A stretch of DNA of 64,000 nt from Hallerella succinigenes (GTDB taxonomy: Bacteria > Fibrobacterota > Fibrobacteria > Fibrobacterales > Fibrobacteraceae), in NCBI RefSeq assembly GCF_002797675.1, contig NZ_PGEX01000001.1, positions 2,232,001-2,296,000 on the forward strand, read 5' to 3'. The notes beneath the pieces are model-generated. The model did no database searches. It was not told the DNA's origin and saw nothing but the letters and a program-made list of their open reading frames with translations. The position numbers were made by a program, and so were the translations under genes. Of this stretch, positions 1 to 64,000 are shown piece after piece. Within the stretch, counting starts at the first letter, position 1; each line of letters starts with the position of its first letter.

Positions 1-1608
1 ACGAACTACCGCAAAAATGAAATCTCCGACATTCCCGACACTGTTGAAAACAAGCCAAAAACTGAAGTGACGAATCTTGCTCCGCATCTTTTCGGAGGGT
101 TTGCCACGCAAGAAGCAACACACAATGTCATACAAGAACTGAAAACTTCTATGCTTGACGAATTGGTCGCGAATAGTTCGGACAAGCCTATTTCAGATAT
201 TGCTCCCAAAATCGAAGCTGCGTTGCAAGAAGCGGTTAAACAGATTGCTCCAGAAATATTCCCTGTACAAGGCAACACCGTCGCATCGCCACAAACGGAA
301 TATAATCTTTTTGGCGAAGCTGATTCTCAAGCAACAAAAAATCAAAAGACAGAACAAATTGTTGAGACAGCTACTCGAAATGTCAAGGCCATATTGAAGG
401 AGCATTTCGGAGAGGGTGTTGCAAACAAGGCTACGGAGATTGTTGCTGAAGCCACCCGCGATTTTGCTGAAACGCTCGTTCAAAAACAGCCGTCTTCGTT
501 CATCGTTGATCCGCTTTTGAAAAGTGATTTCATCAGCCGTGCAGACTATGGTGATATTGGTAAGGCTAGCAGTTTCCAGAGTTCGTTTGTTAAGTCAATG
601 AACAATTATTTTGGAATTACCGAAAATGCCTATAACAATCCTTTTGCACAAGAAGGCGTTCTTGAAAAATTTGGCATAGATATGTCTCAGAGACTTTCAA
701 CCGAAGTCTTGGCGAATGCAACCTTTGCAGGAACCAACGATTTAGGCAAGAATGTAGAGCATGAGATGAGCGACAACGAAGTCGAAAAGAACTTCATGAA
801 TGCTTGCTACAACATTTTGGAAGAACAGACTGAACCCGATGCTAAATACGGCAACATTGCCCGTTCTTGGGGACCCTTCAAGGAAGCTCTTCGTCAATGG
901 TTTGAACGCTATTCGATGACGAATATCGATAATGTCGGTCGTTACAAGATTTTCTTGAAGGATTTGTTTAAGAACTCTGCAAGTATATTCCGCAAAGCCA
1001 TTACACAAGCTCTCAAGGAATACAGACCTATTCGCGATGCCTTTGTTGCCGATCGTCGTAAGCAGGAAATGCAGGAGGCGTTGCCATTCAAAGTCAAGAC
1101 ATCTTATGCGTATTCAAGCGACTTTGTCGATTATAAGCCAATTATGAAGAGTATGCTTCAACCGTTCAAGCTCAAAGCAGAATATCCAGGACGCGATAAT
1201 GAAATCGCCTTTATTGAGTTTCTTGAAAAATTGCCCACGGTTGAATGGTGGTTTAAGCAGAATGATGACGGCAAGGATTTTTACGCTCTCAAGTATTTCA
1301 ATACCACTGAAAATCGAGAACGACTTTTCTATCCCGACTGGATTGTGAAATTTGTAGATGGTCGCATCGGCATTTTTGATACCAAGAGTGGATTTACAGC
1401 AGCAAATCCTGAAGGTCGTGCGGAAGCCCTTTCGAAAAAGTTGCGTGATTTGAACGAAGAGGCGGTCAAACGCGATGGTCGCGAAAAATTCGTCGGCGGT
1501 TTGTGCGTTCGTGAAAATAAACTGTGGTATTGCAACAGTGCCGAAAAATACCGTTACAAGGATGAAAAGGGCAACCTTGCTGAAGGTTGGAAATTGATGC
1601 AAGGGTAA
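1..1608 (+). CDS. Type III restriction-like helicase/endonuclease, C-terminal part (5' end outside window)
   Basis: The frame is open from the first base, so only the last 535 codons are present and the true start lies upstream; an in-frame GTG at 67 is unlikely to be the start. The helicase motor expected in this family would be in the missing part. Near the C-terminus (about nt 1330-1400) there is a PD-(D/E)XK-like nuclease core: YPDWIVKF, then an Asp-Thr-Lys (FDTKSG), followed by a helix with Glu and two Lys. This pattern is typical of the C-terminal nuclease domain of type III Res subunits and related DEAD/DEAH nucleases. It is inferred to cut DNA, probably in phage defence. The partner methylase, if any, is outside the window. 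The ~440 bp after it hold no protein gene. Confidence 0.6.
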   Translation, partial: TNYRKNEISDIPDTVENKPKTEVTNLAPHLFGGFATQEATHNVIQELKTSMLDELVANSSDKPISDIAPKIEAALQEAVKQIAPEIFPVQGNTVASPQTEYNLFGEADSQATKNQKTEQIVETATRNVKAILKEHFGEGVANKATEIVAEATRDFAETLVQKQPSSFIVDPLLKSDFISRADYGDIGKASSFQSSFVKSMNNYFGITENAYNNPFAQEGVLEKFGIDMSQRLSTEVLANATFAGTNDLGKNVEHEMSDNEVEKNFMNACYNILEEQTEPDAKYGNIARSWGPFKEALRQWFERYSMTNIDNVGRYKIFLKDLFKNSASIFRKAITQALKEYRPIRDAFVADRRKQEMQEALPFKVKTSYAYSSDFVDYKPIMKSMLQPFKLKAEYPGRDNEIAFIEFLEKLPTVEWWFKQNDDGKDFYALKYFNTTENRERLFYPDWIVKFVDGRIGIFDTKSGFTAANPEGRAEALSKKLRDLNEEAVKRDGREKFVGGLCVRENKLWYCNSAEKYRYKDEKGNLAEGWKLMQG

Positions 1609-1698
1609 TGGCTATACAAATGCTGAAATAACTTAAGGAGACTTCTTTCAACACTTTAGATAATTGTATTTGACATAGACTGAAAAGATTCTTGTTTC

Positions 1699-1850
1699 CC
1701 TATCCTGAAACTACCACCTTCAGGGAATTTACACAAGAAATCAACGGATCTTACGCACCATTATCGGGGCGTGGGTCGTTTGTGCTTATTGTGTAAAAGG
1801 GTGTGGTAGCCCTCAGGATAGGTAAGTGCATTCGACACCACGCCTTTTTT
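1699..1850 (+). ncRNA. Candidate structured RNA: long rod-like hairpin with an alternative terminator
   Basis: A nested fold covers 1699-1822. A perfect 10-bp stem pairs 1699-1708 with 1813-1822. A 7-bp stem pairs 1711-1717 with 1803-1809. A 9-bp stem pairs 1728-1736 with 1789-1797. An apical stem pairs 1753-1759 with 1766-1772 with one mismatch and a 6-nt loop. Downstream, 1837-1844 can pair with 1800-1807 (8 bp, one G-U), directly followed by six T, which is a terminator. Its shorter form 1838-1844 pairs perfectly with 1768-1774. The terminator and the rod share bases, so they exclude each other, as in attenuators. A TTGACA at 1670-1675 could be a -35 box, but the -10 is poor. The rod shape recalls 6S RNA, but no conserved sequence proves it. 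Confidence 0.5.
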
Positions 1851-1958
1851 ATTCATAAAAAAGCGTTGGCATAGTGAAGTTACGACAATATGAATATGAA
1901 TCAATGGAGGTTGTTATAAAACTATAGAGTAGATGACATCGTGTTTTTAATCAGGTTT

Positions 1959-2005
1959 GCCGGGCAAACTGCCCGGCAGGTTATGGATTGTTGTCTCATG
2001 ACAAC
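1959..2005 (+). other. Two short hairpins in the leader of the EndoU gene
   Basis: A perfect 8-bp inverted repeat with a 3-nt loop lies at 1959-1977 (GCCGGGCA arms). A second 6-bp hairpin with a 4-nt loop lies at 1990-2005 (GTTGTC arms). Neither is followed by a T run, so they are not ordinary terminators. They may be part of the toxin gene's leader or remnants of an insertion boundary. The rest of 1851-2047 holds nothing recognisable. A 61-codon frame at 1941-2126 that overlaps the EndoU gene has no family resemblance and is taken as chance. Confidence 0.35.
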
Positions 2006-2047
2006 GTGTTGTGAAAAATCTTCCGCCGCAAGGCAAGGAGAAGTATC

Positions 2048-2698
2048 ATGGGCCTTAAAGCCTCAACCCAGCCGGGGGTTGTTTACAAACTACCGGAATT
2101 GCCAAAGGAGTATCAGCATTTGCTGAATGAACTCCCGCAAAAGTATATCCAAACAACGCTTGTTTCTGAAGAGGAACTCGCAAAGCAGAATCGTCCAGAA
2201 CTTTATCAGACCGAGGTCCCGAATAATTCACCATTAAAATACTTCAAGGGTGATTTAGAAGGGCTGGAGCAGACGGAACACTTTGAATCTGGCCTAATAA
2301 AACATATATTTAATGGGGAGGTCAAACTCGCTTCTGCGGGCAAAGGGAAGAAACGATTGGAGGCGACGGGTTACCATACCGAGGTAATCAAGAATGCTGA
2401 AGGACAAATTATTCCTGGGACAAAATCATCCCCAGATACCAAAGGAGTATATCAAGGTAAAGTCAAGGTCAACGGCATCCGAAAGCGCACAATGGGCGGA
2501 ATGTCTACATTCTTCCCCGAACACTGGTCGCCGCAACATATCGTGAATGCGATAAACGAGGCATACAAAGGTAAAAGCGCAATAGATCCTTCTGGTAAGG
2601 TATTTTATGGATATTCAAAGGAAGGTGTGAAAATAAAAATGCGAATGAGTCCAAATGGAAAAATCTCGAGTGCATTTCCGATTATGGAGGAAAACTAA
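2048..2698 (+). CDS. EndoU-family nuclease, polymorphic-toxin-like
   Basis: A 216-residue protein. The C-terminal ~140 residues match the bacterial EndoU nuclease pattern: His86 in KHIFNGE, His110 in GYHTE, a Lys-rich KVKVNG stretch near 138-142, and STFFPEHWS at 153-161 followed by a helix. EndoU domains in bacteria are usually RNA-cleaving toxin tips of contact-dependent or type VI effectors. Here the domain stands almost alone, with a short Pro/Gln-rich N-terminal part and no signal peptide. The start is well set: AAGGAGA lies 6 nt upstream of the ATG, and an in-frame stop at 2012-2014 rules out a longer version. The next gene overlaps it by one base and probably encodes its immunity protein. 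How it would be delivered is not visible here. Confidence 0.8.
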   Translation: MGLKASTQPGVVYKLPELPKEYQHLLNELPQKYIQTTLVSEEELAKQNRPELYQTEVPNNSPLKYFKGDLEGLEQTEHFESGLIKHIFNGEVKLASAGKGKKRLEATGYHTEVIKNAEGQIIPGTKSSPDTKGVYQGKVKVNGIRKRTMGGMSTFFPEHWSPQHIVNAINEAYKGKSAIDPSGKVFYGYSKEGVKIKMRMSPNGKISSAFPIMEEN

Positions 2699-3063
2699 TG
2701 AATTACAATTACGCAATTAAATACCTTGAATTTGAAGGGAAAAAGGACTTTCTATACTTTGCCTTTGAAGAAGAAACAGGAATACTCACGAACTTCTTCA
2801 CTGGAGAAGTTGTTAATTTCCACAAAACTATCCTAGAGCAAATTGAACAGGTCCTTTCCAAGAAGAAAAGACATGTTGAATGCTCTGGTAACGAGTGTTA
2901 TTGGAATATCGGCCTCAAGGAAACCCTAATTGTTGATAATTTCGCAAATGAGGGGGAGCCTTCGGAAATCACCGTCGAAACATCTGAACTCAAACGATTG
3001 ATTGACGAATGGATTGCGGCCCGCGACAAGTTTAAGGAACAGAAAGCCAAGGGCGAAATTTAG
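2698..3063 (+). CDS. Probable immunity protein to the EndoU toxin
   Basis: A 121-residue acidic protein without signal peptide or membrane segment, starting on the last base of the EndoU gene (stop and start share an A). I recognise no family. The role is inferred from position: a small acidic cytoplasmic protein translationally coupled to a polymorphic-toxin domain is normally its specific inhibitor. It has two Cys close together (ECSGNECYW, about residues 60-68) and a charged C-terminal helix. Alternative: an unrelated small gene of the island. Confidence 0.6.
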   Translation: MNYNYAIKYLEFEGKKDFLYFAFEEETGILTNFFTGEVVNFHKTILEQIEQVLSKKKRHVECSGNECYWNIGLKETLIVDNFANEGEPSEITVETSELKRLIDEWIAARDKFKEQKAKGEI

Positions 3064-3088
3064 GCCAAATTAATATTGCTCTGCACAT

Positions 3089-3137
3089 TGCGGTAACCCC
3101 GTTTAGGTTCCGCAGTTTGCGCCTATATTCCAAGAGG
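3089..3137 (+). promoter_or_regulatory. Hairpin, possible -10 box and RBS before the DUF4417 gene
   Basis: A hairpin with arms TGCGG-AACC and GGTTCCGCA (3089-3098 with 3106-3114, one bulged T) lacks a T run. TATATT at 3124-3129 would suit a -10 box, with no clear -35. AAGAGG at 3132-3137 is the ribosome-binding site for the ATG at 3143. If TATATT is the -10 box the leader would be only a few bases long, so the two elements may not act together. Confidence 0.3.
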
Positions 3138-3142
3138 TAAAA

Positions 3143-3769
3143 ATGAACGAACAATATTCAAGCCCATACGAAATTTTGTATAGGGGCAAGGACTTCGATG
3201 AAAAGGAAATTCCTAAACGCGTACAGTCCTTTTCAATGTCGCTTGCGTATCCGGATTATGGTGCATGGCTCCATTATTACGAAAAAGAGAAACTCTGTAA
3301 AGCTTATACAGACGGTCTCTCGCCATATCTTGGATATATCAAAAAATTTCCTGGAAGTCTCACACTTGATAGAAGCATCGGATGGTGCGACCATATAGAC
3401 GTTCAAAAGGATTCTGACAATTTGAATAAGCATAGTCGAGAATTATTCGAGGCTAACGGTATTCCGAACATAATCAATGTGCGCTTTGGAGACAAAAAGT
3501 CATATCCTTTTTGTTTTCGGAATGTCCCGCAAAATGCAGTGCTGTTTATCGGAAACCAGGGAACGCAACGGTATGCTGATTGCAAAATGGTTCAATTTGC
3601 AGGAACGATGGAATTAATAAAAAGGCAAAATCCTCGTGTTTTACTTGTTTACGGAAGCGTGGATAAGAGGATATTGGACGAGTGCAAAAAACGAGACATT
3701 TCTCTAGTCCGCTATCCTAGCCAATGCGAATTGGCGCATGCTAAAAAGTTTTTCACTCCAGAAACATAG
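3143..3769 (+). CDS. DUF4417 domain protein
   Basis: A 208-residue cytoplasmic protein. The family is suggested by the run from about residue 70: LTLDRSIGWCDHIDVQ, then GIPNIINVRFGD, FCFRNVPQNAVLFIGNQG, and LLVYGSVDKRI. DUF4417 proteins are uncharacterised and often found in mobile or defence-rich regions. The part 130-170 recalls a Rossmann-like nucleotide-binding core, which is inference. It has its own RBS and probably its own promoter. Its 3' end overlaps the convergent DUF4143 ATPase gene by 17 bp. Confidence 0.65.
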   Translation: MNEQYSSPYEILYRGKDFDEKEIPKRVQSFSMSLAYPDYGAWLHYYEKEKLCKAYTDGLSPYLGYIKKFPGSLTLDRSIGWCDHIDVQKDSDNLNKHSRELFEANGIPNIINVRFGDKKSYPFCFRNVPQNAVLFIGNQGTQRYADCKMVQFAGTMELIKRQNPRVLLVYGSVDKRILDECKKRDISLVRYPSQCELAHAKKFFTPET

Positions 3770-5090
3770 CCATGTAGTACGGCAGTGTAACCATCTTGCC
3801 AGCAACACCGATGTTGTTTTCGGAAAGTTTGTAGCAAACCTTGGCTGCGTAGTTGTCGTTATTCAAAACGGTCTTTGTCGACTTGGAGCGTCCCGTTGTC
3901 GCCTTGACTTCAATAATGGCGAGTTCGCCGCCGACATTTTCTACAAAGTCAATTTCTAGCCCAGATTCTTTGCGGAAGTAGAATAGTTTGCGACCTTGTT
4001 TAGAGAAACAGTCTGCAATGATGTTCTCGTAGATGGCGTCTTTATAGAATCCCAAATCGCCGCATAGAATCTTGGCCGCGGTGCCGCGTTCCAGCATGGC
4101 GACAAACAGGCCGGAATCCTGCACATAAATCTTAAACGTATTCTCGATTTTGTAGCCTTCAAGGGGTTCTGCGATGTTGGTCAGGTTGTGGCAAATGTTG
4201 ATGATGCCGCAGTCGTAGAGCCATTGGATTGCGGTTTGGTAATTTTCGGAACGGCCCTTCTTTTCTAGTTGCGAATAGACAAACTTGTTGTTTTCCTTCG
4301 CAAGTTGAGCGGGAATCGAATCAAAAACGCGATTGATGCGGCCAAGAAGCGTGCGGTCGATTTCCTCGTTTTCGTTCTCGTCAAGGTGCTTGCCAAAGTC
4401 GTCCTTGTATTCTTCGAGAATGTCCTGCTGTTCCTGCCAAACGACATTCATGTCGTTCGTCTCGACAAATCGAGAAACGACATAAGGGAACCCGCCTACA
4501 CAAAGGTATTCCTTGAAGTAGCGGAGCATGGCGTTGTGCGTCGCCTCGCTTACGGGTTCCTTTTTCGCGAAGCATTCCTTCAGGTAACTGATGACATTTT
4601 CGTCGATTCCCTTTGCCCACAGAAATTCCTCGAAATCCATGGGTTTCATATAAATTATTCTTTCAAAACCGGTCGGGACGCCTTTTCCCTTTTTACGGTT
4701 GTACCCCTTAATACCAAGCAGGGATCCAGTACAGATGACATCGTAGCGACCGTCTTCCATAAAAGGCTTGATGCTGGCGCGGGCGTTTGCACATTCCTGA
4801 ATTTCATCGAAGACGATGACGGTCTTGTTCTCGACAAAATGCACATTAGGAAAAAGCGCGGAAAGGTCTATGGTAATCCGACTCACGTTCAGGTCTCCCT
4901 CGAAGACCTTCTTCGCATTTTTATTTTCCTTAAAGTTGATATAGACGACGCTCTCGTAGTTGCTGCGGGCGAATTCCAGGACGCTGGACGTTTTGCCGAT
5001 TTGACGCATTCCCTTGACAACCAGGGCCTTCTTTTTGCCCCCCGAGATCTTCCAATTTTCAAATTCTTTAAGGATTTTTCTCTTGAACAT
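3753..5090 (-). CDS. AAA_14/DUF4143 ATPase (first copy)
   Basis: A 445-residue protein. Walker A is GMRQIGKTS (27-35) and Walker B is VIVFDEIQE (91-99), followed by the GSLLG sensor-like motif. The C-terminal DUF4143 part has a restriction-endonuclease-like pattern near 380-398 (EIDFVEN then AIIEVKA). The family is very common in accessory regions; its biochemical role is unsettled. The ATG lies only 11 bp from the nearest operator palindrome (5102-5158) and no good ribosome-binding site is visible, so the mRNA may have a very short leader. A second copy follows at 5348-6652. Large open frames on the opposite strand here are shadows. Confidence 0.9.
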   Translation of the reverse strand: MFKRKILKEFENWKISGGKKKALVVKGMRQIGKTSSVLEFARSNYESVVYINFKENKNAKKVFEGDLNVSRITIDLSALFPNVHFVENKTVIVFDEIQECANARASIKPFMEDGRYDVICTGSLLGIKGYNRKKGKGVPTGFERIIYMKPMDFEEFLWAKGIDENVISYLKECFAKKEPVSEATHNAMLRYFKEYLCVGGFPYVVSRFVETNDMNVVWQEQQDILEEYKDDFGKHLDENENEEIDRTLLGRINRVFDSIPAQLAKENNKFVYSQLEKKGRSENYQTAIQWLYDCGIINICHNLTNIAEPLEGYKIENTFKIYVQDSGLFVAMLERGTAAKILCGDLGFYKDAIYENIIADCFSKQGRKLFYFRKESGLEIDFVENVGGELAIIEVKATTGRSKSTKTVLNNDNYAAKVCYKLSENNIGVAGKMVTLPYYMAMFLE

Positions 5091-5101
5091 ATCCCAAAAC
5101 T

Positions 5102-5158
5102 ACACTTTTCCAACCGAATTAGTGCATTAAAAGCGCACTTTCCCAACCGAAAAAGTGT
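5102..5158 (-). promoter_or_regulatory. Twin palindromic boxes upstream of the first DUF4143 gene
   Basis: Two 24-bp imperfect palindromes lie at 5102-5125 and 5135-5158, starting exactly 33 bp apart. On the coding strand both share the core TTCGGTTGG-(A/G)-AAAGTG with a CACT arm 5'. The same pair with the same 33-bp spacing precedes the second DUF4143 gene. The boxes end 12 bp before the start codon, so they could act as operator sites or as RNA hairpins in the leader. From 5159 to 5347 nothing else is recognised. Confidence 0.65.
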
Positions 5159-5347
5159 AAAATTGTCGTTTTTACGCAAATTTCATCAATTTTTAGTCAA
5201 ATCTTCGGCTCCATCAAGAAATCAATGACATTCATGGTCAAAATTCCATTTTCGTCATAGAAGGTCGGCACAAAATACCGTTCACATCCTTCTAGGAATT
5301 ATTTTTGCATATTTTGCAGTTTTTCTTTAAAACTCGTAAATTTTAGC

Positions 5348-6652
5348 CTATCCCCACTTTTCTAGCAGTCCATCCAGTCTATCTGCCATAAAGAGCGGGA
5401 TGTTCAGCATCTTTCCGTCGCGGGAGAGGTTGCGCATCGAGAATCGCACCATCAGGGGTGCGTCGTACTGTTTGTCGTAATACTTGATGCTGGCTGCTTT
5501 GATGTTTGTGCCCGCCTTGGCTTCAATGGGGATAATCGTGTTTTCTTTTTGGATAATGAAATCGACTTCGTGGAAGTTGTCGCTCCAGTAACGCGGTGCG
5601 ACATCAAACATCCCCGACAAATTCTGCAATACAAAATTTTCGGTGAGAGCGCCCTTGAATTCCGTAAACAGGCGGTTCTGTTCGGCAAATGCCGAAGTCG
5701 CAAGCCCCGCTTTTTTTCGCAATAGCCCGACGTCGCCCATGTATATTTTGAAAGATGTCAAGTCATCGTAGGCGGATATCGGGAGGCCCGGTTTCGTGGA
5801 ACGGAAAACTTTCTTCACGAGATTCGCGTTGTTGAGCCAATTCAGGGCGTTCTCGTATTCCCTGGCGCGCGCACCGGGCTTTACGGCCGAATACAGGAAC
5901 TTCTTGTTTTCGCGGGAAAGTTGCGACGGTAGCGAATCCCAAATGTATTGAATTTTCGGCACGTCGGTTTTGTCCGCATGCTTTGCAAAATCCGCTTCGT
6001 AAGCTGTTAGAATATCAGAAAGAACCTTGTCGACAGCGGCGACGTCTTGATCTTCGACCCAGTTAAGTACAGATTCCGGCATGCCGCCTGTCACAAAGTA
6101 CGTTTTCAATTTTTCTTCTAGCGGTCCCATGAATGCCTGCGGAATGTTCTCCGGTGTTTCGATGGTGTCGAGGTATTCAACAAGGTTCTTGTCTCCACTC
6201 GCAAGCAAGAACTCGGTGAATGTCATGGGATACATATCCAAAAATTCAACCTTGCCCACGGGGAATCCGGATGCAAGCTTCAATCCTAAAAGGGAGCCGG
6301 CGCCGACAACGCTATATCGCGGAGCGTCTTCGCAAAAATACTTCAATGAGTTTAAAGCGCTTTCGCAAGCCTGGATTTCGTCAAAGATTATCAGAGTGTT
6401 CTCGGTTATCTTTTTTCCGCTCGCCATTGCGAGGTTCGCAAGGATGCGCTTTACGTCTTTGGTCTGCTCGAAAAACTGCCTGTATTCGATTTGCTTGTCA
6501 AAATCGATGTGGAGAAAACCGTCCGGGAAAGATTTGCCAAACTCCTTCAACACCCAAGTCTTGCCCACTTGACGGGCGCCGCGCAAAAGCAGGGGCTTGC
6601 GCCTTTTAGATGTTTTCCACTTATTCAGTTTTTCAAGGATGATGCGTTTCAT
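5348..6652 (-). CDS. AAA_14/DUF4143 ATPase (second copy)
   Basis: A 434-residue paralogue of the product of 3753-5090. Walker A is GARQVGKT (25-32), Walker B is LIIFDEIQ (87-94), then GAGSLLGL, and the C-terminal nuclease-like strand pair is EVDFIIQ followed by IPIEAKAG. The two copies are clearly diverged, so this is not a recent duplication. A divergent leader of 196 bp carries the twin palindromes plus two extra half-site-like repeats. Role unknown; the Walker motifs predict ATP hydrolysis. Confidence 0.9.
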   Translation of the reverse strand: MKRIILEKLNKWKTSKRRKPLLLRGARQVGKTWVLKEFGKSFPDGFLHIDFDKQIEYRQFFEQTKDVKRILANLAMASGKKITENTLIIFDEIQACESALNSLKYFCEDAPRYSVVGAGSLLGLKLASGFPVGKVEFLDMYPMTFTEFLLASGDKNLVEYLDTIETPENIPQAFMGPLEEKLKTYFVTGGMPESVLNWVEDQDVAAVDKVLSDILTAYEADFAKHADKTDVPKIQYIWDSLPSQLSRENKKFLYSAVKPGARAREYENALNWLNNANLVKKVFRSTKPGLPISAYDDLTSFKIYMGDVGLLRKKAGLATSAFAEQNRLFTEFKGALTENFVLQNLSGMFDVAPRYWSDNFHEVDFIIQKENTIIPIEAKAGTNIKAASIKYYDKQYDAPLMVRFSMRNLSRDGKMLNIPLFMADRLDGLLEKWG

Positions 6653-6681
6653 GCCTTAAATATAGGATGCTTTTATCCAGA

Positions 6682-6812
6682 AATCACATAAAATTATAAA
6701 AAAGTGTGATTTTTTCCACGAAAAACATTAAAAAAGTGTGATTTTCGAAATAAACGCACTTTTCCTACCGAATTATTGACACTTGACTGCACTTTTTCCA
6801 CTGAAAAAGTGC
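6682..6812 (-). promoter_or_regulatory. Operator array upstream of the second DUF4143 gene
   Basis: Two 24-bp boxes lie at 6756-6779 and 6789-6812, again 33 bp apart; the second is a near-perfect palindrome with arms GCACTTTTTC and GAAAAAGTGC. Closer to the gene, the 15-bp repeat AAAAAGTGTGATTTT occurs at 6699-6713 and 6731-6745 (32 bp apart). A further inverted repeat joins AATCACA (6682-6688) to TGTGATT (6704-6710). The boxes share the CACTTTTT core. They suggest cooperative binding on one face of the DNA, by an unknown protein or by the ATPase itself. Confidence 0.6.
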
Positions 6813-6848
6813 ATCCTTCTGTGCTTAGTGTTTTTTGAATGAGAAAGC

Positions 6849-7058
6849 CTAAACCGTTTCCCGCTTGAATTCTTCGGCGGTGGCGTCAGGGCCATCCCAC
6901 CAAAGTTTATTCGAATCGTCGTAAAGCATTTTCGCTGTATTCGATTCCATAAAATCTACAAGGACATCCTCGGGAGACCTCTGGGTTTCCTTTGCGATTT
7001 TCTCAACCGCCATAAGCGCCGTCAAGTCCATGGAAAACAAAATTTTGTCGTTTGCCAT
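6849..7058 (-). CDS. Small DUF3791-associated protein, third gene of TA-like operon
   Basis: A 69-residue protein with a helical N-terminus (about 8-40) and the segment KMLYDDSNKLWWDGP near 43-57, a sequence type that often accompanies DUF3990 genes. It lies 3 bp downstream of the DUF3990 gene and is surely cotranscribed. It is inferred to be an antitoxin-like or adaptor component; no DNA-binding motif is evident. Confidence 0.6.
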   Translation of the reverse strand: MANDKILFSMDLTALMAVEKIAKETQRSPEDVLVDFMESNTAKMLYDDSNKLWWDGPDATAEEFKRETV

Positions 7059-7061
7059 AGA

Positions 7062-7457
7062 CTACCTCAAAACCACCCGCTCGGATTTCACAAACCGGAG
7101 TTTAGAAAGGGCTGCCATCTCGTTACGAAGGTCAACGAATACGCCACTCCTGCGGTGAGCGACAATGCAGTGAAGCCAGGCGACATCAGCGGTATCGAAA
7201 TAAAAGCAATTCAGTCCGGTCGCATCCGTCACCGAAAAAGACGAAACAAAACCAAAGCGTTCATTCTCAGAAATCAGCCCGCGGTTTTTGGCTTTGGCCG
7301 TAGAAATCTTTGCGAAGTCTTCCGCCTGAGCTTTTGAAGATGTGAGGTAGAATCCTCTACCAAAATCCTTGAATTTCGCACACCTGTCCAAATCCGGTTC
7401 TTCCACGGCGCAATAGCTTCCGTGATAGAGAATCAATCCTGTTTCCAGCTGCTTCAT
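7062..7457 (-). CDS. DUF3990 protein (ADP-ribosyltransferase-like), possibly shortened
   Basis: A 131-residue protein. The diagnostic N-terminal motifs of DUF3990 are present: LYHGSYCAVEEPDL (10-23) and DFGRGFYLTSSKAQAEDFA (about 31-49). A later WLHCIVAHRR matches the helix before the usual central region. From my knowledge of the family, members are often longer, with a segment like YDxVxGxxAND after this helix; that segment is missing here, so this copy may be truncated or a short variant. The H/Y and GFYLT layout resembles ADP-ribosyltransferases, which is inference. It overlaps the upstream DUF3791 gene by 4 bp (ATGA). Confidence 0.75.
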   Translation of the reverse strand: MKQLETGLILYHGSYCAVEEPDLDRCAKFKDFGRGFYLTSSKAQAEDFAKISTAKAKNRGLISENERFGFVSSFSVTDATGLNCFYFDTADVAWLHCIVAHRRSGVFVDLRNEMAALSKLRFVKSERVVLR

Positions 7458-7672
7458 AGATCAGCCCCCTTCGCCTTGAGGTAGGCCTTGACATCTTCAA
7501 AAACAGCCTCGTCGCCTTCTACATGGAAAATGCCAAAACATTCGCGGATATACCTGAGGACATCGAACTTCTTGAAAAGCTCCGCAGTAGCCTTCAACGT
7601 CAGGCAAAACCGTTCCGAGGCCATCCTCAGAATCCGAATCTGCATAAAGAGTATCTGCTGCTGTTCCGGCAT
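7454..7672 (-). CDS. DUF3791 protein, first gene of TA-like operon
   Basis: About 72 residues, all helical; the FKKFDVLRYIRECFGIFHVEG stretch (near 33-53) is typical of DUF3791. Two starts are possible, GTG at 7678 and ATG at 7672, and no strong ribosome-binding site favours either; I chose the ATG. DUF3791 genes are usually paired with DUF3990 genes, as here. Probably the antitoxin-like partner (inference). Confidence 0.7.
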   Translation of the reverse strand: MPEQQQILFMQIRILRMASERFCLTLKATAELFKKFDVLRYIRECFGIFHVEGDEAVFEDVKAYLKAKGADL

Positions 7673-7746
7673 ACCCACAATTTATAAAAAAGAGGACAGC
7701 GTATCATATTTTTTCTAAAATCGCTCTTTTGTCGCATTTTCACCCA

Positions 7747-8046
7747 TCATTTCAAGTCCAGGACTGGGCTGAGGGCAGCGCCCCAATAGTACACGGCCCG
7801 CATAAAGCTCCCCAGCCGCTTCGGAACACTCGCGTTTATAGGGAAATACTCCATCTCGTTCAGGGCTTCTACGCTGTAGTATTTATCCTTGTCGTAGCAG
7901 AGCACTTCGTTGCAAAGGTTTTCTGCAATCGAGGGGCAGCACTCCTCCGGCGACATCTGGATTTTTACGGCGTACCCCAGATGGTTCATGCAGAGTTCAA
8001 AACGGGTAAGGTTGAACATGGGGGTAAGCTTCTTTTCCGAGGCCAT
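7747..8046 (-). CDS. Hypothetical protein, last gene of unknown three-gene operon
   Basis: About 99 residues if started at the ATG at 8046, or 90 from an ATG at 8019. The frame stays open further upstream to 8148, but that part is a different-frame copy of the preceding gene's end. It overlaps the 3' end of the upstream gene (stop at 7997) by about 50 bp or 23 bp. I recognise no family. It contains several Cys and a hydrophobic C-terminal stretch. The overlap could also be a frameshift that separated one longer protein into two. Confidence 0.5.
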   Translation of the reverse strand: MASEKKLTPMFNLTRFELCMNHLGYAVKIQMSPEECCPSIAENLCNEVLCYDKDKYYSVEALNEMEYFPINASVPKRLGSFMRAVYYWGAALSPVLDLK

Positions 8047-8677
8047 TGTGCATATAGTACGCCCGCTTCCGGAATTTCTGGAATTCATCCACGTTCTCTT
8101 CAGAAAGCATCTTCCGCGTTTTTTCGTCCAGCCCATCCACAAGCGCATCGATCTGCGCGATAGCGTCGAATACCGCCGACGGTTCCTGAAGCGGAAGGCT
8201 CGAATTCACCTGGACCAGATAGTAATAGCCGGTGTCATCCGTCGTCTTGGAATACTGCGAGAATTCAGGCGCACGGGCGGCCGCGCGCTCCATGAAGATG
8301 TAGCTGTCCACCTCCAATTTCGCAGCCAACGCCTTGGCGATTTCTGCCGAGGCGACAACGCAAACAAGGCAATCGCCGCGTTCACCTTCGACAAGCCTGC
8401 ACGGGAAGAAATTCTCCTGCATTTCAATCTCTTGCGGGAACTTTCCTTTCTTGACGGTAAACACCGCCATGTTCAGGCCGCTACCCGAAATGGGCGCTCC
8501 GCCCACCTGGCCATAGTCGGGTAAGGTCATCTTGCGCGATTCGCAGAGCAGGTGCGTCATGACATCCAGCTCATGGTGCATCTCCCTCCGATCCCTGCGT
8601 TTCCCGGCACCCTGCAACTGGTCGATTGCGAAGTGCAGCTTGCGGATATTCCACGGTTTGATTTTGCATTGTTCCAT
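7997..8677 (-). CDS. Hypothetical protein, second gene of unknown operon
   Basis: About 226 residues, started at the ATG at 8677 because AAGGAGG lies just upstream; an earlier in-frame ATG at 8701 overlaps the preceding gene and has no such site. No signal peptide. The middle has an Ala-rich helix (SAEIAKALAAKLE) and a strand-rich part (GYYYLVQVNSSL). I recognise no family. Its gene neighbours suggest one functional unit with the zinc-ribbon protein upstream. Confidence 0.65.
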   Translation of the reverse strand: MEQCKIKPWNIRKLHFAIDQLQGAGKRRDRREMHHELDVMTHLLCESRKMTLPDYGQVGGAPISGSGLNMAVFTVKKGKFPQEIEMQENFFPCRLVEGERGDCLVCVVASAEIAKALAAKLEVDSYIFMERAAARAPEFSQYSKTTDDTGYYYLVQVNSSLPLQEPSAVFDAIAQIDALVDGLDEKTRKMLSEENVDEFQKFRKRAYYMHNGLGKEAYPHVQPYPF

Positions 8678-8697
8678 TTTATCCTCCTTATATTTCA

Positions 8698-9483
8698 TCA
8701 TCGTGAAGCAAGCTGGAATTCCTTCAGCTTCAGTTCGTTGATCATAGTTTCAAGGTTGCAGGGTTCGCCGTCGTCATGCAATTCGCGACCCGCTTTTCGC
8801 CATTTCGCATCTTTTCCTTCGGCAGCATTCTTTTCGTATGCGACCTCGGCAAGGGTCCACTTGGCGATAATACTCTTCACGACCTTTTCGATATCCCTGT
8901 CGTGCCCTATATGCATAAGGCTGCAGTAACCGCCAAAGCGACGGTTCTTGACGTGGATTTCCCTTTTGCACTTGGGGCAAACCGCAGTCGCTTGCGAACC
9001 GCCCGAAAGGGGCGAACCCGAAAACGAGCGGATGACCGCCGTGTCGCCGCACTTGCATTCCACCTTGAACTGTTCGTTGTCCCAGATTTCGAGAAGCGAG
9101 GAAAGCTTGAGGCCGATGCTGACGAGAGTGCCGGCGAAGTTAAAATGCCTTACAGCGGACAGGCGCCCCACATAAAGCCCGCCACCCTTGATTGCGTATT
9201 GTACATCGATATTCGCGTACCGCGGGGTCGCGATAATTTCGTCCCTATGCCGCAGAATCAGGTCCAGGTTATTGTAAAGCAATGCGCACTTGCGTTCAGA
9301 ACGTCTTTTCTGGAGGGCATTCAGTTCCTCCTGCTCCCTGTTTTCCTGGTACATCTCGTCGCTCTCGAGCTTGAGCCCGGCCGCCTCCCGCTTGCAAAAA
9401 TCGGCAAAGGATTCACGCCGGTTATCCGGCTCGATCGGAAAGTTCGGGAAAGGATTCGAGTCGTCGATATGTATTGTCGCCAT
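8698..9483 (-). CDS. Hypothetical zinc-ribbon protein, first gene of unknown operon
   Basis: About 261 residues from the ATG at 9483, which has AGGAGG at a good distance; longer in-frame extensions to 9522 lack such a site. The N-terminal third is charged and helical. The centre carries a zinc-ribbon pattern, CKCG then about 21 residues later CPKCKREI, followed by a basic patch (HVKNRRFGGYC). A TATAAT at 9541-9546 (minus strand) may be its -10 box. No family recognised; nucleic-acid binding is a reasonable inference from the ribbon. Confidence 0.65.
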   Translation of the reverse strand: MATIHIDDSNPFPNFPIEPDNRRESFADFCKREAAGLKLESDEMYQENREQEELNALQKRRSERKCALLYNNLDLILRHRDEIIATPRYANIDVQYAIKGGGLYVGRLSAVRHFNFAGTLVSIGLKLSSLLEIWDNEQFKVECKCGDTAVIRSFSGSPLSGGSQATAVCPKCKREIHVKNRRFGGYCSLMHIGHDRDIEKVVKSIIAKWTLAEVAYEKNAAEGKDAKWRKAGRELHDDGEPCNLETMINELKLKEFQLASR

Positions 9484-9546
9484 AAATGACCTCCTGTCAA
9501 AGGCACTGAGTTTGCGCAGCAACAGTACCGTGCCTTCTGCATTATA

Positions 9547-10094
9547 TTATCGCTTATTTGTGCATAAATGTAAATATATGCATGAATCTAAAGCGTAATA
9601 TACAAACCCCATGCGACAAATACTGTCTCGATTTTGTCGTTTTCAGGTAATTTTTAGGGGATTTTGGGCTCTTTTAGTAAAACGCGGCCAAACATTTTAC
9701 TTTTTCGGAAAATTTTTGGTCCTACCGGCTGGGATCTTCTTCCAGCGTCATTGCGAAATCTCTGTAAACGCCCTTCGATTCGTCCTCGTCGATGTCGCTG
9801 TATAACGAATATTCAGCGAAGCATTTTATAAAGAAATGGACGAAGAATGGTTTGCACGCCCTAAACCGCTGAAAAAGAAGCTGCGAAAAGAGCCTTGCAA
9901 CAAATTGAAGAAACGCAAATGGGGACTGAAAGCGAGTTGATAAGTCCTTTCATGATATTCAAAGGGCGATTTGAGAATGTAGAGGAATTGTAGATGCGAT
10001 GTTAAACAAAGTAAACCGCGAGAACTTCAAGCAAATAAAAGGAATGCTATATTTTTTCGGAAGTCTAAATCAACCGAAGAAATATGGAGGAATC
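9547..10094. other. Gene-poor stretch, possible decayed sequence
   Basis: About 550 bp without a convincing gene. Short frames with coding-like composition occur on both strands around 9735-9945 (for example a minus-strand run containing DEDESKGVYRDFAM), but none has a start with a ribosome-binding site. They may be gene remnants at the island edge. An in-frame TTG/ATG upstream of the esterase (from 9999) is not needed, since its signal peptide starts at 10095. Confidence 0.4.
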
Positions 10095-11459
10095 ATGAAT
10101 CGACTATGCATAACCGTCTTAGCGGCAGGATTGTCCGTTGGTTTGACCGCTAACGCTTTTGCGGGTGAACGCTATCAAGATCGACAGTTTACGGTGGATG
10201 TAAAAAGGGATGTCGTTTACGCATCCGATGTTCCCGCTTTAAGTTCGCATCACTTCATTACACAGGCTCTGTTCGCCTATAAAATGACGAATCAGGATGC
10301 GACGGTCGCATACTTTTATTCCGATGAAAAAACGACGACTCCGACCGATATGAAGATGGATATCTACATGCCGGAAAAGGATTCGAAAACGGATCGAGCA
10401 GCTGTGCTCGTGGTACATGGCGGAGCTATGGTGGCGGGTTCCAAGGGTGACTTTGCACAGCACACAGTGAACTATTGTGATTCCTTGGCGGCTCGTGGTT
10501 ATGTCGCAGCTTCGATGGATTATCGTTTGGGCGTGACTCTCACCAGTCGTGATGCCCAGTTGCATATCGATAGTACACATTTTGCAAGAGCGGTTTACCG
10601 TGGCGTTCAGGATGTACGCGCCGCCGTGCGCTATTTGCGTGCGAATGCAGAAGATTTGGGCATTAACCCGAACCGCATTTATCTTGTCGGTAACAGCGCC
10701 GGTGCAATTCTTTCGCTTGAAAATATCTATTCGACGACGGAAGAGGATTTTCCGGATTACATGGATTCGGAACCTTTGCTCGGTGCCTTGGACCTTTACG
10801 GCGAACAGGGCTATGATTCTAAGGCAAATGGTGTGGCTGCCTTGTGGGGCGCTATTCACAACTTGGAAATGGTCGGTGACAACGAACGTCCGGTTCTGCT
10901 GATTCACGGTACGGCAGACGAAACTGTTCTTTTCAAAACAGGACGCCCGCTCAGCAATTTGCCGGGAGTTCTCAAGAACATTATCCCATCGGAAATGGGA
11001 GCTCTCGCTGCATCTTATACGCTCGATCTGCAAACTCCGACGCTCTACGGCAGCTATGTGATCGACTCCCTTTTGACGGAAAAAGAAATTGAACATGAAA
11101 CGTATTTTGTGGAAGGCGTCGCTCACGAATTCTACGATGAAGCGCCTTACACGGAGAGCGTCCAGAACCGAGTCTTTAACTTCCTTTACAGCTTGACCCA
11201 GGCGACGGAATCGATTGAAACGAAACCGATTTTCGCGACTGCACAAAATGCGGTACAGATGGGAAAAATGAATCAGAGCTTTACCGTATTGCGCGGTCAA
11301 AATCTCAAGTTCCGCGTATATGATTTGCGCGGTCGTGCAGTGATGCCGACGGGTAGAGTTTCTGCCGGCGAATCGGTGAACTTGAACGCCCTCGATGCAG
11401 GCGTGTACGTGCTGATGGTGCAGGGCTATCGCCCGGTGCGTTTTGGCTTAAGAAAGTAA
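10095..11459 (+). CDS. Secreted alpha/beta-hydrolase (carboxylesterase) with C-terminal sorting-like module
   Basis: 454 residues from the ATG at 10095, which has GGAGGAATC before it and begins a clear signal peptide ending near ANAFA. The esterase core has HGG (108-110, oxyanion hole), GNSAG with Ser201, Asp275 in GTADET and His344 in VAHEFY, a full catalytic triad. After about residue 380 a separate C-terminal region follows with FRVYDLRGRAV and a LDAGVYVLMV strand, like the C-terminal domains of secreted proteins in Fibrobacter and of type IX cargo. It probably removes ester groups from plant polysaccharides outside the cell (inference). Its end overlaps the convergent ppaC gene by 12 bp. 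Confidence 0.85.
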   Translation: MNRLCITVLAAGLSVGLTANAFAGERYQDRQFTVDVKRDVVYASDVPALSSHHFITQALFAYKMTNQDATVAYFYSDEKTTTPTDMKMDIYMPEKDSKTDRAAVLVVHGGAMVAGSKGDFAQHTVNYCDSLAARGYVAASMDYRLGVTLTSRDAQLHIDSTHFARAVYRGVQDVRAAVRYLRANAEDLGINPNRIYLVGNSAGAILSLENIYSTTEEDFPDYMDSEPLLGALDLYGEQGYDSKANGVAALWGAIHNLEMVGDNERPVLLIHGTADETVLFKTGRPLSNLPGVLKNIIPSEMGALAASYTLDLQTPTLYGSYVIDSLLTEKEIEHETYFVEGVAHEFYDEAPYTESVQNRVFNFLYSLTQATESIETKPIFATAQNAVQMGKMNQSFTVLRGQNLKFRVYDLRGRAVMPTGRVSAGESVNLNALDAGVYVLMVQGYRPVRFGLRK

Positions 11460-12428
11460 GGCTTGCGTGATCGCAGGAACGATGTCGACTTTGCGATTTA
11501 AGCGATGGTCTACGTAAATAATTCCCGCGTCTTTTGAAGCTCCGTAAACGGATTCTGCAATTTTCTTTGCGAGATCTGTGAAGTACAGAATGTAGCTGTG
11601 CTTGTGGCAGCTGACGTTGCAGAAAATCATTTCGTTTGCGGAATCTTTTAAAATTTTTGGCATCACACCGAGCATGCGGTGGAGAAATGATTCAATGTTT
11701 TTTTTGTCGTCGAAACTCAAGCTTCCCAAGCGGAACTTATGACCGTTTATGACGTAATCCTTGGCGTCGGAATTGAAAATTTCTTCGTCGGTCATACCGT
11801 CGAAATTTTTCGCCGCCTTTTTCATTTCGGCATAAATCATTTCCAGGTTTTCACTGGAAATGTTTAACCGTTCAGCGAGAATTTTGCAAACGACACGGTC
11901 CATTTCCGTTGTCGTTTTCTTCTTTAAATTCTGGGTGTCGGAGACGATGCCTGCGAGTAGAATCTGAGCGATTTTCTTTGTGACTTCAACTCCGAATTCC
12001 TGGTAGCAGGTAAAGATGATGGTACAGGTCGATCCGACGGGGAAAATCTTTGCGAAAATCCGTTTGGATTCCATGACATCGCCGAGGCCGTGATGGTCGA
12101 TAATTTGCAGAATGCGAGCCTCTTTGGCTCCGGCTACCGCTTGGCAGGTTTCGCTGTGGTCCACTAGGATGAGTGTTTTGCCACGAGCGTCTTCTAAAAT
12201 CGGGGGAAGTGGAAAGCCGAAGAGCGCAGCGGCGTATTTCGTTTCGTTGTTCGCTTTGCCTGCGATGCGCGCTTCGACGGGGTAGCCGAGCTTTTGCATG
12301 AGGTCTGCGTAGGCGATCGCTGCGGTGACCGTGTCGGTATCTGGCGCTTTGTGACCGATGGCGTAAATGGTTTCCGTTCCCCAGTCCAGAGCTTTTAACG
12401 CTTCGCGGTAGCAAATTTCGTTCAGCAT
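11448..12428 (-). CDS. ppaC: Manganese-dependent (family II) inorganic pyrophosphatase
   Basis: A 326-residue DHH-superfamily protein. Metal-binding motifs are GHKAPDTDT (25-33), the LVDHSE strand (about 88-93) and IDHHG (about 113-117); the C-terminal DHHA2 domain follows. It splits pyrophosphate into two phosphates in the cytoplasm and so drives biosynthesis. Family members usually have GHKNPDTDS, so the Ala in place of Asn is a small change. It lies 5 bp after the hypothetical gene 12434-12889. Confidence 0.9.
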   Translation of the reverse strand: MLNEICYREALKALDWGTETIYAIGHKAPDTDTVTAAIAYADLMQKLGYPVEARIAGKANNETKYAAALFGFPLPPILEDARGKTLILVDHSETCQAVAGAKEARILQIIDHHGLGDVMESKRIFAKIFPVGSTCTIIFTCYQEFGVEVTKKIAQILLAGIVSDTQNLKKKTTTEMDRVVCKILAERLNISSENLEMIYAEMKKAAKNFDGMTDEEIFNSDAKDYVINGHKFRLGSLSFDDKKNIESFLHRMLGVMPKILKDSANEMIFCNVSCHKHSYILYFTDLAKKIAESVYGASKDAGIIYVDHRLNRKVDIVPAITQALLS

Positions 12429-12433
12429 GAACT

Positions 12434-12889
12434 TTAGAGAGCCTCGTAGCAGTCGAAGGCCGCCTTGGAAAATGCTTCGAGATATTCCTTTTCAGACTCG
12501 CGTTCCACGTCAAAAAGGCGCGTGGTCAGCGGAAGACGTTTGCCCTTTTCGTAAACGTATGCGTGCTCGTCGCCGTTCACGTCGGTGAAGGTGAGCGTTG
12601 CCTTGGAATCGAAAGTCGAGGAGACATAGCGGATCAAATCTTCGGCATCGTTTTGGGTAAAACCTTTGAGCGACTTGCCGTCTTTGGTGCGAATAATCAA
12701 CGCACCGATGTCGCTGAAGGTTTTGTACGGCTTCATCACGAATTCAAAATCGATCTGCATGCGTTTGAACTGGAAGAAGTACTGCTTGAATCCGTTTATG
12801 TTGTACTTCTTGATCTTGAGCTTTTCTGACTTTAGCTGCGAAACGAGACGTTTAAAATTCTCGAGATACAGCATGCCGATGATTTCCAT
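12434..12889 (-). CDS. Hypothetical protein in operon with ppaC
   Basis: A 151-residue soluble protein, mixed strand/helix, with no recognised family and no catalytic motif. The ATG at 12889 is preceded by AGAGGTCTCC, a modest ribosome-binding site; a second ATG lies 5 codons on. It sits directly upstream of the pyrophosphatase gene, so the two are cotranscribed. Confidence 0.7.
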   Translation of the reverse strand: MEIIGMLYLENFKRLVSQLKSEKLKIKKYNINGFKQYFFQFKRMQIDFEFVMKPYKTFSDIGALIIRTKDGKSLKGFTQNDAEDLIRYVSSTFDSKATLTFTDVNGDEHAYVYEKGKRLPLTTRLFDVERESEKEYLEAFSKAAFDCYEAL

Positions 12890-12985
12890 GGAGACCTCTT
12901 CGTTTTAAGCGAAAAATAGAATATCATACGGAAAAAACTGTGTAGCAGGTTCGAGTGTTCGAAAATCCATGCGATGCCATTGTAA

Positions 12986-13136
12986 ATTCTGCAAATCCGC
13001 ATCCGATATGCGGAGGAGGTGCAGAATGCCCTATTTTCAGTCAGCTGGTAGAAAATGCACCAACCGAAAAACTAAGAGTTCGCTAGAACTTTTGAAAAAA
13101 TCCCTGGCCATGGAAACCCTGGCTGGGGATTTTTTT
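12986..13136 (+). ncRNA. Hairpin array ending in a terminator upstream of mraZ
   Basis: Three hairpins follow each other. First, an 8-bp stem (12986-12993 with 13020-13027, ATTCTGCA arms) encloses a 7-bp stem (12996-13002 with 13008-13014). Second, an 8-bp stem with a GCTA loop pairs 13074-13081 with 13086-13093. Third, a long hairpin pairs 13095-13110 with 13120-13136 and ends in seven T. The set looks like a short transcript with a terminator, or a terminator cluster insulating the dcw operon. No protein gene is convincing here; a 107-codon frame at 12969-13292 has no family resemblance. Confidence 0.4.
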
Positions 13137-13229
13137 ACCCATTTAAAATGTGCACTGCACAAGAAAACGCAAATTTCGCAGAACTTAAAATTTTCTGTCA
13201 AAAAATCTTGGGAATCTTGGGGTGATTTT

Positions 13230-13283
13230 TTGAAATGGTGGGAGAAAGTGGCTATATTTGTATTGTTGTGGAATAAAGTGGGT
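13230..13283 (+). promoter_or_regulatory. dcw promoter with phased MraZ boxes
   Basis: TTGAAA (13230-13235) and TATATT (13253-13258) are spaced 17 bp, a good sigma-70-type promoter. GTGG boxes begin at 13238, 13248, 13268 and 13278, all in the same 10-bp register (the 13258 position is not a match). MraZ is known to bind such GTGG repeats and repress its own operon. The boxes lie in the spacer and just downstream of the -10, so bound MraZ would block RNA polymerase. Confidence 0.85.
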
Positions 13284-13292
13284 CACTTTTAA

Positions 13293-13775
13293 ATGGAATT
13301 AAACGCTTTCATAGGAAACGCCAAGACGGCGATCGACGAAAAGGGAAGATCTTCCTTCCCTAGGGAGTTTCGTCGTTTGCTCTCTGAAGAAGAGAGCTCG
13401 TCGCTCATTTTGGCCTATGGTAGCCGCGATTCGCTCATCCTCTTTACGTTAGAGGAATATCGCAAGTTCATTGCGAAGATTGAAAGTCGACCGCAAACCT
13501 CGAAGAATGTTCGTTTCAACCGCATGTTCAAGGCAAATTCGCATTACGTGTCCTTGGACGGCCAGAACCGTATTTTGCTCTCGAAGAATGATATTGCATA
13601 CGCCAAATTGGATGGCGAAGTTCTTTATGTAGCGCGCTCTGGAAAGTCGGCTGAACTCTGGAATCCTTCCATCTACAACGAAAAGTTTGGCTTCAATACC
13701 GAAGAAGACTTTAATGAGTTTGATGCAGGGTTCTTTGATGACGAACCTTCGGGGGATGTAGATGAAAATCGCTGA
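13293..13775 (+). CDS. mraZ: Transcriptional regulator MraZ
   Basis: A 160-residue protein with two SpoVT/AbrB-like repeats: DEKGRSSFPREFR (about 15-27) and the second copy with SLDGQNRILLS (about 88-98). It forms rings that bind GTGG repeats upstream of the dcw operon, and such boxes precede it here. First gene of the operon; its last 14 bp overlap rsmH. The C-terminal ~25 residues are an acidic tail longer than usual. Confidence 0.95.
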   Translation: MELNAFIGNAKTAIDEKGRSSFPREFRRLLSEEESSSLILAYGSRDSLILFTLEEYRKFIAKIESRPQTSKNVRFNRMFKANSHYVSLDGQNRILLSKNDIAYAKLDGEVLYVARSGKSAELWNPSIYNEKFGFNTEEDFNEFDAGFFDDEPSGDVDENR

Positions 13776-14697
13776 ATATCATTCCCCAGTCCTTTTTGAT
13801 GAATGCATGCAGGCGTTGATCCTCGATCCGAAGGGGACGTATGCAGACTGCACCCTCGGTGGTGGTGGACACTCCGAAGGCATTCTGACGCACCTTGCGC
13901 CGGAAGGCCGTTTGCACTCTTTTGACCGCGACCCGGAAGCCATCGCTTATGCAACCAAGCGCCTCGAAGGCTTTAAGGATCAAGTGACCTTCCATCCGGT
14001 TCCGTTCGCCGAACTGGGACACGAGGTCGGACCGGCATCGCTGGACGGCGTTCTGTATGACCTGGGTATTAGCAGCCATCAGGTCGATGATGACGCTAGA
14101 GGCTTTACGTTCCAAGGCTCGAACCCGGTGGACCTGCGCATGGACTCCCGCTCGGACTTCAGCGCCCAGGAATGGTTGCGTACAAATTCTCTAGATGACA
14201 TGGCCCGTGCCTTTAAGGAAAATGCGGATCTTGATCGTGCGTACAAATTAAGTGCCAATATCCAGAGTGTGATTTCGGATTTGAAGACTCCGATCCTTCC
14301 GGTGCATTTACGTGCGGCTACGGAAAAGACTTATCCGGATCGCATACGCGATTTGAACAGTATTCTCGCGAGAATCTTCCAGGCGATTCGCATGGAAGTG
14401 AACGGTGAAATGGAACAGATCCGTGTAAGCATGCGTTCTGCCGTGGAAGCTTTGAAGAAGGGCGGTCGTCTGGTGGTGATCTCTTACCACTCGGTGGAAG
14501 ATCGCACGGTGAAGCTTGTCTGCAGTGAATTTGAAAGAACTTGCCTTTGCCCGCCGCAGTCTCCGGTCTGCATGTGTGGCGGCCATCATCAAAAGTTGAA
14601 AAAGGTCCTTCGCAAGCCGGGGCTTCCGACTGCGGAAGAAATCGCTCGCAATCCGCGTGCGCGTTCTGCAAAACTGAGGGTGTACGAAAGAGTATGA
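13762..14697 (+). CDS. rsmH: 16S rRNA (cytosine1402-N4)-methyltransferase
   Basis: A 311-residue SAM-dependent methyltransferase. The N-terminal YHSPVLFDECM, the glycine-rich TLGGGGHSEGIL (about 31-42) and the DLGISSHQVDD signature are diagnostic, as is the late VISYHSVEDR motif. It methylates N4 of C1402 in 16S rRNA. The start overlaps mraZ by 14 bp, and the stop overlaps the ftsL start (ATGA). Confidence 0.97.
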   Translation: MKIAEYHSPVLFDECMQALILDPKGTYADCTLGGGGHSEGILTHLAPEGRLHSFDRDPEAIAYATKRLEGFKDQVTFHPVPFAELGHEVGPASLDGVLYDLGISSHQVDDDARGFTFQGSNPVDLRMDSRSDFSAQEWLRTNSLDDMARAFKENADLDRAYKLSANIQSVISDLKTPILPVHLRAATEKTYPDRIRDLNSILARIFQAIRMEVNGEMEQIRVSMRSAVEALKKGGRLVVISYHSVEDRTVKLVCSEFERTCLCPPQSPVCMCGGHHQKLKKVLRKPGLPTAEEIARNPRARSAKLRVYERV

Positions 14698-14981
14698 TTC
14701 GGGTTTTGACGGCGCATAAGGTTTTGTGGAGCTTCTTGATGGTGATTGTCCTTGCGACATTGCTTTGCTGTTATCTGGCTTTGCAGTACCGTTTTGACGG
14801 TCTTGCGGTGAAGAAGGCGGGACTCGTTCGCGAAGTTTCGGCGCTCCGTGGTGAAGTTGTGCTTCGGGAATTGGAAAATAGAGAGCTTTCTTCTCTCGAT
14901 CGAATTACGCAGATCGCGGAACAGATGGGAATGGGTTATGCCCAGGTGCCTCATAAAGTCAAACAGACGGGGAGTAAGTAG
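14694..14981 (+). CDS. ftsL: Cell division protein FtsL
   Basis: A 95-residue single-pass membrane protein: short N-terminus, one transmembrane helix (about 12-30), then a coiled-coil region with leucine repeats ending before residue 90. It is identified by size, topology and position between rsmH and ftsI, not by sequence signature. FtsL joins FtsB and FtsQ in the divisome. The ATG at 14694 overlaps the rsmH stop. Confidence 0.85.
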   Translation: MIRVLTAHKVLWSFLMVIVLATLLCCYLALQYRFDGLAVKKAGLVREVSALRGEVVLRELENRELSSLDRITQIAEQMGMGYAQVPHKVKQTGSK

Positions 14982-14983
14982 AA

Positions 14984-16855
14984 ATGCATTTGGATCGTAT
15001 TTCTTGGCTTTTTGTCGTGTTTGGCGCTTTGTGGGTGGTGCTTTGCGCCCGCACGTTCCAGATTCAGATTGTTGAAGGGGAAAAGTACAGCGAAATTGCG
15101 AACTTGAAGGCGCGTGACCGTGTGATTCGCAAGGCTCCGCGTGGACGGATTCTTGACCGTAACGGTCAGGTGCTCGCTCAGAGTATCCAGGAAAAGGATA
15201 AAGAAGGAAAGCTCGAAACTAAGCGTATTTATCCGCAGGGTGTTTTGGCGTCTCAGCTCGTGGGCCAGGTCGGCAAGGATGGTCAGGGCATTTACGGTTT
15301 GGAAGTGCAGTTCGATGAACGCTTCCGTGGAACGGACGGCTGGCAGACCCGCGTTTTGAATGTGGCGCGTCAGATCCAGGCAGGGCGTAAAATGGAAGGC
15401 CGCGAACCGATTCCGGGCGACGATCTGGTTTTGACGATTGATCGCAATATGCAGGAAGTGGTGGAAAAGGCTTTGAAGGATGGCGTGAAAACCTACCTCG
15501 CCGAAAGCGGAAGCGCCGTGGTGATGGATCCGTACACGGGTGAAATCCTCGCGATGGCGAGCTATCCGACTTTCGACCCGAATGCACCGGTGAGTGCCGC
15601 AACGCGGGCGAAGCGCAATGATATTGTTTCTCTCGCTTACGAACCGGGTTCCACCTTTAAGCTTGTGACGGCTGCGACAGCGATTGAAACGAAGGCCGTG
15701 GATCCGAAAACCGTGTTCAGCGGCGAAAAGGGTCGCTGGGTTTTGGAAAACAAAGACGTTATCAGCGATACGAAGGATCACGGGGACATGGACATGACGG
15801 CAGCCATGGCGATGTCTTCCAACATTGTGTTTGCAAAGATTGCAGATCTCGTCGGAGAAAAGCGTTTTTATCGCTACGTGCGTTCTTTTGGATTTGGTTC
15901 GAAGACTTCGGTGGAACTTCCGGGTGAAGAAAGCGGATATTTGAAGCCTACGCATGAATGGAGCGGCCGTACGTTAAAGACGATGGGTTTTGGCCATGAA
16001 CTTCTGGTGACTCCGCTGCAGATGGTGATGGCTTTTTGTGCAATTGCAAATGGCGGCAAGCTGATGCAGCCGACAATCGTTCGCGAATGGCGTTCGGCGG
16101 ATGGGGAAGTTTTGGAAAAGAAGGAACCGGAAGAAGTGCGCCGCGTCGTTTCGGAAAAGACCGCAGCACGTATTCGTTCCATGCTTCGCGAAGTGGTGGA
16201 AGTCGGTACGGCAAAACAGGTGAATTCGGAAAAGCTCCCGGGCATTGTCTTTGGCGGAAAGACGGGTACGGCAGAAAAGTACAACCAGAAACTGAAGCGC
16301 TACGATAAAACGAAGCAGGTGGCTTCTTTCATCGGCCTTGCTCCAGCAGACAATCCGCGTTACGTTTGCATGGTTCTTGTGGATGATCCGAAAACGCGTA
16401 CGGTGGGCGGCTTGACCGCAGGACCGATCTTTCGGAATATCATGGAAGGCATTTACTATCTGCAGTCGACGTCTCCGGTGCCGTATAATTTGACCCTTAC
16501 GTCTGCATCGAAAAAGTGCGATGCGGAATTTGTGGGACTTTCCCGTGCCGACGCAAAGATTCTTGCCAATGATCGTCACTGTGAAGTTTCGTTCGAAGGC
16601 GAAGGCTCCACGGTCGTGGCGACGGAATATGATTTTGAAACGAACGGTCGAAAGCTCCGTATGGGAACTCCGAACGCTCAGAAGATGCCGGATTTGAAGG
16701 GTCTGACCTTGCGTGATGCGCTGGATCAGATCGGTGAATTGCCCGGCTCTATAGAATATGAAGGTGTGGGCCGAGTCAAGAAGCAATTCCCGGCTCCGAA
16801 CGCAACGCTCAAGCGTGGCGAAAAGTTCAAACTCGTTCTTTCCGAGAAAGGTTAA
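14984..16855 (+). CDS. ftsI: Septal peptidoglycan transpeptidase (PBP) with PASTA-like tail
   Basis: A 623-residue penicillin-binding protein: N-terminal membrane anchor (about 7-26), dimerisation domain with RGRILDRNG, and a transpeptidase domain with Ser223 in STFK, SSN at 278-280 and KTGT from Lys426. It crosslinks septal peptidoglycan. The last ~60 residues (MPDLKGLTLRDALDQI onward) look like a PASTA domain, as in SpoVD-type proteins. Tightly packed between ftsL (2-nt gap) and murE. Confidence 0.95.
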   Translation: MHLDRISWLFVVFGALWVVLCARTFQIQIVEGEKYSEIANLKARDRVIRKAPRGRILDRNGQVLAQSIQEKDKEGKLETKRIYPQGVLASQLVGQVGKDGQGIYGLEVQFDERFRGTDGWQTRVLNVARQIQAGRKMEGREPIPGDDLVLTIDRNMQEVVEKALKDGVKTYLAESGSAVVMDPYTGEILAMASYPTFDPNAPVSAATRAKRNDIVSLAYEPGSTFKLVTAATAIETKAVDPKTVFSGEKGRWVLENKDVISDTKDHGDMDMTAAMAMSSNIVFAKIADLVGEKRFYRYVRSFGFGSKTSVELPGEESGYLKPTHEWSGRTLKTMGFGHELLVTPLQMVMAFCAIANGGKLMQPTIVREWRSADGEVLEKKEPEEVRRVVSEKTAARIRSMLREVVEVGTAKQVNSEKLPGIVFGGKTGTAEKYNQKLKRYDKTKQVASFIGLAPADNPRYVCMVLVDDPKTRTVGGLTAGPIFRNIMEGIYYLQSTSPVPYNLTLTSASKKCDAEFVGLSRADAKILANDRHCEVSFEGEGSTVVATEYDFETNGRKLRMGTPNAQKMPDLKGLTLRDALDQIGELPGSIEYEGVGRVKKQFPAPNATLKRGEKFKLVLSEKG

Positions 16856-16860
16856 GCATT

Positions 16861-18270
16861 ATGTTGTCTGAAACCGTTTTGAAGAATTTGGGCATTCAGG
16901 GACTTTGCGATGATTCTCGCAAGGTGGCTCCGGGCGATTTGTTCTTTGCAATGCCTGGTGAACAGGCGGAAGAATTTGCCCGTACCGCTCTTTCAAAGGG
17001 CGCAGTAGCTGTTGTCGGTGAAACGGAAGCGCCGAAGGATCTCGCAAGCAAGTGGATTCTTGTGCCGAGCGTCAAGGAAGAACGCGCTTCTGTCGCTAAG
17101 TTTTTTTACCACGATCCGTTCTCGAAGATGCGCGTTCATGCGATTACCGGAACGAACGGCAAAACGACCAGTGCCTTCCTCATGGAATCGATGCTTTCTA
17201 GCGATGGTCGCAAAACGGCTCTCGTCGGCACGATTTGCAAAAAGATAGGCGACAAGGTAATCGCTTCGAATTTGACGACACCGGGTATTTTGGAACTTTA
17301 CGCTTTTGCCGCAGAAGCGGTGGAAGCGGGCTGCACGGATTTTGTGATGGAAGCTTCTTCGCATTCCCTTTATCAGGGACGTGTGCAGGGAATCGCATAC
17401 AAGAGCGCTCTCTTCTCGAATTTGACGGAAGATCATTTGGATTATCACAAGACGATGGAAAATTATTTCCAAGCAAAGAAGCTTTTGTTCACGCGGTATC
17501 TCGCTGCGGACGGCGTTGCCGTGATCAATGTGGATGACGCATACGGCCAACGTCTAATGGATGAAATCGTCGTGGCGAACAAGGTTTCCGTTTCGCGCCT
17601 TGGCTTGGACGGGGCAAATGTGGTTCCGAATTCCATTCAGAGCTTGGAAGATGGCCTTGTGCTCGATGTTCCGGCGATTTCGAAGACACCGATTGAAACG
17701 CGTCTTGTGGGCGAATTTAATGCGGATAACGTTTTGCTTGTGATGAGCTGGGCCAAGTCCATTGGAATTTCGGAAGAATCTATTCGCAAGGCTTTGGCAA
17801 CGGTGAAGGTTCCGGGACGCTTCGAAATGACTTTTAACGATGGTTCTCGCCGTGTAATCGTCGATTACGCGCATACGCCGGACGCTTTGGAACGCGTGTT
17901 GCGTGTGGCACGTTCCCTTTGCAAGGGAAAGCTCTCCGTGGTATTTGGCTGCGGTGGCGATCGCGACCGCAACAAGCGTCATATTATGGGTGCGATTGCC
18001 GAACAGGGCGCAGACTTTGCTTGGGTCACTTCGGATAATCCGCGTACGGAAAACCCGGAAGACATCATCGCGGATATCGTGAGCGGTATGCATTCGGAAC
18101 ATTTCAAGGTGATCGTTTCGCGTGAAGAAGCAATCCGTGAAGCTTGCCAGGCGATGCAGGCGGGAGATTTTCTCGTCGTCGCCGGAAAGGGGCATGAAAA
18201 TTACCAGATCATCGGAAAGACGAAGCATCATTTCGACGATCATGAAGTCATCCTTCGGGAGATGAAGTAA
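16861..18270 (+). CDS. murE: UDP-MurNAc-tripeptide ligase (meso-diaminopimelate-adding)
   Basis: A 469-residue Mur ligase. The ATP loop is TGTNGKTTS (about 96-104); DNPR (392-395) is the motif of enzymes that add meso-diaminopimelate, so the peptidoglycan is predicted to contain this residue. All three Mur domains are present. The stop overlaps the murF start by one base. Confidence 0.95.
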   Translation: MLSETVLKNLGIQGLCDDSRKVAPGDLFFAMPGEQAEEFARTALSKGAVAVVGETEAPKDLASKWILVPSVKEERASVAKFFYHDPFSKMRVHAITGTNGKTTSAFLMESMLSSDGRKTALVGTICKKIGDKVIASNLTTPGILELYAFAAEAVEAGCTDFVMEASSHSLYQGRVQGIAYKSALFSNLTEDHLDYHKTMENYFQAKKLLFTRYLAADGVAVINVDDAYGQRLMDEIVVANKVSVSRLGLDGANVVPNSIQSLEDGLVLDVPAISKTPIETRLVGEFNADNVLLVMSWAKSIGISEESIRKALATVKVPGRFEMTFNDGSRRVIVDYAHTPDALERVLRVARSLCKGKLSVVFGCGGDRDRNKRHIMGAIAEQGADFAWVTSDNPRTENPEDIIADIVSGMHSEHFKVIVSREEAIREACQAMQAGDFLVVAGKGHENYQIIGKTKHHFDDHEVILREMK

Positions 18271-19667
18271 TGCATAACTTGGATTTAACAGTCGCAGAAC
18301 TTTGCGACATCTTGGAAAGCAATCCGGTTGGACTTACCGCCCGGGCTGCAAAACGCAAGGTGAAACTTTGCCTGGATAGCCGTGAAGCGGGGCCGGGAGT
18401 GGTGTTTTGGCCGTTGAAAGGCGCGCGCTTTGATGCGCATAGTTTTATTCCTGAAGTGATGAAGAAAGGAGCTTTGATGAGTGTGATGGACGCAGGTCGT
18501 GCAGAGGAATCTTTGGCAGACGTTTATGTCCCAGTGGATGATTCCAATCAAGCTTTGTTGAAGCTCGCCAGAGGCTATCAGCGCCTTTTCAAGGTGAAGA
18601 AAGTCGCTGTGACGGGCTCGAATGGCAAGACGACCACGAAAGAAATGCTGAAGGCCGTGCTTTCGACTCAGTTCAAGACCATGGCTACCGAAGGAAATTT
18701 GAACAATCAGATCGGTGTGCCGAGAACGCTTTTCCACTTGAAACATTCCGATGAAGTCGCTGTGGTGGAAATGGGTACGAACGCTCCTGGTGAAATCCAT
18801 CCGCTTTCGATGGCTGTGGAACCGGATATCGCTGTGATCACGAACGTCGGAGCAAGCCACTTGGAGCGGCTCCAGGATCTCGATCACGTCTTTAAGGAAA
18901 AGGTGACGATTGCCGATGGCCTTCGCAAGGGTGGCTTGCTTGTGGTGAACGCAGACGATCCGCGTCTCGCCAAGCTCCGCACGAATACCAGGTATCGTGT
19001 GCTGACTTTCGGTATTAAGCGTGGCGTGATTAGGCCGGAAAATCTGAAGTGGGATTCCAACGCTTGTGCAAGCTTTAAGATTGGCCGCACGGAATTCCAT
19101 TTGAGCGTTCCGGGCATTCATAATGTCTATAACGCCTTGGCAACAATCGCTGTCGCTACATCTTTGCGTATGTCGAAAACGGCGGTTGCAAAAGCTTTGG
19201 AAAAGTTCCGTGCCGCGAGTATGCGCATGGAAATCCGCAAAGGTGTCGGCATCAAAGTCGTTTCGGACTGCTACAACGCAAATCCGTCTTCGATGCGTAT
19301 GGCTTTGCAGACGATTGGCGCAATTGAAAATGCGACCCGTAAAGTAGCGATTCTCGGCGATATGCTCGAACTCGGTTCTTCGGCAGAAGATCTACACCGT
19401 GAAATCGGTGAACTTGTTCCGCAGATGAAGTTCGATATGCTTGTTGCTGTCGGTAAACTGAGCCTGAACATACAGAAGGGTGCAATTGCAGCCGGCATGG
19501 ATAAAAAGAATGCGCTGCATTTTGACACCGTGGACGAAGCGATGGATTTCCTTTCGGAAAATGTCCATTTTGGCGATGTTCTGCTTGTGAAGGCTTCGCG
19601 TGGGATGAAGTTGGAACAGGTCGTGGATAAGCTTCTTCGCTTGGAACCGGCTATGGCTAACAAGTAA
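18270..19667 (+). CDS. murF: UDP-MurNAc-tripeptide-D-Ala-D-Ala ligase
   Basis: A 465-residue Mur ligase with the ATP loop TGSNGKTTTKE (about 114-124), EMGTNAPGEI, and the C-terminal VSDCYNANPSSM motif typical of MurF. It adds D-Ala-D-Ala to complete the pentapeptide. Coupled to murE by a 1-nt overlap. Directly followed by ftsW, where mraY and murD would normally come. Confidence 0.95.
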   Translation: MHNLDLTVAELCDILESNPVGLTARAAKRKVKLCLDSREAGPGVVFWPLKGARFDAHSFIPEVMKKGALMSVMDAGRAEESLADVYVPVDDSNQALLKLARGYQRLFKVKKVAVTGSNGKTTTKEMLKAVLSTQFKTMATEGNLNNQIGVPRTLFHLKHSDEVAVVEMGTNAPGEIHPLSMAVEPDIAVITNVGASHLERLQDLDHVFKEKVTIADGLRKGGLLVVNADDPRLAKLRTNTRYRVLTFGIKRGVIRPENLKWDSNACASFKIGRTEFHLSVPGIHNVYNALATIAVATSLRMSKTAVAKALEKFRAASMRMEIRKGVGIKVVSDCYNANPSSMRMALQTIGAIENATRKVAILGDMLELGSSAEDLHREIGELVPQMKFDMLVAVGKLSLNIQKGAIAAGMDKKNALHFDTVDEAMDFLSENVHFGDVLLVKASRGMKLEQVVDKLLRLEPAMANK

Positions 19668-19681
19668 GGATTTTGATTGAG

Positions 19682-20821
19682 ATGAATAGTCGTTTGAATT
19701 CCATCTTGGCATTTGATAAGCTACTGTTGCTGGCAGTCGTTGTTCTGCTTGCGATGGGTCTGTTTGTCATTTATACGGGAAGTAATTTCCATGCGATGGA
19801 ATTGGGCCGTCCGTCTTATTTCTATGTCCTGAAGCATTTGCGCGTGATTCTGTTCGGTTTTGTAATCCTCGCATTTTTGACTGTGTTGGATCATAAGATC
19901 TTCCACAAGCTTAGCCATGCAATGTTCTTGGTTTGCTTGGTAGCGCTGGTTGCTGTCGTGGTGACGGGCGCGGTGACGAAAGGCGCTGCACGCTGGCTTT
20001 CGATTGGCGGTATGTCGCTTCAGCCTTCGGAACTGATGAAAATCGCGATGTTTGCCTATATGTCTCGTCGCTTGACGGAATTGGGCGATGAAATCAAGGA
20101 TTTTAAGCGAGGGTATATTCAGCCGCTGGTGACTCTTGGCATTGTGTGCGGATTGATTCTTTTGCAACCGAACTTCTCGATGGCTTTGCTTGTCGGCGCA
20201 ACGACTTATGTGCTTTTCTTTACGGCGGGAGTCAAGGTTCGCTATTTGCTACTCTCGTTTGTACCGATTGGTTTAGGTGCACTGGCGATTGGTCTTGCGG
20301 CTCCGTACCGTTTAAAACGTCTTCAGGCATGGCTTCATCCGGAAGAACATATTAAGGAGGGAGGCTATCAGCTGTACAATGCGTTGATCAGTCTCGGTCA
20401 TGGCGGATGGCTTGGAACGGGCATCGGTAAGGGTACGCAGAAGCTGGGCTTTTTGCCGGAATCTTATAAGGATGTGGCGTACAGCTTGATGGGTGAAGAA
20501 CTCGGATTTTTTGGAACGATGATTGTACTTGTTTTGTTTGGCTTTATTGTCTATCGCGGTTTTATGATTGCCCGGAATGCGAATTCGCGCTTTGCGAAAT
20601 ACTTTGCGGTTTGCTTGACGTCTTCGCTTGCATTTAACGTGATTTTCCATGTGTTTGTTTGCACGGGACTGATGCCGACGACAGGTCAGCCGATGCCGTT
20701 TATCAGTTATGGCGGTACGAACTTGGTCGTTTCGATGGCGTCGATTGGAATTTTGTTAAACATTTCTCGACCAGGCACAGGGATGAATATTGTTGAACCT
20801 GTGTTCCACGAACAGGGATGA
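19682..20821 (+). CDS. ftsW: Peptidoglycan glycosyltransferase FtsW (SEDS family)
   Basis: About 379 residues, around ten membrane helices, SEDS family. Typical motifs are KGAARWLSIGGMSLQPSELMK (about 100-120), LPESYKDVAYSLMGEELGF, and MPTTGQPMPFISYGGTNL. It polymerises septal glycan strands with FtsI. The ATG at 19682 is chosen because the AAGGA at 19666-19670 is 11 nt away; an in-frame TTG at 19673 is too close. Confidence 0.95.
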   Translation: MNSRLNSILAFDKLLLLAVVVLLAMGLFVIYTGSNFHAMELGRPSYFYVLKHLRVILFGFVILAFLTVLDHKIFHKLSHAMFLVCLVALVAVVVTGAVTKGAARWLSIGGMSLQPSELMKIAMFAYMSRRLTELGDEIKDFKRGYIQPLVTLGIVCGLILLQPNFSMALLVGATTYVLFFTAGVKVRYLLLSFVPIGLGALAIGLAAPYRLKRLQAWLHPEEHIKEGGYQLYNALISLGHGGWLGTGIGKGTQKLGFLPESYKDVAYSLMGEELGFFGTMIVLVLFGFIVYRGFMIARNANSRFAKYFAVCLTSSLAFNVIFHVFVCTGLMPTTGQPMPFISYGGTNLVVSMASIGILLNISRPGTGMNIVEPVFHEQG

Positions 20822-20825
20822 GGTT

Positions 20826-21905
20826 ATGATGAAACAGAAAACGTTTTTGTTTGCTTGCGGTGGTACCGGTGGACATGTTTTCCCGGCGGTTGCAATTGCT
20901 GAAAGTTTGAAGAAGTTTGGCGTGGAACAAATCTCGTTCGCGGGTCGTAAGGATTCTATGGAATCCCGCCTGGTGAAGCCTCGCTTTGAATTCGACGAGA
21001 TTTCGGCGGTTCCGCTGCACCGTGGATCCTTTATGCAGAATCTTTCGTTGCCGTACAAGCTTTTTAAGGCAGTGCAGAGCGCAAAGGATGTCATTAAAAA
21101 GCGCAAGCCGGATGTTGTTGTGGCGACGGGCGGCTACGTTTCTCTCCCGGTTGTGATGGCGGCTGGCCGCATGGGCATTCCGGTTTACATCCAGGAACAG
21201 AATGCGGTAGCAGGCGTTGCAAACAAGGTCGGTTCCCGTTATGCCAAGAAAATTTTTGTGACATCGGCAGAAGCTCAAAAGTTCTTCCCGAATACCGAAA
21301 CTCAGGTCTTCGGTAACCCAGTCCGCGAACTTCCGAAGATAGAAACTCTTCCGCGTCCGAAAGAATTCCGTGAAGGGACCAAGTCCGTTCTGATTGTGGG
21401 AGGCTCTCAGGGAGCCCGCGGGATTAACGTCAAAATGGAAGAATCGCTCTCTGCGATCGCCGGCAGAACGGATATTTCTGTGGTTTGGCAGGCCGGCGCA
21501 AAGAACGTCGAGAACATCCGGGAACGCGTTTCGCACATTCCGGAAAACGTAACGCTGACCGCCTTCCTCGATAACATTTACGCTTACATAGGTCACGCCG
21601 ACTTGATCGTGAGCCGTGCAGGCGCTTCGACCTTGGCCGAAATCCTCGCCTTCGGTAAGCCTTCGATTCTTTTCCCGTTCCCGTTTGCGACGGCAAACCA
21701 TCAGGAATTCAACGCACGCGTGGTGGAAAAGGCGGGTGCCGCTCTCGTGGAACTCGACAGCGATCCGAATGACCTTTGGAACAAGGTTCAAACCCTGCTT
21801 TTGAACGAAGAAAAATTGAACAAGATGGCTCAGGCCGCAAAGTCCATCGGTATGCCCGATGCAGCAGACCAGATCGCAAAAACCATTTTGGATGCGGAGT
21901 GCTAA
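20826..21905 (+). CDS. murG: UDP-GlcNAc:lipid I N-acetylglucosaminyltransferase
   Basis: About 359 residues. N-terminal CGGTGGHVFPAVAIAE loop, the YIQEQNAVAG motif, GGSQGARGIN, and SRAGASTLAEI with PFPFATANHQ place it in MurG. It turns lipid I into lipid II at the inner membrane face. ATG at 20826 (or 20829) follows GATGAGG; a longer frame from 20790 overlaps ftsW and is not used. Confidence 0.95.
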   Translation: MMKQKTFLFACGGTGGHVFPAVAIAESLKKFGVEQISFAGRKDSMESRLVKPRFEFDEISAVPLHRGSFMQNLSLPYKLFKAVQSAKDVIKKRKPDVVVATGGYVSLPVVMAAGRMGIPVYIQEQNAVAGVANKVGSRYAKKIFVTSAEAQKFFPNTETQVFGNPVRELPKIETLPRPKEFREGTKSVLIVGGSQGARGINVKMEESLSAIAGRTDISVVWQAGAKNVENIRERVSHIPENVTLTAFLDNIYAYIGHADLIVSRAGASTLAEILAFGKPSILFPFPFATANHQEFNARVVEKAGAALVELDSDPNDLWNKVQTLLLNEEKLNKMAQAAKSIGMPDAADQIAKTILDAEC

Positions 21906-21906
21906 G

Positions 21907-23292
21907 ATGAATTTGATTCCGAGCAATCGAGTGAAGAGACTGCATTTTGTGGGCATCGGCGGCGCCGGTATGTCGGGTATTGCCGAAGTGCTCCATGAAA
22001 ACGGTTTTGTGGTGACGGGTAGTGATACCGGTGACGGTCCGGCGATCCAGTATTTGAAGGATCTCGGTCTTGAAATTTTCCCCACGCATGATGCGAAGAA
22101 CGTGGAAAACGCCGACCTTCTCGTTTACTCTTCTGCTGTGAAGATGGACAATCCGGAAATTGTGGAAGCGAAGGCGCGTCGCATTCCGGTGATCCGTCGT
22201 GCAGAAATGCTCGGTGAACTGATGCGTTTGAAGTACACGCTGGCTGTGAGCGGAACTCATGGTAAGACGACGACGACTTCGATGCTCGGCGCCATTTGGG
22301 AAGCCGCCGGTGAAGACCCGACGGTGATCGTGGGTGGCGTGGTAAAGGGCAAGGGTAGCGGTGCCAAGGTGGGCCGTGGACGTTACCTGATTGCGGAAAG
22401 CGATGAATTTGACCGCAGCTTCCTTTCGATGATGCCGTCTTCTGCCATCATCACGAATATAGATCGTGAACACTTGGATACCTACGGCACTCTCGATGCC
22501 ATCAAGGATGCTTTTGTCGCTTTTGCGAACAAGGTTCCTTTCTACGGTCAGGTGGTGGTCTGCATCGACAATCCGAATATCCAGTCGGTACTGACGCGTT
22601 TTACAAAGCCGGTGGTCACTTACGGCTTTAGCCGCCAGGCGATGTACCGTGCCGACAATGTGCGTTCCGAGAACGGAATCTCGTACTTTGAAGTCTTTAA
22701 GAATAACGAATCGATTGGCGAATTTTCGCTCCGCATTCCGGGCAAGCATAACGTTTTGAATGCGACTGCGACGATTGCCCTTTCGAATGAAGAACATATT
22801 CCGCTGGATGTCGTGCGCAAGGCTCTTGGCCAGTTTACGGGCGTCAAACGTCGCTTTGAACTGGTCGGCGAAGAGAACGGCGTGATGGTCTATGACGATT
22901 ACGCTCACCATCCGACGGAAACCGCTGCCACGTTGCAGGGTGCCCGCGATACGTTCCCGGAAAAGCGTGTGATTGTGGTATTCCAGCCGCATCTGTACAC
23001 GCGTACCCGTGACCAGTATGAAGCTTTTGCCGAAGTGTTCGCCAACTGCGATGAACTCTTGGTCCTTGAAATTTACAAGGCGCGCGAACAGCCGATTCCC
23101 GGAATTTCGGGCAAGCTGATTTCGGATACCGCAGTCGCACGCGGTCACCAGAACGCCCGCTTTGTCGGTACGAAGGAAGAAGCTTTGGAAGTGTTGAAGA
23201 AAGATGCGAAGCCGGGTGACCTTGTGCTCTTTATGGGCGCCGGTGACGTTTGGAAGGCAGAACGTCCGTTCTTGGAGGCCTTGAAGAAGTAA
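21907..23292 (+). CDS. murC: UDP-MurNAc-L-alanine ligase
   Basis: 461 residues from the ATG at 21907, one base after the murG stop codon. N-terminal FVGIGGAGMSGIAEVL Rossmann motif, ATP loop GTHGKTT (116-122), DEFDRSFL, and DDYAHHPTE in the C-terminal domain identify MurC. It adds L-Ala to UDP-MurNAc. A 479-codon frame on the other strand is a shadow. Confidence 0.96.
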   Translation: MNLIPSNRVKRLHFVGIGGAGMSGIAEVLHENGFVVTGSDTGDGPAIQYLKDLGLEIFPTHDAKNVENADLLVYSSAVKMDNPEIVEAKARRIPVIRRAEMLGELMRLKYTLAVSGTHGKTTTTSMLGAIWEAAGEDPTVIVGGVVKGKGSGAKVGRGRYLIAESDEFDRSFLSMMPSSAIITNIDREHLDTYGTLDAIKDAFVAFANKVPFYGQVVVCIDNPNIQSVLTRFTKPVVTYGFSRQAMYRADNVRSENGISYFEVFKNNESIGEFSLRIPGKHNVLNATATIALSNEEHIPLDVVRKALGQFTGVKRRFELVGEENGVMVYDDYAHHPTETAATLQGARDTFPEKRVIVVFQPHLYTRTRDQYEAFAEVFANCDELLVLEIYKAREQPIPGISGKLISDTAVARGHQNARFVGTKEEALEVLKKDAKPGDLVLFMGAGDVWKAERPFLEALKK

Positions 23293-23293
23293 G

Positions 23294-24103
23294 ATGGCTC
23301 GAGTCGGTTACAACGAAATCAAGCGAATGAACGCTCATCGTGAGAAGCGCAAGCAGAATCTCGCGAAGATCGGAAATTGGCTTGCGAAGAAAGGTTGGAA
23401 GATCTTTCTCGTTATCGCTGTGCTCGCAGTCGCCGTGTGGCAGGGTTGGTTTTGGATTCGCAAGTTCAATCCGGCAGAACTTCGCAAGCTGAAAACGATC
23501 GATATCACCGGAAACAGGATGCTCACCTGGGAAGAAATCTTGCAAACGGCAGGTCTTGAAACGGGCATGCCGATGTCTTCGATCCAGGCAGACAGTGTTC
23601 GTGCCCGCTTGCTTTCGCTCCCGCTTTTGCAGGATGTGACGATTGACGTGGGACTGTTCTGGAAGGTAACGATTGAGGTAAAGGAAACCTCTCCGATTAT
23701 GGCGACGCTCGATAAGGGCATTTGGAAAGCCTATTCGGAACGTGGAATGGTGCTTCCGATAGCCGGATCCGCAGGACTTGAACTTCCTGTAGCGACAATC
23801 GGAAGGAACCGCGAAATCAAGCAACTTGCCGCTTTCCTTCAGAAGATGCGTGTTGCAGACGAATCTTTGTATTCGGAGGTTTCGCAGGTGCGGGTGAACG
23901 AAAAGGATCGCGCGATTGAAGTTTACTTCACGAACGTGCGATTCAAAGTCTTGTTCCCGCTGGAAAATGCGACGGAAAAATCCTTTGCCCATTACCGTTT
24001 GTTGGTGGATGGACTGTCGCAGAAAATGAGTTTGGTTAAGTCTTTGGATTTGCGTTTTGAAGGTTTCGCTTACGCTTATCCGTCTGTACAAGAGGGCAAA
24101 TGA
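23294..24103 (+). CDS. ftsQ: Cell division protein FtsQ
   Basis: A 269-residue bitopic protein: basic cytoplasmic N-terminus (1-35), one membrane helix (about 36-55), a POTRA domain starting with LKTIDITGNRMLTWEEI, then the FtsQ/DivIB beta domain. It scaffolds the FtsQLB complex. Position murC-ftsQ-ftsA supports it. Its stop overlaps ftsA (ATGA). Confidence 0.92.
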   Translation: MARVGYNEIKRMNAHREKRKQNLAKIGNWLAKKGWKIFLVIAVLAVAVWQGWFWIRKFNPAELRKLKTIDITGNRMLTWEEILQTAGLETGMPMSSIQADSVRARLLSLPLLQDVTIDVGLFWKVTIEVKETSPIMATLDKGIWKAYSERGMVLPIAGSAGLELPVATIGRNREIKQLAAFLQKMRVADESLYSEVSQVRVNEKDRAIEVYFTNVRFKVLFPLENATEKSFAHYRLLVDGLSQKMSLVKSLDLRFEGFAYAYPSVQEGK

Positions 24104-25377
24104 TGGCAACTGATGAACAAAATATAGCTGGCATCGATCCGAACCGAATCATCGTCGGTCTCGATATCGGTAGTTCCAAAATCGGCGTCTTTATCGGAGA
24201 GCTGGATGATAACAACAAGGTCTGCATTCGCGGCTTGGGTATCAATCAGCTGAAGAAAGGTGACGCAAATGAATTGGAGGCGACGATCACCGCTTTGACG
24301 AAAGCTGTGGACGACGCTGAAAAGTTGAGCGGTGTGGATGTAAAGGAAGTTTACGTCGGTATTGCGGGCAGCAACATTCGTTCTGTTGCGAGTCAGGCGA
24401 CAATCCCTCTCCGCGAATACGGTGGAGTCGTGACGAAGGACGTGATGAAACGCGTTGTGGAACAGGCGAGCCAGCTCGTTCAGAGACCTGTAGACATGGA
24501 CATTATCCACGTTTTGCCGGGTGATTACATTCTTGATGAACGTGAAGGCATCAAGAATCCGCAGGGTATGGAAGGCAATAGCTTGAGCGTGGAAGTTCAG
24601 CTGGTGCTCGCTCAGAAGGGCATTGTCCGCAATATTCAGAAGGCAGTCGAAGGCGCTGGTCTTACGGTTAAGTGCTTGGTCCTTGAACCGCTTGCAGACG
24701 CTTGCTGTGTTTTGGAAAATGAAGAAAAGGAACTGGGCGTGGCAATCATTGACATCGGAGCGACCTCTACCGATGTGGCTGTCTTCAAGGACGATAAAGT
24801 GGCCTATACCGTTTCGTTTGACATCGCTGGCAATGCCATCACTAGCGATATCGCATTCGGCCTCACCACTCCGATTGACCGTGCAGAAGAAATCAAGAAG
24901 GAACACGGCACTTGCCGTCGCTCTAACCTCTTGGAAGATATGACCGTTCTTGTTCCGGGTATCGGTGGACGCCCGGGAAAGAACTGTGAAAGAAAGCATT
25001 TGGCATACATCATCTATTGCCGTATGGAAGAAATCCTGAAAAAGGTCCACGACGACCTGGAACAGAAGGGCTTCAAAGGCAATCTGGGTGCAGGCATTGT
25101 CATCACGGGCGGAACTTCGCAGCTCGAAGGCACGCAGGAACTCGCCGAAAAGGTCTTTGACAATACACCGGTTCGTTTGGGCGCGCCGCAAAAGCCGGAC
25201 GCTGGTATCAGCGACATGGTTCGTTTGCCAACGCATTCGACGGGCGTCGGACTTTTGTACTACGCAGCTCTGAATGACCAGCCAAAGGAACGTCGCGAAA
25301 CGAGAACGACCAAGGTGGTCGACTCCGTCAGCAGCAAACTCAGCCGCCTCTGGAGTGCGCTGAAAAATTACATCTAA
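24100..25377 (+). CDS. ftsA: Cell division protein FtsA (actin-like)
   Basis: A 425-residue actin-fold ATPase. IVGLDIGSSKIGVFIGE (phosphate 1), the VAIIDIGATSTDVAVFKDD (phosphate 2) and GIVITGGTSQLEG (adenosine) motifs are clear. The last ~20 residues (SKLSRLWSALKNYI) form an amphipathic membrane-binding helix. It tethers FtsZ to the membrane. Confidence 0.96.
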   Translation: MMATDEQNIAGIDPNRIIVGLDIGSSKIGVFIGELDDNNKVCIRGLGINQLKKGDANELEATITALTKAVDDAEKLSGVDVKEVYVGIAGSNIRSVASQATIPLREYGGVVTKDVMKRVVEQASQLVQRPVDMDIIHVLPGDYILDEREGIKNPQGMEGNSLSVEVQLVLAQKGIVRNIQKAVEGAGLTVKCLVLEPLADACCVLENEEKELGVAIIDIGATSTDVAVFKDDKVAYTVSFDIAGNAITSDIAFGLTTPIDRAEEIKKEHGTCRRSNLLEDMTVLVPGIGGRPGKNCERKHLAYIIYCRMEEILKKVHDDLEQKGFKGNLGAGIVITGGTSQLEGTQELAEKVFDNTPVRLGAPQKPDAGISDMVRLPTHSTGVGLLYYAALNDQPKERRETRTTKVVDSVSSKLSRLWSALKNYI

Positions 25378-25431
25378 GAATTAAAACTTGTGGAAGACAA
25401 AAAGTTTAAAACACAAACCAGGGAGAACACT

Positions 25432-26994
25432 ATGAACGAACAACTCGACAACATGGCTGATTACGAAGCCAAACATATCATCGCCAGCAACGCAGATCAC
25501 AAGGCGAAGATTAAGATCGTGGGTGTCGGTGGAGCCGGCGGAAACGCCGTGAACCGTATGGTCAGCATGAACATCAAGGATGCCGAATTTATCGCCATCA
25601 ACACAGATGCTCTTGCTCTTGACAACAATCTTGCCGATGAAAAGATCGCCATTGGCCAGAAGACTACCAAGAAGCTCGGCGCTGGCGCAAAGCCGGAAGT
25701 CGGTCGTCAGGCTTTGATGGAAGACAAGGAAACGGTGGAACACAAGCTCGAAGGCGCGGACATGGTATTCATCTCTGCTGGTATGGGTGGTGGTACCGGT
25801 ACGGGCGCAGCTCCTGTTGTTGCGGAAATCGCTCATAAGCTCGGTATTTTGACTGTCGCTGTGGTGACGATGCCGTTCAAGTGGGAAGGTCCGATCCGTC
25901 GTCGTAATGCGGAAAAGGGTCTTGCCGCTTTGCGTCAGGCTGTGGATTCGATCATCGTGATCAACAACCAGCGTATCATGGAAGTGATCGAAAAGAACAC
26001 CCCGATGAAGGACGCATTCCTCAAGGTGGACGAAGTTCTTGGCAATGCTGTCCGCAGCATTTGCGATATTATGTTTATCCACGGTACGATCAACGTCGAC
26101 TTTAACGATGCTCGCACGATTATGCAGAACGGCGGTTCCGCTCTCATGGGTACGGGTGTCGCTTCGGGCGAAGGTCGTACTTTGAAGGCTGCTCAGGAAG
26201 CTATCGCTTGCCCGCTCCTCGACAACGTCAAGGTCTGCGGTGCATCGGGCGCTCTCATCAATGTCGCTCATGGTGAAAACTTCTCCATGTTCGAATACAA
26301 CGAAGCCTTGGAATTCCTTTACGAACAGATCGGTGAAGAAAACGTTCCGAACATCGTCGCTGGTGACGTGACGATTCCGGAACTCGGTGACCGCGTAAGC
26401 ATTACCGTGATTGCAACCGGTTTTGAAAAGAACAACGAAGAAGACGCTCCGTTCGAAGCTCCGGCAGCAAAGGCTACCGCTCCGAAGGCAAGCGCTCCGC
26501 ACGTGGAACAGTCGATTGAACGTCCGACCATCGACTGGGCAAAGGCGGCTCAGATGCCTGTGGAAGAATCCGCTCCGGCTGCTCCGGCGCCAGTCGCACA
26601 GGCTCCGGTCGCAGAAGCTCCGGTTGCACAGGCCCCGGCTGCAAAGTCTGTCGAAAGCGCTCCGCTCCAGCAGACAATGCAGTTTGAAGCTTCGCCGACG
26701 CAGCGCACCCGCGTGATTCGCCCGGTCGAAGCTCTAATCGCTGAAGAACGTCCGCGCCAGACCGCTCCGATGTTTGCTGATTCCTTCCTCAACCCGGAAT
26801 TCAATGTCCGCCGTCAGGTCGTCGAAGAAGACGTTCCGACGATGGTGATGCCGAAGGTAAATGCAAATCCGCTCCGCACGATGTCGGCTCCGGCTGTGGC
26901 AAAGCAGATGGAAGAACCGATGGCTTCTGCGGAAGAAAATCAGTACGGCATGCCGGCATTCCTCAAGCCGAGCATCTCGGAAGATGAATTCTAA
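25432..26994 (+). CDS. ftsZ: Cell division GTPase FtsZ with long Ala/Pro linker
   Basis: 520 residues from the ATG at 25432, which has AGGGAG upstream; a GTG at 25390 is less likely. The GTP signature GGGTGTG is at 119-125; GVGGAGGNAVNRM is the first phosphate loop. The globular part ends near residue 335. A ~150-residue linker follows, with repeats of Ala-Pro-Val, longer than in typical FtsZ, then a C-terminal peptide YGMPAFLKP for FtsA binding and an acidic DEF end. Last gene of the dcw operon. Confidence 0.97.
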   Translation: MNEQLDNMADYEAKHIIASNADHKAKIKIVGVGGAGGNAVNRMVSMNIKDAEFIAINTDALALDNNLADEKIAIGQKTTKKLGAGAKPEVGRQALMEDKETVEHKLEGADMVFISAGMGGGTGTGAAPVVAEIAHKLGILTVAVVTMPFKWEGPIRRRNAEKGLAALRQAVDSIIVINNQRIMEVIEKNTPMKDAFLKVDEVLGNAVRSICDIMFIHGTINVDFNDARTIMQNGGSALMGTGVASGEGRTLKAAQEAIACPLLDNVKVCGASGALINVAHGENFSMFEYNEALEFLYEQIGEENVPNIVAGDVTIPELGDRVSITVIATGFEKNNEEDAPFEAPAAKATAPKASAPHVEQSIERPTIDWAKAAQMPVEESAPAAPAPVAQAPVAEAPVAQAPAAKSVESAPLQQTMQFEASPTQRTRVIRPVEALIAEERPRQTAPMFADSFLNPEFNVRRQVVEEDVPTMVMPKVNANPLRTMSAPAVAKQMEEPMASAEENQYGMPAFLKPSISEDEF

Positions 26995-27021
26995 TTCGTA
27001 AAAAGTCTCCACAACAACAAA

Positions 27022-27057
27022 GGCTGACGTGGTATCCCTGCTGCGTCAGTCTTTTTT
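27022..27057 (+). terminator. Terminator of the dcw operon
   Basis: An 8-bp stem (27022-27029 with 27044-27051, one G-U) with a 14-nt loop is followed by six T, 28 bp after the ftsZ stop. Confidence 0.85.
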
Positions 27058-27075
27058 ATGCTCTTTTCATGACAT

Positions 27076-27102
27076 AAAAAAGCCCGTTCTCAAAGAACGG
27101 GC
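27076..27102 (-). terminator. Terminator of yicC
   Basis: A 9-bp GC-rich stem (GCCCGTTCT arm, 27082-27090 with 27094-27102, loop of three) is followed on the minus strand by a T run, just downstream of yicC. Confidence 0.85.
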
Positions 27103-27124
27103 GAATCCTGCAAAAGACTGAAAT

Positions 27125-28003
27125 TTATTCGATGTTCATCGTTTGTTCTCGGATCGTTTCCACACTGTCCTTTAAGCGGATAGCGTGAGCGGCGATCTTT
27201 GCACTTTGACATTTGGTGGCGAGGGTATTTGCTTCGCGGCTCATTTCTTGCAAAATGAAGGTGAGCTTTTTACCCTGGTTTGCACCTTGTTCGAGCGTCG
27301 AAAGGAACAGCTTGTTGTGACTCTTGAATCGGGTGATTTCTTCGTTGATGTCCAAGCGATCGGCGATGATGCTTGCTTCCTGCGTCACACGGATCGGGTC
27401 GAGACCCGCTTCACCGACGAGCTTGTGCAAACGTTCTTCGAACTTCTGCTTCCATTCCACGATGCGTTCTGGGTCGAGCACCTTGATTTCGTCGAGAATC
27501 TTGTCCATTTCCTGAACGCGGGCTTCGAGATCTTTTTTCAGATTCAAGCCTTCTTTTTCACGCATTTGGACAAGAGCCTTCAAAGCGCGGTCGAGAGAAG
27601 CTTTGATTTTGCCTTCCGTTTCCTTCTGGTTTTCTTCACTTTCGTAAACGAGGACGTTCGGAAGGGAAAGCACCTGTTCCAAAGTCGGTTCGCCGTTCAA
27701 GCCGTACGTCGTCTTGATGTCTTTCGCAATTTTCAGGTAGGATTCGACAGCTTCGGTCGAATACCCCGTCGGGATCGAGCCTTCTTCGCCGTCGCCGAGG
27801 GTTACGGTTAAATTGACGGAACCGCGGGCAAGGAATTTTTTGACTTCTTCCTTCAGGGTGAATTCCAAATAAGAGAATGTTTTGGGGAGATGGCAGGAAA
27901 TTTCAAGGAAGCGGTTGTTCACAGAACGCACTTCGACAGTGCACTGCGTTCCGCGTAGCTTGAATTCATCCTTACCGTATCCGGTCATCGATATAATAGC
28001 CAT
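27125..28003 (-). CDS. yicC: YicC-family endoribonuclease
   Basis: A 292-residue protein. The N-terminus ISMTGYGKDEF and VEVRSVNNRFLEI and the C-terminus with GKKLTFILQEMSREANTLATK are hallmarks of YicC (YicC_N and DUF1732). E. coli YicC is reported to act in RNA turnover. Length is normal for the family. It follows the metX-metW gene by 18 bp on the same strand, with a terminator after it. Confidence 0.93.
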   Translation of the reverse strand: MAIISMTGYGKDEFKLRGTQCTVEVRSVNNRFLEISCHLPKTFSYLEFTLKEEVKKFLARGSVNLTVTLGDGEEGSIPTGYSTEAVESYLKIAKDIKTTYGLNGEPTLEQVLSLPNVLVYESEENQKETEGKIKASLDRALKALVQMREKEGLNLKKDLEARVQEMDKILDEIKVLDPERIVEWKQKFEERLHKLVGEAGLDPIRVTQEASIIADRLDINEEITRFKSHNKLFLSTLEQGANQGKKLTFILQEMSREANTLATKCQSAKIAAHAIRLKDSVETIREQTMNIE

Positions 28004-28021
28004 ACGGCAAATATATCTTAA

Positions 28022-29797
28022 TCAAGCCTTTTTGACCATTGCCACGACGCGTTCTGTACCCAAGTTGACGAGCCCGAGCTTTGTCAGGACTTTGCTTAGG
28101 CCGTGTTCGTTCAAGGAAATGATCTTTTCGATTTCCAAATGTTCCGCTTCGGTAAGGCGCACAAAGTCCCGGTAGGTGAAACAGTGGATGTTCGGAGTCT
28201 CGTACCATTCGTACGGGAATTCCGGAGACTTCGGCATGCGACCGTGATAGCAGAGTGCCCAGCGCATTTCCCAGGAACCGAAGTTCGGGAATGTAATGAT
28301 CGCATGCTTTGCAATGCGCATAATTTCGCGGAGCATAAGTCTCTGGTTGCGCACTTCCGGCAGGGTACGGTTGAACACCGCGTAATCGAAGCTGTTGTCC
28401 GCAAAGGATTCGAGAGTCTTTAAGCTCAGCTTCTTTTCGATTACAGGCACATCGCGTTCGATGCAACCGAGAATGTTCGTAAAGTTCTTTTCAACGCCGA
28501 CGCCTGTTACCTTCTTCTTGTTCCAGAGCGTGTCGATCAAAAGGCCGTCGCCTGCACCAAGGTCCAAAATCCGAGCGCCTGCAGGGATCATCGAGTCGAT
28601 GATCGAAATGTCCTTGTGGCTGTGGAACGCCGGAGTTCCGGTCGTTTTCACTTCGCCCAAATGACCGCCGAGGAATCTGGAAACCGCCATGCCGAGCGCG
28701 CCGCATTCAATCAGGAATCCGTCGTGTCCGAATTGGGTATCGAGTTCAAGGCTTGTCACGACCTTGCCGTCGTTCAAAAGAGCTTCGGTAATCTGACGGG
28801 ACTGATCGGGAGGGAACAGCCAGTCGGTCGAAAGGTTTACGTTGAGGAAGGTTGCCTTCACATTTTTAAAGGCATTTTCAAGCGAGCCGTATTCCGTCGC
28901 CAGATCAAAGGTGTCCGTCGCATGGGCAATGTGCAAATAGCTGTTTGCATCAAAGCGTTCCACGAACTTGGTGCCCTGATGATCCAGATAGGTTTCAAGA
29001 GAAGATCCCGAATAGAATTTTTCCGGATGTTCAATGCGAATGTCGTTACGCGTAAAGCGGGCTTCCATGCCCTTAGCGGAAAGGTACGTGATGTGGGCGA
29101 GCTTACGTGCGTTGGCGAGGCCTGCGGCTGGAATTTGCTTGTCGTAGTAGTCGCCGTTGTTGTAATTCGGATCCTGCGTAATCGCATCGCGTCCGACGAT
29201 TTCAAAGCCGAGAGCCTGGGCCGAAAATCCTGGAGACGTCGCAATTAAAATAACGCGGTCAATCAGTTCCGGATAGAAAATCGCCCATTTCATTGCCTGG
29301 AAGCCGCCCATGGAGCCGCCGATGACGCAATAGAAGTGACGAATGCCGAGTTCGTCCGCGAGCTGTTTTTGCGCGTGGACCATGTCGCCGATTGTGATCG
29401 TCGGGAATGTGGAACCGTAAGGCATACCGGTGCGCGGATCGATGCTCGCCGGGCCAGTCGTTCCTTTGCATCCGCCGAGAACATTCGAGCAGACGACGAA
29501 ATATTTATCCGTGTCTACCGCCTTTCCGCTTCCAATCAGGGAATCCCACCAACCGACGTGCTTGTCGTCGGGCTTATACCAGCCTGCGACATGCGCATCG
29601 GCCGTCAGCGGGGAACAGACCCAAATCGCATTGGACTTGTCCTCGTTGAGGGTTCCGTAAGTTTCATAACGGACAGAAACCTCAGGGAGGGATTTTCCGC
29701 TTTCCAGAACAAAGCCGTCCTTGCCCAAGGTCAGCTTTTTGTCGTAGAAGGATACGGGTCCGATACTATCTTTATGCAAACATTCGCTCATATGCAT
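28022..29797 (-). CDS. metX: Fused homoserine O-acetyltransferase MetX and MetW
   Basis: A 591-residue two-domain protein. Residues 1 to about 380 are MetX: VCSPLTADAHVAGW, nucleophile Ser in GGSMGGFQAMKW (about 161-172), Asp in STDWLFPP and His in GHDGFL. Residues from about 397 are MetW: ARILDLGAGDGLLIDTLW, FNRTLPEVRNQRLMLREIMRI and FPNFGSWEMRW. MetX acetylates homoserine in methionine synthesis; MetW is usually a separate gene beside metX and needed for its activity. No stop or frameshift separates the parts. Start could be the ATG at 29797 or two codons on. Confidence 0.93.
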   Translation of the reverse strand: MHMSECLHKDSIGPVSFYDKKLTLGKDGFVLESGKSLPEVSVRYETYGTLNEDKSNAIWVCSPLTADAHVAGWYKPDDKHVGWWDSLIGSGKAVDTDKYFVVCSNVLGGCKGTTGPASIDPRTGMPYGSTFPTITIGDMVHAQKQLADELGIRHFYCVIGGSMGGFQAMKWAIFYPELIDRVILIATSPGFSAQALGFEIVGRDAITQDPNYNNGDYYDKQIPAAGLANARKLAHITYLSAKGMEARFTRNDIRIEHPEKFYSGSSLETYLDHQGTKFVERFDANSYLHIAHATDTFDLATEYGSLENAFKNVKATFLNVNLSTDWLFPPDQSRQITEALLNDGKVVTSLELDTQFGHDGFLIECGALGMAVSRFLGGHLGEVKTTGTPAFHSHKDISIIDSMIPAGARILDLGAGDGLLIDTLWNKKKVTGVGVEKNFTNILGCIERDVPVIEKKLSLKTLESFADNSFDYAVFNRTLPEVRNQRLMLREIMRIAKHAIITFPNFGSWEMRWALCYHGRMPKSPEFPYEWYETPNIHCFTYRDFVRLTEAEHLEIEKIISLNEHGLSKVLTKLGLVNLGTERVVAMVKKA

Positions 29798-29926
29798 AAA
29801 TATAGGAAAAGGGCATTTTTTTTAAAGAATGAAACCCAAAATAGAGATGAAAAACCTATCAAAACACTTTTGTTAAAGATTTCTTACGCGAATGAAAACT
29901 TTTATTTAAAAAGTTTTTGTGATTTT

Positions 29927-30022
29927 TTGACTGTATTTTGGAAAAAGTTTATATTAAAGTTACAGAGTTGTTAGGGTTACAGAGGAAGGGAGCAGTCTCG
30001 CACAATCGTGCGAGTTTTTTTT
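29927..30022 (+). ncRNA. Candidate ~60-nt small RNA with own promoter and terminator
   Basis: TTGACT (29927-29932), 17 bp, then TATATT (29950-29955) form a strong promoter. A perfect 7-bp hairpin (29997-30003 with 30008-30014, AATC loop) followed by eight T ends the unit. The expected transcript, about 29962-30022, is too short for a gene and no plus-strand gene follows; both neighbours are on the minus strand. It holds a direct repeat of GTTACAGAG (29959-29967 and 29976-29984) and a purine-rich AGAGGAAGGGAG segment that could bind ribosome-binding sites or mRNA. Confidence 0.65.
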
Positions 30023-30043
30023 CTTTTAGGGGCATTTTTGAAA

Positions 30044-31012
30044 CTAGCGAACGACGAGTGCGGCAAGGGAAAGTTCCAGTCCCATGCGGCTGTCGCAGAT
30101 ACCGTTCTTGATATCGCTGTCGAGTTCGCCCAAGCGTTTAATGACACGGCAAAGCAATTGCGGAGACCAGTTCAACGCTTTGCGCGGTTCGTTCAATTTT
30201 TTTTCGAAGAGCCACGGGTTTGCGCCAAGCGCCGCGGCGATATCCTTTGCGGCCATCTTACGACCGAGCATGGTGCGAATGTGCAGCAAGCGTACTGCGT
30301 AGGCTTCCAATGCGGAAATGATTTGAATGCCTTCTACGCCCGCATCCAAAAGTTCGCGAAGTTTTTTCGTGTAGGCGATAGGATTTCGATCCCCGAAGGA
30401 CTCGCGAATTTCAAAAGCGGCGATTTCACGCTGTGGCGCAATCATTAATTTCGCTTGGTCAAGCGAGATGACTTGGCCTTCCGGATCAAGAAGCAGAATT
30501 TTTTTGAGCTCGGCATCGATTAGAGCCTGGTCCGTTCCCAGTGCGTCGGCAACGTATTCCGCAGCGAGTGCATCTATGCGGCGACCCAGGTCGATTTCGC
30601 AGTGCGAAGTAATCCACTTCGCTATTTCATAGTCGCGCGGGGACTTGCATTCCTTGAAGGTCGCGAAGTCGGCGAGCGATTTGTATAGCTTGCTCGTTTT
30701 GAGAAGCTTTTCAAAATCTAAAAGGAGGTTCGCGTCTGGTTTGGTCTTGAACCAGGACTCGAGGGCTGCGGTATCGTCCGCTTTTAAGCTTTCTGCTTTG
30801 CGGACGACGACCGTCTGTTCGCTCGCAAAGAGCGAACAGGAATCGCAGGCTTCGATGACGGCGTCTGCCACGGAAGGCAGGTTCGAATCGTTTGCAAAGA
30901 GAATCTTGCGGGCGAGAGGGTCGTCCTTGCGGTCTCCCAAAGTTTTTTCGAGGAACTGCCCGATGAGGCGTTCCTTTTCAAAATCACTGTCACCGATCAG
31001 GACGACGATCAT
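30044..31012 (-). CDS. holA: DNA polymerase III delta subunit
   Basis: A 322-residue clamp-loader subunit. The N-terminal IVVLIGDSDFEKERLIGQFL, the central segment with FEIRESFGDRNP and the C-terminal helical collar with GMELSL-like end fit HolA. It opens the beta clamp. It follows greA by 2 bp. Confidence 0.85.
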   Translation of the reverse strand: MIVVLIGDSDFEKERLIGQFLEKTLGDRKDDPLARKILFANDSNLPSVADAVIEACDSCSLFASEQTVVVRKAESLKADDTAALESWFKTKPDANLLLDFEKLLKTSKLYKSLADFATFKECKSPRDYEIAKWITSHCEIDLGRRIDALAAEYVADALGTDQALIDAELKKILLLDPEGQVISLDQAKLMIAPQREIAAFEIRESFGDRNPIAYTKKLRELLDAGVEGIQIISALEAYAVRLLHIRTMLGRKMAAKDIAAALGANPWLFEKKLNEPRKALNWSPQLLCRVIKRLGELDSDIKNGICDSRMGLELSLAALVVR

Positions 31013-31014
31013 GG

Positions 31015-31482
31015 TTACTGCACGTCCAGAACTTCGAAGACGTTCTTGCCCTTCGGGGTGATGACTTCAACGGTGTCGCCCTTCTTCTTGCCAAGGAGAG
31101 CCTTGCCGATCGGGCTTGTAAAGCTGATCTTGCCGTTGATGGCGTCCACGCCTTCCGGCGAGACGATCGTGTAGGTGATTTCGCGGTTGTTCTTCTTATT
31201 GTGAAGTTTGACCGTGGCGCCGAACTTGATTTCGCCGCCCTGGCTTGCGTCATACTTGATAATCACGGCGCGAGCGACGCGGTCTTCCAAGTAGTTGATG
31301 CGGGATTCGATTTCGCCCTGACGGTCCTTGGCCGCATGGTATGCGAAGTTTTCGCTCAAATCGCCCTGTGCACGCGCCTCAGCGATTTCATCGATGATCT
31401 TTGGGCGTTCTACTTTTTTTAAATTTTCCAATTCTTGTTTGAGTTGGTCGTAAGTTTCTTGAGTAACAGGTATATTATCCAT
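31015..31482 (-). CDS. greA: Transcription elongation factor GreA
   Basis: 155 residues from the ATG at 31482; a longer frame to 31518 has no RBS. N-terminal coiled coil with the acidic tip ARAQGDLSENFAYHAAKDRQ (about 36-55) and C-terminal FKBP-like domain with SPIGKALLGKKKGDTVEV. It restarts backtracked RNA polymerase. Cotranscribed with holA. Confidence 0.95.
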   Translation of the reverse strand: MDNIPVTQETYDQLKQELENLKKVERPKIIDEIAEARAQGDLSENFAYHAAKDRQGEIESRINYLEDRVARAVIIKYDASQGGEIKFGATVKLHNKKNNREITYTIVSPEGVDAINGKISFTSPIGKALLGKKKGDTVEVITPKGKNVFEVLDVQ

Positions 31483-31540
31483 GCTCGGAAAGTTATAAAT
31501 TTTCAGTGCCTGCGACAAACGGGCAAAGGAAGTAAGATAT

Positions 31541-32749
31541 ATGTTGACGATGCTGAAAGATGGCGGTGTCTGTTCTCCGAAAGGATTTACCGCTTCTGCT
31601 TACACGGCAGGAATTAAGGCGAGTGGAAAGCCGGATATGGCCCTTCTCAAAAGTGAAAAGGCTGCTCGCTGCTTTGCCGTTTTCACAACGAACAAGGTGA
31701 AGGCCGCTCCGGTCCTTTATGACAAGTCTGTCCTGGAACACGCGCACTTTGCTTCGGCAGTTGTCGTCAATAGCGGTAACGCAAACGCTTGCACGGGTCC
31801 TCAAGGGCTTGCCGACAGCGAACGCACGGCCACACTCGTCGAAGAACAGCTCGGCCTTGCACCGCGCAGCGTGCTCGTTTGCAGCACGGGAGTTATCGGT
31901 CATCTGATGCCGATGGATAAGGTGGAAGCTGCGATTCCGCATTTGGTAAAGGGCCTGCACGCAGGCGCTTCCGATGAATTCGGAACGGCTATCCTCACGA
32001 CCGACCGCGTCAAGAAGTCCCTTGCCGTCGAGATCGAAACATCGATGGGTAAGGTCACGGTGGGCGGTTGCTGCAAGGGCAGTGGCATGATCCATCCGAA
32101 CATGGCGACGATGCTCGCCTTTATCACCACGGACCTTGGGCTTCCGCTTGACTTCTTCGCTGAATTCCGCGCAGACATTTCCGACTCTTTCAACGCGATT
32201 ACCGTCGATGGTGACACAAGCACGAACGACACCTGCATCTTGCTTGCAAACGGCGTTTCGGGCATCAAGTATGAAGATCTTTCCATTAGCGAAAAGAGCG
32301 AATTCCGCGCCGCCTTGATGACGGTGATGAAGGAACTCGCAAAGGACATCGCTCGGGATGGTGAAGGTGCAACGAAGTTCATCGAAATTCGGATTGAAAA
32401 AGCCGAAAGCCATGCGGAAGCTTTAAAGATGGCTCGATTTATCGGTACGAGTAACCTTGCTAAGTGCGCCATGTTCGGCGAAGACCCGAACTGGGGACGT
32501 ATCCTTTCGAGCGCCGGTTCGAGTGGCGTGAATATGGTCGCTGAACAGACGGATCTTTATTTTGGGGACGTGAAGGTTCTTGAAGCGGGCCGTCCGATCG
32601 CCTGCGATCAGAAAAAGCTCGAAGAAGTCGTGAAGCAGAAGGAATACGCAGTGACCGTCGTGCTGAACATCGGTGAAGCAAGCGCCTCTGCATATACCTG
32701 CGATTTAAGCTACGAATACGTGAAGATTAACGCCGAATACACGACCTAA
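31541..32749 (+). CDS. argJ: Bifunctional ornithine/glutamate N-acetyltransferase
   Basis: 402 residues. KGSGMIHPNMATMLAF contains the self-cleavage site before Thr190; NSGNANACTG and the C-terminal DPNWGRI and EYTT end are typical. It recycles the acetyl group in arginine synthesis. Divergent from greA (58 bp between starts). ATG at 31541 or 31550. Confidence 0.96.
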   Translation: MLTMLKDGGVCSPKGFTASAYTAGIKASGKPDMALLKSEKAARCFAVFTTNKVKAAPVLYDKSVLEHAHFASAVVVNSGNANACTGPQGLADSERTATLVEEQLGLAPRSVLVCSTGVIGHLMPMDKVEAAIPHLVKGLHAGASDEFGTAILTTDRVKKSLAVEIETSMGKVTVGGCCKGSGMIHPNMATMLAFITTDLGLPLDFFAEFRADISDSFNAITVDGDTSTNDTCILLANGVSGIKYEDLSISEKSEFRAALMTVMKELAKDIARDGEGATKFIEIRIEKAESHAEALKMARFIGTSNLAKCAMFGEDPNWGRILSSAGSSGVNMVAEQTDLYFGDVKVLEAGRPIACDQKKLEEVVKQKEYAVTVVLNIGEASASAYTCDLSYEYVKINAEYTT

Positions 32750-32771
32750 TCTTTTGTGAATTTCAAAAAGG

Positions 32772-32802
32772 AAATCGTCGGCGCCGGTCGGCGATTTTTC
32801 TT
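32772..32802 (+). terminator. Terminator after argJ
   Basis: A 9-bp stem (32772-32780 with 32789-32797, one G-U) followed by TTCTTTTT, between argJ and the convergent methylthiotransferase gene. Confidence 0.75.
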
Positions 32803-32803
32803 T

Positions 32804-34087
32804 TTAAACGAGAACTTCCGCTAGGAGTGCGAATGTTTCCGCGTCGCGAATTTTTACGTCCAAGGTTTGCCCGATGGGGAAGTTCCCTTGCAACGCCACG
32901 GGTCTGTAAGCGTCGTCTCGGGCGATGGTCGTCCCCGCCCGCATCCCGACCTTTTCGACTGTCACCCGTTCTACTTTTCCGATGCACGAACGGTTGTTCT
33001 CTAAAGCGATCTGCTGAAAAACTTGGGCGAGTTCCGCGGAGCGCGCATAGCGCTCCTCTTTCAGAACTCCGTTCTTCAAGGCGAAGGCAGGTGTGCCTTC
33101 GCGCGGAACGAACCGTGTGATGTTACAAATGGACGGTCGCGTTTCCTTCACCAGTCGAACGCTTTCTTCAAAGTCTTCGCGAGTTTCTCCGGGGAAGGCG
33201 ACGATGATGTCTGTGCCAAGAGTCATTTCGGGGAATCGTGTCCTAAATGCTTTGGCGATTTGCAGATATTCCTTGTGCGTGTGTCTGCGGTTCATCGCTT
33301 TAAGAATGCGGTCGCTGCCGCTTTGTACGGGAATGTGGACGAACTTATACAGGTGCTCGTCTTCGAAGGATTCGAGGAGCGCTTCTAAATAGCGCAGCAC
33401 GTGCCGCGGATTTCCCATGCCCAGGCGAATCTTGTAATCGCCTGGAACGTGAACGATAATTTGTTGCAAAAGTGCGGCGAGATTGGTATGCAGGTCAAAG
33501 CCGTAGCAGCTTGTATCTTGGCCTGTCAAAAAGATTTCTTTTGCACCCGCTTCCACTTTGCGTTGCACACGGCGCACAATCGAATCGGGGGCAGCGCTTT
33601 TCAAAACGCCTTTGACAAGTCGTGTGGAGCAGTAAGAGCAGGCATCAAGACAGCCTTCTTCAATATTCACAAGCCCGATTCCCGCATGGCTTTGCAAGTC
33701 AGGGATTTCTTGTACCTTTGAATTTGTGGCACTTAATTTGTGCGCGAATTCTTGGAAGGCTGCTTCGTTTTTGTGCGCATCTTTAGGCCCAAAACAAAAA
33801 TCCGGAAACAGCTGGACCAAGGCGCGTTTTAAATCATCCGTTGCGCATCCCGTTACCCACACAGGCACATTTTCAAATTGCGAACGAATCTTTTTGGCAA
33901 GCTTTGTCGCACTTGTAATCCCTTTGACTGTACAAGCGTTTAAGACAATTGCATCCGGAGTCTCGGAAGGCATTTCGAATTGAACGGCAAAGCCTTCGCG
34001 GGCAAATCGTTCACCGATTTCTTCGCCGTCTCCAAAATTTGCGGCGCAACCTTCACTTAAGACGGCTACTTTCCGCTGGAGATGCAT
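32804..34087 (-). CDS. Radical SAM tRNA methylthiotransferase (MiaB/MtaB type)
   Basis: 427 residues from the ATG at 34087. N-terminal UPF0004 domain with three Cys (EGCAAN, NACTVKG, TGCATD) for one cluster, radical SAM domain with CLDACSYC (CxxxCxxC) and a C-terminal TRAM-like domain. NACTVKG is closer to the MtaB/CDKAL1 group, which modifies t6A37, than to MiaB. The start overlaps the end of the SpoIID gene by 22 bp. Exact tRNA target not certain. Confidence 0.85.
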   Translation of the reverse strand: MHLQRKVAVLSEGCAANFGDGEEIGERFAREGFAVQFEMPSETPDAIVLNACTVKGITSATKLAKKIRSQFENVPVWVTGCATDDLKRALVQLFPDFCFGPKDAHKNEAAFQEFAHKLSATNSKVQEIPDLQSHAGIGLVNIEEGCLDACSYCSTRLVKGVLKSAAPDSIVRRVQRKVEAGAKEIFLTGQDTSCYGFDLHTNLAALLQQIIVHVPGDYKIRLGMGNPRHVLRYLEALLESFEDEHLYKFVHIPVQSGSDRILKAMNRRHTHKEYLQIAKAFRTRFPEMTLGTDIIVAFPGETREDFEESVRLVKETRPSICNITRFVPREGTPAFALKNGVLKEERYARSAELAQVFQQIALENNRSCIGKVERVTVEKVGMRAGTTIARDDAYRPVALQGNFPIGQTLDVKIRDAETFALLAEVLV

Positions 34088-35487
34088 TGAAGCGTAGCTC
34101 CGGGGTAGTAAGCTTCGAGAATTTCCTTGAAGCTTTGACCGGCCTTTGCACGGGCGCGGGCGCCCATTTGGCACATACCGATGCCGTGGCCAAAGCCCGA
34201 ACCATCGATCACCCAGACCTTGCCGTTCTTTTCAATTTTGAATTTGGCGGACGGAAGGATTTTGGAACCTTCCTGGAAGAGCCAACGGGTTCTGTCGCCT
34301 TTGACGGTAAAGACTCCCTTGTTGGTCAGAACTTCAAGTTCGTTTACACGGCCACCCGGAAACGTGGACTTGATTTCAATCTGTTGAATTCCGCTAAAGT
34401 TCGACTTGCCTACGGCGCGGGATTCCTTCAAGTTCTTTTTGAATATCGAAACTAATTCTTTTTCACTGTAGACCTTTTTCCAGGTGCTGTAGGAACTGGA
34501 TTCGCACCACGCCGAATCGGCGTTCTTCATATCGTTTTGGCTTTGCAGATACGGAACGGGAGAAAGTCCCCACACTTCGACTCCTTCGGTATGGCCTCCG
34601 CAAGTGGAATGGTAATAGGCTTCGATAAAGTTTCCGTTATAGGTCAGCACAATGCCAACGGTCGAATCAATGGCTGCACTCGGAAGCGGAGCTTCTCCTG
34701 CGCTGCCGTTGTAAACCTGATCCTGCACGGTCGCGTAGACGTCAAATCCCAAAGAAGCGCGAGAATTGAAATGGTGGTAAGCGTAAGTGCGAGCCGCCAC
34801 CGCCTGAACCTTGAGCGCTTCGAACATCGAAGCATCGAGCTTGCCGATTTCATGCGGCACAACGCCCTTCAAATAATCTTCGACCGGGAGAACGTTGATC
34901 ACGTTTAGCTTTTTCGCATTCTTCACAACGAGTATTTTGCCGCGGTACTCCTTGCCGTTTACAGAAAGGCGCGAGCCTTCACCCGGGAACACCCACAGCG
35001 AATCGGACTTCGACGGCGAAACCTTCATCGAACCGGACTTCTTTTTGCCCTGCGTCGAATCGGCGGTCGTCGAAACGATGTAATCGTTGCCGGAAATTTC
35101 TGCTTTGGAAACGCTCACCAGAATGCCCACGCGGAAGTCGCGCTGTAAAGCTTCTGGAAGCTGCATCACGGACAGGTCTTTTAAAAGGCTCGCAGACGAC
35201 GCCCCTGGTTCGGCGGCGGTCGTATCTGCAGCAGGAGCAATCGGAGCAAAGGCTGCGGTCGTTGTCGAATCTGGAATGGAATCTTCGGCGTTTTCCGGAG
35301 CCATCGCCACAAAAGGCTTTTGCACCGTGGAATCCGCTTCTGCGGTCACGCTCGAAGAACTTTCCGCAAGGAAACTGGATGAGGATTCCGCTGTCTGAGC
35401 ATCTTCAGGCGGATCGGTCACGAGAGGAGGCAGGGGTGCGCAACTGACGAGACCGGCTGCGAGGAACAACAGCGGAAAACGCTTCAT
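34066..35487 (-). CDS. SpoIID/LytB-domain lipoprotein
   Basis: 473 residues from the ATG at 35487. Signal peptide with lipobox LVSC, then a Ser/Thr/Glu-rich linker (about 20-110) and a SpoIID domain: VLPVEDYLKGVVPHEIG, LKVQAVAARTYAY, YYHSTCGGHTEGVE and GSGFGHGIGMCQMGA. SpoIID enzymes remove stem-free glycan strands of peptidoglycan; outside spore formers the family probably remodels the wall. Overlaps def (ATGA). Confidence 0.88.
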   Translation of the reverse strand: MKRFPLLFLAAGLVSCAPLPPLVTDPPEDAQTAESSSSFLAESSSSVTAEADSTVQKPFVAMAPENAEDSIPDSTTTAAFAPIAPAADTTAAEPGASSASLLKDLSVMQLPEALQRDFRVGILVSVSKAEISGNDYIVSTTADSTQGKKKSGSMKVSPSKSDSLWVFPGEGSRLSVNGKEYRGKILVVKNAKKLNVINVLPVEDYLKGVVPHEIGKLDASMFEALKVQAVAARTYAYHHFNSRASLGFDVYATVQDQVYNGSAGEAPLPSAAIDSTVGIVLTYNGNFIEAYYHSTCGGHTEGVEVWGLSPVPYLQSQNDMKNADSAWCESSSYSTWKKVYSEKELVSIFKKNLKESRAVGKSNFSGIQQIEIKSTFPGGRVNELEVLTNKGVFTVKGDRTRWLFQEGSKILPSAKFKIEKNGKVWVIDGSGFGHGIGMCQMGARARAKAGQSFKEILEAYYPGATLQCISSGK

Positions 35488-36032
35488 CTTTTTTTTGCTC
35501 CAGACTTTTTCTTTTCTTTCTTGGCCATGTCGCGGAGCTTTGAACGGTTGAGTTCGCGATCCGCAGTCGAAATCACGTCCACGAAGAGTTTTCCTTCCAA
35601 GTGGTCTGTTTCGTGCTGGAAACAGCGGCAAAGAAGGCCTTCGACATTGTGTTCTTCGACGGTTTCGCCGTTTTCGTTCATGTACTTGATCCAGATCTTG
35701 CCCGGACGGTAAACGTTGCAGAAAACGTCGGGAACGGAAAGACAGCCTTCGTCGTAAGGTTCATTTTTCGAATCGGGTTCAGGACCCCATTCCGGGTTAA
35801 AGATAATGCGCGGAGCAGGCTGTTCGTCTTCGTCAGGGCGAGCAGGGTCGATCACCACAAGGCGCATGTCCTTGCCGACCTGCGGGGCTGCGAGACCGAC
35901 ACCACCTGCGTCGTACATGGTATCGAGCATATCGTGAGCAAGAGCGACGAGCTCCGGCGTCACCTTTTCCACCGGCTTGCACTTAACGCGCAAAACGGGA
36001 TTTCCGTAAATCGTGATATCTAAAACGGCCAT
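35484..36032 (-). CDS. def: Peptide deformylase
   Basis: 182 residues with the three family motifs GGVGLAAPQVG (43-53), EGCLSVP (about 95-101) and HETDH (about 140-144) for the metal. It removes the formyl group from new proteins. The C-terminal tail is Lys-rich. Three bases after yajC. Confidence 0.96.
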   Translation of the reverse strand: MAVLDITIYGNPVLRVKCKPVEKVTPELVALAHDMLDTMYDAGGVGLAAPQVGKDMRLVVIDPARPDEDEQPAPRIIFNPEWGPEPDSKNEPYDEGCLSVPDVFCNVYRPGKIWIKYMNENGETVEEHNVEGLLCRCFQHETDHLEGKLFVDVISTADRELNRSKLRDMAKKEKKKSGAKKR

Positions 36033-36035
36033 TGT

Positions 36036-36398
36036 TTACTTCTTGTCCGCAGCCTTGTCTTCTGCGTTCAAGACGCGAGCGATAGCGGCCTGTTCGAAAT
36101 CGAGAATGGTGCTGTTGCCTGTCTTCACGGTCACCGTGGTACCTTCCACGTTCGTCACCGTGCCGATGATGCCGGCAGCGGTCAAAACCTGGTCGCCCTT
36201 CTTCAAAGCCTTACGCATCGCGTCGAGCTTCTTCATTTCCTTCTGCTTCGGCATGATGAAGAACAAGTACATCACGACGAACATGAGAATGAACGGGAGA
36301 AGGCCCATGAACATGGAACCCTGTGGCTGTTCTGCACCGGCTTCCTGTGCAAAGGCGGATGCGGCGAAAACGAGGGCGAGGAGAGCGGAATATTTCAT
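36036..36398 (-). CDS. yajC: Preprotein translocase subunit YajC
   Basis: 120 residues from the ATG at 36398 (GGATTGTT before it). A membrane helix near 30-50 (GLLPFILMFVVMYLFF) is followed by IMPKQKEMKK and the conserved KKGDQVLTAAGIIGTV. Unusually, a cleavable signal-peptide-like segment (1-17, ending ASAFA) precedes the family core. It helps the SecDF complex. Confidence 0.92.
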   Translation of the reverse strand: MKYSALLALVFAASAFAQEAGAEQPQGSMFMGLLPFILMFVVMYLFFIMPKQKEMKKLDAMRKALKKGDQVLTAAGIIGTVTNVEGTTVTVKTGNSTILDFEQAAIARVLNAEDKAADKK

Positions 36399-36462
36399 AA
36401 CAATCCTTTGATTAAAATGGAATGTTCCCAATTTAGAAAAAACTGTAGGGTGTAGGTCGGAA

Positions 36463-37419
36463 TTAGGCGTGATTCATCGCTTCTAAAAGCCGTTTGTCGA
36501 GCAACGGATAGACGCGGTTCAGTTCCACCAGATCCTTGACGGCTTCGAGTTCAGCGTAGAAGAATTCGATCTTTGAAAAATCGACCGTGGTAAAGCTGGG
36601 CGATGTGTACAGGTACCCGCAGTGGATTAGGTTTTCAAATCCGCGACGTCTGAATCCCAGGGCGGGGAAAAGGCGCTTGTAAGCGGCTTCAAAATTCTTC
36701 GCCGTCACAAAGGTGCTGCCTTGCTTTTCAAAGCCTTTCGTCTTGGCCGCAGAAATAAAGGCGGTCAGGAGCGTCTGCTCGTTTGCCGACAGCAGAGACT
36801 GTGGAAGATTCTTGTTCGTCATCCGCAAAAACAGGGTGCGGTAAAGCAACGCCGGAAGGTTCTTGCGGTAAAAGTGAATTTGTGTGTTTTCACCGGGAAG
36901 GAGCTCGGCAATGCCAAGGCCGCACAGACCGCGGAGAAGTTCAAAGGTTTCGTTGTAGCCGAGACCGTTGACTACGCGCAAATCATCGATCATCGGTTCC
37001 AAATCGAAGGTGTCTTTTTTGACGTGGCGAATGTAGCGTGCGCAAAGGAAAAAGAGCGTCGGCAGAGCGTGAATTTTGTCGAGCTTCGCCTTGTTTTCTT
37101 TTAAAACTTGTTTGCGCTTGGCGAGAATGCTTAAAATCTGCGGAAACCAAACAGGAAGCTTTTCCGTTGCCGCCTGCAGGTCTTCTTTGGAAACTTCTTC
37201 CACGTCCACGGATTCCATGGCGCGGAGGGTGTACGGGTATGGTTGCTTGTGAAAAAGCGCTTCAATGCCGACGACGGAACGCGGGCCCACAGTGCCTTCG
37301 TTGCGAAGCTTGGAACCTTCCTTCTTTTGAATCAAAAGCTCGCCCTTGTGAACGACAAAGAGCTTCTGGATTTCACTGCCTTCCTTGAACAGGATGTCGC
37401 GGGAATGGAGCTTTTTCAT
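36463..37419 (-). CDS. Cyclic-nucleotide-binding-domain-like protein, copy 1
   Basis: 318 residues: N-terminal beta-roll of the cAMP-receptor type (about 5-85: FKEGSEIQKLFVVHKGELLI), then helices. The phosphate-binding cassette is not canonical: in place of PRxA there is PYPYTLRA, so nucleotide binding is doubtful. No DNA-binding motif is obvious at the C-terminus. Paralogue of the next gene, which overlaps it by 4 bp. Confidence 0.75.
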   Translation of the reverse strand: MKKLHSRDILFKEGSEIQKLFVVHKGELLIQKKEGSKLRNEGTVGPRSVVGIEALFHKQPYPYTLRAMESVDVEEVSKEDLQAATEKLPVWFPQILSILAKRKQVLKENKAKLDKIHALPTLFFLCARYIRHVKKDTFDLEPMIDDLRVVNGLGYNETFELLRGLCGLGIAELLPGENTQIHFYRKNLPALLYRTLFLRMTNKNLPQSLLSANEQTLLTAFISAAKTKGFEKQGSTFVTAKNFEAAYKRLFPALGFRRRGFENLIHCGYLYTSPSFTTVDFSKIEFFYAELEAVKDLVELNRVYPLLDKRLLEAMNHA

Positions 37420-38339
37420 GAGAGCCCCCGAATGTTGTGTTCCGCGTGGAGTGCGCTCAGGTAGCGGTCGAGCATTTCCGTTTCGAGGAAGAGCTTTTCC
37501 GAGTCTTCGGAAAGTTCGCTAAAGATGCCGAGTTCCACAAAGCGAATGATCACAATTATATCTGCCTTGGGAGTGGCGAGCTGCAAGTACTTAAGCCAAT
37601 CTTTGCGGGAACGGGTGAAGAGCGAATCTTCAAGACCCAAGAATTCAAGGCAGGAACGTTCACGTGGCGAAAGTCCAAATGGGGGATAGGTTTCCCCGTG
37701 GCGCTCCGAGCGTAGATAGTCCACAAGGATGTGGAAAAGCTTTGGCTTTACAAGCAACATTTGGGCGTTCGGCTTTCCGTCTGCGCCCGGTTTGAGTTTG
37801 ACAAACTGGCGACGGATCAGCTCCTTGAGGGCCTTTGCCGTTTCGTCCTTGCTTGCGCGGCTTTGCCACATGTATTCCTTGACCACCGTGGCTGTATCCA
37901 AAGGCTTGTTTTCGGCGCGGAGGGCGAGGAACTTGGCAAAGCTTTCAAGAGAATTCTTGTAATTCGGTTTGACCGCAGCCTGCTTTAGCTGCTGCATATC
38001 CTTGACGATCGAGTTGATCGTGGCGAGCATCCACGCAGGGGCCGCTTTGAGGACGGCTCCGAGGCATTTCTGATCGATCTTTACCAGAGTCGAATCTTTG
38101 CCTGCGCGTATATGATATGCGAAAGGCGTCCCATCCATCACGGAGGTGACGCCAATCAGAGATCCTTGCGGAATGGACTTCAGAATTTGATTATCGTCAA
38201 AGGCTTCAAGTAAGCCTTCTTCGACAAAGAGCATTTCGGAAGTCTTTTGACCTTTTTTAAAAACAACAAAACCCGCTTGAACGGTAAAACGCTCAAACGG
38301 GAAATTCAAGTCGCTTGTAACGGGATTGCCCGAAATCAA
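37416..38339 (-). CDS. Cyclic-nucleotide-binding-domain-like protein, copy 2
   Basis: 307 residues with a similar beta-roll (FVVFKKGQKTSEMLFVEEGLLEAF) and cassette LIGVTSVMDGTPFAYHIRA, again without the Arg. The start appears to be a TTG at 38339, 18 bp after rplS; no ATG is near. The C-terminal half is helical, with a winged-helix-like stretch (ETAKALKELIRRQFVKL). It sits in the rplS operon. Confidence 0.7.
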   Translation of the reverse strand: MISGNPVTSDLNFPFERFTVQAGFVVFKKGQKTSEMLFVEEGLLEAFDDNQILKSIPQGSLIGVTSVMDGTPFAYHIRAGKDSTLVKIDQKCLGAVLKAAPAWMLATINSIVKDMQQLKQAAVKPNYKNSLESFAKFLALRAENKPLDTATVVKEYMWQSRASKDETAKALKELIRRQFVKLKPGADGKPNAQMLLVKPKLFHILVDYLRSERHGETYPPFGLSPRERSCLEFLGLEDSLFTRSRKDWLKYLQLATPKADIIVIIRFVELGIFSELSEDSEKLFLETEMLDRYLSALHAEHNIRGLS

Positions 38340-38357
38340 CGGGAACCGCCGGTCAAA

Positions 38358-38708
38358 TTAGTCTTCGCGCTTTTCGATACGAGCAGCCTTGCCCTGGAGC
38401 TTACGCATGTAGTAAATACGAGCTTGGTGGACCTTACCTGCGCGGTTGATTTCGAAAGAAGCGATACGCGGGCTGTGAACCGGGAAGATACGTTCGATGG
38501 CAACGCCGTCGGTCGTCTTGCGAACGGTAACGGTTGCGCCAAGGCCTGTATTCTTCTTCATCTGAATGACAACACCCTTGAACGGCTGGATGCGTTCCTT
38601 GCTGCCTTCGAGAACCTTCACGTTAACCGTGATGGTGTCGCCGGTACGAATTGCCGGAATATCCGTTTTCTTGTTTTCGTTCTGAATTGCTTCGATGTTA
38701 AGGGACAT
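38358..38708 (-). CDS. rplS: 50S ribosomal protein L19
   Basis: 116 residues; FKGVVIQMKKNTGLGATVTVRK and RAGKVHQARIYYMRKLQGKAARI are L19 signatures. It lies at the 30S-50S interface. Last of the rpsP-rimM-trmD-rplS set. Confidence 0.97.
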   Translation of the reverse strand: MSLNIEAIQNENKKTDIPAIRTGDTITVNVKVLEGSKERIQPFKGVVIQMKKNTGLGATVTVRKTTDGVAIERIFPVHSPRIASFEINRAGKVHQARIYYMRKLQGKAARIEKRED

Positions 38709-38723
38709 ATTCTGTGACCTCTG

Positions 38724-39431
38724 TTATTGTGTGCCAAATTTAGTATCTATTTGCAATTTTTCGTAGATGTCCGGGCGTCTTTCTTTAGTTCTTTTTAAAG
38801 ATTCTGCCGTTCTCCACTCGGAAATTCGCTTATGATGCCCCGAAAGGAGCACCTCAGGGACGGATTTTCCTTCAAAAACCTCTGGTCTGGTATAGACGGG
38901 CCAGCCGAGAGGTCCCTGAGCAAAAGAGTCTGTGTCTCCGGATTCCTTGTGACCGAGAGCTCCCGGTAGGAGCCTGACCACTGCATCGGTCAAAAGCATG
39001 GCCGGAAGTTCGCCACCGCTTACGACAAAGTCGCCGATGGAAATTTCCATGTCCACGTAATCTTCACGGATACGTTCGTCGATTCCCTTGTAATGACCAC
39101 AGACGAGTACCAGGTGGCTTTCTTTCGAAAGGTCCGATACGATCTTGTGGGTCAAAGGGACGCCGTCCGCCGTGAGATAGATGACCTTGCCCCCATCTTC
39201 CTTGACGTGCGTGCTTTGGATGGCACGAGCCAGGGGTTCCGGTCGGAGCACCATGCCCGGTTCGCCACCGTAGGGCGAATCGTCTACCTGACCGTATTCG
39301 TTCACGGCGAAGTTGCGGAGATAGATCGTGTTGAACGAAAAAAGCTCGTTCTTCTGGGCTCTGCCGATAATGGAATGTTCTAACGGTGCGAACATTTCGG
39401 GGAAGATGGTGATGCATTCGATCTTCATCAT
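38724..39431 (-). CDS. trmD: tRNA (guanine37-N1)-methyltransferase
   Basis: 235 residues; DDSPYGGEPGMVLRPEP and the SAM-binding trefoil knot (VCGHYKGIDERI, SIGDFVVSGGELPA) identify TrmD. It makes m1G37 in tRNA, preventing frameshifts. Overlaps rimM by 4 bp. Confidence 0.97.
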   Translation of the reverse strand: MMKIECITIFPEMFAPLEHSIIGRAQKNELFSFNTIYLRNFAVNEYGQVDDSPYGGEPGMVLRPEPLARAIQSTHVKEDGGKVIYLTADGVPLTHKIVSDLSKESHLVLVCGHYKGIDERIREDYVDMEISIGDFVVSGGELPAMLLTDAVVRLLPGALGHKESGDTDSFAQGPLGWPVYTRPEVFEGKSVPEVLLSGHHKRISEWRTAESLKRTKERRPDIYEKLQIDTKFGTQ

Positions 39432-39967
39432 CCAACCCTCATGTCGAAAAGCTTGGCGAGGAACGCTTCCGAAATTTGTACGGTGCGTTTTTCGCTGTCG
39501 ATTTCACCGACGCATTCCTTGATCCACGGGGCGAGGATCTCGCTTCCTTTGTATGTAAAACGGAATGCGTTTACACTGGGAAGCTGCTCTACCGAAAGGA
39601 CGCTCCCGATAACCGATCCGGAGTCTCCGATAATGGAGAAACCTTCGAGGTCCGAGAAGTAATATTTGCCTTCGGGTGCGGGAATCCGTTCTTCCATGGG
39701 AACGCCGATGTCCGCATTCACCAAGTTCTGCACGGCTTCCGACGAATCGTAACCCTTGAACTTGAGAATCCAGATATCGTTTGCAACGCGAGCGCTTTCC
39801 ACTTCGAGAGCGAGAGTCGAAGCTTTTATAAGCGCAAAGACCGTCGTGAACTTTTTACAACGGTTCAAATCGTGCGTCTGGGGTGCACACTTGATTTCGC
39901 CCTTGAATCCGTGGGTTCTCATCAAATGGCCAACGACGACCAGGTCTTTTGCGTGAACGTTTTCCAT
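39428..39967 (-). CDS. rimM: Ribosome maturation factor RimM
   Basis: 179 residues; N-terminal VVGHLMRTHGFKGEIK and C-terminal PRC-barrel with YYFSDLEG and LAPWIKECV. It helps assemble the 30S head with protein S19. Follows a hairpin after rpsP. Confidence 0.93.
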   Translation of the reverse strand: MENVHAKDLVVVGHLMRTHGFKGEIKCAPQTHDLNRCKKFTTVFALIKASTLALEVESARVANDIWILKFKGYDSSEAVQNLVNADIGVPMEERIPAPEGKYYFSDLEGFSIIGDSGSVIGSVLSVEQLPSVNAFRFTYKGSEILAPWIKECVGEIDSEKRTVQISEAFLAKLFDMRVG

Positions 39968-39972
39968 GTTTC

Positions 39973-40009
39973 AAAAGAAAACCCCGTGCATTTTATGCGG
40001 CACAGGGTT
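39973..40009 (-). terminator. Partial terminator/attenuator between rpsP and rimM
   Basis: A 10-bp stem with one G-U (39980-39989 with 40000-40009) followed on the minus strand by TTTCTTTT. It probably lowers rimM-trmD expression relative to rpsP, as seen with this operon elsewhere. Confidence 0.65.
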
Positions 40010-40029
40010 CTGCATTCATAGACTTTGGA

Positions 40030-40431
40030 TTAAGCCTGAGCGTCAGCGGCCGGAGCTTCCTTCGCAGCCTTTTCAGCTTCGAGACGTGCCTTAGCCTTCG
40101 GACCGAGCTTAGCCTTCTTTTCCTTAGCAGCACGCGGAGTAGCGTTCTTGCCTTCGATGGAACGGCCAGCCTTGAGTTCGTGGAAGAGGTCCATGATGCC
40201 GACCTTCTTGAGGAGGGAAGCGACGGTATCAGACGGCTGAGCACCAGTCTTGAGCCACTTGAGAACCTTTTCCTGATCGAAAGCGATCACCGGCTGCTTG
40301 TGGTTCGGATCGTAGAAACCGACCTGTTCGATGAAACTATCGTTACGAGCCTTACGGTTGTCGATGACGACTGCACGATAGACGGAGTGGTGACGCTTGC
40401 CAAAACGGGCGAGACGGATAACTGTAGACAT
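40030..40431 (-). CDS. rpsP: 30S ribosomal protein S16
   Basis: 133 residues; VIRLARFGKRHHSVYRAVV and RNDSFIEQVGFYDP are S16 signatures. The C-terminal ~45 residues are an Ala/Lys-rich extension, longer than in most bacteria. AATATA at 40462-40467 (TATATT on the minus strand) is the likely -10 box. Confidence 0.97.
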   Translation of the reverse strand: MSTVIRLARFGKRHHSVYRAVVIDNRKARNDSFIEQVGFYDPNHKQPVIAFDQEKVLKWLKTGAQPSDTVASLLKKVGIMDLFHELKAGRSIEGKNATPRAAKEKKAKLGPKAKARLEAEKAAKEAPAADAQA

Positions 40432-40546
40432 TAAAAGTACCTCTTGTTGAGTTCGGGACCAAATATAGAAAGAAATTCAAAAAAATCCGTCATTTGATAA
40501 CAAATTAATTTAAAAAAGTTTAAAATTGGCGTTTTTTGACGAATTT

Positions 40547-43006
40547 TTAAGCTTTTTTACGGTCCTTCCAAACTTCGGTATGGAAAAGTTGACCCTGGGA
40601 AACGCCGTATTTCTCTTCGGCGCCAATCAGTTTGGCCGCGGTCGCAAGCGAAAGCTTGCCACGGATCGCTTGTGCGTAAAGGCGGGTCTTGTCGGCGACT
40701 TCGTTTGCGCTTTCTTCGAGCATTTCAAGGCGGAACTTGCGCACGCCGAGCTTTTTGAAGGCCGGGACAAGGTTCAGCGCGGACTGCGGGCGCTCCAGGT
40801 ATAGCGTGTTGCGGCATTCCGCATCGGGAACGAGCGAGTGCAAGGCTCCTTTGTGATCGAGAATGTCGATATGATGCTTGGAACAAATCTGTTTGCAGTA
40901 GGGGAACCTTTCGGCGCTAGTCAGGTTTGCCGCGTATAGGCAATGCTCCATGTAGAAGGCGGGCAAATGCTCAAAGACCGAGACTTCAAAGTGAGCGCCG
41001 CCGAAGTTTTCCAAAAGCTTTTCTGTGCCGATCGCATTTAGGTCAAGCGACGGATGCAAGGAGCGCAGGCCCTGTGAAAGGAACCATTCCGCAGAAAGGA
41101 TGTTCGAAACGTTCAGGCTGTAATCGCCTTCGAGCGGAATTCCGGAATCTTGCAAATAAACGAGGGCGCCTGGATTTCGCACCAGAATAAAGTCCGGCTT
41201 GAGATCGACGAGCTTTTTCAAGTTCTGCGTTTCGCCCTCTTTTAAAACGCGAATCGTGGCGACGCCCGCCTGAAACCCGAGTTCGCGAACGCGTTCCATC
41301 GGCTTCTTGTAATCCACGCCCCAGTCAAGGTCCAAGATTACACGGTCGATGTCCAAGCCTTGGAGCATTTCAAGCTGCTTCGGGTTGCGGACGAGAACCG
41401 TAATCTGCTCCGATTCTTCTGCAGAATTTTGATATGCGGAACGGGCGTTTGCGATCAGAGCCCTGCCGCGTTCTGCCGAGGCTTCGGACGGGTGGCTTTC
41501 AAAACGTGCGTTGTCGAGAGCTTCGACTGCCGCCTTGCGTAAATTGCGCACTTCCTTGTCGATTACAAAAGCGTCGCTTGGAATGTCTTCGCGTATTTCG
41601 TTTGCAAAGTAAGCGGTGCCGGTAAGAGCCGAAAGTTCTTTTTGGATGCGTGCCGAATTGTCGCGCGGAGTCTTGGCGCGTTCTAGAGTCTTTTCGGATT
41701 GGACTTGGACTTTGTGCCCGTCCGAGTCTTGGATTTCCAAAGAAAGCGGTTCGCCATAGTTTGCGAACAGGCGCATTTTCACGGGGAACTTGAGTTCGTT
41801 TTTTCGTTCGGCAAAAGTCCTGTGTAAACGTTTTTCCATCGCCGGGGAATCGTTGCGGAAGGCGCTCATGCCCGGATGTACACGGCGAAAATCAAAGATG
41901 TTCCCGAATTCGAGAAGGGTCTTGTCGCCGTTAAACTTGTAACTGAAAAGACGGCTGCCTGCAGAGTTTTCTTCGCCCGGATCTTCAAAAAGAATTCCGT
42001 CGCCCGCTTCCAAAGGATGGCGGCCTTCCACGAGGACGCTCTTGCGGTCTACACGGATGACCTTTCCCAAGTACATGCCGTGGTGATTTGAAAAGGTACC
42101 GTTGACTAGGGTCTGCTGATTCACGCCGCGGAGCCAGCCCGCATGCAAGCCTCTCGAAAAGAGCACTTCCAAAGGCTCGCGATTCTTTTCGCTCACGGAA
42201 CCCTTGTCGAGTTTTTCTCGGAAAGCGATGGTCGTTGCCGCCACGTATTCCGGACTCTTCAAGCGGCCTTCGATTTTAAACGATTTGACTCCGATCTTTT
42301 TTAATTCATCGAGTTCATCGATTGCGGAAAGGTCGCGCGGGCTGAACAGATAGCGCTTGCCGTGCAAATCGAAAGGCTTTCCGTCCACAAGCATCTTGTA
42401 CGGAAGGCGACAGCTCTGGGCGCACTGCCCACGGTTCGCGGAACGCCCACCGATATTTTCACTGGTGAGGCATTGCCCGCTGAACGAAACGCAAAGCGCT
42501 CCATGTACAAAAACTTCGAGTTCAAGCGGAGTCCGGCTCGCCACGTTCTGAATGTCTTCAAGCGACATTTCGCGGGCGAGAACGGCTCTTGTACAGCCAA
42601 GACGTTCCGCCATTTGGACGCCTTCCGCTGAAGCGATCGTCATCTGCGTCGAAGCGTGAATTTCGACTCCCGGCGCGACCGCCTTAAAAAGGCGCATCAG
42701 GCCCACATCCTGAATAATCATAGCATCCGGTTCAAGGGCCGCGATATTTTCAATAAATTCCGGCAGGGAATCAATTTCGTCTTCAAAAACCAGAATATTC
42801 ATTGCGAGAAAGGTGCGCACATGGCGGATTCTCGCATAGCGGATCATCTCCCGAACGTCTTCGAAGGAAAAGTCCAGGGATCTTCCGCGGGCATTCCAGT
42901 GCGGAACGCCAAAATAAACGGCGTTAGCGCCGTTTTCCACGGCGGCGAAGAACATTTCCTTGTTGCCCACGGGGAGCATGAGTTCGAATTTTTGGGAGGC
43001 ATCCAT
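40547..43006 (-). CDS. U32 family peptidase-like protein (RlhA-type)
   Basis: 819 residues: U32 domain (LMLPVGNKEMFFAAVENGANAVYFG, then EVFVHGALCVSFSGQC with the four-Cys cluster region about 155-195) and a C-terminal DUF3656-like and collagenase-like part. The long form resembles RlhA, which adds a hydroxyl to 23S rRNA C2501; U32 proteins use an iron-sulfur cluster. Activity is not certain. About 115 bp upstream of rpsP on the same strand. Confidence 0.85.
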   Translation of the reverse strand: MDASQKFELMLPVGNKEMFFAAVENGANAVYFGVPHWNARGRSLDFSFEDVREMIRYARIRHVRTFLAMNILVFEDEIDSLPEFIENIAALEPDAMIIQDVGLMRLFKAVAPGVEIHASTQMTIASAEGVQMAERLGCTRAVLAREMSLEDIQNVASRTPLELEVFVHGALCVSFSGQCLTSENIGGRSANRGQCAQSCRLPYKMLVDGKPFDLHGKRYLFSPRDLSAIDELDELKKIGVKSFKIEGRLKSPEYVAATTIAFREKLDKGSVSEKNREPLEVLFSRGLHAGWLRGVNQQTLVNGTFSNHHGMYLGKVIRVDRKSVLVEGRHPLEAGDGILFEDPGEENSAGSRLFSYKFNGDKTLLEFGNIFDFRRVHPGMSAFRNDSPAMEKRLHRTFAERKNELKFPVKMRLFANYGEPLSLEIQDSDGHKVQVQSEKTLERAKTPRDNSARIQKELSALTGTAYFANEIREDIPSDAFVIDKEVRNLRKAAVEALDNARFESHPSEASAERGRALIANARSAYQNSAEESEQITVLVRNPKQLEMLQGLDIDRVILDLDWGVDYKKPMERVRELGFQAGVATIRVLKEGETQNLKKLVDLKPDFILVRNPGALVYLQDSGIPLEGDYSLNVSNILSAEWFLSQGLRSLHPSLDLNAIGTEKLLENFGGAHFEVSVFEHLPAFYMEHCLYAANLTSAERFPYCKQICSKHHIDILDHKGALHSLVPDAECRNTLYLERPQSALNLVPAFKKLGVRKFRLEMLEESANEVADKTRLYAQAIRGKLSLATAAKLIGAEEKYGVSQGQLFHTEVWKDRKKA

Positions 43007-43118
43007 TGGTTAATAATTTAGAAAATGTTCTTAAGTATTACCATTCATCGGAAAATAGTGTTTTTTGATTTTAAATAATTTTAAATTAATCCAATCAAAT
43101 TCGTCTACAAGGTGTTTT

Positions 43119-44117
43119 GTGTCTGTTTGGTTCCGTGGTTTGGCTAAAGTTTTCCCCATTTGCGCGATTTTCGCGTCCGTTGTGCTTGCGAATACGGATC
43201 CTTCGGCCATGGAAGCGTCTGCACCCGATACCTCGTTTCGAGTCAAAATGGAACATTCCCTGATGTTCATTGGGACGATCTTGCCGCACCGTTCGCTCCG
43301 AAATTCGGAATCGTTGCATGATTGGCCGTTTTTTGCCTTTGCGTCTCCGCTCGGGTGGAATTCGAGCCTGAAAATGGAAAAGGATGTAGGAAGCCTTGTA
43401 ACAGTAAAAGGGATGACCGGATTGGGATTGACTCTGTTCGGTGTAGGGCTCCGTGCCGATGCGACGGTCGCCCTTTTGCGCCTGCTTGAACTCGGCGTGG
43501 AGGGAAGCGTCGGTTCTGCGGTCAATTTTGGATCCTACGCGACCTTTATGGGGGTATATGACCCGGATAAACAGGAGTTTTCTCCGGATCTGTTTTTAAC
43601 GGAATTTTCGTATGGAGTCAAGTATCATGCCGGAATGACGCTCCCGCTCATGCTTGTGCTCCCGAAATCGGAATGGACGAGAATTTTACTCCGCCCGACT
43701 GCAGAACTCACGTATTCTGCCTATACGGGTGCAGAAGATGGGGAAGTCTGGAAAGCGGGGAGCGGGAACTATGTGAACGGCTACCATTACCGTTGGGGTG
43801 GAACCTTGATGTATATGCTTCCGTTTAAGCATGTGCCGATGGCGATGTTTGCCGCAAACGTCAGCGGATTTTTGCACGAATCGGATTTTGATGCGGTATA
43901 CAAGCCTTATGATCCCACGTTCAAAACCATAACGTTGACCCCGATGTTATCGATCAAATTCGACGATAAGTGGGGCGGCATGCTCATGGGGAATTTTTCT
44001 AGGGACCGCAAGTATCGGCATTACCACTTTGAAACCGGAACGGAACTTTCGCAGGAACGCATCGGTACGGAATGGGGCCTTAAGGCGGTCATGATGACTT
44101 TAAGTCGCAAATTTTAA
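43119..44117 (+). CDS. Secreted, probably outer-membrane beta-barrel protein
   Basis: About 332 residues if started at the GTG at 43119, which begins a plausible signal peptide (core FPICAIFASVVLA). Upstream TTG starts give a poor N-terminus. The rest alternates polar and nonpolar strands and ends in Phe (TLSRKF), as outer-membrane barrels do. No family recognised. Confidence 0.6.
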   Translation: MSVWFRGLAKVFPICAIFASVVLANTDPSAMEASAPDTSFRVKMEHSLMFIGTILPHRSLRNSESLHDWPFFAFASPLGWNSSLKMEKDVGSLVTVKGMTGLGLTLFGVGLRADATVALLRLLELGVEGSVGSAVNFGSYATFMGVYDPDKQEFSPDLFLTEFSYGVKYHAGMTLPLMLVLPKSEWTRILLRPTAELTYSAYTGAEDGEVWKAGSGNYVNGYHYRWGGTLMYMLPFKHVPMAMFAANVSGFLHESDFDAVYKPYDPTFKTITLTPMLSIKFDDKWGGMLMGNFSRDRKYRHYHFETGTELSQERIGTEWGLKAVMMTLSRKF

Positions 44118-44206
44118 CGAAAATCGCGTGTAACCATAAATTTGGTTTAAGAATCGGGTGCAAAAAACTAGTTTATACGCGGTTCATTATAGTTTAAGAG
44201 GATTTT

Positions 44207-45172
44207 ATGCGCAAAGCCCTTTTCGCTCTTTCTGCCCTGTCGCTTGCCGCCGCTTTGGTTAGTTGTGGTGAATCTTCGACTTCTGCTTCGGAAGACCCGA
44301 TTTCAAGTTCTAGCGAAGCAATCGGAACGGTTTCGAGCGGATCGGAAGTTTTGCTTTCGAGCGCGGCAACCGAGATTACTTCCAGTGCTTCGACCGAAGT
44401 TTCGAGCGCATCGGTGGAATCCTCCGCTTCGACTTCGACGCCTCTTGCAGTTAGCCCGGATGAAGACGGCTTTTACGCAATCGCGGATATTTACAAGGCG
44501 GCTCCTGCAACGAGCAAGATAGCCTTTATCATTCGCCATGCGGAACGTGAAGATAGCCTGGGACAGCTTTCCAATTTGACGGAAGTCGGCGTAGAACAGG
44601 CGAAGGCTTTGGGCGCAACGCTTGCAAGCGAAGAAACCTTCTATTACGGATCCACGGACTATGTGCGCACCCGTGCAACGGCTGAGTACATCGCAGAAGG
44701 CCGTGGGGAAGTCGCGACGGTCGATACCCTCGATGAAATTTTGGACGGAAACTACTTTATCGCGGTTCCGTCGGATTCTTTTGATGCGTATACGAGCACC
44801 CATGGCGGCAGCTGGACTTTCATTTCGAGATGGGCGTACAACGATACCGTTGCGAACCCGACGGTGAACGCGAATTTGAAACAGGCTTATGCGACCTATT
44901 TCTACGATCTTTTTGAACGCAAGGACCAGTTCGTTTCGGAAAATATTGTAGCAAACATTCCGAACTGGAAGCGAGTCAGCTTCCTCATTACGCACGACGT
45001 TCTGGTGGCCTCGCTGATTATTGCCGTTTCGAACCGCACGATCGATTTGCAGTTTTTCGCTTCTCGCCGCTGGGCAAATTACCTTTCGGGAATTGCCGTT
45101 GTGGTGGATGAAGAAGGCGGCGTGTTGGTTTACCCGGTACGCGGTGCCGACGTCGGTTACATGTATCCGTAG
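44207..45172 (+). CDS. Histidine-phosphatase-family lipoprotein
   Basis: 321 residues: lipobox LVSC (Cys at 20), a Ser-rich linker (21-85) as in many Fibrobacter surface lipoproteins, then a phosphoglycerate-mutase-like domain with the catalytic FIIRHAERED (about 107-116), LTEVGVEQAKALG and a late ITHD. Probably a secreted phosphatase; substrate unknown. RBS AGAGGA; a terminator follows. Confidence 0.85.
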   Translation: MRKALFALSALSLAAALVSCGESSTSASEDPISSSSEAIGTVSSGSEVLLSSAATEITSSASTEVSSASVESSASTSTPLAVSPDEDGFYAIADIYKAAPATSKIAFIIRHAEREDSLGQLSNLTEVGVEQAKALGATLASEETFYYGSTDYVRTRATAEYIAEGRGEVATVDTLDEILDGNYFIAVPSDSFDAYTSTHGGSWTFISRWAYNDTVANPTVNANLKQAYATYFYDLFERKDQFVSENIVANIPNWKRVSFLITHDVLVASLIIAVSNRTIDLQFFASRRWANYLSGIAVVVDEEGGVLVYPVRGADVGYMYP

Positions 45173-45184
45173 AATGTTATATGG

Positions 45185-45213
45185 ATGGGCATGAAAACGA
45201 TTGCCCATTTTTT
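45185..45213 (+). terminator. Terminator after the histidine-phosphatase gene
   Basis: A 7-bp stem (45185-45191 with 45202-45208) followed by six T. Confidence 0.8.
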
Positions 45214-45245
45214 AGCCGCTTTAGACTTTTTCTTTGGGGAAAATC

Positions 45246-45334
45246 TTTGGACTCGAAGCGGGACTTTTGGCCGGTGTGATTCTTGTGGGGACATGCCCGG
45301 GAGGAACTTCGAGCAATGTCATCACCTACATGAG
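45246..45334 (+). pseudogene. Fragment of a bile acid:sodium symporter family (BASS) transporter
   Basis: About 30 codons match the core of BASS transporters: LAGVILVGTCPGGTSSNVITYM, with the conserved CPGGTxSNV. Both sides are unrelated, and the frame ends soon, so this is a remnant of a ~300-residue gene. It shows a past deletion here. Confidence 0.7.
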
Positions 45335-45752
45335 TTGTAAATGCTATTACAAAACTAAAAAATCTGAAAGCAATTCACAACTCTTTTCTCTTAAGCTAAC
45401 GACATTTCCTCCAAGTTATTGTATATTCCTAATAGTTATCGCAGTTAATCCCGCTGACAGCGTATTCGATTCGGGCGGGAAGTTGAACTATCTGCTTGAA
45501 GTCGTCACCCTTTGCGAACTTGACACGTCGCAAATCGAGACAGTTGCCCTGTGGGGAACCGGCCCCGTGGCTATCAACGTAGAGCACCGTCTGCAAACGC
45601 AGACGTAAAACCTTGTCGCAACAGGTTTGCAAACGACCAATATCCATTGTGGAAAAAGGTTGTTGGTGCTCTGCCAATGCTTATGGTGATTTGCAAACTA
45701 TAACTATAACCTCAGCACAGGAGATTTCCGCGTAGTCGGAAAGCAACTTTAT
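45335..45752. other. Gene-poor stretch before the Rpn nuclease gene
   Basis: No convincing gene. An 82-codon minus-strand frame (45429-45677) has coding-like composition (for example YVDSHGAGSPQGNCLDLRRV) and may be the remnant of a gene; it has no recognised family and no ribosome-binding site. Confidence 0.35.
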
Positions 45753-46772
45753 ATGAATCGTACACAACACGAAGCATTGCTTGAAGCGATGAAAATGGAT
45801 GCCAAAAACCTTGTAAAATATCGAAAGATTTACAAGTATGCCTATCTTCTCTGTGACAGTGTTTTTAAAATCGTCTTTGCAGAAGAAAAAGGTCATTCCC
45901 TTTTGATTTCTCTTGTCAATGCGATGCTTGATTTGCACGGAGATTCGGCGATTAAGAGTATATCTCTTGAAATGCAGGAATACCCAGGAATTTTCAACAA
46001 GAAAAATTGCATCCTGGACATCATTGGCACGACCAATGCCGGGGAGAAGGTTTTGGTCGAAGTTCAGCAGCAAGGCGATAAATATTTTCGCGATCGCGTT
46101 GAGTATTATATTTCACGGGTGATCGAAAATCAGGTCCACAAGAATGAAAAGTATGAACTTCCGCAAATTTACTTCATCGGCCTTTTGGATTTTGAAATGT
46201 TCCCCGAAGAGCCCGCGGAATACATTCATCATGTAGATGAAATGTGCCATGGCAAGAAATTTTTCCCGAAAATTCAAAAAGTTTTCGTCGAAATCGAAAA
46301 ATTCTTTGAACTTGAAAATGCGGGAACCTCCAAGGATGATGATTCCGAAGCGGCCCAGTGGCTTCGCGCTATCAAGGCGATAGTCAAGGAAGAACCGGTA
46401 CCCCAAAAGATTCTGTCCAACGAAACTTTTCAACAGTTGATTAGTTCTGTAGAATTGAGTAATTTTGAAGAAGAACTTTTCAACCTTGAGGTAAAGAACA
46501 TGACGGATCTGAAGGCTCAGCACGAAATCGGCTTCGCAGAAGGCAAAGAACAAGGCTTTGCGGAGGGCATGACGGAAGGCTTTGCAGAAGGTAAGACAGA
46601 AGGCTTTGCAGAAGGTAAGACGGAAGGCTTTGCGGAAGGTGAAAAGGCTGAAAGGGCTAGAGCCGAAAAAGAAAAACGTGAGTTGGCTAAAGGCTTGCGA
46701 GAGGATGGCGTCCCGATGGAGATTATTGCTCGCAGGACAGGTCTTCCGATGGATGAAATCGAAAAGCTCTAA
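45753..46772 (+). CDS. Rpn/PD-(D/E)XK nuclease family protein (transposase-like)
   Basis: 339 residues. N-terminal YKYAYLLCDSVFKIVFA and the PD-(D/E)XK core ILDIIGTTNAGEKVLVEVQQQ-type (Asp then EVQ, about 90-112) match the Rpn/TIGR01784 family of DNase-like proteins that promote recombination. From about residue 255 there is a repeat of GFAEGKTE (5-6 units), coded by 24-bp tandem repeats at about 46534-46640, then a charged helix. Probably a mobile-element relic or defence gene. Confidence 0.85.
   Translation: MNRTQHEALLEAMKMDAKNLVKYRKIYKYAYLLCDSVFKIVFAEEKGHSLLISLVNAMLDLHGDSAIKSISLEMQEYPGIFNKKNCILDIIGTTNAGEKVLVEVQQQGDKYFRDRVEYYISRVIENQVHKNEKYELPQIYFIGLLDFEMFPEEPAEYIHHVDEMCHGKKFFPKIQKVFVEIEKFFELENAGTSKDDDSEAAQWLRAIKAIVKEEPVPQKILSNETFQQLISSVELSNFEEELFNLEVKNMTDLKAQHEIGFAEGKEQGFAEGMTEGFAEGKTEGFAEGKTEGFAEGEKAERARAEKEKRELAKGLREDGVPMEIIARRTGLPMDEIEKL
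46534..46640 (+). repeat. 24-bp coding tandem repeats in the Rpn gene
   Basis: Near-perfect 24-bp units code GFAEGKTE-like octapeptides. The array may change length by slippage without loss of frame. Confidence 0.8.
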
Positions 46773-46785
46773 TTGCGGGAAAGCC

Positions 46786-46872
46786 TTACATTGCCATCAT
46801 CATAGCGCCTGCGGTGATAATGGCGATGTTTGCGAGCAGCAGATCCCATTCGGCAATCAATTTTTTGAACAT
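46786..46872 (-). CDS. 28-residue membrane peptide
   Basis: A small frame with ATG at 46872, preceded by AAAGGAGATTCTTT, a good ribosome-binding site. The product starts MFKKLIAEWDLLLAN and continues as a hydrophobic helix rich in Ile, Ala and Met; it should sit in the membrane. A TTGACA lies about 40 bp upstream (near 46917-46922 on the minus strand). Could be a toxin-like or accessory peptide; no homologue known to me. Confidence 0.5.
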   Translation of the reverse strand: MFKKLIAEWDLLLANIAIITAGAMMMAM

Positions 46873-47079
46873 AAAGAATCTCCTTTGTTTGCAATGACAA
46901 GTTAGATTCTTTGTTTGTCAAAATTTGTCGTTTTGTGCGGTCGGTGAACGTAAAAAAGCCACTCTTGCGAGAGACCTTTTTGGAAAGGGTTGCGGAATAT
47001 GCCCGAAATGGGGAAGTCGCGACTATTCCTCACGTTTTTTTGCGATTTTGTTTTATATTCGTTTGAAAATAAAGGATAT

Positions 47080-47289
47080 ATGATGCGTAAGGTTCTTCTT
47101 GCAGTTTGTGCCGTCGGCTTTTTGTTTGCATGCTCCGATCCGGAAGCGGAAATGGCGATTTTCCAAAAGCAACAGGAAGTGGCAGGGCTTGAGTCCCAGA
47201 TTGAAAAGACAAAGTCCATGCTGGACAGCTTAAAGGCGAAAGACGCTAAGCTTCGGCAGGAACTGGATACTTTGGACATGGTCCGCTAA
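47080..47289 (+). CDS. Small lipoprotein with coiled coil
   Basis: About 69 residues from the ATG at 47080 or 47083, with AAAGGA upstream. Lipobox FLFAC with Cys near 18, then an all-helical coiled coil (about 24-66). First gene of a four-gene operon; the next gene starts at its last base. Confidence 0.7.
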   Translation: MMRKVLLAVCAVGFLFACSDPEAEMAIFQKQQEVAGLESQIEKTKSMLDSLKAKDAKLRQELDTLDMVR

Positions 47290-47948
47290 TGAAAGTCCTT
47301 TGCACCTTTGTCGGTGCGCCGTTGCTTTTGCTTTTGGCGTTCGCTTTTGGAGATTCTCTTTGGCAAGGCTATGGCGCGTTTGTAGAAAACTGGAAGATTT
47401 TCCAGTTTGAATTCTACGGCGTGGTTGCGTATTTTGCTTTGCGCGTGGTTCTCTTTGCTTTTCGGCGCAATCTGGAGTTTGCCGAGACCTTTTGCCACGA
47501 GCTGAACCATACGGTTTTTGCCGTTCTTTCGTTTCATAAGGTGGAATCCTTTTTTGCGCATGCGGATGAGGGCGGGCAGGTGACTTTTTACGGGAACACG
47601 AATCCGGTGATTTCGCTTGCGCCGTACACGTTTCCGCTCTTTGCCTTTGTGATGGCGTGGATTTCCTTGATTCTGATTCCCGAGGCGCGGATCGTGGCGC
47701 AGGGACTTGTCGGTTTCTTTTTGATGTTCCACCTGGTGAGCGTGTTTCATGAGGCGCGTCCGCGGCAGACGGATTTGAAGGAATTCGGTTACGCGTTTTC
47801 GTATGCGGCGATCCTGTTTGCGAATCTGTTTTGGGTGCCGGTCGTTGCTTGGCTTTCGGCGGGCGGCGTTTCTTTGGCTTGGGCGTGGGCAAAGTCGGGT
47901 TTTGAAGTCGCCTGGAACTGGGGAACTTATCTTTGGAGTTTTGTATGA
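47289..47948 (+). CDS. M50-like membrane metallopeptidase
   Basis: A 219-residue membrane protein with about five helices and the zinc motif HELNH (about 70-74) in FCHELNHTVFAVLSF, as in M50B-like peptidases. Substrate unknown. Overlaps mtaD by 4 bp (ATGA). Confidence 0.75.
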   Translation: MKVLCTFVGAPLLLLLAFAFGDSLWQGYGAFVENWKIFQFEFYGVVAYFALRVVLFAFRRNLEFAETFCHELNHTVFAVLSFHKVESFFAHADEGGQVTFYGNTNPVISLAPYTFPLFAFVMAWISLILIPEARIVAQGLVGFFLMFHLVSVFHEARPRQTDLKEFGYAFSYAAILFANLFWVPVVAWLSAGGVSLAWAWAKSGFEVAWNWGTYLWSFV

Positions 47949-49204
47949 GTCAGTTGTTGCTGAAATCGGTGTGGTTGGAAAATGAACGTCGGGATATCCG
48001 GATTGCGGATGGTGTTTTTAAAACGATCGCTCCTGCAGGAACTTTGACTGCGGATGTTCCGAATGTTTATGAATTGGACTGCCGTCACATGGCGATTGTT
48101 CCGGCGTTTTACAATACGCATACGCATGCGGCGATGACTTTTATTCGGGGCCTCGCAGACGATGTACCGTTAAAGGTGTGGCTCGAAAAGCATATTTGGC
48201 CACGCGAGGCGAAGCTTTCTGCCGATGACGTTTATGTGGCTTCGAAGTATGCGATTCTTGAAATGATCCGTTCGGGGACCGTCTTTTTTGCGGACATGTA
48301 CTGGCACAGGACGCAGACGATTCGGGCCGCGGAAGAGATGGGCGTTCGCGCTTCGATCGGCGTTACCTTTGCCGATGTGCTGAAGCCCGATACGAGCGAA
48401 AATGTGCAGTTCCTTGCCGAGAATGTTTCGAAGTATCAGAACCGCATTCGTTTGGCGGTGGCGCCGCACGCGATTTACACGAATACGGCTCGGAGCTTGA
48501 AGATGTGCGCGGAATGTTCCGAAAAATATCGGATCCCGTTGCACGTGCATTTGGCGGAAACGCGCGGCGAAGAAAAGGGAAGCGTTGATTCAACGGAAGG
48601 AAGATCTCCCGTGGAATATCTGGATTCCTTGGGGCTGCTTTCGAACCGCACGGTGGCCGCTCACGTGGTGTACGTTTCCGAAAAGGATTTGGATATTTTG
48701 ACAGAACGCGGCGTGACCGTAGCGCACAATCCCTGTTCGAACATGAAGCTTGCAAGCGGAACGTTCAATGCAAAGCCTTTTGTGGACCGTGGCATTCGAC
48801 TTTCGCTCGGCACGGACGGCGCATCTTCGAACAACAATCTCGACATGCGTGAAGAAATGAAGTTCGCATCGCTGCTCGCGAAAATGACTTCGGGCGATTC
48901 GACGCTCCTTTCTGCAAAAGAAACGCTAAAGATTGCGACACAGAACGGTGCCGAAGCTTTTGGATTCCACGCTGGGAAAATCGAAGAAGGCTGGCTTGCC
49001 GATGCTTTACTGCTCAATTTAAAGGCTCCGTGCTTTGCCGTGGGCGACGTGATTTCGAACTGGGTGTATGCGGCGAATTCCTCGGTGATCGATACGGTCA
49101 TTTGTGACGGAAACATTTTGATGCAGCACCGCGTAATTCCTTTTGCAGACGATATCGAAAAGGAATTTAGGGAGCGATTTAACGAGTCCCGCTGGAGGCT
49201 ATAA
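47945..49204 (+). CDS. mtaD: 5-methylthioadenosine/S-adenosylhomocysteine deaminase-like amidohydrolase
   Basis: 419 residues from the ATG at 47945. Metal motif NTHTHAAMTFIRGLADDVPL (about 58-77), HVHLAETRGE, and SLGTDGASSNNNLDM are typical of MtaD/TrzA amidohydrolases. It deaminates MTA or SAH to inosine forms. The exact substrate is not proven by sequence. Confidence 0.85.
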   Translation: MSQLLLKSVWLENERRDIRIADGVFKTIAPAGTLTADVPNVYELDCRHMAIVPAFYNTHTHAAMTFIRGLADDVPLKVWLEKHIWPREAKLSADDVYVASKYAILEMIRSGTVFFADMYWHRTQTIRAAEEMGVRASIGVTFADVLKPDTSENVQFLAENVSKYQNRIRLAVAPHAIYTNTARSLKMCAECSEKYRIPLHVHLAETRGEEKGSVDSTEGRSPVEYLDSLGLLSNRTVAAHVVYVSEKDLDILTERGVTVAHNPCSNMKLASGTFNAKPFVDRGIRLSLGTDGASSNNNLDMREEMKFASLLAKMTSGDSTLLSAKETLKIATQNGAEAFGFHAGKIEEGWLADALLLNLKAPCFAVGDVISNWVYAANSSVIDTVICDGNILMQHRVIPFADDIEKEFRERFNESRWRL

Positions 49205-49207
49205 GCG

Positions 49208-49600
49208 ATGTGGAACTTTATCAAGTACAATCTGATCGGTGTGGTGAATACGCTCATCACGCTCATGGTGGTTTGGGTTTTGTACGAGCTTTTGCACTGG
49301 AATCTGGAGCTTTCGAACTTTTTAGGCTTTGTCGCGGGCGGCGTGAATTCTTACATCATGAATCGCCGTTTGAATTTTAAGAGCCATAACAAGAAACGTT
49401 CGGAAGTGATGCGCTTTGTAATCGTGTTCCTTTGCGCTTACCTGGTGAACCTGTTCGTGCTGGAGTCTTTGAAAGACGCTCTTCCGTCGGCAGGGGATTT
49501 TTTAAGCGCGGGCTATTTGGCGAACATTCTTGCGAACGTCGCCTATGTAGTCGTGAGCTTTGCCCTGTATCGTTACTTTGTTTTTCGAAAAAGGAATTAG
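49208..49600 (+). CDS. GtrA-family membrane protein
   Basis: 130 residues, four membrane helices; FIKYNLIGVVNTLITL and GYVVVSFALYRYFVFRK-like end are typical of GtrA, flippase-like proteins for undecaprenyl-phosphate sugars. Four bases after mtaD; last gene of its operon. Confidence 0.85.
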   Translation: MWNFIKYNLIGVVNTLITLMVVWVLYELLHWNLELSNFLGFVAGGVNSYIMNRRLNFKSHNKKRSEVMRFVIVFLCAYLVNLFVLESLKDALPSAGDFLSAGYLANILANVAYVVVSFALYRYFVFRKRN

Positions 49601-49603
49601 GAA

Positions 49604-50839
49604 TTAAAGGGCGAAGATGCGGTTTACGCGCAAGAGCCCTTCGACGAGCCTGTCGATTTCCCACTTTTGCGTGTAGGCGCCAAAGCTTGCGCGGATTGTT
49701 GCCGGAACGTTAAAACGTTTCATTACCGGTTGAGCGCAGTGATGCCCGCTGCGAACGGCGATGCCGTCTTCGTCTAAAAGCGTCGCTGCATCGTGCGGGT
49801 GGGCGGAATCCAGGGTGAAACTGAGCAGGGAACCGCGGTGCTTGGGTGCGCCTAAAATGTGCAATCCCGGAACTTCGCGAAGTTTTTCTTCCGCATATTT
49901 CAAAATTTCTTGTTCGTGCTGGTATATCGCTTCAATTCCGACCTGGTTTAACCAGTCGATGGCGGCTCCAAGGCCAATGACTTCGGCGATAGGAGGCGTT
50001 CCTGCCTCGAAACGGTCTGGCGGAAGGGCGAAGGTTGTTTTTTCGAACGTGACTTGGTCGATCATTTCGCCACCACCTTCGAGAGGCGGCATGCTTTCTA
50101 AAATTTCATATTTGCCGTAAAGAACGCCGATGCCCGTGGGACCGTACATTTTGTGGCCAGAAAAGGCTAAGAAATCGCAGTCCAGGTCCTGAACATCGAT
50201 CTTGACATGAGGAGCGCTTTGGGCTGCGTCGACGAGAACCTTGATCGACGGGTCAATCTGACGGATGGTCCGGATGATTTCCTTGACCGGATTTTCCGTT
50301 CCGATGGTGTTGCTGATGTGCGCAAAGGCGACGATTTTTGTCTTGCCCGGAATGACAAGCTCGGGGATCTTTTCAAGGATCAAGTCTCCATTGTCGGCAA
50401 CGGGGATTACCTTGATTTTGGCTCCGCGTTCTTCGGCAATGAGCTGCCACGATACGATGTTTGCGTGATGTTCCAGGGCGCTGATGACGATTTCGTCATC
50501 GGCTTTTAAGTACTTCCGTCCATAACTCCAAGCGGCTAGGTTGATGCTCGCCGTTGTGCCGCGGGTGAAAACGATTTCGCTTTCGCGTTTGGCGTTAATG
50601 AACTGGGCGGCTTTTTTCCGAGCGGATTCGTAGGCGTCCGTCGTTTGGGCGGCCATCGAGTAGACTCCGCGTTTGATCGAACTGTAATGCTTGCGATAGA
50701 AATTGTCCATCGCGTTGATGACGAATTCGGGCTTTTGGGTCGTCGCAGTGCTGTCGAGGAACGCGAAAGGCTTCGGATCCTTATCGTGGAGTGCGAGAAC
50801 TGGGAATTGATTGCGGATTTTTTCTACATCGTAGTTCAT
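49604..50839 (-). CDS. sufS: Cysteine desulfurase SufS
   Basis: 411 residues, PLP-dependent class V fold. The PLP Lys is in FSGHKMYGPTGIGVLYG (about 224-240) and the active Cys in VRSGHHCAQP (about 359-368). ALEHHANIVSWQ is typical of group II desulfurases. It supplies sulfur for Fe-S clusters. Other suf genes are not nearby. Confidence 0.95.
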   Translation of the reverse strand: MNYDVEKIRNQFPVLALHDKDPKPFAFLDSTATTQKPEFVINAMDNFYRKHYSSIKRGVYSMAAQTTDAYESARKKAAQFINAKRESEIVFTRGTTASINLAAWSYGRKYLKADDEIVISALEHHANIVSWQLIAEERGAKIKVIPVADNGDLILEKIPELVIPGKTKIVAFAHISNTIGTENPVKEIIRTIRQIDPSIKVLVDAAQSAPHVKIDVQDLDCDFLAFSGHKMYGPTGIGVLYGKYEILESMPPLEGGGEMIDQVTFEKTTFALPPDRFEAGTPPIAEVIGLGAAIDWLNQVGIEAIYQHEQEILKYAEEKLREVPGLHILGAPKHRGSLLSFTLDSAHPHDAATLLDEDGIAVRSGHHCAQPVMKRFNVPATIRASFGAYTQKWEIDRLVEGLLRVNRIFAL

Positions 50840-50899
50840 TGCCGTAGAAAATAAAAAAATAACAAGTGAAATAATAGGGATTTTTTTAATTTTTCGCGC

Positions 50900-51487
50900 A
50901 TGAATTTTCTAGAAGCAAAGATCCTTGCCGATGGCGTTGTCAAGCCCGGCAACGTTTTGAAAGTTGACAGTTTCTTGAATCATCAAATCGATATTCGACT
51001 GATGAAAAAAATCGGTGAAGAAATCAAGCGCCGGTTTTCGGATGTGGAATTCAATAAGGTTTTGACGATCGAATCGAGCGGAATCGCAATTGCCTCCGCT
51101 GTCGCCTATGTGAACGAAATCCCGGTGGTCTTTGCAAAAAAAGGTCAGACGGTGAACAGCACCGATGACAAGTATGTGGCAAAGGCTTATTCCTTTACGC
51201 ATAAAAAGTATAACGAAATCTTTGTTTCGAAGCCTTATGTAAAGCCCACGGATAAGATTTTGATCGTGGACGATTTTTTGGCGGATGGCGAAGCGAGTGC
51301 CGCCTTGATCGATCTTGTCAAGCAGGCTCATGCTGAACTGGTGGGCGTGGGAATTGCCATCGAAAAGGGAATGCAGCCGGGCGGTGCAAAGCTCCGGGCG
51401 GCAGGCGTTCGACTCGAATCCTTGGCCATTGTCGAAAGTATGGATGCGGAAAGCGGCTTTATCCAGTTCCGTGAACAGGAATCTTAA
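50900..51487 (+). CDS. xpt: Xanthine phosphoribosyltransferase
   Basis: 195 residues; the PRPP loop LIVDDFLADGEA (about 124-135), FAKKGQ and the AIEKGMQPGG motif fit Xpt. It makes XMP from xanthine for salvage. Starts 60 bp from the divergent sufS; no purine riboswitch fits in this gap. In an operon with the next permease. Confidence 0.95.
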   Translation: MNFLEAKILADGVVKPGNVLKVDSFLNHQIDIRLMKKIGEEIKRRFSDVEFNKVLTIESSGIAIASAVAYVNEIPVVFAKKGQTVNSTDDKYVAKAYSFTHKKYNEIFVSKPYVKPTDKILIVDDFLADGEASAALIDLVKQAHAELVGVGIAIEKGMQPGGAKLRAAGVRLESLAIVESMDAESGFIQFREQES

Positions 51488-51497
51488 TTTCTAAAAA

Positions 51498-52811
51498 ATG
51501 ACGACGAAATCTTCTGAAAATCTTTATACGCTAGACGGCAGAGTTCCATTGTTCAAGGCCCTTCCTTTTGGGCTTCAGCACGTGCTTGCCATGTTTGTGA
51601 GCAACATTACGCCAATTATCATTTTGGCGAATGTGGTGGGAATCGAAAAAGGCGTGACGGCGTCCTTGATTCAAAACTGCATGATCATTGCGAGTATCGG
51701 TACGCTGATTCAGCTGTATCCGATTTGGAAAATCGGTTCTCGTTTGCCGATTGTGATGGGCTTAAGTTTTACATTCCTTTCGGTGGCGATTTCCATTGGA
51801 ACGACGCAGGGAATGGGAACTTTGATGGGCGCTGTCATTGTGGGCGGTATCGTTGAAGGTTTGCTCGGACTTTGTGCGAAGTATTGGCTAAAGCTGATTC
51901 CGCATGTTGTGGCGGCTACAGTGGTGACGTCGATTGGCTTTTCGCTGCTCCCGATTGGGGCGAATTCCTTTGCCGGTGGTGTTGGGGCTTCGAACTTCGG
52001 CGCTGCAGAAAACTGGATCGTCGGTAGTGTGACGCTTCTTGTGTGCCTTTTAACGCAAATTTTTGCAAAAGGCTTTTTGCGTTCGCTATCGGTTTTGGTC
52101 GGTTTGGTCGTCGGCTATATTCTTGCGCTCTGCATGGGAATGGTCGATTTTTCGGGCGTGATGGATTGCAGCATCATCTCCCTGCCGACGTTCCTTCCTT
52201 TTAAGCCGGAATTCCATGTGGGGCCGATCCTTTCGATCATTGCGATTTACCTTGTGTCGGCGACGGAAACCGTAGGCGATACGAGTGCCTTGGTGAATGG
52301 CGCGTTGAAGCGCCAGATTCATAAGGTCGAAATGGGCGGAGCGATTAGTTGCGATGGCTTTGTCAGTTCTATTTCGGGACTTTTTGGCTGTACGCCGATT
52401 ACGTCTTTTAGCCAGAACGTGGGACTTGCTTCGCTTTCGGGCGTGGTGAACCGTTTTGCGATTGGAACGAGTGCCGTGGTGATGCTCCTTGGGGGAATTT
52501 TCCCGCCGTTTGGTCGCTTGCTTTCGACGATTCCGCAGGCGGTGCTCGGGGGCTGTACCATTATGATGTTCGGCTCGATTTTGTTTGCCGGCTTCGGGAT
52601 GATGGCCAAAAGCGGTTTCTCTCAGCGGAACATGATCATTACGAGTCTTTCGCTTAGCGTGGGGCTCGGGTTTACATCGGCATCTAAAATGTTCGAAATT
52701 TTTCCGCAGATCGTGCAGATGATTTTTGCGGAGAACTGCGTGGCAGTCGTGTTCCTGCTCGCTGTCATTTTGAATCTGGTCCTTCCGAAAGAAAATTCAT
52801 TTTCCAAATAA
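51498..52811 (+). CDS. pbuX: Xanthine/uracil permease (NCS2 family)
   Basis: 437 residues, 12-14 membrane helices, NCS2 family: LQHVLAMFVSNITPI at the start, YLVSATETVGDTSAL and SFSQNVGLASLSGVVNRFA. Xanthine is the likely substrate because of the xpt gene 10 bp upstream. Confidence 0.9.
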   Translation: MTTKSSENLYTLDGRVPLFKALPFGLQHVLAMFVSNITPIIILANVVGIEKGVTASLIQNCMIIASIGTLIQLYPIWKIGSRLPIVMGLSFTFLSVAISIGTTQGMGTLMGAVIVGGIVEGLLGLCAKYWLKLIPHVVAATVVTSIGFSLLPIGANSFAGGVGASNFGAAENWIVGSVTLLVCLLTQIFAKGFLRSLSVLVGLVVGYILALCMGMVDFSGVMDCSIISLPTFLPFKPEFHVGPILSIIAIYLVSATETVGDTSALVNGALKRQIHKVEMGGAISCDGFVSSISGLFGCTPITSFSQNVGLASLSGVVNRFAIGTSAVVMLLGGIFPPFGRLLSTIPQAVLGGCTIMMFGSILFAGFGMMAKSGFSQRNMIITSLSLSVGLGFTSASKMFEIFPQIVQMIFAENCVAVVFLLAVILNLVLPKENSFSK

Positions 52812-52872
52812 ATCGGAGTGGGGCCAGTCGTAAAGCCAATGATATCAGAATGTCAAAACCAGTGGAATTTTT

Positions 52873-53727
52873 ATGCAGAAAGAATTTGACGAAGCTCTGG
52901 AAAACCTGAAGAACATCGAAGTCGTGGACGAACCGTCTGCGGCTTGTTACAACGAACAGTTCAAGACTCTCATCGGCAAAACGATGCAGATTGTGAGCGA
53001 AACGGATTACGACGCTTTGGTGCAGGCGAAAACCGAAGACATCGAAAAGAAGTATTCCGCCAAGGTCGAATTCAGCGACGCGGCTACGGATGCCTATAAA
53101 AAGCTCCGTGAACTCGTGCGTTTTGAAATGCTCCACGAAACGCTTTTCGCCGGCAAGGAATTCGAAGTCTGCTGCACCGAAAGCAACTTTGCTCAGGCGA
53201 TGAACAAGCTCCGCCCGGAAATTTCGAAGCTCTTGCCAGAAGATACAAAGGAAGCCGTCGAATCAATCGGATACTCCCTCTATTCCGACTTTACCAAGTA
53301 TCTCGTCTGCAGCGCATTCGACATGGTTGCCGACATGAAAATTTTTGAAATGCCGGAATTCCGTCCGTTGCAGCTGAATGCTCTCGGCAAGGAAGTACGC
53401 ACGAATGTGAACGTGATTCGCCAGCAGAAAAACAAGCCTCAAAAGTCCCAGGTTTTGACGGACTGGTTCCTTACCGTGATGGTTCTCCCAGGCCTGCTTT
53501 TGCGCAAGCTTTATTCGGTGAGCCTTGTCGAAATGTTCGAAGTGGAACAGAAACAGACGGACAATGCCGCGCACCTATTCAATATTTTCCAGAAGCGTAT
53601 GGCTGCTTTTTCTGCAGGCGTTGAATATCAGATTTTGCAGGAGTTCCTTGTACCTCTTGGAATGGCTGACTGCTTTACGGTGCGTCCAAAGTTGAAAGAC
53701 AAGCCGAAGGGTGGTTACATCCATTAA
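52873..53727 (+). CDS. Hypothetical protein
   Basis: 284 residues, largely helical, with no signal peptide. A hydrophobic segment (LTDWFLTVMVLPGLLLRKL, about 196-214) could touch the membrane. No family recognised. It is followed 29 bp later by a FISUMP gene and may be cotranscribed. Confidence 0.7.
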   Translation: MQKEFDEALENLKNIEVVDEPSAACYNEQFKTLIGKTMQIVSETDYDALVQAKTEDIEKKYSAKVEFSDAATDAYKKLRELVRFEMLHETLFAGKEFEVCCTESNFAQAMNKLRPEISKLLPEDTKEAVESIGYSLYSDFTKYLVCSAFDMVADMKIFEMPEFRPLQLNALGKEVRTNVNVIRQQKNKPQKSQVLTDWFLTVMVLPGLLLRKLYSVSLVEMFEVEQKQTDNAAHLFNIFQKRMAAFSAGVEYQILQEFLVPLGMADCFTVRPKLKDKPKGGYIH

Positions 53728-53756
53728 CCAAAACTGAATTTTCTATATTCTTTTGT

Positions 53757-54872
53757 ATGAAAAAAATCTTTTTGATGTCGGTTCTTTTTATGGCGAGCTT
53801 TGCGATGGCCGCCGCTCCAAAAATTTCTAAGGCTTGCTCCAAGGCAAAAGGCGAACAGGCTTGTTCTGAATCTCTGATCGCTCTTGCGGAACAGGGTAAG
53901 GCTGGGGATACCACTGCGATTGAACTTTACGGTAAAACCCTTGAAGTCATCCGCAAAAACAAAAAGTTCATGAAACCGGTGATGGTCCAGGTAGATACCC
54001 TCATCTGGGAAAAATGCAAAAAGAAAGAAAAACAGGCTTGCCTTGATGCCTGCATCGCTCGCACCGATTCTTCTTTTACCCGTGAAGACGCTCCGGATTC
54101 TGCAACGTGTGCCGCTACGCCGCAAAAGCTCGTGGCCAAAAAGGTGAGTGTTCCGACTCCTTCGCCGATGGCGCTCTTGATCGATTCGCTTTCGATCGAT
54201 GCATTCTGGGAGGCTCCGTTTTATGTGGCGAACAACTGGCTTGCCGCAGTCGGGGATTCTGTGATTCCGTCGATAGATTCTGCGGTCACGTTCCTTACGG
54301 GTAACGATCCTGCGGACTTTATTTACGCTCGAAGAAAGTTCCACCTTTGCGATGCTTACGGGGATTCTTTGAATGTGCGCTTGGATTCTTTGGAAGCTCC
54401 GGTTCGCTGCCCGGTCATCGGTAGCGTCGTCGATCCGCGTGATAACAAGATGTATCGTGTGGAACGGTTTGGCGAAAAAATCTGGATGATTGACAATATC
54501 TCTTTTGAAATCCCGGATTCTTCCGCTTGCTATGACGGTGATTCCTTGAACTGCGAAAAGTACGGTCGCCTTTATACTTTTGGATCGGCGCAACTCGCTT
54601 GCCCAGAAGGTTTCCACGTGGCGACGGATGAAGAATTTGATGCCCTTTCTGCGGTGGATGTGGCGGACTTCTCGGTGACGGTGCAGTTCGGCGGTTACTT
54701 TAACCAGAACGGCATTTGCACTCTCGCTGACGAAGGCACTTACTTCTGGACTTCGACTGAAGAAGACGCTTCTCGCGGATTCGTGCGAAATCTTTTTTCG
54801 GATGCAATCAATTTGGATAAGGCTTCCGTCGATAAGCGCTTTGGACTTTCCGTGCGCTGCGTGCAGGAATAA
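53757..54872 (+). CDS. Secreted FISUMP-domain protein
   Basis: 371 residues: signal peptide (1-19, ending MAAA), an N-terminal Cys-rich helical half, then the FISUMP domain (about 222-371) with VVDPRDNKMYRVERFGEKIW, YGRLYTFGSA, ACPEGFHVATDEEFD, YFWTSTEE and the VRCVQ end. The domain is a hallmark of Fibrobacter; its function is unknown, with a suggested surface role. Confidence 0.9.
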   Translation: MKKIFLMSVLFMASFAMAAAPKISKACSKAKGEQACSESLIALAEQGKAGDTTAIELYGKTLEVIRKNKKFMKPVMVQVDTLIWEKCKKKEKQACLDACIARTDSSFTREDAPDSATCAATPQKLVAKKVSVPTPSPMALLIDSLSIDAFWEAPFYVANNWLAAVGDSVIPSIDSAVTFLTGNDPADFIYARRKFHLCDAYGDSLNVRLDSLEAPVRCPVIGSVVDPRDNKMYRVERFGEKIWMIDNISFEIPDSSACYDGDSLNCEKYGRLYTFGSAQLACPEGFHVATDEEFDALSAVDVADFSVTVQFGGYFNQNGICTLADEGTYFWTSTEEDASRGFVRNLFSDAINLDKASVDKRFGLSVRCVQE

Positions 54873-54878
54873 TTTTTC

Positions 54879-55838
54879 ATGAAGACATTTGAACCGAGCT
54901 GCGATCTTGCGACATGGAAGGCGCGTTATGCGCTGACCGAAAAAATCCGCGATTTTTTTAAGGCGCGAAATGTGCAGGAAGTCGAAACGCCTGTGCTTTC
55001 CCGTGCAAGCGGAACCGATGTGCATTTGGATTATTTTGCAACGCTCGGAAAGCCTACCCGTTATCTGATGACGAGTCCGGAATTTCACCTGAAGCGACTG
55101 CTTGCCGCTGGCTTCGGGGATATTTTTGAAATAGCGCACGCTTTTCGTTTGGACGAAGTCGGCTGTAAGCACAATTCCGAATTTCAGTTGGTCGAATGGT
55201 ACCGCGTCGGTATGCATTACGAAGATTTGATGACGGAAGTCGAAGATCTGGCGTCCACGATTCTTGGCAAAAAGATCCAGGCGGAACGTTTGACTTTCCG
55301 TGATGCGTTTCTGCGTTATGCAAAAGTGGACCCGTTCCAGGCGACTGCGGACGATTACCGCAAAGCCTTAAAAGAAAACGACGTCCCGGACGTGGAAGGC
55401 TCGGAAACCTTTTCGACCGAAGACTGGTGGGACTACCTGATGGTGACGGTCGTGGAAGGGCATCTTGGAAAGGACGCGCCGCAGTTCTTGATGGACTATC
55501 CGGAAAGCTGCGCCGCTCTTGCCCAAACGTATGTGAATGCGAACGGCGATACGGTCGCAAAACGCTTTGAACTTTACATCGAAAATATGGAACTCTGCAA
55601 CGGCTACGAAGAACTGACGGACCCTGCAGAACAAAGACGCCGATTTGAAGCGGATATCGCCTGGAGAAAGGCGAATCATAGACCCGTTCCGGCGATCGAT
55701 GAAAAGTTCCTCGCCGCGCTCGAACATGGAATGCCTGCGGCATCTGGAGTCGCCGTGGGACTCGATCGCCTTTACATGCTTGCTCTCGGCAAAAAGAATA
55801 TTGAAGACGTCATCCTGTTTATGGACGACAATGCGTAA
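54879..55838 (+). CDS. epmA: Elongation factor P--(R)-beta-lysine ligase
   Basis: 319 residues, a class II lysyl-tRNA-synthetase-like catalytic core without the anticodon domain: VQEVETPVLSRASGTDVHLD, YLMTSPEFHLKRLLAAG, FRLDEVGCKHNSEFQLVEWY and ASGVAVGLDRL. EpmA attaches lysine to EF-P. The epmB partner is not in the window. The 3' end overlaps the convergent thioredoxin gene by 20 bp. Confidence 0.93.
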   Translation: MKTFEPSCDLATWKARYALTEKIRDFFKARNVQEVETPVLSRASGTDVHLDYFATLGKPTRYLMTSPEFHLKRLLAAGFGDIFEIAHAFRLDEVGCKHNSEFQLVEWYRVGMHYEDLMTEVEDLASTILGKKIQAERLTFRDAFLRYAKVDPFQATADDYRKALKENDVPDVEGSETFSTEDWWDYLMVTVVEGHLGKDAPQFLMDYPESCAALAQTYVNANGDTVAKRFELYIENMELCNGYEELTDPAEQRRRFEADIAWRKANHRPVPAIDEKFLAALEHGMPAASGVAVGLDRLYMLALGKKNIEDVILFMDDNA

Positions 55839-56289
55839 CGTCCAAAGCCTTTTCGATCTGTGTCCGGAGAATTTTTTCGTTCAGCAGACCGATCTGCCGC
55901 ATTTGAATATTTCCGGTACTGTCGATTAAAAAGTGCGTCGGAATCGAACGCGGATGCCCGAACTTTTTCATGAGTTTAAAGTCCCAGTATACGACCGGGT
56001 AGGGGATTTCCCTTGCTTTCACGAATTCGAGCATCGTCTTTTCGTCGTCATCCTCGTTGACTCCGATCACGTGCAGTCCGCAGGGGGAATATTCCGCATA
56101 GATCTTTTTGAGCGTGGGAAGCTCTGCGTTGCAGTAGCCACACCAGGATGTGTGAAAGACAAAAAGGTTCACCCCTTCATAGCCTTCGACCTTTTCGGGA
56201 ATTCGGTCGTATTGGGCGTCACTGCAAGCGCTTAATCCGAGCGCAAGGGCGACTCCAAAAAGTAGAATCTGCGGTCTAAAAAACTTCAT
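55819..56289 (-). CDS. TlpA-like thioredoxin lipoprotein
   Basis: 156 residues: lipobox LSAC (Cys near 22), then a thioredoxin domain with active site WCGYC (about 49-53) and cis-Pro in SIPTHFLID. A periplasmic, membrane-anchored reductase of the TlpA/ResA kind, e.g. in disulfide exchange. Confidence 0.9.
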   Translation of the reverse strand: MKFFRPQILLFGVALALGLSACSDAQYDRIPEKVEGYEGVNLFVFHTSWCGYCNAELPTLKKIYAEYSPCGLHVIGVNEDDDEKTMLEFVKAREIPYPVVYWDFKLMKKFGHPRSIPTHFLIDSTGNIQMRQIGLLNEKILRTQIEKALDVTHCRP

Positions 56290-56411
56290 TTTTGCTCAAT
56301 TTAGAAATTTTGAGAGATTTTCTGCCTCAAAGGTTTAGAACGATCGGCATGGGTTGTTATTTTCCCAAATCAGCAAATACTAGTCGAAAAATTTAATGTT
56401 ATATTCAAAGC

Positions 56412-57476
56412 ATGTATAATATTCAAGATCTTCTTGCAGAAATGGTGAAGCGTGGCGCTTCCGACTTGCATATCACCGCGGGTATCCCGCCCATGCTTCG
56501 CTTGGCGGGTAAACTCACTCCGATGGGCACAGAAAAGCTCAAACCGGATGAGACCATGCGCATGACGTACAGTTTGATGAATGAACTCCAGAAGAAGTCC
56601 TTTGAACAGAACAAGGAATGTGATTTCTCCTTCGGTATTACGAACTTGGCACGTTTCCGTGCGAATGCTTATTTGCAGCGTGGCTGCGTCGCCCTCGCTT
56701 TGCGTATCATTCCTCTTGAAATCAAGACCTTTAAGGATTTGGATCTTCCGCCGATTGTCGCTGAATTTACGACTCGTCCGTCGGGACTTGTGCTTGTGAC
56801 CGGTTCTACTGGTTCTGGCAAGTCTACGACCTTGGCCGCCATGATCGACAAGATCAATAAGGAACGCCACGAACATATTCTGACGATTGAAGACCCGATT
56901 GAATTCTTGCACAAGCACCAGAACTGCATGGTGAATCAGCGTGAAGTCGGCAACGATACGAAGAGCTTCTCCCAGGCTTTGAAAATGGCTCTCCGTCAGG
57001 ACCCGGACATCGTGCTCATCGGTGAAATGCGAGACTTGGAAACGATTCGTGCCGCCTTGACGATTGCGGAAACAGGTCACTTGACTCTCGCGACGCTTCA
57101 TACGAACTCCGCTGTGCAGACGATCAACCGTATTGTCGACGCGTTCCCGCAGGGTGAACAGCAGACGGTGAGAACCCAGCTGTCCTTTGTGCTTCAGGGC
57201 GTTGTCTGTCAGATGCTTCTTCCGAAGATCGGCGGCGGTCGAGTGATGTGTTACGAAGTGATGAACGTGACACCGGCTATCCGGGCTTTGATCCGCGATA
57301 ATAAGTCGCACCAAATCGGTTCCATGATTGAAATCGGTCAGAAGTTCGGTATGAACACGATGAATATGCGACTCGCGGAACTCGTGCGTCAGGGCAAGCT
57401 CGAACATTTCGAAGCGGTCGCCAAGTCTCCGGATCCGACTCAGCTTGAAAAAGAACTCGAACAAATGGGAGTTTAA
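56412..57476 (+). CDS. pilT: Type IV pilus retraction ATPase PilT
   Basis: 354 residues; GASDLHITAGIPPMLR, Walker A GSTGSGKST (131-139), Asp box, LATLHTNSAVQTINRI, and the PilT-specific AIRALIRDNK motif. It depolymerises pili for twitching. Followed by pilC after 3 bp. Confidence 0.96.
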   Translation: MYNIQDLLAEMVKRGASDLHITAGIPPMLRLAGKLTPMGTEKLKPDETMRMTYSLMNELQKKSFEQNKECDFSFGITNLARFRANAYLQRGCVALALRIIPLEIKTFKDLDLPPIVAEFTTRPSGLVLVTGSTGSGKSTTLAAMIDKINKERHEHILTIEDPIEFLHKHQNCMVNQREVGNDTKSFSQALKMALRQDPDIVLIGEMRDLETIRAALTIAETGHLTLATLHTNSAVQTINRIVDAFPQGEQQTVRTQLSFVLQGVVCQMLLPKIGGGRVMCYEVMNVTPAIRALIRDNKSHQIGSMIEIGQKFGMNTMNMRLAELVRQGKLEHFEAVAKSPDPTQLEKELEQMGV

Positions 57477-57479
57477 TCC

Positions 57480-58682
57480 ATGCCGGTTTTCCTTTATAAG
57501 GCGCAAAATACTCAAGGAAACCAGTTTAGCGGGGAAATTGAGGCGAAGGATAAGAATGAAGCGGAATCCCTGCTTCGCCGTAAACACTTGGTCGTTGAAA
57601 GCCTTAAACGCAAACCGATTGAAATCCGGATCAATATCGGCTCGGGCATCAAAACCAAGGACGTTTCCCGCTTTACGCGCATGTTCAGCTCGATGACTTC
57701 CGCAGGTCTTCCGATGCTCCAGTGCTTGACCATTTTGGAAGAGCAGATGGAAAACCTGGCGATGCGCGAAGTGGTTCACAAGCTTACGATGTCGATCAGC
57801 GGTGGTTCAAGCCTTGCCGATGCTTTGACTCAGCATCCGAAGGTCTTTGACAAGCTCTACTGTAACATGGTTGCGGCAGGTGAAGCGGGCGGTATCTTGG
57901 ACGGAATTCTTTCTCGTCTTGCCGACTACCTGGAATCGAACGAACGCTTGGTCCGTAAAGTGAAGAAGGCTTTGACTTACCCGGTGATGGTCGCTGTCGT
58001 GGCTGTTCTTGTGGTGGTCTTGATGCTTTCCTTCGTGGTGCCGACCTTTGCGGCTTCGTTTATGGAACTCGGTGGCGAACTTCCGTGGCCGACGCAGTTC
58101 GTGATGGATCTTTCGGATATGATCCGCGATTATGCGGCGTTCTGGATTTTGAGCGTCGTCGCGATTATCGTCGCGTTCAAGGTCGTGATGAAGGTCCCGA
58201 AATTGCACTTTGCCTTTGATAAGTTCTTGCTTAAAGTTCCGAAGGTGGGCGACTTGCAAATCAAGAGTGCCGTGGCGCGTTTTAGCCGTACTCTCGGTAC
58301 GCTTTTGAATGCCGGTGTTTCGGTGACGGAAGCGTTGCAGGTAACGGCAAAAACCTCGGGTAACTCTGTGGTCGAAGCGTCAATTATGAAGATCGCGGTC
58401 GGCCTTGCTGGCGGTAAGAGTATTGTAGATCCGATGAAGGATGCGAAGATCTTCCCGGCGATGGTCATCCAAATGGTCGGTGTCGGTGAAAAGACGGGTC
58501 AGCTTGGCGCGATGCTTTTGAAGGTCGCAGACTTTTACGACGAAGAAGTGGACGCCGCGATCGACGCTTTGACGTCGATGATGGAACCGCTTATCATGGT
58601 GGTGCTCGGCGGTGCGGTCGGCTTCCTCATGATTGCAATGTACATGCCGATGTTCAGTATGTCGGATGCGATTAAGGGGTAA
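57480..58682 (+). CDS. pilC: Type IV pilus inner-membrane platform protein PilC (GspF family)
   Basis: 400 residues with two GspF domains and three membrane helices: FTRMFSSMTSAGLPMLQCL, RKVKKALTYPVMV, FSRTLGTLLNAGVSVTEAL and MMEPLIMVVLGGAVGFLMIAMYMPMF. Partner of PilT in pilus motion. The FISUMP remnant starts 1 bp after its stop. Confidence 0.95.
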   Translation: MPVFLYKAQNTQGNQFSGEIEAKDKNEAESLLRRKHLVVESLKRKPIEIRINIGSGIKTKDVSRFTRMFSSMTSAGLPMLQCLTILEEQMENLAMREVVHKLTMSISGGSSLADALTQHPKVFDKLYCNMVAAGEAGGILDGILSRLADYLESNERLVRKVKKALTYPVMVAVVAVLVVVLMLSFVVPTFAASFMELGGELPWPTQFVMDLSDMIRDYAAFWILSVVAIIVAFKVVMKVPKLHFAFDKFLLKVPKVGDLQIKSAVARFSRTLGTLLNAGVSVTEALQVTAKTSGNSVVEASIMKIAVGLAGGKSIVDPMKDAKIFPAMVIQMVGVGEKTGQLGAMLLKVADFYDEEVDAAIDALTSMMEPLIMVVLGGAVGFLMIAMYMPMFSMSDAIKG

Positions 58683-58683
58683 A

Positions 58684-59561
58684 ATGAAAAGCTCGTCTAC
58701 CTCAGTTTCTTCCTCATCTTTTAGTTCCGAGGTAGACCTTTCCTCGTCAGAAGAATCTTCGGATGCAAATTCGTCCAGTTCTGGTGTAAACGTCGTTTCA
58801 TCTTCTTCCTATTCTGTTTTGGAATCTGGAAAATATTACAACCCGAATATTTCATATGGGGAACTTGTCGACGAAAGAGATGGGCAAGTCTATAGAACGG
58901 TTGCAATCGGAAGCGAGGATTCGGCTCAAATCTGGATGGCGGAAAACCTGAATTTTGATTATGACGTGCAAACGGCATCGGGAAAACCGACCAGTTTCTG
59001 CTATCAAGATTCCGTTGAGTATTGTGCAAAGCTCGGACGTTATTATACGTGGGCGGCCGCCATGGATTCTGCGGCTCTTTTTAGCGAAGACGGCAAGGAG
59101 TGCGGACTAGAATCAAAGGAATGCGCCCCAAAGGATACGGTCCGAGGCGTTTGCCCCAAAGGGTGGCATTTGCCGAGCAGTCAAGAATTTCACAGACTTA
59201 CGGCGTATGCTTATTCTAACGGGAGGTATGTGGAATCCTGGCAGACCGGACGCCTTTTAAAATCCAAGGTTGGCTGGAAATCGACTTATTATCAGGCTTA
59301 TGATAAAACGATTGAGCGTAATGGATACGATCCTTTCGGTTTTGGAGCCATTCCTGCGGGGGGGGGTGTGTTCCCGAATGCCAAAACATCGGATTCTCCG
59401 CTTTTTTCTGGACGTCGACAAAAGGAACTTTGACCCCCGAGCGTAACGCGTTCAGGGTGGCTCTTTATAATTATCATGACTGGTTTGATGAAGCGTGGGT
59501 TTTTGATTACTTCGCAGATAATTATGCGCATAGCGTTCGTTGCGTCCAAGACGCTGATTAA
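58684..59561 (+). pseudogene. FISUMP-domain protein interrupted at a G9 tract (phase-variable or broken)
   Basis: The frame from the ATG at 58684 codes a Ser-rich linker and a FISUMP domain (LVDERDGQVYRTVAIG, WMAENLNFDY, YCAKLGRYYTWAAAMDSA, GVCPKGWHLPSSQEFH), then stops at 59433 after a run of nine G (59358-59366). The expected C-terminal part (AFFWTSTKGTL to the HSVRCVQD end) continues in a different frame to 59561; one G more, or two less, would join them. The N-terminus has no signal peptide or lipobox, only Ser-rich sequence, so it may also have lost its start. It lies directly after pilC. Confidence 0.8.
59358..59366 (+). repeat. G9 homopolymer at the frameshift point
   Basis: Nine G in a row in the FISUMP gene. 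Such tracts slip easily during replication and in sequencing. Confidence 0.9.
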
Positions 59562-59598
59562 TCGATTGTAATCACTGATTAATCACTTTTGAAAAATA

Positions 59599-59633
59599 AA
59601 AAACGGCGATTTCCTTAAGAAATCGCCGTTTTT
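59599..59633 (+). terminator. Terminator after the FISUMP gene
   Basis: A perfect 15-bp stem (59599-59613 with 59619-59633) with an AT-rich base and T-rich end; works in both directions. Confidence 0.85.
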
Positions 59634-59702
59634 GCTTTGGCACGCATTTTGCCTTAATAGCAGTGTCTCGATGTTGAGACGCTAACTTATTAGGAGGGCG
59701 CA

Positions 59703-60047
59703 ATGCCAAAGGTCAAAGCAGAAACAGCAGAAGTCAAGCAGGAAAAGCCGGCGAAGGTTTCGGAATTCGATTGCCTCGTCGTCACCAATGTCCGTGTGTA
59801 TCCGTTCAAGGAAGGCATTAACATGGGCCACATCAAGGCGCTTGCCCGTGTGGTTCTGAACGACCAGTTTGAACTCACGCAGCTCCGTGTGATGGACGGT
59901 GAAAACGGTCTGTTTGTAGGCTATCCGAACGACCCGTTCTACAAGGGCGAGGAATACCGCAGCATCTTCTATCCGATTACCCGCGCATGCCGTGAGCACA
60001 TCGAAAACTGCGTGCTGGAAAAGTACCAGGAAGTCACGGCTGCATAA
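59703..60047 (+). CDS. spoVG: SpoVG family regulator
   Basis: 114 residues; VTNVRVYPFKEGINMGHIKALARVVL, then GENGLFVGYPND-(P/F) and YRSIFYPITRACREHI, the SpoVG signatures. It binds nucleic acids; role outside Firmicutes little known. AGGAGG is just upstream; a GTCTC/GAGAC hairpin (59665-59680) lies in the leader. Confidence 0.93.
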   Translation: MPKVKAETAEVKQEKPAKVSEFDCLVVTNVRVYPFKEGINMGHIKALARVVLNDQFELTQLRVMDGENGLFVGYPNDPFYKGEEYRSIFYPITRACREHIENCVLEKYQEVTAA

Positions 60048-60058
60048 GAGGTTTCGAC

Positions 60059-61627
60059 GTGTTCCAAAGAATTCGCACAAGCTGCCTGCTCGGAATCAAG
60101 GCGATTCCTGTCCATGTGGAAGTTGATTCTTCGCCGGGACTTCCCGGTTTTACACTGGTCGGTCTCCCGGACAATGCGGTTCGCGAATCTCGGGAACGCG
60201 TCGTTTCGAGTATTCGAAGTTCCGGTTATGCGGCATCCGGAAGTCGCATAATCGTGAATCTTTCCCCTGCGGATTTGCGCAAGGAGGGAACTTCTTTGGA
60301 CCTTCCGCTTGCGATTGGAATGCTCGTGGCGAGCGAAGAAATCCAGGCGGAGCGTCCAGAAAGGTTTGTCTTTTTGGGGGAGCTTTCTTTAGATGGAAAG
60401 GTGAAGGCTGTACATGGTGTGCTTTCCGTGGCGATGAGCCTTTCTAAAAAAGAAGACATTTTGGTGGTGCCGAGGGAGAACGTTGCGGAGGCGAGCCTTG
60501 TGGAAGGGCTTTCTGTGATTGGCGTCTCCACCCTTGCGGAATGCATCGATGCGATTGCGCCGGGTTCTGTAAAGCTCCCGGTGCGGTCTTGCGGTATTTC
60601 GCGTAGGGCTTTGGCTGCAGATCCCTCGGTACCGGATTTTCGTTCTGTGGTAGGAATGGAAGGGGTGAAGAGAGCCTTGGAAATTGCGGCGGCGGGCGCT
60701 CATAACTTTTTGCTAGTCGGTTCTCCTGGATCGGGCAAGACTTTTTCCGCCCGCTGCCTTCCGGGCATTTTGCCTCCGATGACCGATGAAGAAATTCTCG
60801 AATGTACACGCATCTATTCTTCGCTACATGTTCTTGGTGAAGATAAGGCGAAAAGCTTTTTTGCACGCCGCCCGTTCCGTTCACCGCATCATTCTTCGTC
60901 GATGGTTTCGCTCGTCGGGGGCGGAGTGCATCTGCGCCCCGGAGAGGCGAGCCTGGCTCACAATGGAGTGCTCTTTTTAGATGAGCTTCCCGAGTTCAAC
61001 CGGAACGTTCTAGAGGCTCTTCGCGAGCCGATGGAAGAAGGTGTAATCCACATCAGCCGCGCCTGTGGAACGGTCTCCTGGCCTGCGCGCTTTATGATGG
61101 GTGCGGCGATGAATCCTTGCCCATGCGGATATTCGATGGACTCGAAAAGGGAATGTTCCTGCTTGCCGGATTCCGTTCGACGGTATCGGCAACGCCTTTC
61201 TGGCCCGTTGCTCGACCGGATTGACATCCAAATGGCGGTCCCGTCCACCGATCCGCAACAGCTGATGCAGATGCCGCCCGGGGAATCTTCCGCTGAAATC
61301 CGTGCCCGTGTGACCGCAGCCCGGGACTTGCAACAGCAAAGGTTTAGGCGCTCGCGCTGCCGCACGAACTCCGAAATGACAAGCGACGAAGCAAAAAACT
61401 TTTGCGGAATGAGTGTCGAAACGGAACGCTTTGCTGTTTCCGCCGCCGACAAAATGCAGCTAAGCGCTAGAGGCTATTACCGCATGCTTAAGGTTGCCCG
61501 CACCATTGCGGACTTGCGAGCTTCACAGTTCGGCTCTAAAGCGGAAGATGCAAAAAAGGCTTCCGTTGAATGTTCAGACATCGCGGAAGCTTTAAGGTAT
61601 CGAGCCTTTTCAGGCTTAAACAGTTGA
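60059..61627 (+). CDS. comM: ComM/YifB family Mg-chelatase-like AAA+ ATPase
   Basis: 522 residues from a GTG at 60059 (AAGAGG upstream). N-terminal LonC-like domain (VHVEVDSSPGLPGFTLVGLPDNAVRE), then AAA+ with Walker A GSPGSGKT (221-228), VLFLDELPEFNRNVLEALREP and NPCPCGY. ComM is a helicase that helps branch migration in natural transformation. Confidence 0.94.
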   Translation: MFQRIRTSCLLGIKAIPVHVEVDSSPGLPGFTLVGLPDNAVRESRERVVSSIRSSGYAASGSRIIVNLSPADLRKEGTSLDLPLAIGMLVASEEIQAERPERFVFLGELSLDGKVKAVHGVLSVAMSLSKKEDILVVPRENVAEASLVEGLSVIGVSTLAECIDAIAPGSVKLPVRSCGISRRALAADPSVPDFRSVVGMEGVKRALEIAAAGAHNFLLVGSPGSGKTFSARCLPGILPPMTDEEILECTRIYSSLHVLGEDKAKSFFARRPFRSPHHSSSMVSLVGGGVHLRPGEASLAHNGVLFLDELPEFNRNVLEALREPMEEGVIHISRACGTVSWPARFMMGAAMNPCPCGYSMDSKRECSCLPDSVRRYRQRLSGPLLDRIDIQMAVPSTDPQQLMQMPPGESSAEIRARVTAARDLQQQRFRRSRCRTNSEMTSDEAKNFCGMSVETERFAVSAADKMQLSARGYYRMLKVARTIADLRASQFGSKAEDAKKASVECSDIAEALRYRAFSGLNS

Positions 61628-61639
61628 TGCTTGGAACGG

Positions 61640-62002
61640 TTAGGAACGTTCGAGCTGGATCTCTGCCACAGAGCCTTTGGCTCCCGGGATCGCTTCCGTC
61701 TTCTGGATACGGACCCAGGCGGCAGAAACCTTCGGGGACTTTTCAAAGATCTTTTCGGCAGTACGCAGAACTAAAGTTTCGACCAGCTGAAATTTGGAAT
61801 CTTGAATAAATTTCACCAGTTCGTTGGACAAATCGGCATAGTTGACCGTGTCGTTTAAATCGTCAGATGCCGCAATCGGTTCGAAGTCCAACCAAAGGGA
61901 AAAGCTGAGCGTCACCGGTTGCGGTGTTTCGCGCTCAAAAGAAAGGGCCCCGAGAATCGTCTCAAAGCCCAAATCTTGAACCGTAATTTTACCGGTCTTC
62001 AT
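61640..62002 (-). CDS. folB: Dihydroneopterin aldolase
   Basis: 120 residues, FolB/tunnelling fold: LGFETILGALSFERETPQPV and YADLSNELVKFIQDSKFQLVETL. A step of folate synthesis. Overlaps the stop of the upstream gene by 1 bp. Confidence 0.9.
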   Translation of the reverse strand: MKTGKITVQDLGFETILGALSFERETPQPVTLSFSLWLDFEPIAASDDLNDTVNYADLSNELVKFIQDSKFQLVETLVLRTAEKIFEKSPKVSAAWVRIQKTEAIPGAKGSVAEIQLERS

Positions 62003-63063
62003 TACCAGGTGAAGAGGACGATAGCGCCAGCGATCGAGGCTGCTGCAACACCGAACCAGATGTTACGAGCCATCGAGTAGGAATCCATCGCGTCCTTGTT
62101 CTTCTTGTTGCGGGATTCGAGCTGGCTGATTGCCGAGGTCTTATCCTGCTTTTCGTACCAGAGAAGAGCTTCGTAGCAAGAATTCTTGCCGCCGCAAGCG
62201 TTTTTGATATTTTCCTTGTGGGAATCGATCACGTCGTTTACGTCGTCGTAAGCGGACTTTGCGTCGCTATACTGCATCTGGTCGTAGATGCCGATGCCGA
62301 TACCGGCTGCGGCCACGCCGACAAGACCCCAAGCGCTCCACTTACGAACTTCGTCGGCGATACCGAAGCGGTTCGTCACATCGTTTGCCGCGTCGCTAGA
62401 AGCGTAATCTTCGTCGTTTGCACGGCTTGCTGTTTCACCCACGTCGCCTTGGACGTCGTAGTTGTAATCATCTTCGCTTTCGCAATCCGGATCGTTATCA
62501 TCGCAGTATTCGTATTCGTCTTCTGCGGAGGAGGAACTTTCTTCTGCCGGGGCTGCTGCGTAGGTGTCTTCGCTGCTGGAGGAAGATTCGGCGGAAGCAG
62601 AAACGAGGGCAATCGTCTTGACTCCGCGGTGGACGTACATTTCGGTCACGCCTTCTGCGAAGACGGACTTGCCGTCGAAGTAAACCTTTTCAATATCGCT
62701 GTTTGCATCGGCATCTTTGCTTGAATAAGCTTTCGCTTTGACGACGAAACCGTAGGCGATGCCGTCCGGAAGGCTGAATTCAGCAAGGCTAGCCTTGTCG
62801 GAACCTTCGCGGCCTTCATAAAGCTGGTAGGTAGTCGGGGCTTCGCCAAACGGATCTTCAAACTTCTGACGTACATAGAAGCGTCCGTCTTGAACATTTT
62901 CGACCGAGCCGGATGCAGAAATTTTCAAAGAGCCGCCAAATTCTGCGTCAATATATTGGTCAGGGGTACCGACTTCTTCGCCGGAAAAACTTTGAATGGT
63001 ATAGTCATCGGCGAAAGTGGTGGCCGCAAGCATACCGATGATAGCGAATAACTTAGACTTCAT
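62002..63063 (-). CDS. Secreted or membrane hypothetical protein with acidic/Ser-rich linker
   Basis: 353 residues from the ATG at 63063. Signal peptide (1-18, ending TFA), an N-terminal beta-rich part (about 20-165), a linker rich in Ser, Glu and Asp (about 168-240, with SAESSSSSEDTY), then two hydrophobic helices (about 255-275 and the C-terminal end) around a charged helix. No family recognised; coupled to folB. Confidence 0.7.
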   Translation of the reverse strand: MKSKLFAIIGMLAATTFADDYTIQSFSGEEVGTPDQYIDAEFGGSLKISASGSVENVQDGRFYVRQKFEDPFGEAPTTYQLYEGREGSDKASLAEFSLPDGIAYGFVVKAKAYSSKDADANSDIEKVYFDGKSVFAEGVTEMYVHRGVKTIALVSASAESSSSSEDTYAAAPAEESSSSAEDEYEYCDDNDPDCESEDDYNYDVQGDVGETASRANDEDYASSDAANDVTNRFGIADEVRKWSAWGLVGVAAAGIGIGIYDQMQYSDAKSAYDDVNDVIDSHKENIKNACGGKNSCYEALLWYEKQDKTSAISQLESRNKKNKDAMDSYSMARNIWFGVAAASIAGAIVLFTW

Positions 63064-63162
63064 TCGTTGACTCCAATAAATATTCTGCCACAAATATATA
63101 TAATCCTTTTTTTGAGAGGTAACTTCCCAAAATTTTTCTAGCTTACATATTTGAAAAAAGTG

Positions 63163-64000
63163 ATGAACAATAAAGAAAATACGCATTGTGTCGTTCTCGG
63201 CGCAAGTCATAAGACGTGCCCGGTTGCTTTACGTGACCGGCTTGGTTTTTCTGGTAACCTGCTCGATAAGGGCCTTTCGAGCCTGGGAATGCTTCCCGGA
63301 CTTTCGGAAGTGGTCATCCTTTCTACCTGCAATCGTACAGAAATCTATGCCGCGACCCTGTATCCGGACGCATTAAGGGATACATTGATCAACTGGTGGG
63401 CGGAATTTGCGCACATGGATGCCGCAGAACTCGTCCCGCATTGCTTCTATTTGACCCATATCGAGGCGATTTCGCACCTTTATACGGTGGTTTCCTCTCT
63501 CGACAGCCTGGTGTTGGGCGAAACCCAGATCATGGGACAGGTCAAGGAGGCGTTTCAGCTTTCGCAGAAGGCGGGAAAAGTGGGATTCTTCCTCAGTCAC
63601 CTGTTCCAGTCGGCTTTGACCCTCGGTAAGAAGGTCCGAGAGGATACGGCGATCGGGGAAGGTACCGTTTCGATTCCGTTTGCGGCGGTTCAGCTTGCTT
63701 TGCGCGAATTTGACGACCTTTCGCCGCTTTGTGTGGGAATACTTGGACTCGGCGACATGGGAAACATCGCTTCTGTGGAGCTTTCCACAGAACGGGTGAC
63801 CAAATTCCGGTTCTTTAACCGCACTCTTGCCAAGGCTCAGAATTTTGCGGCGCGTTTTGGGGGTGAGGCTTATGACCTCTACGAAATGCCCGAAAAACTG
63901 AAAGACGTGGACTTGCTGATCGCCGCAGCCTCTTCGCCCGAATATCTCGTTACCGATGATATGGTGAAAAAGGCGAAGCGCAGCGTCAAGACTGTATATA
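63163..64000 (+). CDS. hemA: Glutamyl-tRNA reductase (3' end outside window)
   Basis: The first 279 residues are present. VVLGASHKTCPVALRDRL, Cys56 in STCNRTEIYA (nucleophile), LGETQIMGQVKEAF and the NADPH loop GILGLGDMGNIA. It starts haem synthesis from glutamyl-tRNA. The frame is open to the last base. Divergent from the gene at 63063. Confidence 0.96.
   Translation, partial: MNNKENTHCVVLGASHKTCPVALRDRLGFSGNLLDKGLSSLGMLPGLSEVVILSTCNRTEIYAATLYPDALRDTLINWWAEFAHMDAAELVPHCFYLTHIEAISHLYTVVSSLDSLVLGETQIMGQVKEAFQLSQKAGKVGFFLSHLFQSALTLGKKVREDTAIGEGTVSIPFAAVQLALREFDDLSPLCVGILGLGDMGNIASVELSTERVTKFRFFNRTLAKAQNFAARFGGEAYDLYEMPEKLKDVDLLIAAASSPEYLVTDDMVKKAKRSVKTVY

Follow-up and report, generated by a model that had tools for sequence, protein, structure and literature searches.

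Many genes of the AAA_14-DUF4143 ATPase family PDC-S01 carry arrays of short upstream repeats in which the step between copies is set by the protein subfamily; what is kept is the geometry and not a core sequence. The repeated words are private to individual genes, and this combination of subfamily-set spacing and gene-private sequence points to recognition and control of each gene by the protein that it encodes. Based on sequence comparisons, we regard it as likely that each ATPase recognises its own private array, through a predicted binding, and regulates its own promoter, array and gene forming a self-contained cassette.

PDC-S01 is reported to be the fourth most common prokaryotic defence system, with approximately 39,000 copies (PMC12988326), and, in the rumen, the individual locus met most often (PMC13356809). 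Experimental validation of PDC candidates is mostly pending (PMC12988326), PDC-S01 is described in the literature with candidate status only (PMC12988326, PMC13356809), and in the open-licence literature on PDC-S01 no description of an array, an operator or a DNA ligand was found. For a family that is among the commonest candidate defence genes, that has no validated function and whose link to phage defence is presumed, the array represents a concrete handle, including a predicted DNA ligand for each protein and the prediction of a sequence-specific protein that works as a multimer with regular spacing. Further, the arrays would provide many naturally orthogonal protein-operator pairs and a means of following the movement of the cassettes.

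Two ATPase genes and their boxes

The locus lies in a window of 64,000 nucleotides, the whole stretch of Hallerella succinigenes DNA that was analysed, and includes the following features:

3753..5090 (-): gene A, AAA_14-DUF4143 ATPase, 445 aa, PDC-S01
5102..5125 (-): gene A array, box 1, coding strand CACTAATTCGGTTGGAAAAGTG
5135..5158 (-): gene A array, box 2, CACTTTTTCGGTTGGGAAAGTG, 33 bp from box 1
~5190..5290 (-): remnant (C-terminal part) of a GxRR-type third ATPase from another subfamily, ..FVPTFYDENGILTMNVIDFLMEPKI
5348..6652 (-): gene B, AAA_14-DUF4143 ATPase, 434 aa, PDC-S01
6684..6709 (-): gene B proximal box 1, TCACACTTTTTTATAATTTTATGTGA
6716..6741 (-): gene B proximal box 2, TCACACTTTTTTAATGTTTTTCGTGG, 32 bp from proximal box 1
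6756..6779 (-): gene B distal box, gene-A-like word TTCGGTAGGAAAAGTGC, one arm degenerate (...AATTATTGA)
6789..6812 (-): gene B outer distal box, gene-A-like word TTCAGTGGAAAAAGTGC, 33 bp further out

Both genes are members of PDC-S01 (a PADLOC phage defence candidate; AAA_14 + DUF4143, COG1373) by PADLOC and Pfam, with E-values for DUF4143, AAA_14 and PADLOC PDC-S01 of 1.5e-27, 2.1e-22 and 1e-140 for gene A and of 1.4e-34, 7.4e-24 and 6.9e-169 for gene B; NCBIfam yielded no match above its cut-off, and PHROG no strong one. The two proteins are 33% identical. The first-pass annotation had described them as diverged and had placed 24-bp palindromes with the same core at 5102, 5135, 6756 and 6789. 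These boxes, with spacings of 33, 1621 and 33 bp, and thus the 33-bp step in both pairs, were recovered beyond chance in shuffles, although the palindromes are imperfect and one arm of the box at 6756 is degenerate, and the same core holds for both gene-A boxes (TTCGGTTGG) but not for those of gene B (TTCGGTAGG and TTCAGTGG). The pattern CACTTTTCCAACCGAAAAAGTG with up to three mismatches had 3 matches in the window against 0 expected (100 dinucleotide shuffles) and no further match in the 3.13-Mb genome, where the reversed control gave 0. As a motif of the family the TTCGGTTGG core was rejected, since its single matches elsewhere in the genome are as many as those of the reversed-pattern control.

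Several features had been absent from the first-pass annotation: the 23-bp step in another subfamily and the nomadic unit formed by array and ORF (see below for both), the third-ATPase remnant, which is 95% identical over 81 bp (5197-5276) to a same-genus relative, and the proximal gene-B pair (6684-6741; word TCACACTTTTTTA), whose 32-bp step scored 14.75 at lag 32 against a shuffle maximum of 9.8. Gene-A-like boxes lie on both sides of gene B, with the remnant between A and B, and the arrangement looks as if ATPase units had been inserted side by side.

The small ORFs upstream of gene B are adjoined by a DUF3990 gene (7062-7457, minus strand) that weakly matches ADP-ribosyltransferases and may be a neighbour of toxin-antitoxin or defence-island type. 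Additionally, the window includes at 1705-1863 (plus strand) a dispersed element some 100 bp long, whose ends are complementary (GGCGTGGGTCG ... CGACACCACGCC) and which precedes a T run. The element recurs at several sites in the same genome and in same-genus genomes, matches no Rfam family and is a candidate structured RNA or repeat.

Spacing across the genome, phyla and protein subfamilies

Altogether 22 DUF4143 matches were found in the genome, and about half of these genes have a significant upstream direct repeat, the repeated word differing from gene to gene: GCGGAAAAATGTAA three times at 33 bp, TTGGAAAAACGG and ACATTTTGCGATTT at 33 bp, and in further genes TTGCGCTTTT at 34 bp and TTTTACACGTTTTTA at 32 bp. 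A few have a palindrome upstream instead, and one GPKW-type gene has a step of 23 bp and not of about 33 bp.

Beyond this genome, 80 relatives of gene B were collected from Clostridia, Bacteroidota, Fusobacteria, Omnitrophica, Spirochaetia, Chlorobiota, Proteobacteria and Actinomycetota as well as one archaeon, using predicted start codons. The top lag was 32-34 bp in 50 of these 80 upstream regions, compared with 12 of 194 neighbouring genes at 31-34 bp (Fisher p 7.6e-23, where per-gene p-values overstate independence because the genes are related). The box of the gene-B subfamily consists of a variable word followed by AAAAATGTGATA, present in 2-5 copies at 32 or 33 bp.

A second sample of 209 non-redundant genes from many phyla was grouped by Walker A motif, rare subfamilies being thinly covered because sampling began from relatives of gene B. 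In genes with G[AVIMC]RQ (group A), the step was 32-33 bp in 72 of 134, that is in 72 of the 77 with a significant direct repeat, and about 40% of the group had no significant direct array. Those with GxK (group D) had a step of 23 bp in 11 of 14 (11 of the 12 with a significant direct repeat), and GPRQ genes were mixed, with 22-23 bp arrays in some and a single palindrome of about 24-48 bp in others; at four loci (L155, L174, L175 and L161), GPRQ-type ATPases of approximately 390 aa are preceded by a near-perfect palindrome of 35-47 bp and no array. The upstream regions of 240 neighbouring ORFs had no significant repeat at 22, 23 or 31-34 bp, and across a tree of 98 genes the step switches between 32 and 22-23 bp only 3 times.

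As a test of the 23-bp rule on new data, two sets of 299 and 395 further genomes were searched with a GxK protein, yielding 18 new genes with a top lag of 23 bp in 17 and of 46 bp in one. Their words were largely unrelated (GTGGATGAACGGTAGCGTA, GTGGTCCATCTGTATAGT, TGCCTGTTGAAA, GCCAACTTGGTGAATA), and with the step constant at 23 bp this means that the word turns over and the step stays. The earlier claim that the control sites are kept stands with regard to geometry, which is conserved per subfamily, but not for the TTCGGTTGG core.

Private words and specificity to the gene family

The scan for paired boxes proposed in the first-pass annotation was run on 20 whole genomes with the pattern AWWRTGTGA-N22-25-AWWRTGTGA, and 24 of its 25 matches lay directly before an AAA_14-DUF4143 ATPase ORF, the reversed pattern giving 0. 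The exception is a 3-copy array of GGTCAAGAAAATGTGA with a step of 33 bp (L147, 1495-1576) before a small DUF1540-like gene, with no ATPase within 1.5 kb; this orphan array may be what is left of a lost cassette, or the regulator may have a second target here. When two words were searched genome-wide, arrays were found only at the word's own gene, and the same was true for the word of gene A. The gene-linked repeats are specific to the protein family and, with the exception of L147, are confined within the genome to the promoter of their own gene.

For pairs of genes from different genomes with at least 50% protein identity, the median word similarity was 6.95 compared with 4.85 (p 1.7e-33), while different ATPases within one genome had a word similarity at baseline. 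Words thus track the protein and not the host genome, as expected if the reader of the word is encoded by the gene itself; in this regard, the within-genome half alone is independent evidence, because pairs of high identity share upstream DNA by descent. The association between the word and the winged-helix segment was not significant (p 0.06). Of the two explanations first offered for the boxes, autoregulation is the better candidate and, as far as the distribution of paired boxes indicates, the best-supported reading. A shared regulator is not supported: the other members in the genome have a similar step with different words, and word similarity follows protein identity and not the genome.

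Promoters and the unit of array and gene

In 13 Clostridia, the promoter TTGTAA-N17-TATAAT continues directly into box 1, and box 2 in turn continues into the ribosome site. More broadly, 43 of 59 array genes with a predicted sigma-70 promoter have an array overlapping the region from -35 to about +20, an overlap that, in most array genes with a predicted promoter, would correspond to the geometry of a repressor. Many arrays extend 100-190 bp upstream, past the promoter. In some genes, the array stops just upstream of -35, which makes activation possible. A sigma-70 promoter search at gene A found none.

When genomes are compared, the homologous DNA frequently sets in 60-170 bp upstream of the ATG, takes in the array and stops close to the end of the ORF, at the stop codon or near it; the flanks are unrelated, and array and ORF form such a homologous block even at 88-94% identity. 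A relative of gene A with 83% identity (genome G001) occupies a different locus; it retains box 2 and has three boxes in all, against two at gene A. In that genome, the flank on the downstream side (to 3739) is found on a contig without gene A, and the gene-A homologue on another contig. Within the genus, copy number ranges from 0 to 22. Plasmid copies were found in 59 of 72,556 records and phage copies in 12 records, and three of the four plasmid copies inspected had repeats at 32, 33 or 66 bp. By eye, no terminal repeats, target-site duplications or clean empty site were seen at L312, L316-L323 and the window locus. A 1.42-kb Acinetobacter unit was considered as an insertion sequence and rejected, as the compared copies mostly share their flanks, L312 being the displaced one.

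On an Acinetobacter plasmid (L312, 4735-4825), two copies of a repeat (CTGCCTATCCGGCAGTGAAC), which we take to resemble a type I-F CRISPR repeat, lie between two ATPase units. On a Glaesserella plasmid (L315, 3998-9269), a gene-B relative immediately precedes type III restriction-modification genes, and other plasmid copies adjoin HipA or RelE/ParE toxin-antitoxin genes.

Protein structure

The protein of gene B was modelled with a pLDDT of 94.4, and a search of the PDB by sequence found no relative. For the AAA+ part (residues 1-316), the best structural matches in the PDB were 2qen (Z 16.7) and 2fna (Z 15.3), both at 14-15% identity, followed by NB-ARC proteins and, further down by Z, Orc/Cdc6, which was also among the Foldseek matches (2qby, E 4.5e-06). 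When residues 204-434 were folded alone, the first half matched winged-helix proteins (CmtR, SqrR, Fur and ORC; Z 5-6) and the second half PD-(D/E)XK nucleases (Can2, McrC, DdmD and VRR-NUC; Z 5-7), middling values that fit these two modelled domains but do not prove them. Across 62 sequences, G25, K31, D91, E92, E377 and K379 are invariant and E362 and D364 nearly so, the Walker A/B and PD-(D/E)XK residues being intact.

Proposed function and alternatives

Many AAA_14-DUF4143 genes would, in our proposal, be a self-contained cassette of a private operator array and one ORF, whose AAA+/winged-helix/PD-(D/E)XK product recognises its own array. The word would probably be read by the winged helix that follows the ATPase domain and precedes the nuclease domain, and the protein would assemble along the DNA with the step fixed by its quaternary geometry, which may be 32-33 bp (three helical turns) for G[AVIMC]RQ, 23 bp for GxK, and either 22-23 bp arrays or one large palindrome for GPRQ. 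Given the position of the array on the core promoter or next to it, occupancy of the array most likely represses the gene, which could hold down the level of a potentially harmful ATPase-nuclease until its release. The array may also act in cis in mobility, in replication or in the nuclease's discrimination of self from non-self, the genes then being nomadic single-gene cassettes and a chromosomal counterpart of Orc-ORB or Rep-iteron systems; we hold this extension to be rather unlikely, and if true that the array serves mobility or self-recognition, it would change the understanding of the family.

A rival reading, that the array mainly serves movement or replication (as a transposition end, an iteron or an ORB-like origin) with regulation secondary and array and ORF as a mobile unit, is likewise rather unlikely. 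It would account for the homologous array-ORF block with its unrelated flanks at 88-94% identity, the copy number of 0-22 within the genus, the three adjacent ATPase units of the window, the iteron-like step of 22-23 bp and the putative Orc/Cdc6-like fold with its linkage-specific Orc-ORB precedent. However, the array is one-sided and located at promoters, the units are rare on plasmids and phages, and the inspection by eye yielded neither terminal repeats nor target duplications, nor a clean empty site. Control of all these genes by one global host regulator of the CRP/FNR type is improbable, even though many boxes read TGTGA-N6-TCACA, near the CRP consensus, with TGTGA at 32/33-bp steps and an inverted TCACA 6 bp away at five loci (L050, L053, L068, L076 and L117). 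That dyad is no common element, as it is missing from group D, where unrelated words recur at 23 bp, and from many group A arrays, and many arrays consist of half-sites in one direction only, which have a different conserved word (L079, L085, L098 and L116); words also differ inside one genome, and matches outside ATPase promoters are almost absent.

It is more doubtful still, to the point of being very improbable, that the repeats act in the mRNA leader, as hairpins or in translational control, and not as DNA sites. Some boxes do fall downstream of the start site and ahead of the ribosome site, and a gene A box can fold as a stem-loop, but this reading is at odds with the many arrays that reach past the promoter, with a fixed step near whole helical turns, which is a feature of DNA, with the many boxes that are not self-complementary and with an Rfam search of window positions 1500-7100 that gave no match. 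Chance repeats in A+T-rich DNA are a negligible explanation: the spacers are rich in A+T, short families of two copies, taken singly, often arise by chance, and single weak cases (e.g. L011) may be chance, but for the family as a whole chance is refuted by the shuffle tests, the neighbouring-gene controls and the new GxK set.

Comparison with known systems

The best structural matches of the AAA+ part, PAB2304 (2qen) and SSO1545 (2fna), are archaeal STAND-type ATPases, yet share only 14-15% identity with it, and to our knowledge neither has a known function or operator. CRP/FNR sites resemble part of the PDC-S01 arrays in their TGTGA-N6-TCACA, whereas other arrays have neither a dyad nor a TGTGA core, and the PDC-S01 arrays have a fixed step. 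In plasmid Rep-iteron systems, direct repeats at a step of approximately 22 bp precede a gene that is autoregulated by its winged-helix product; PDC-S01 differs from these in being chromosomal, in encoding an ATPase-nuclease and not a Rep initiator, and in the step of 32-33 bp in its main subfamily. The nearest analogy is Orc/Cdc6 with its ORB elements, which combines gene-linked repeats, as in PDC-S01, with an AAA+ and winged-helix protein, an architecture that PDC-S01 may share, and haloarchaeal genomes have several Orc/Cdc6 paralogues, each beside its own repeats, with the repeat sequence tracking the protein family (PMC3528665). In contrast to PDC-S01, Orc/Cdc6 lacks a nuclease domain and serves to mark origins of replication, whereas the repeats of PDC-S01 reside at the promoter of the gene with a fixed step of 23 or 32-33 bp.
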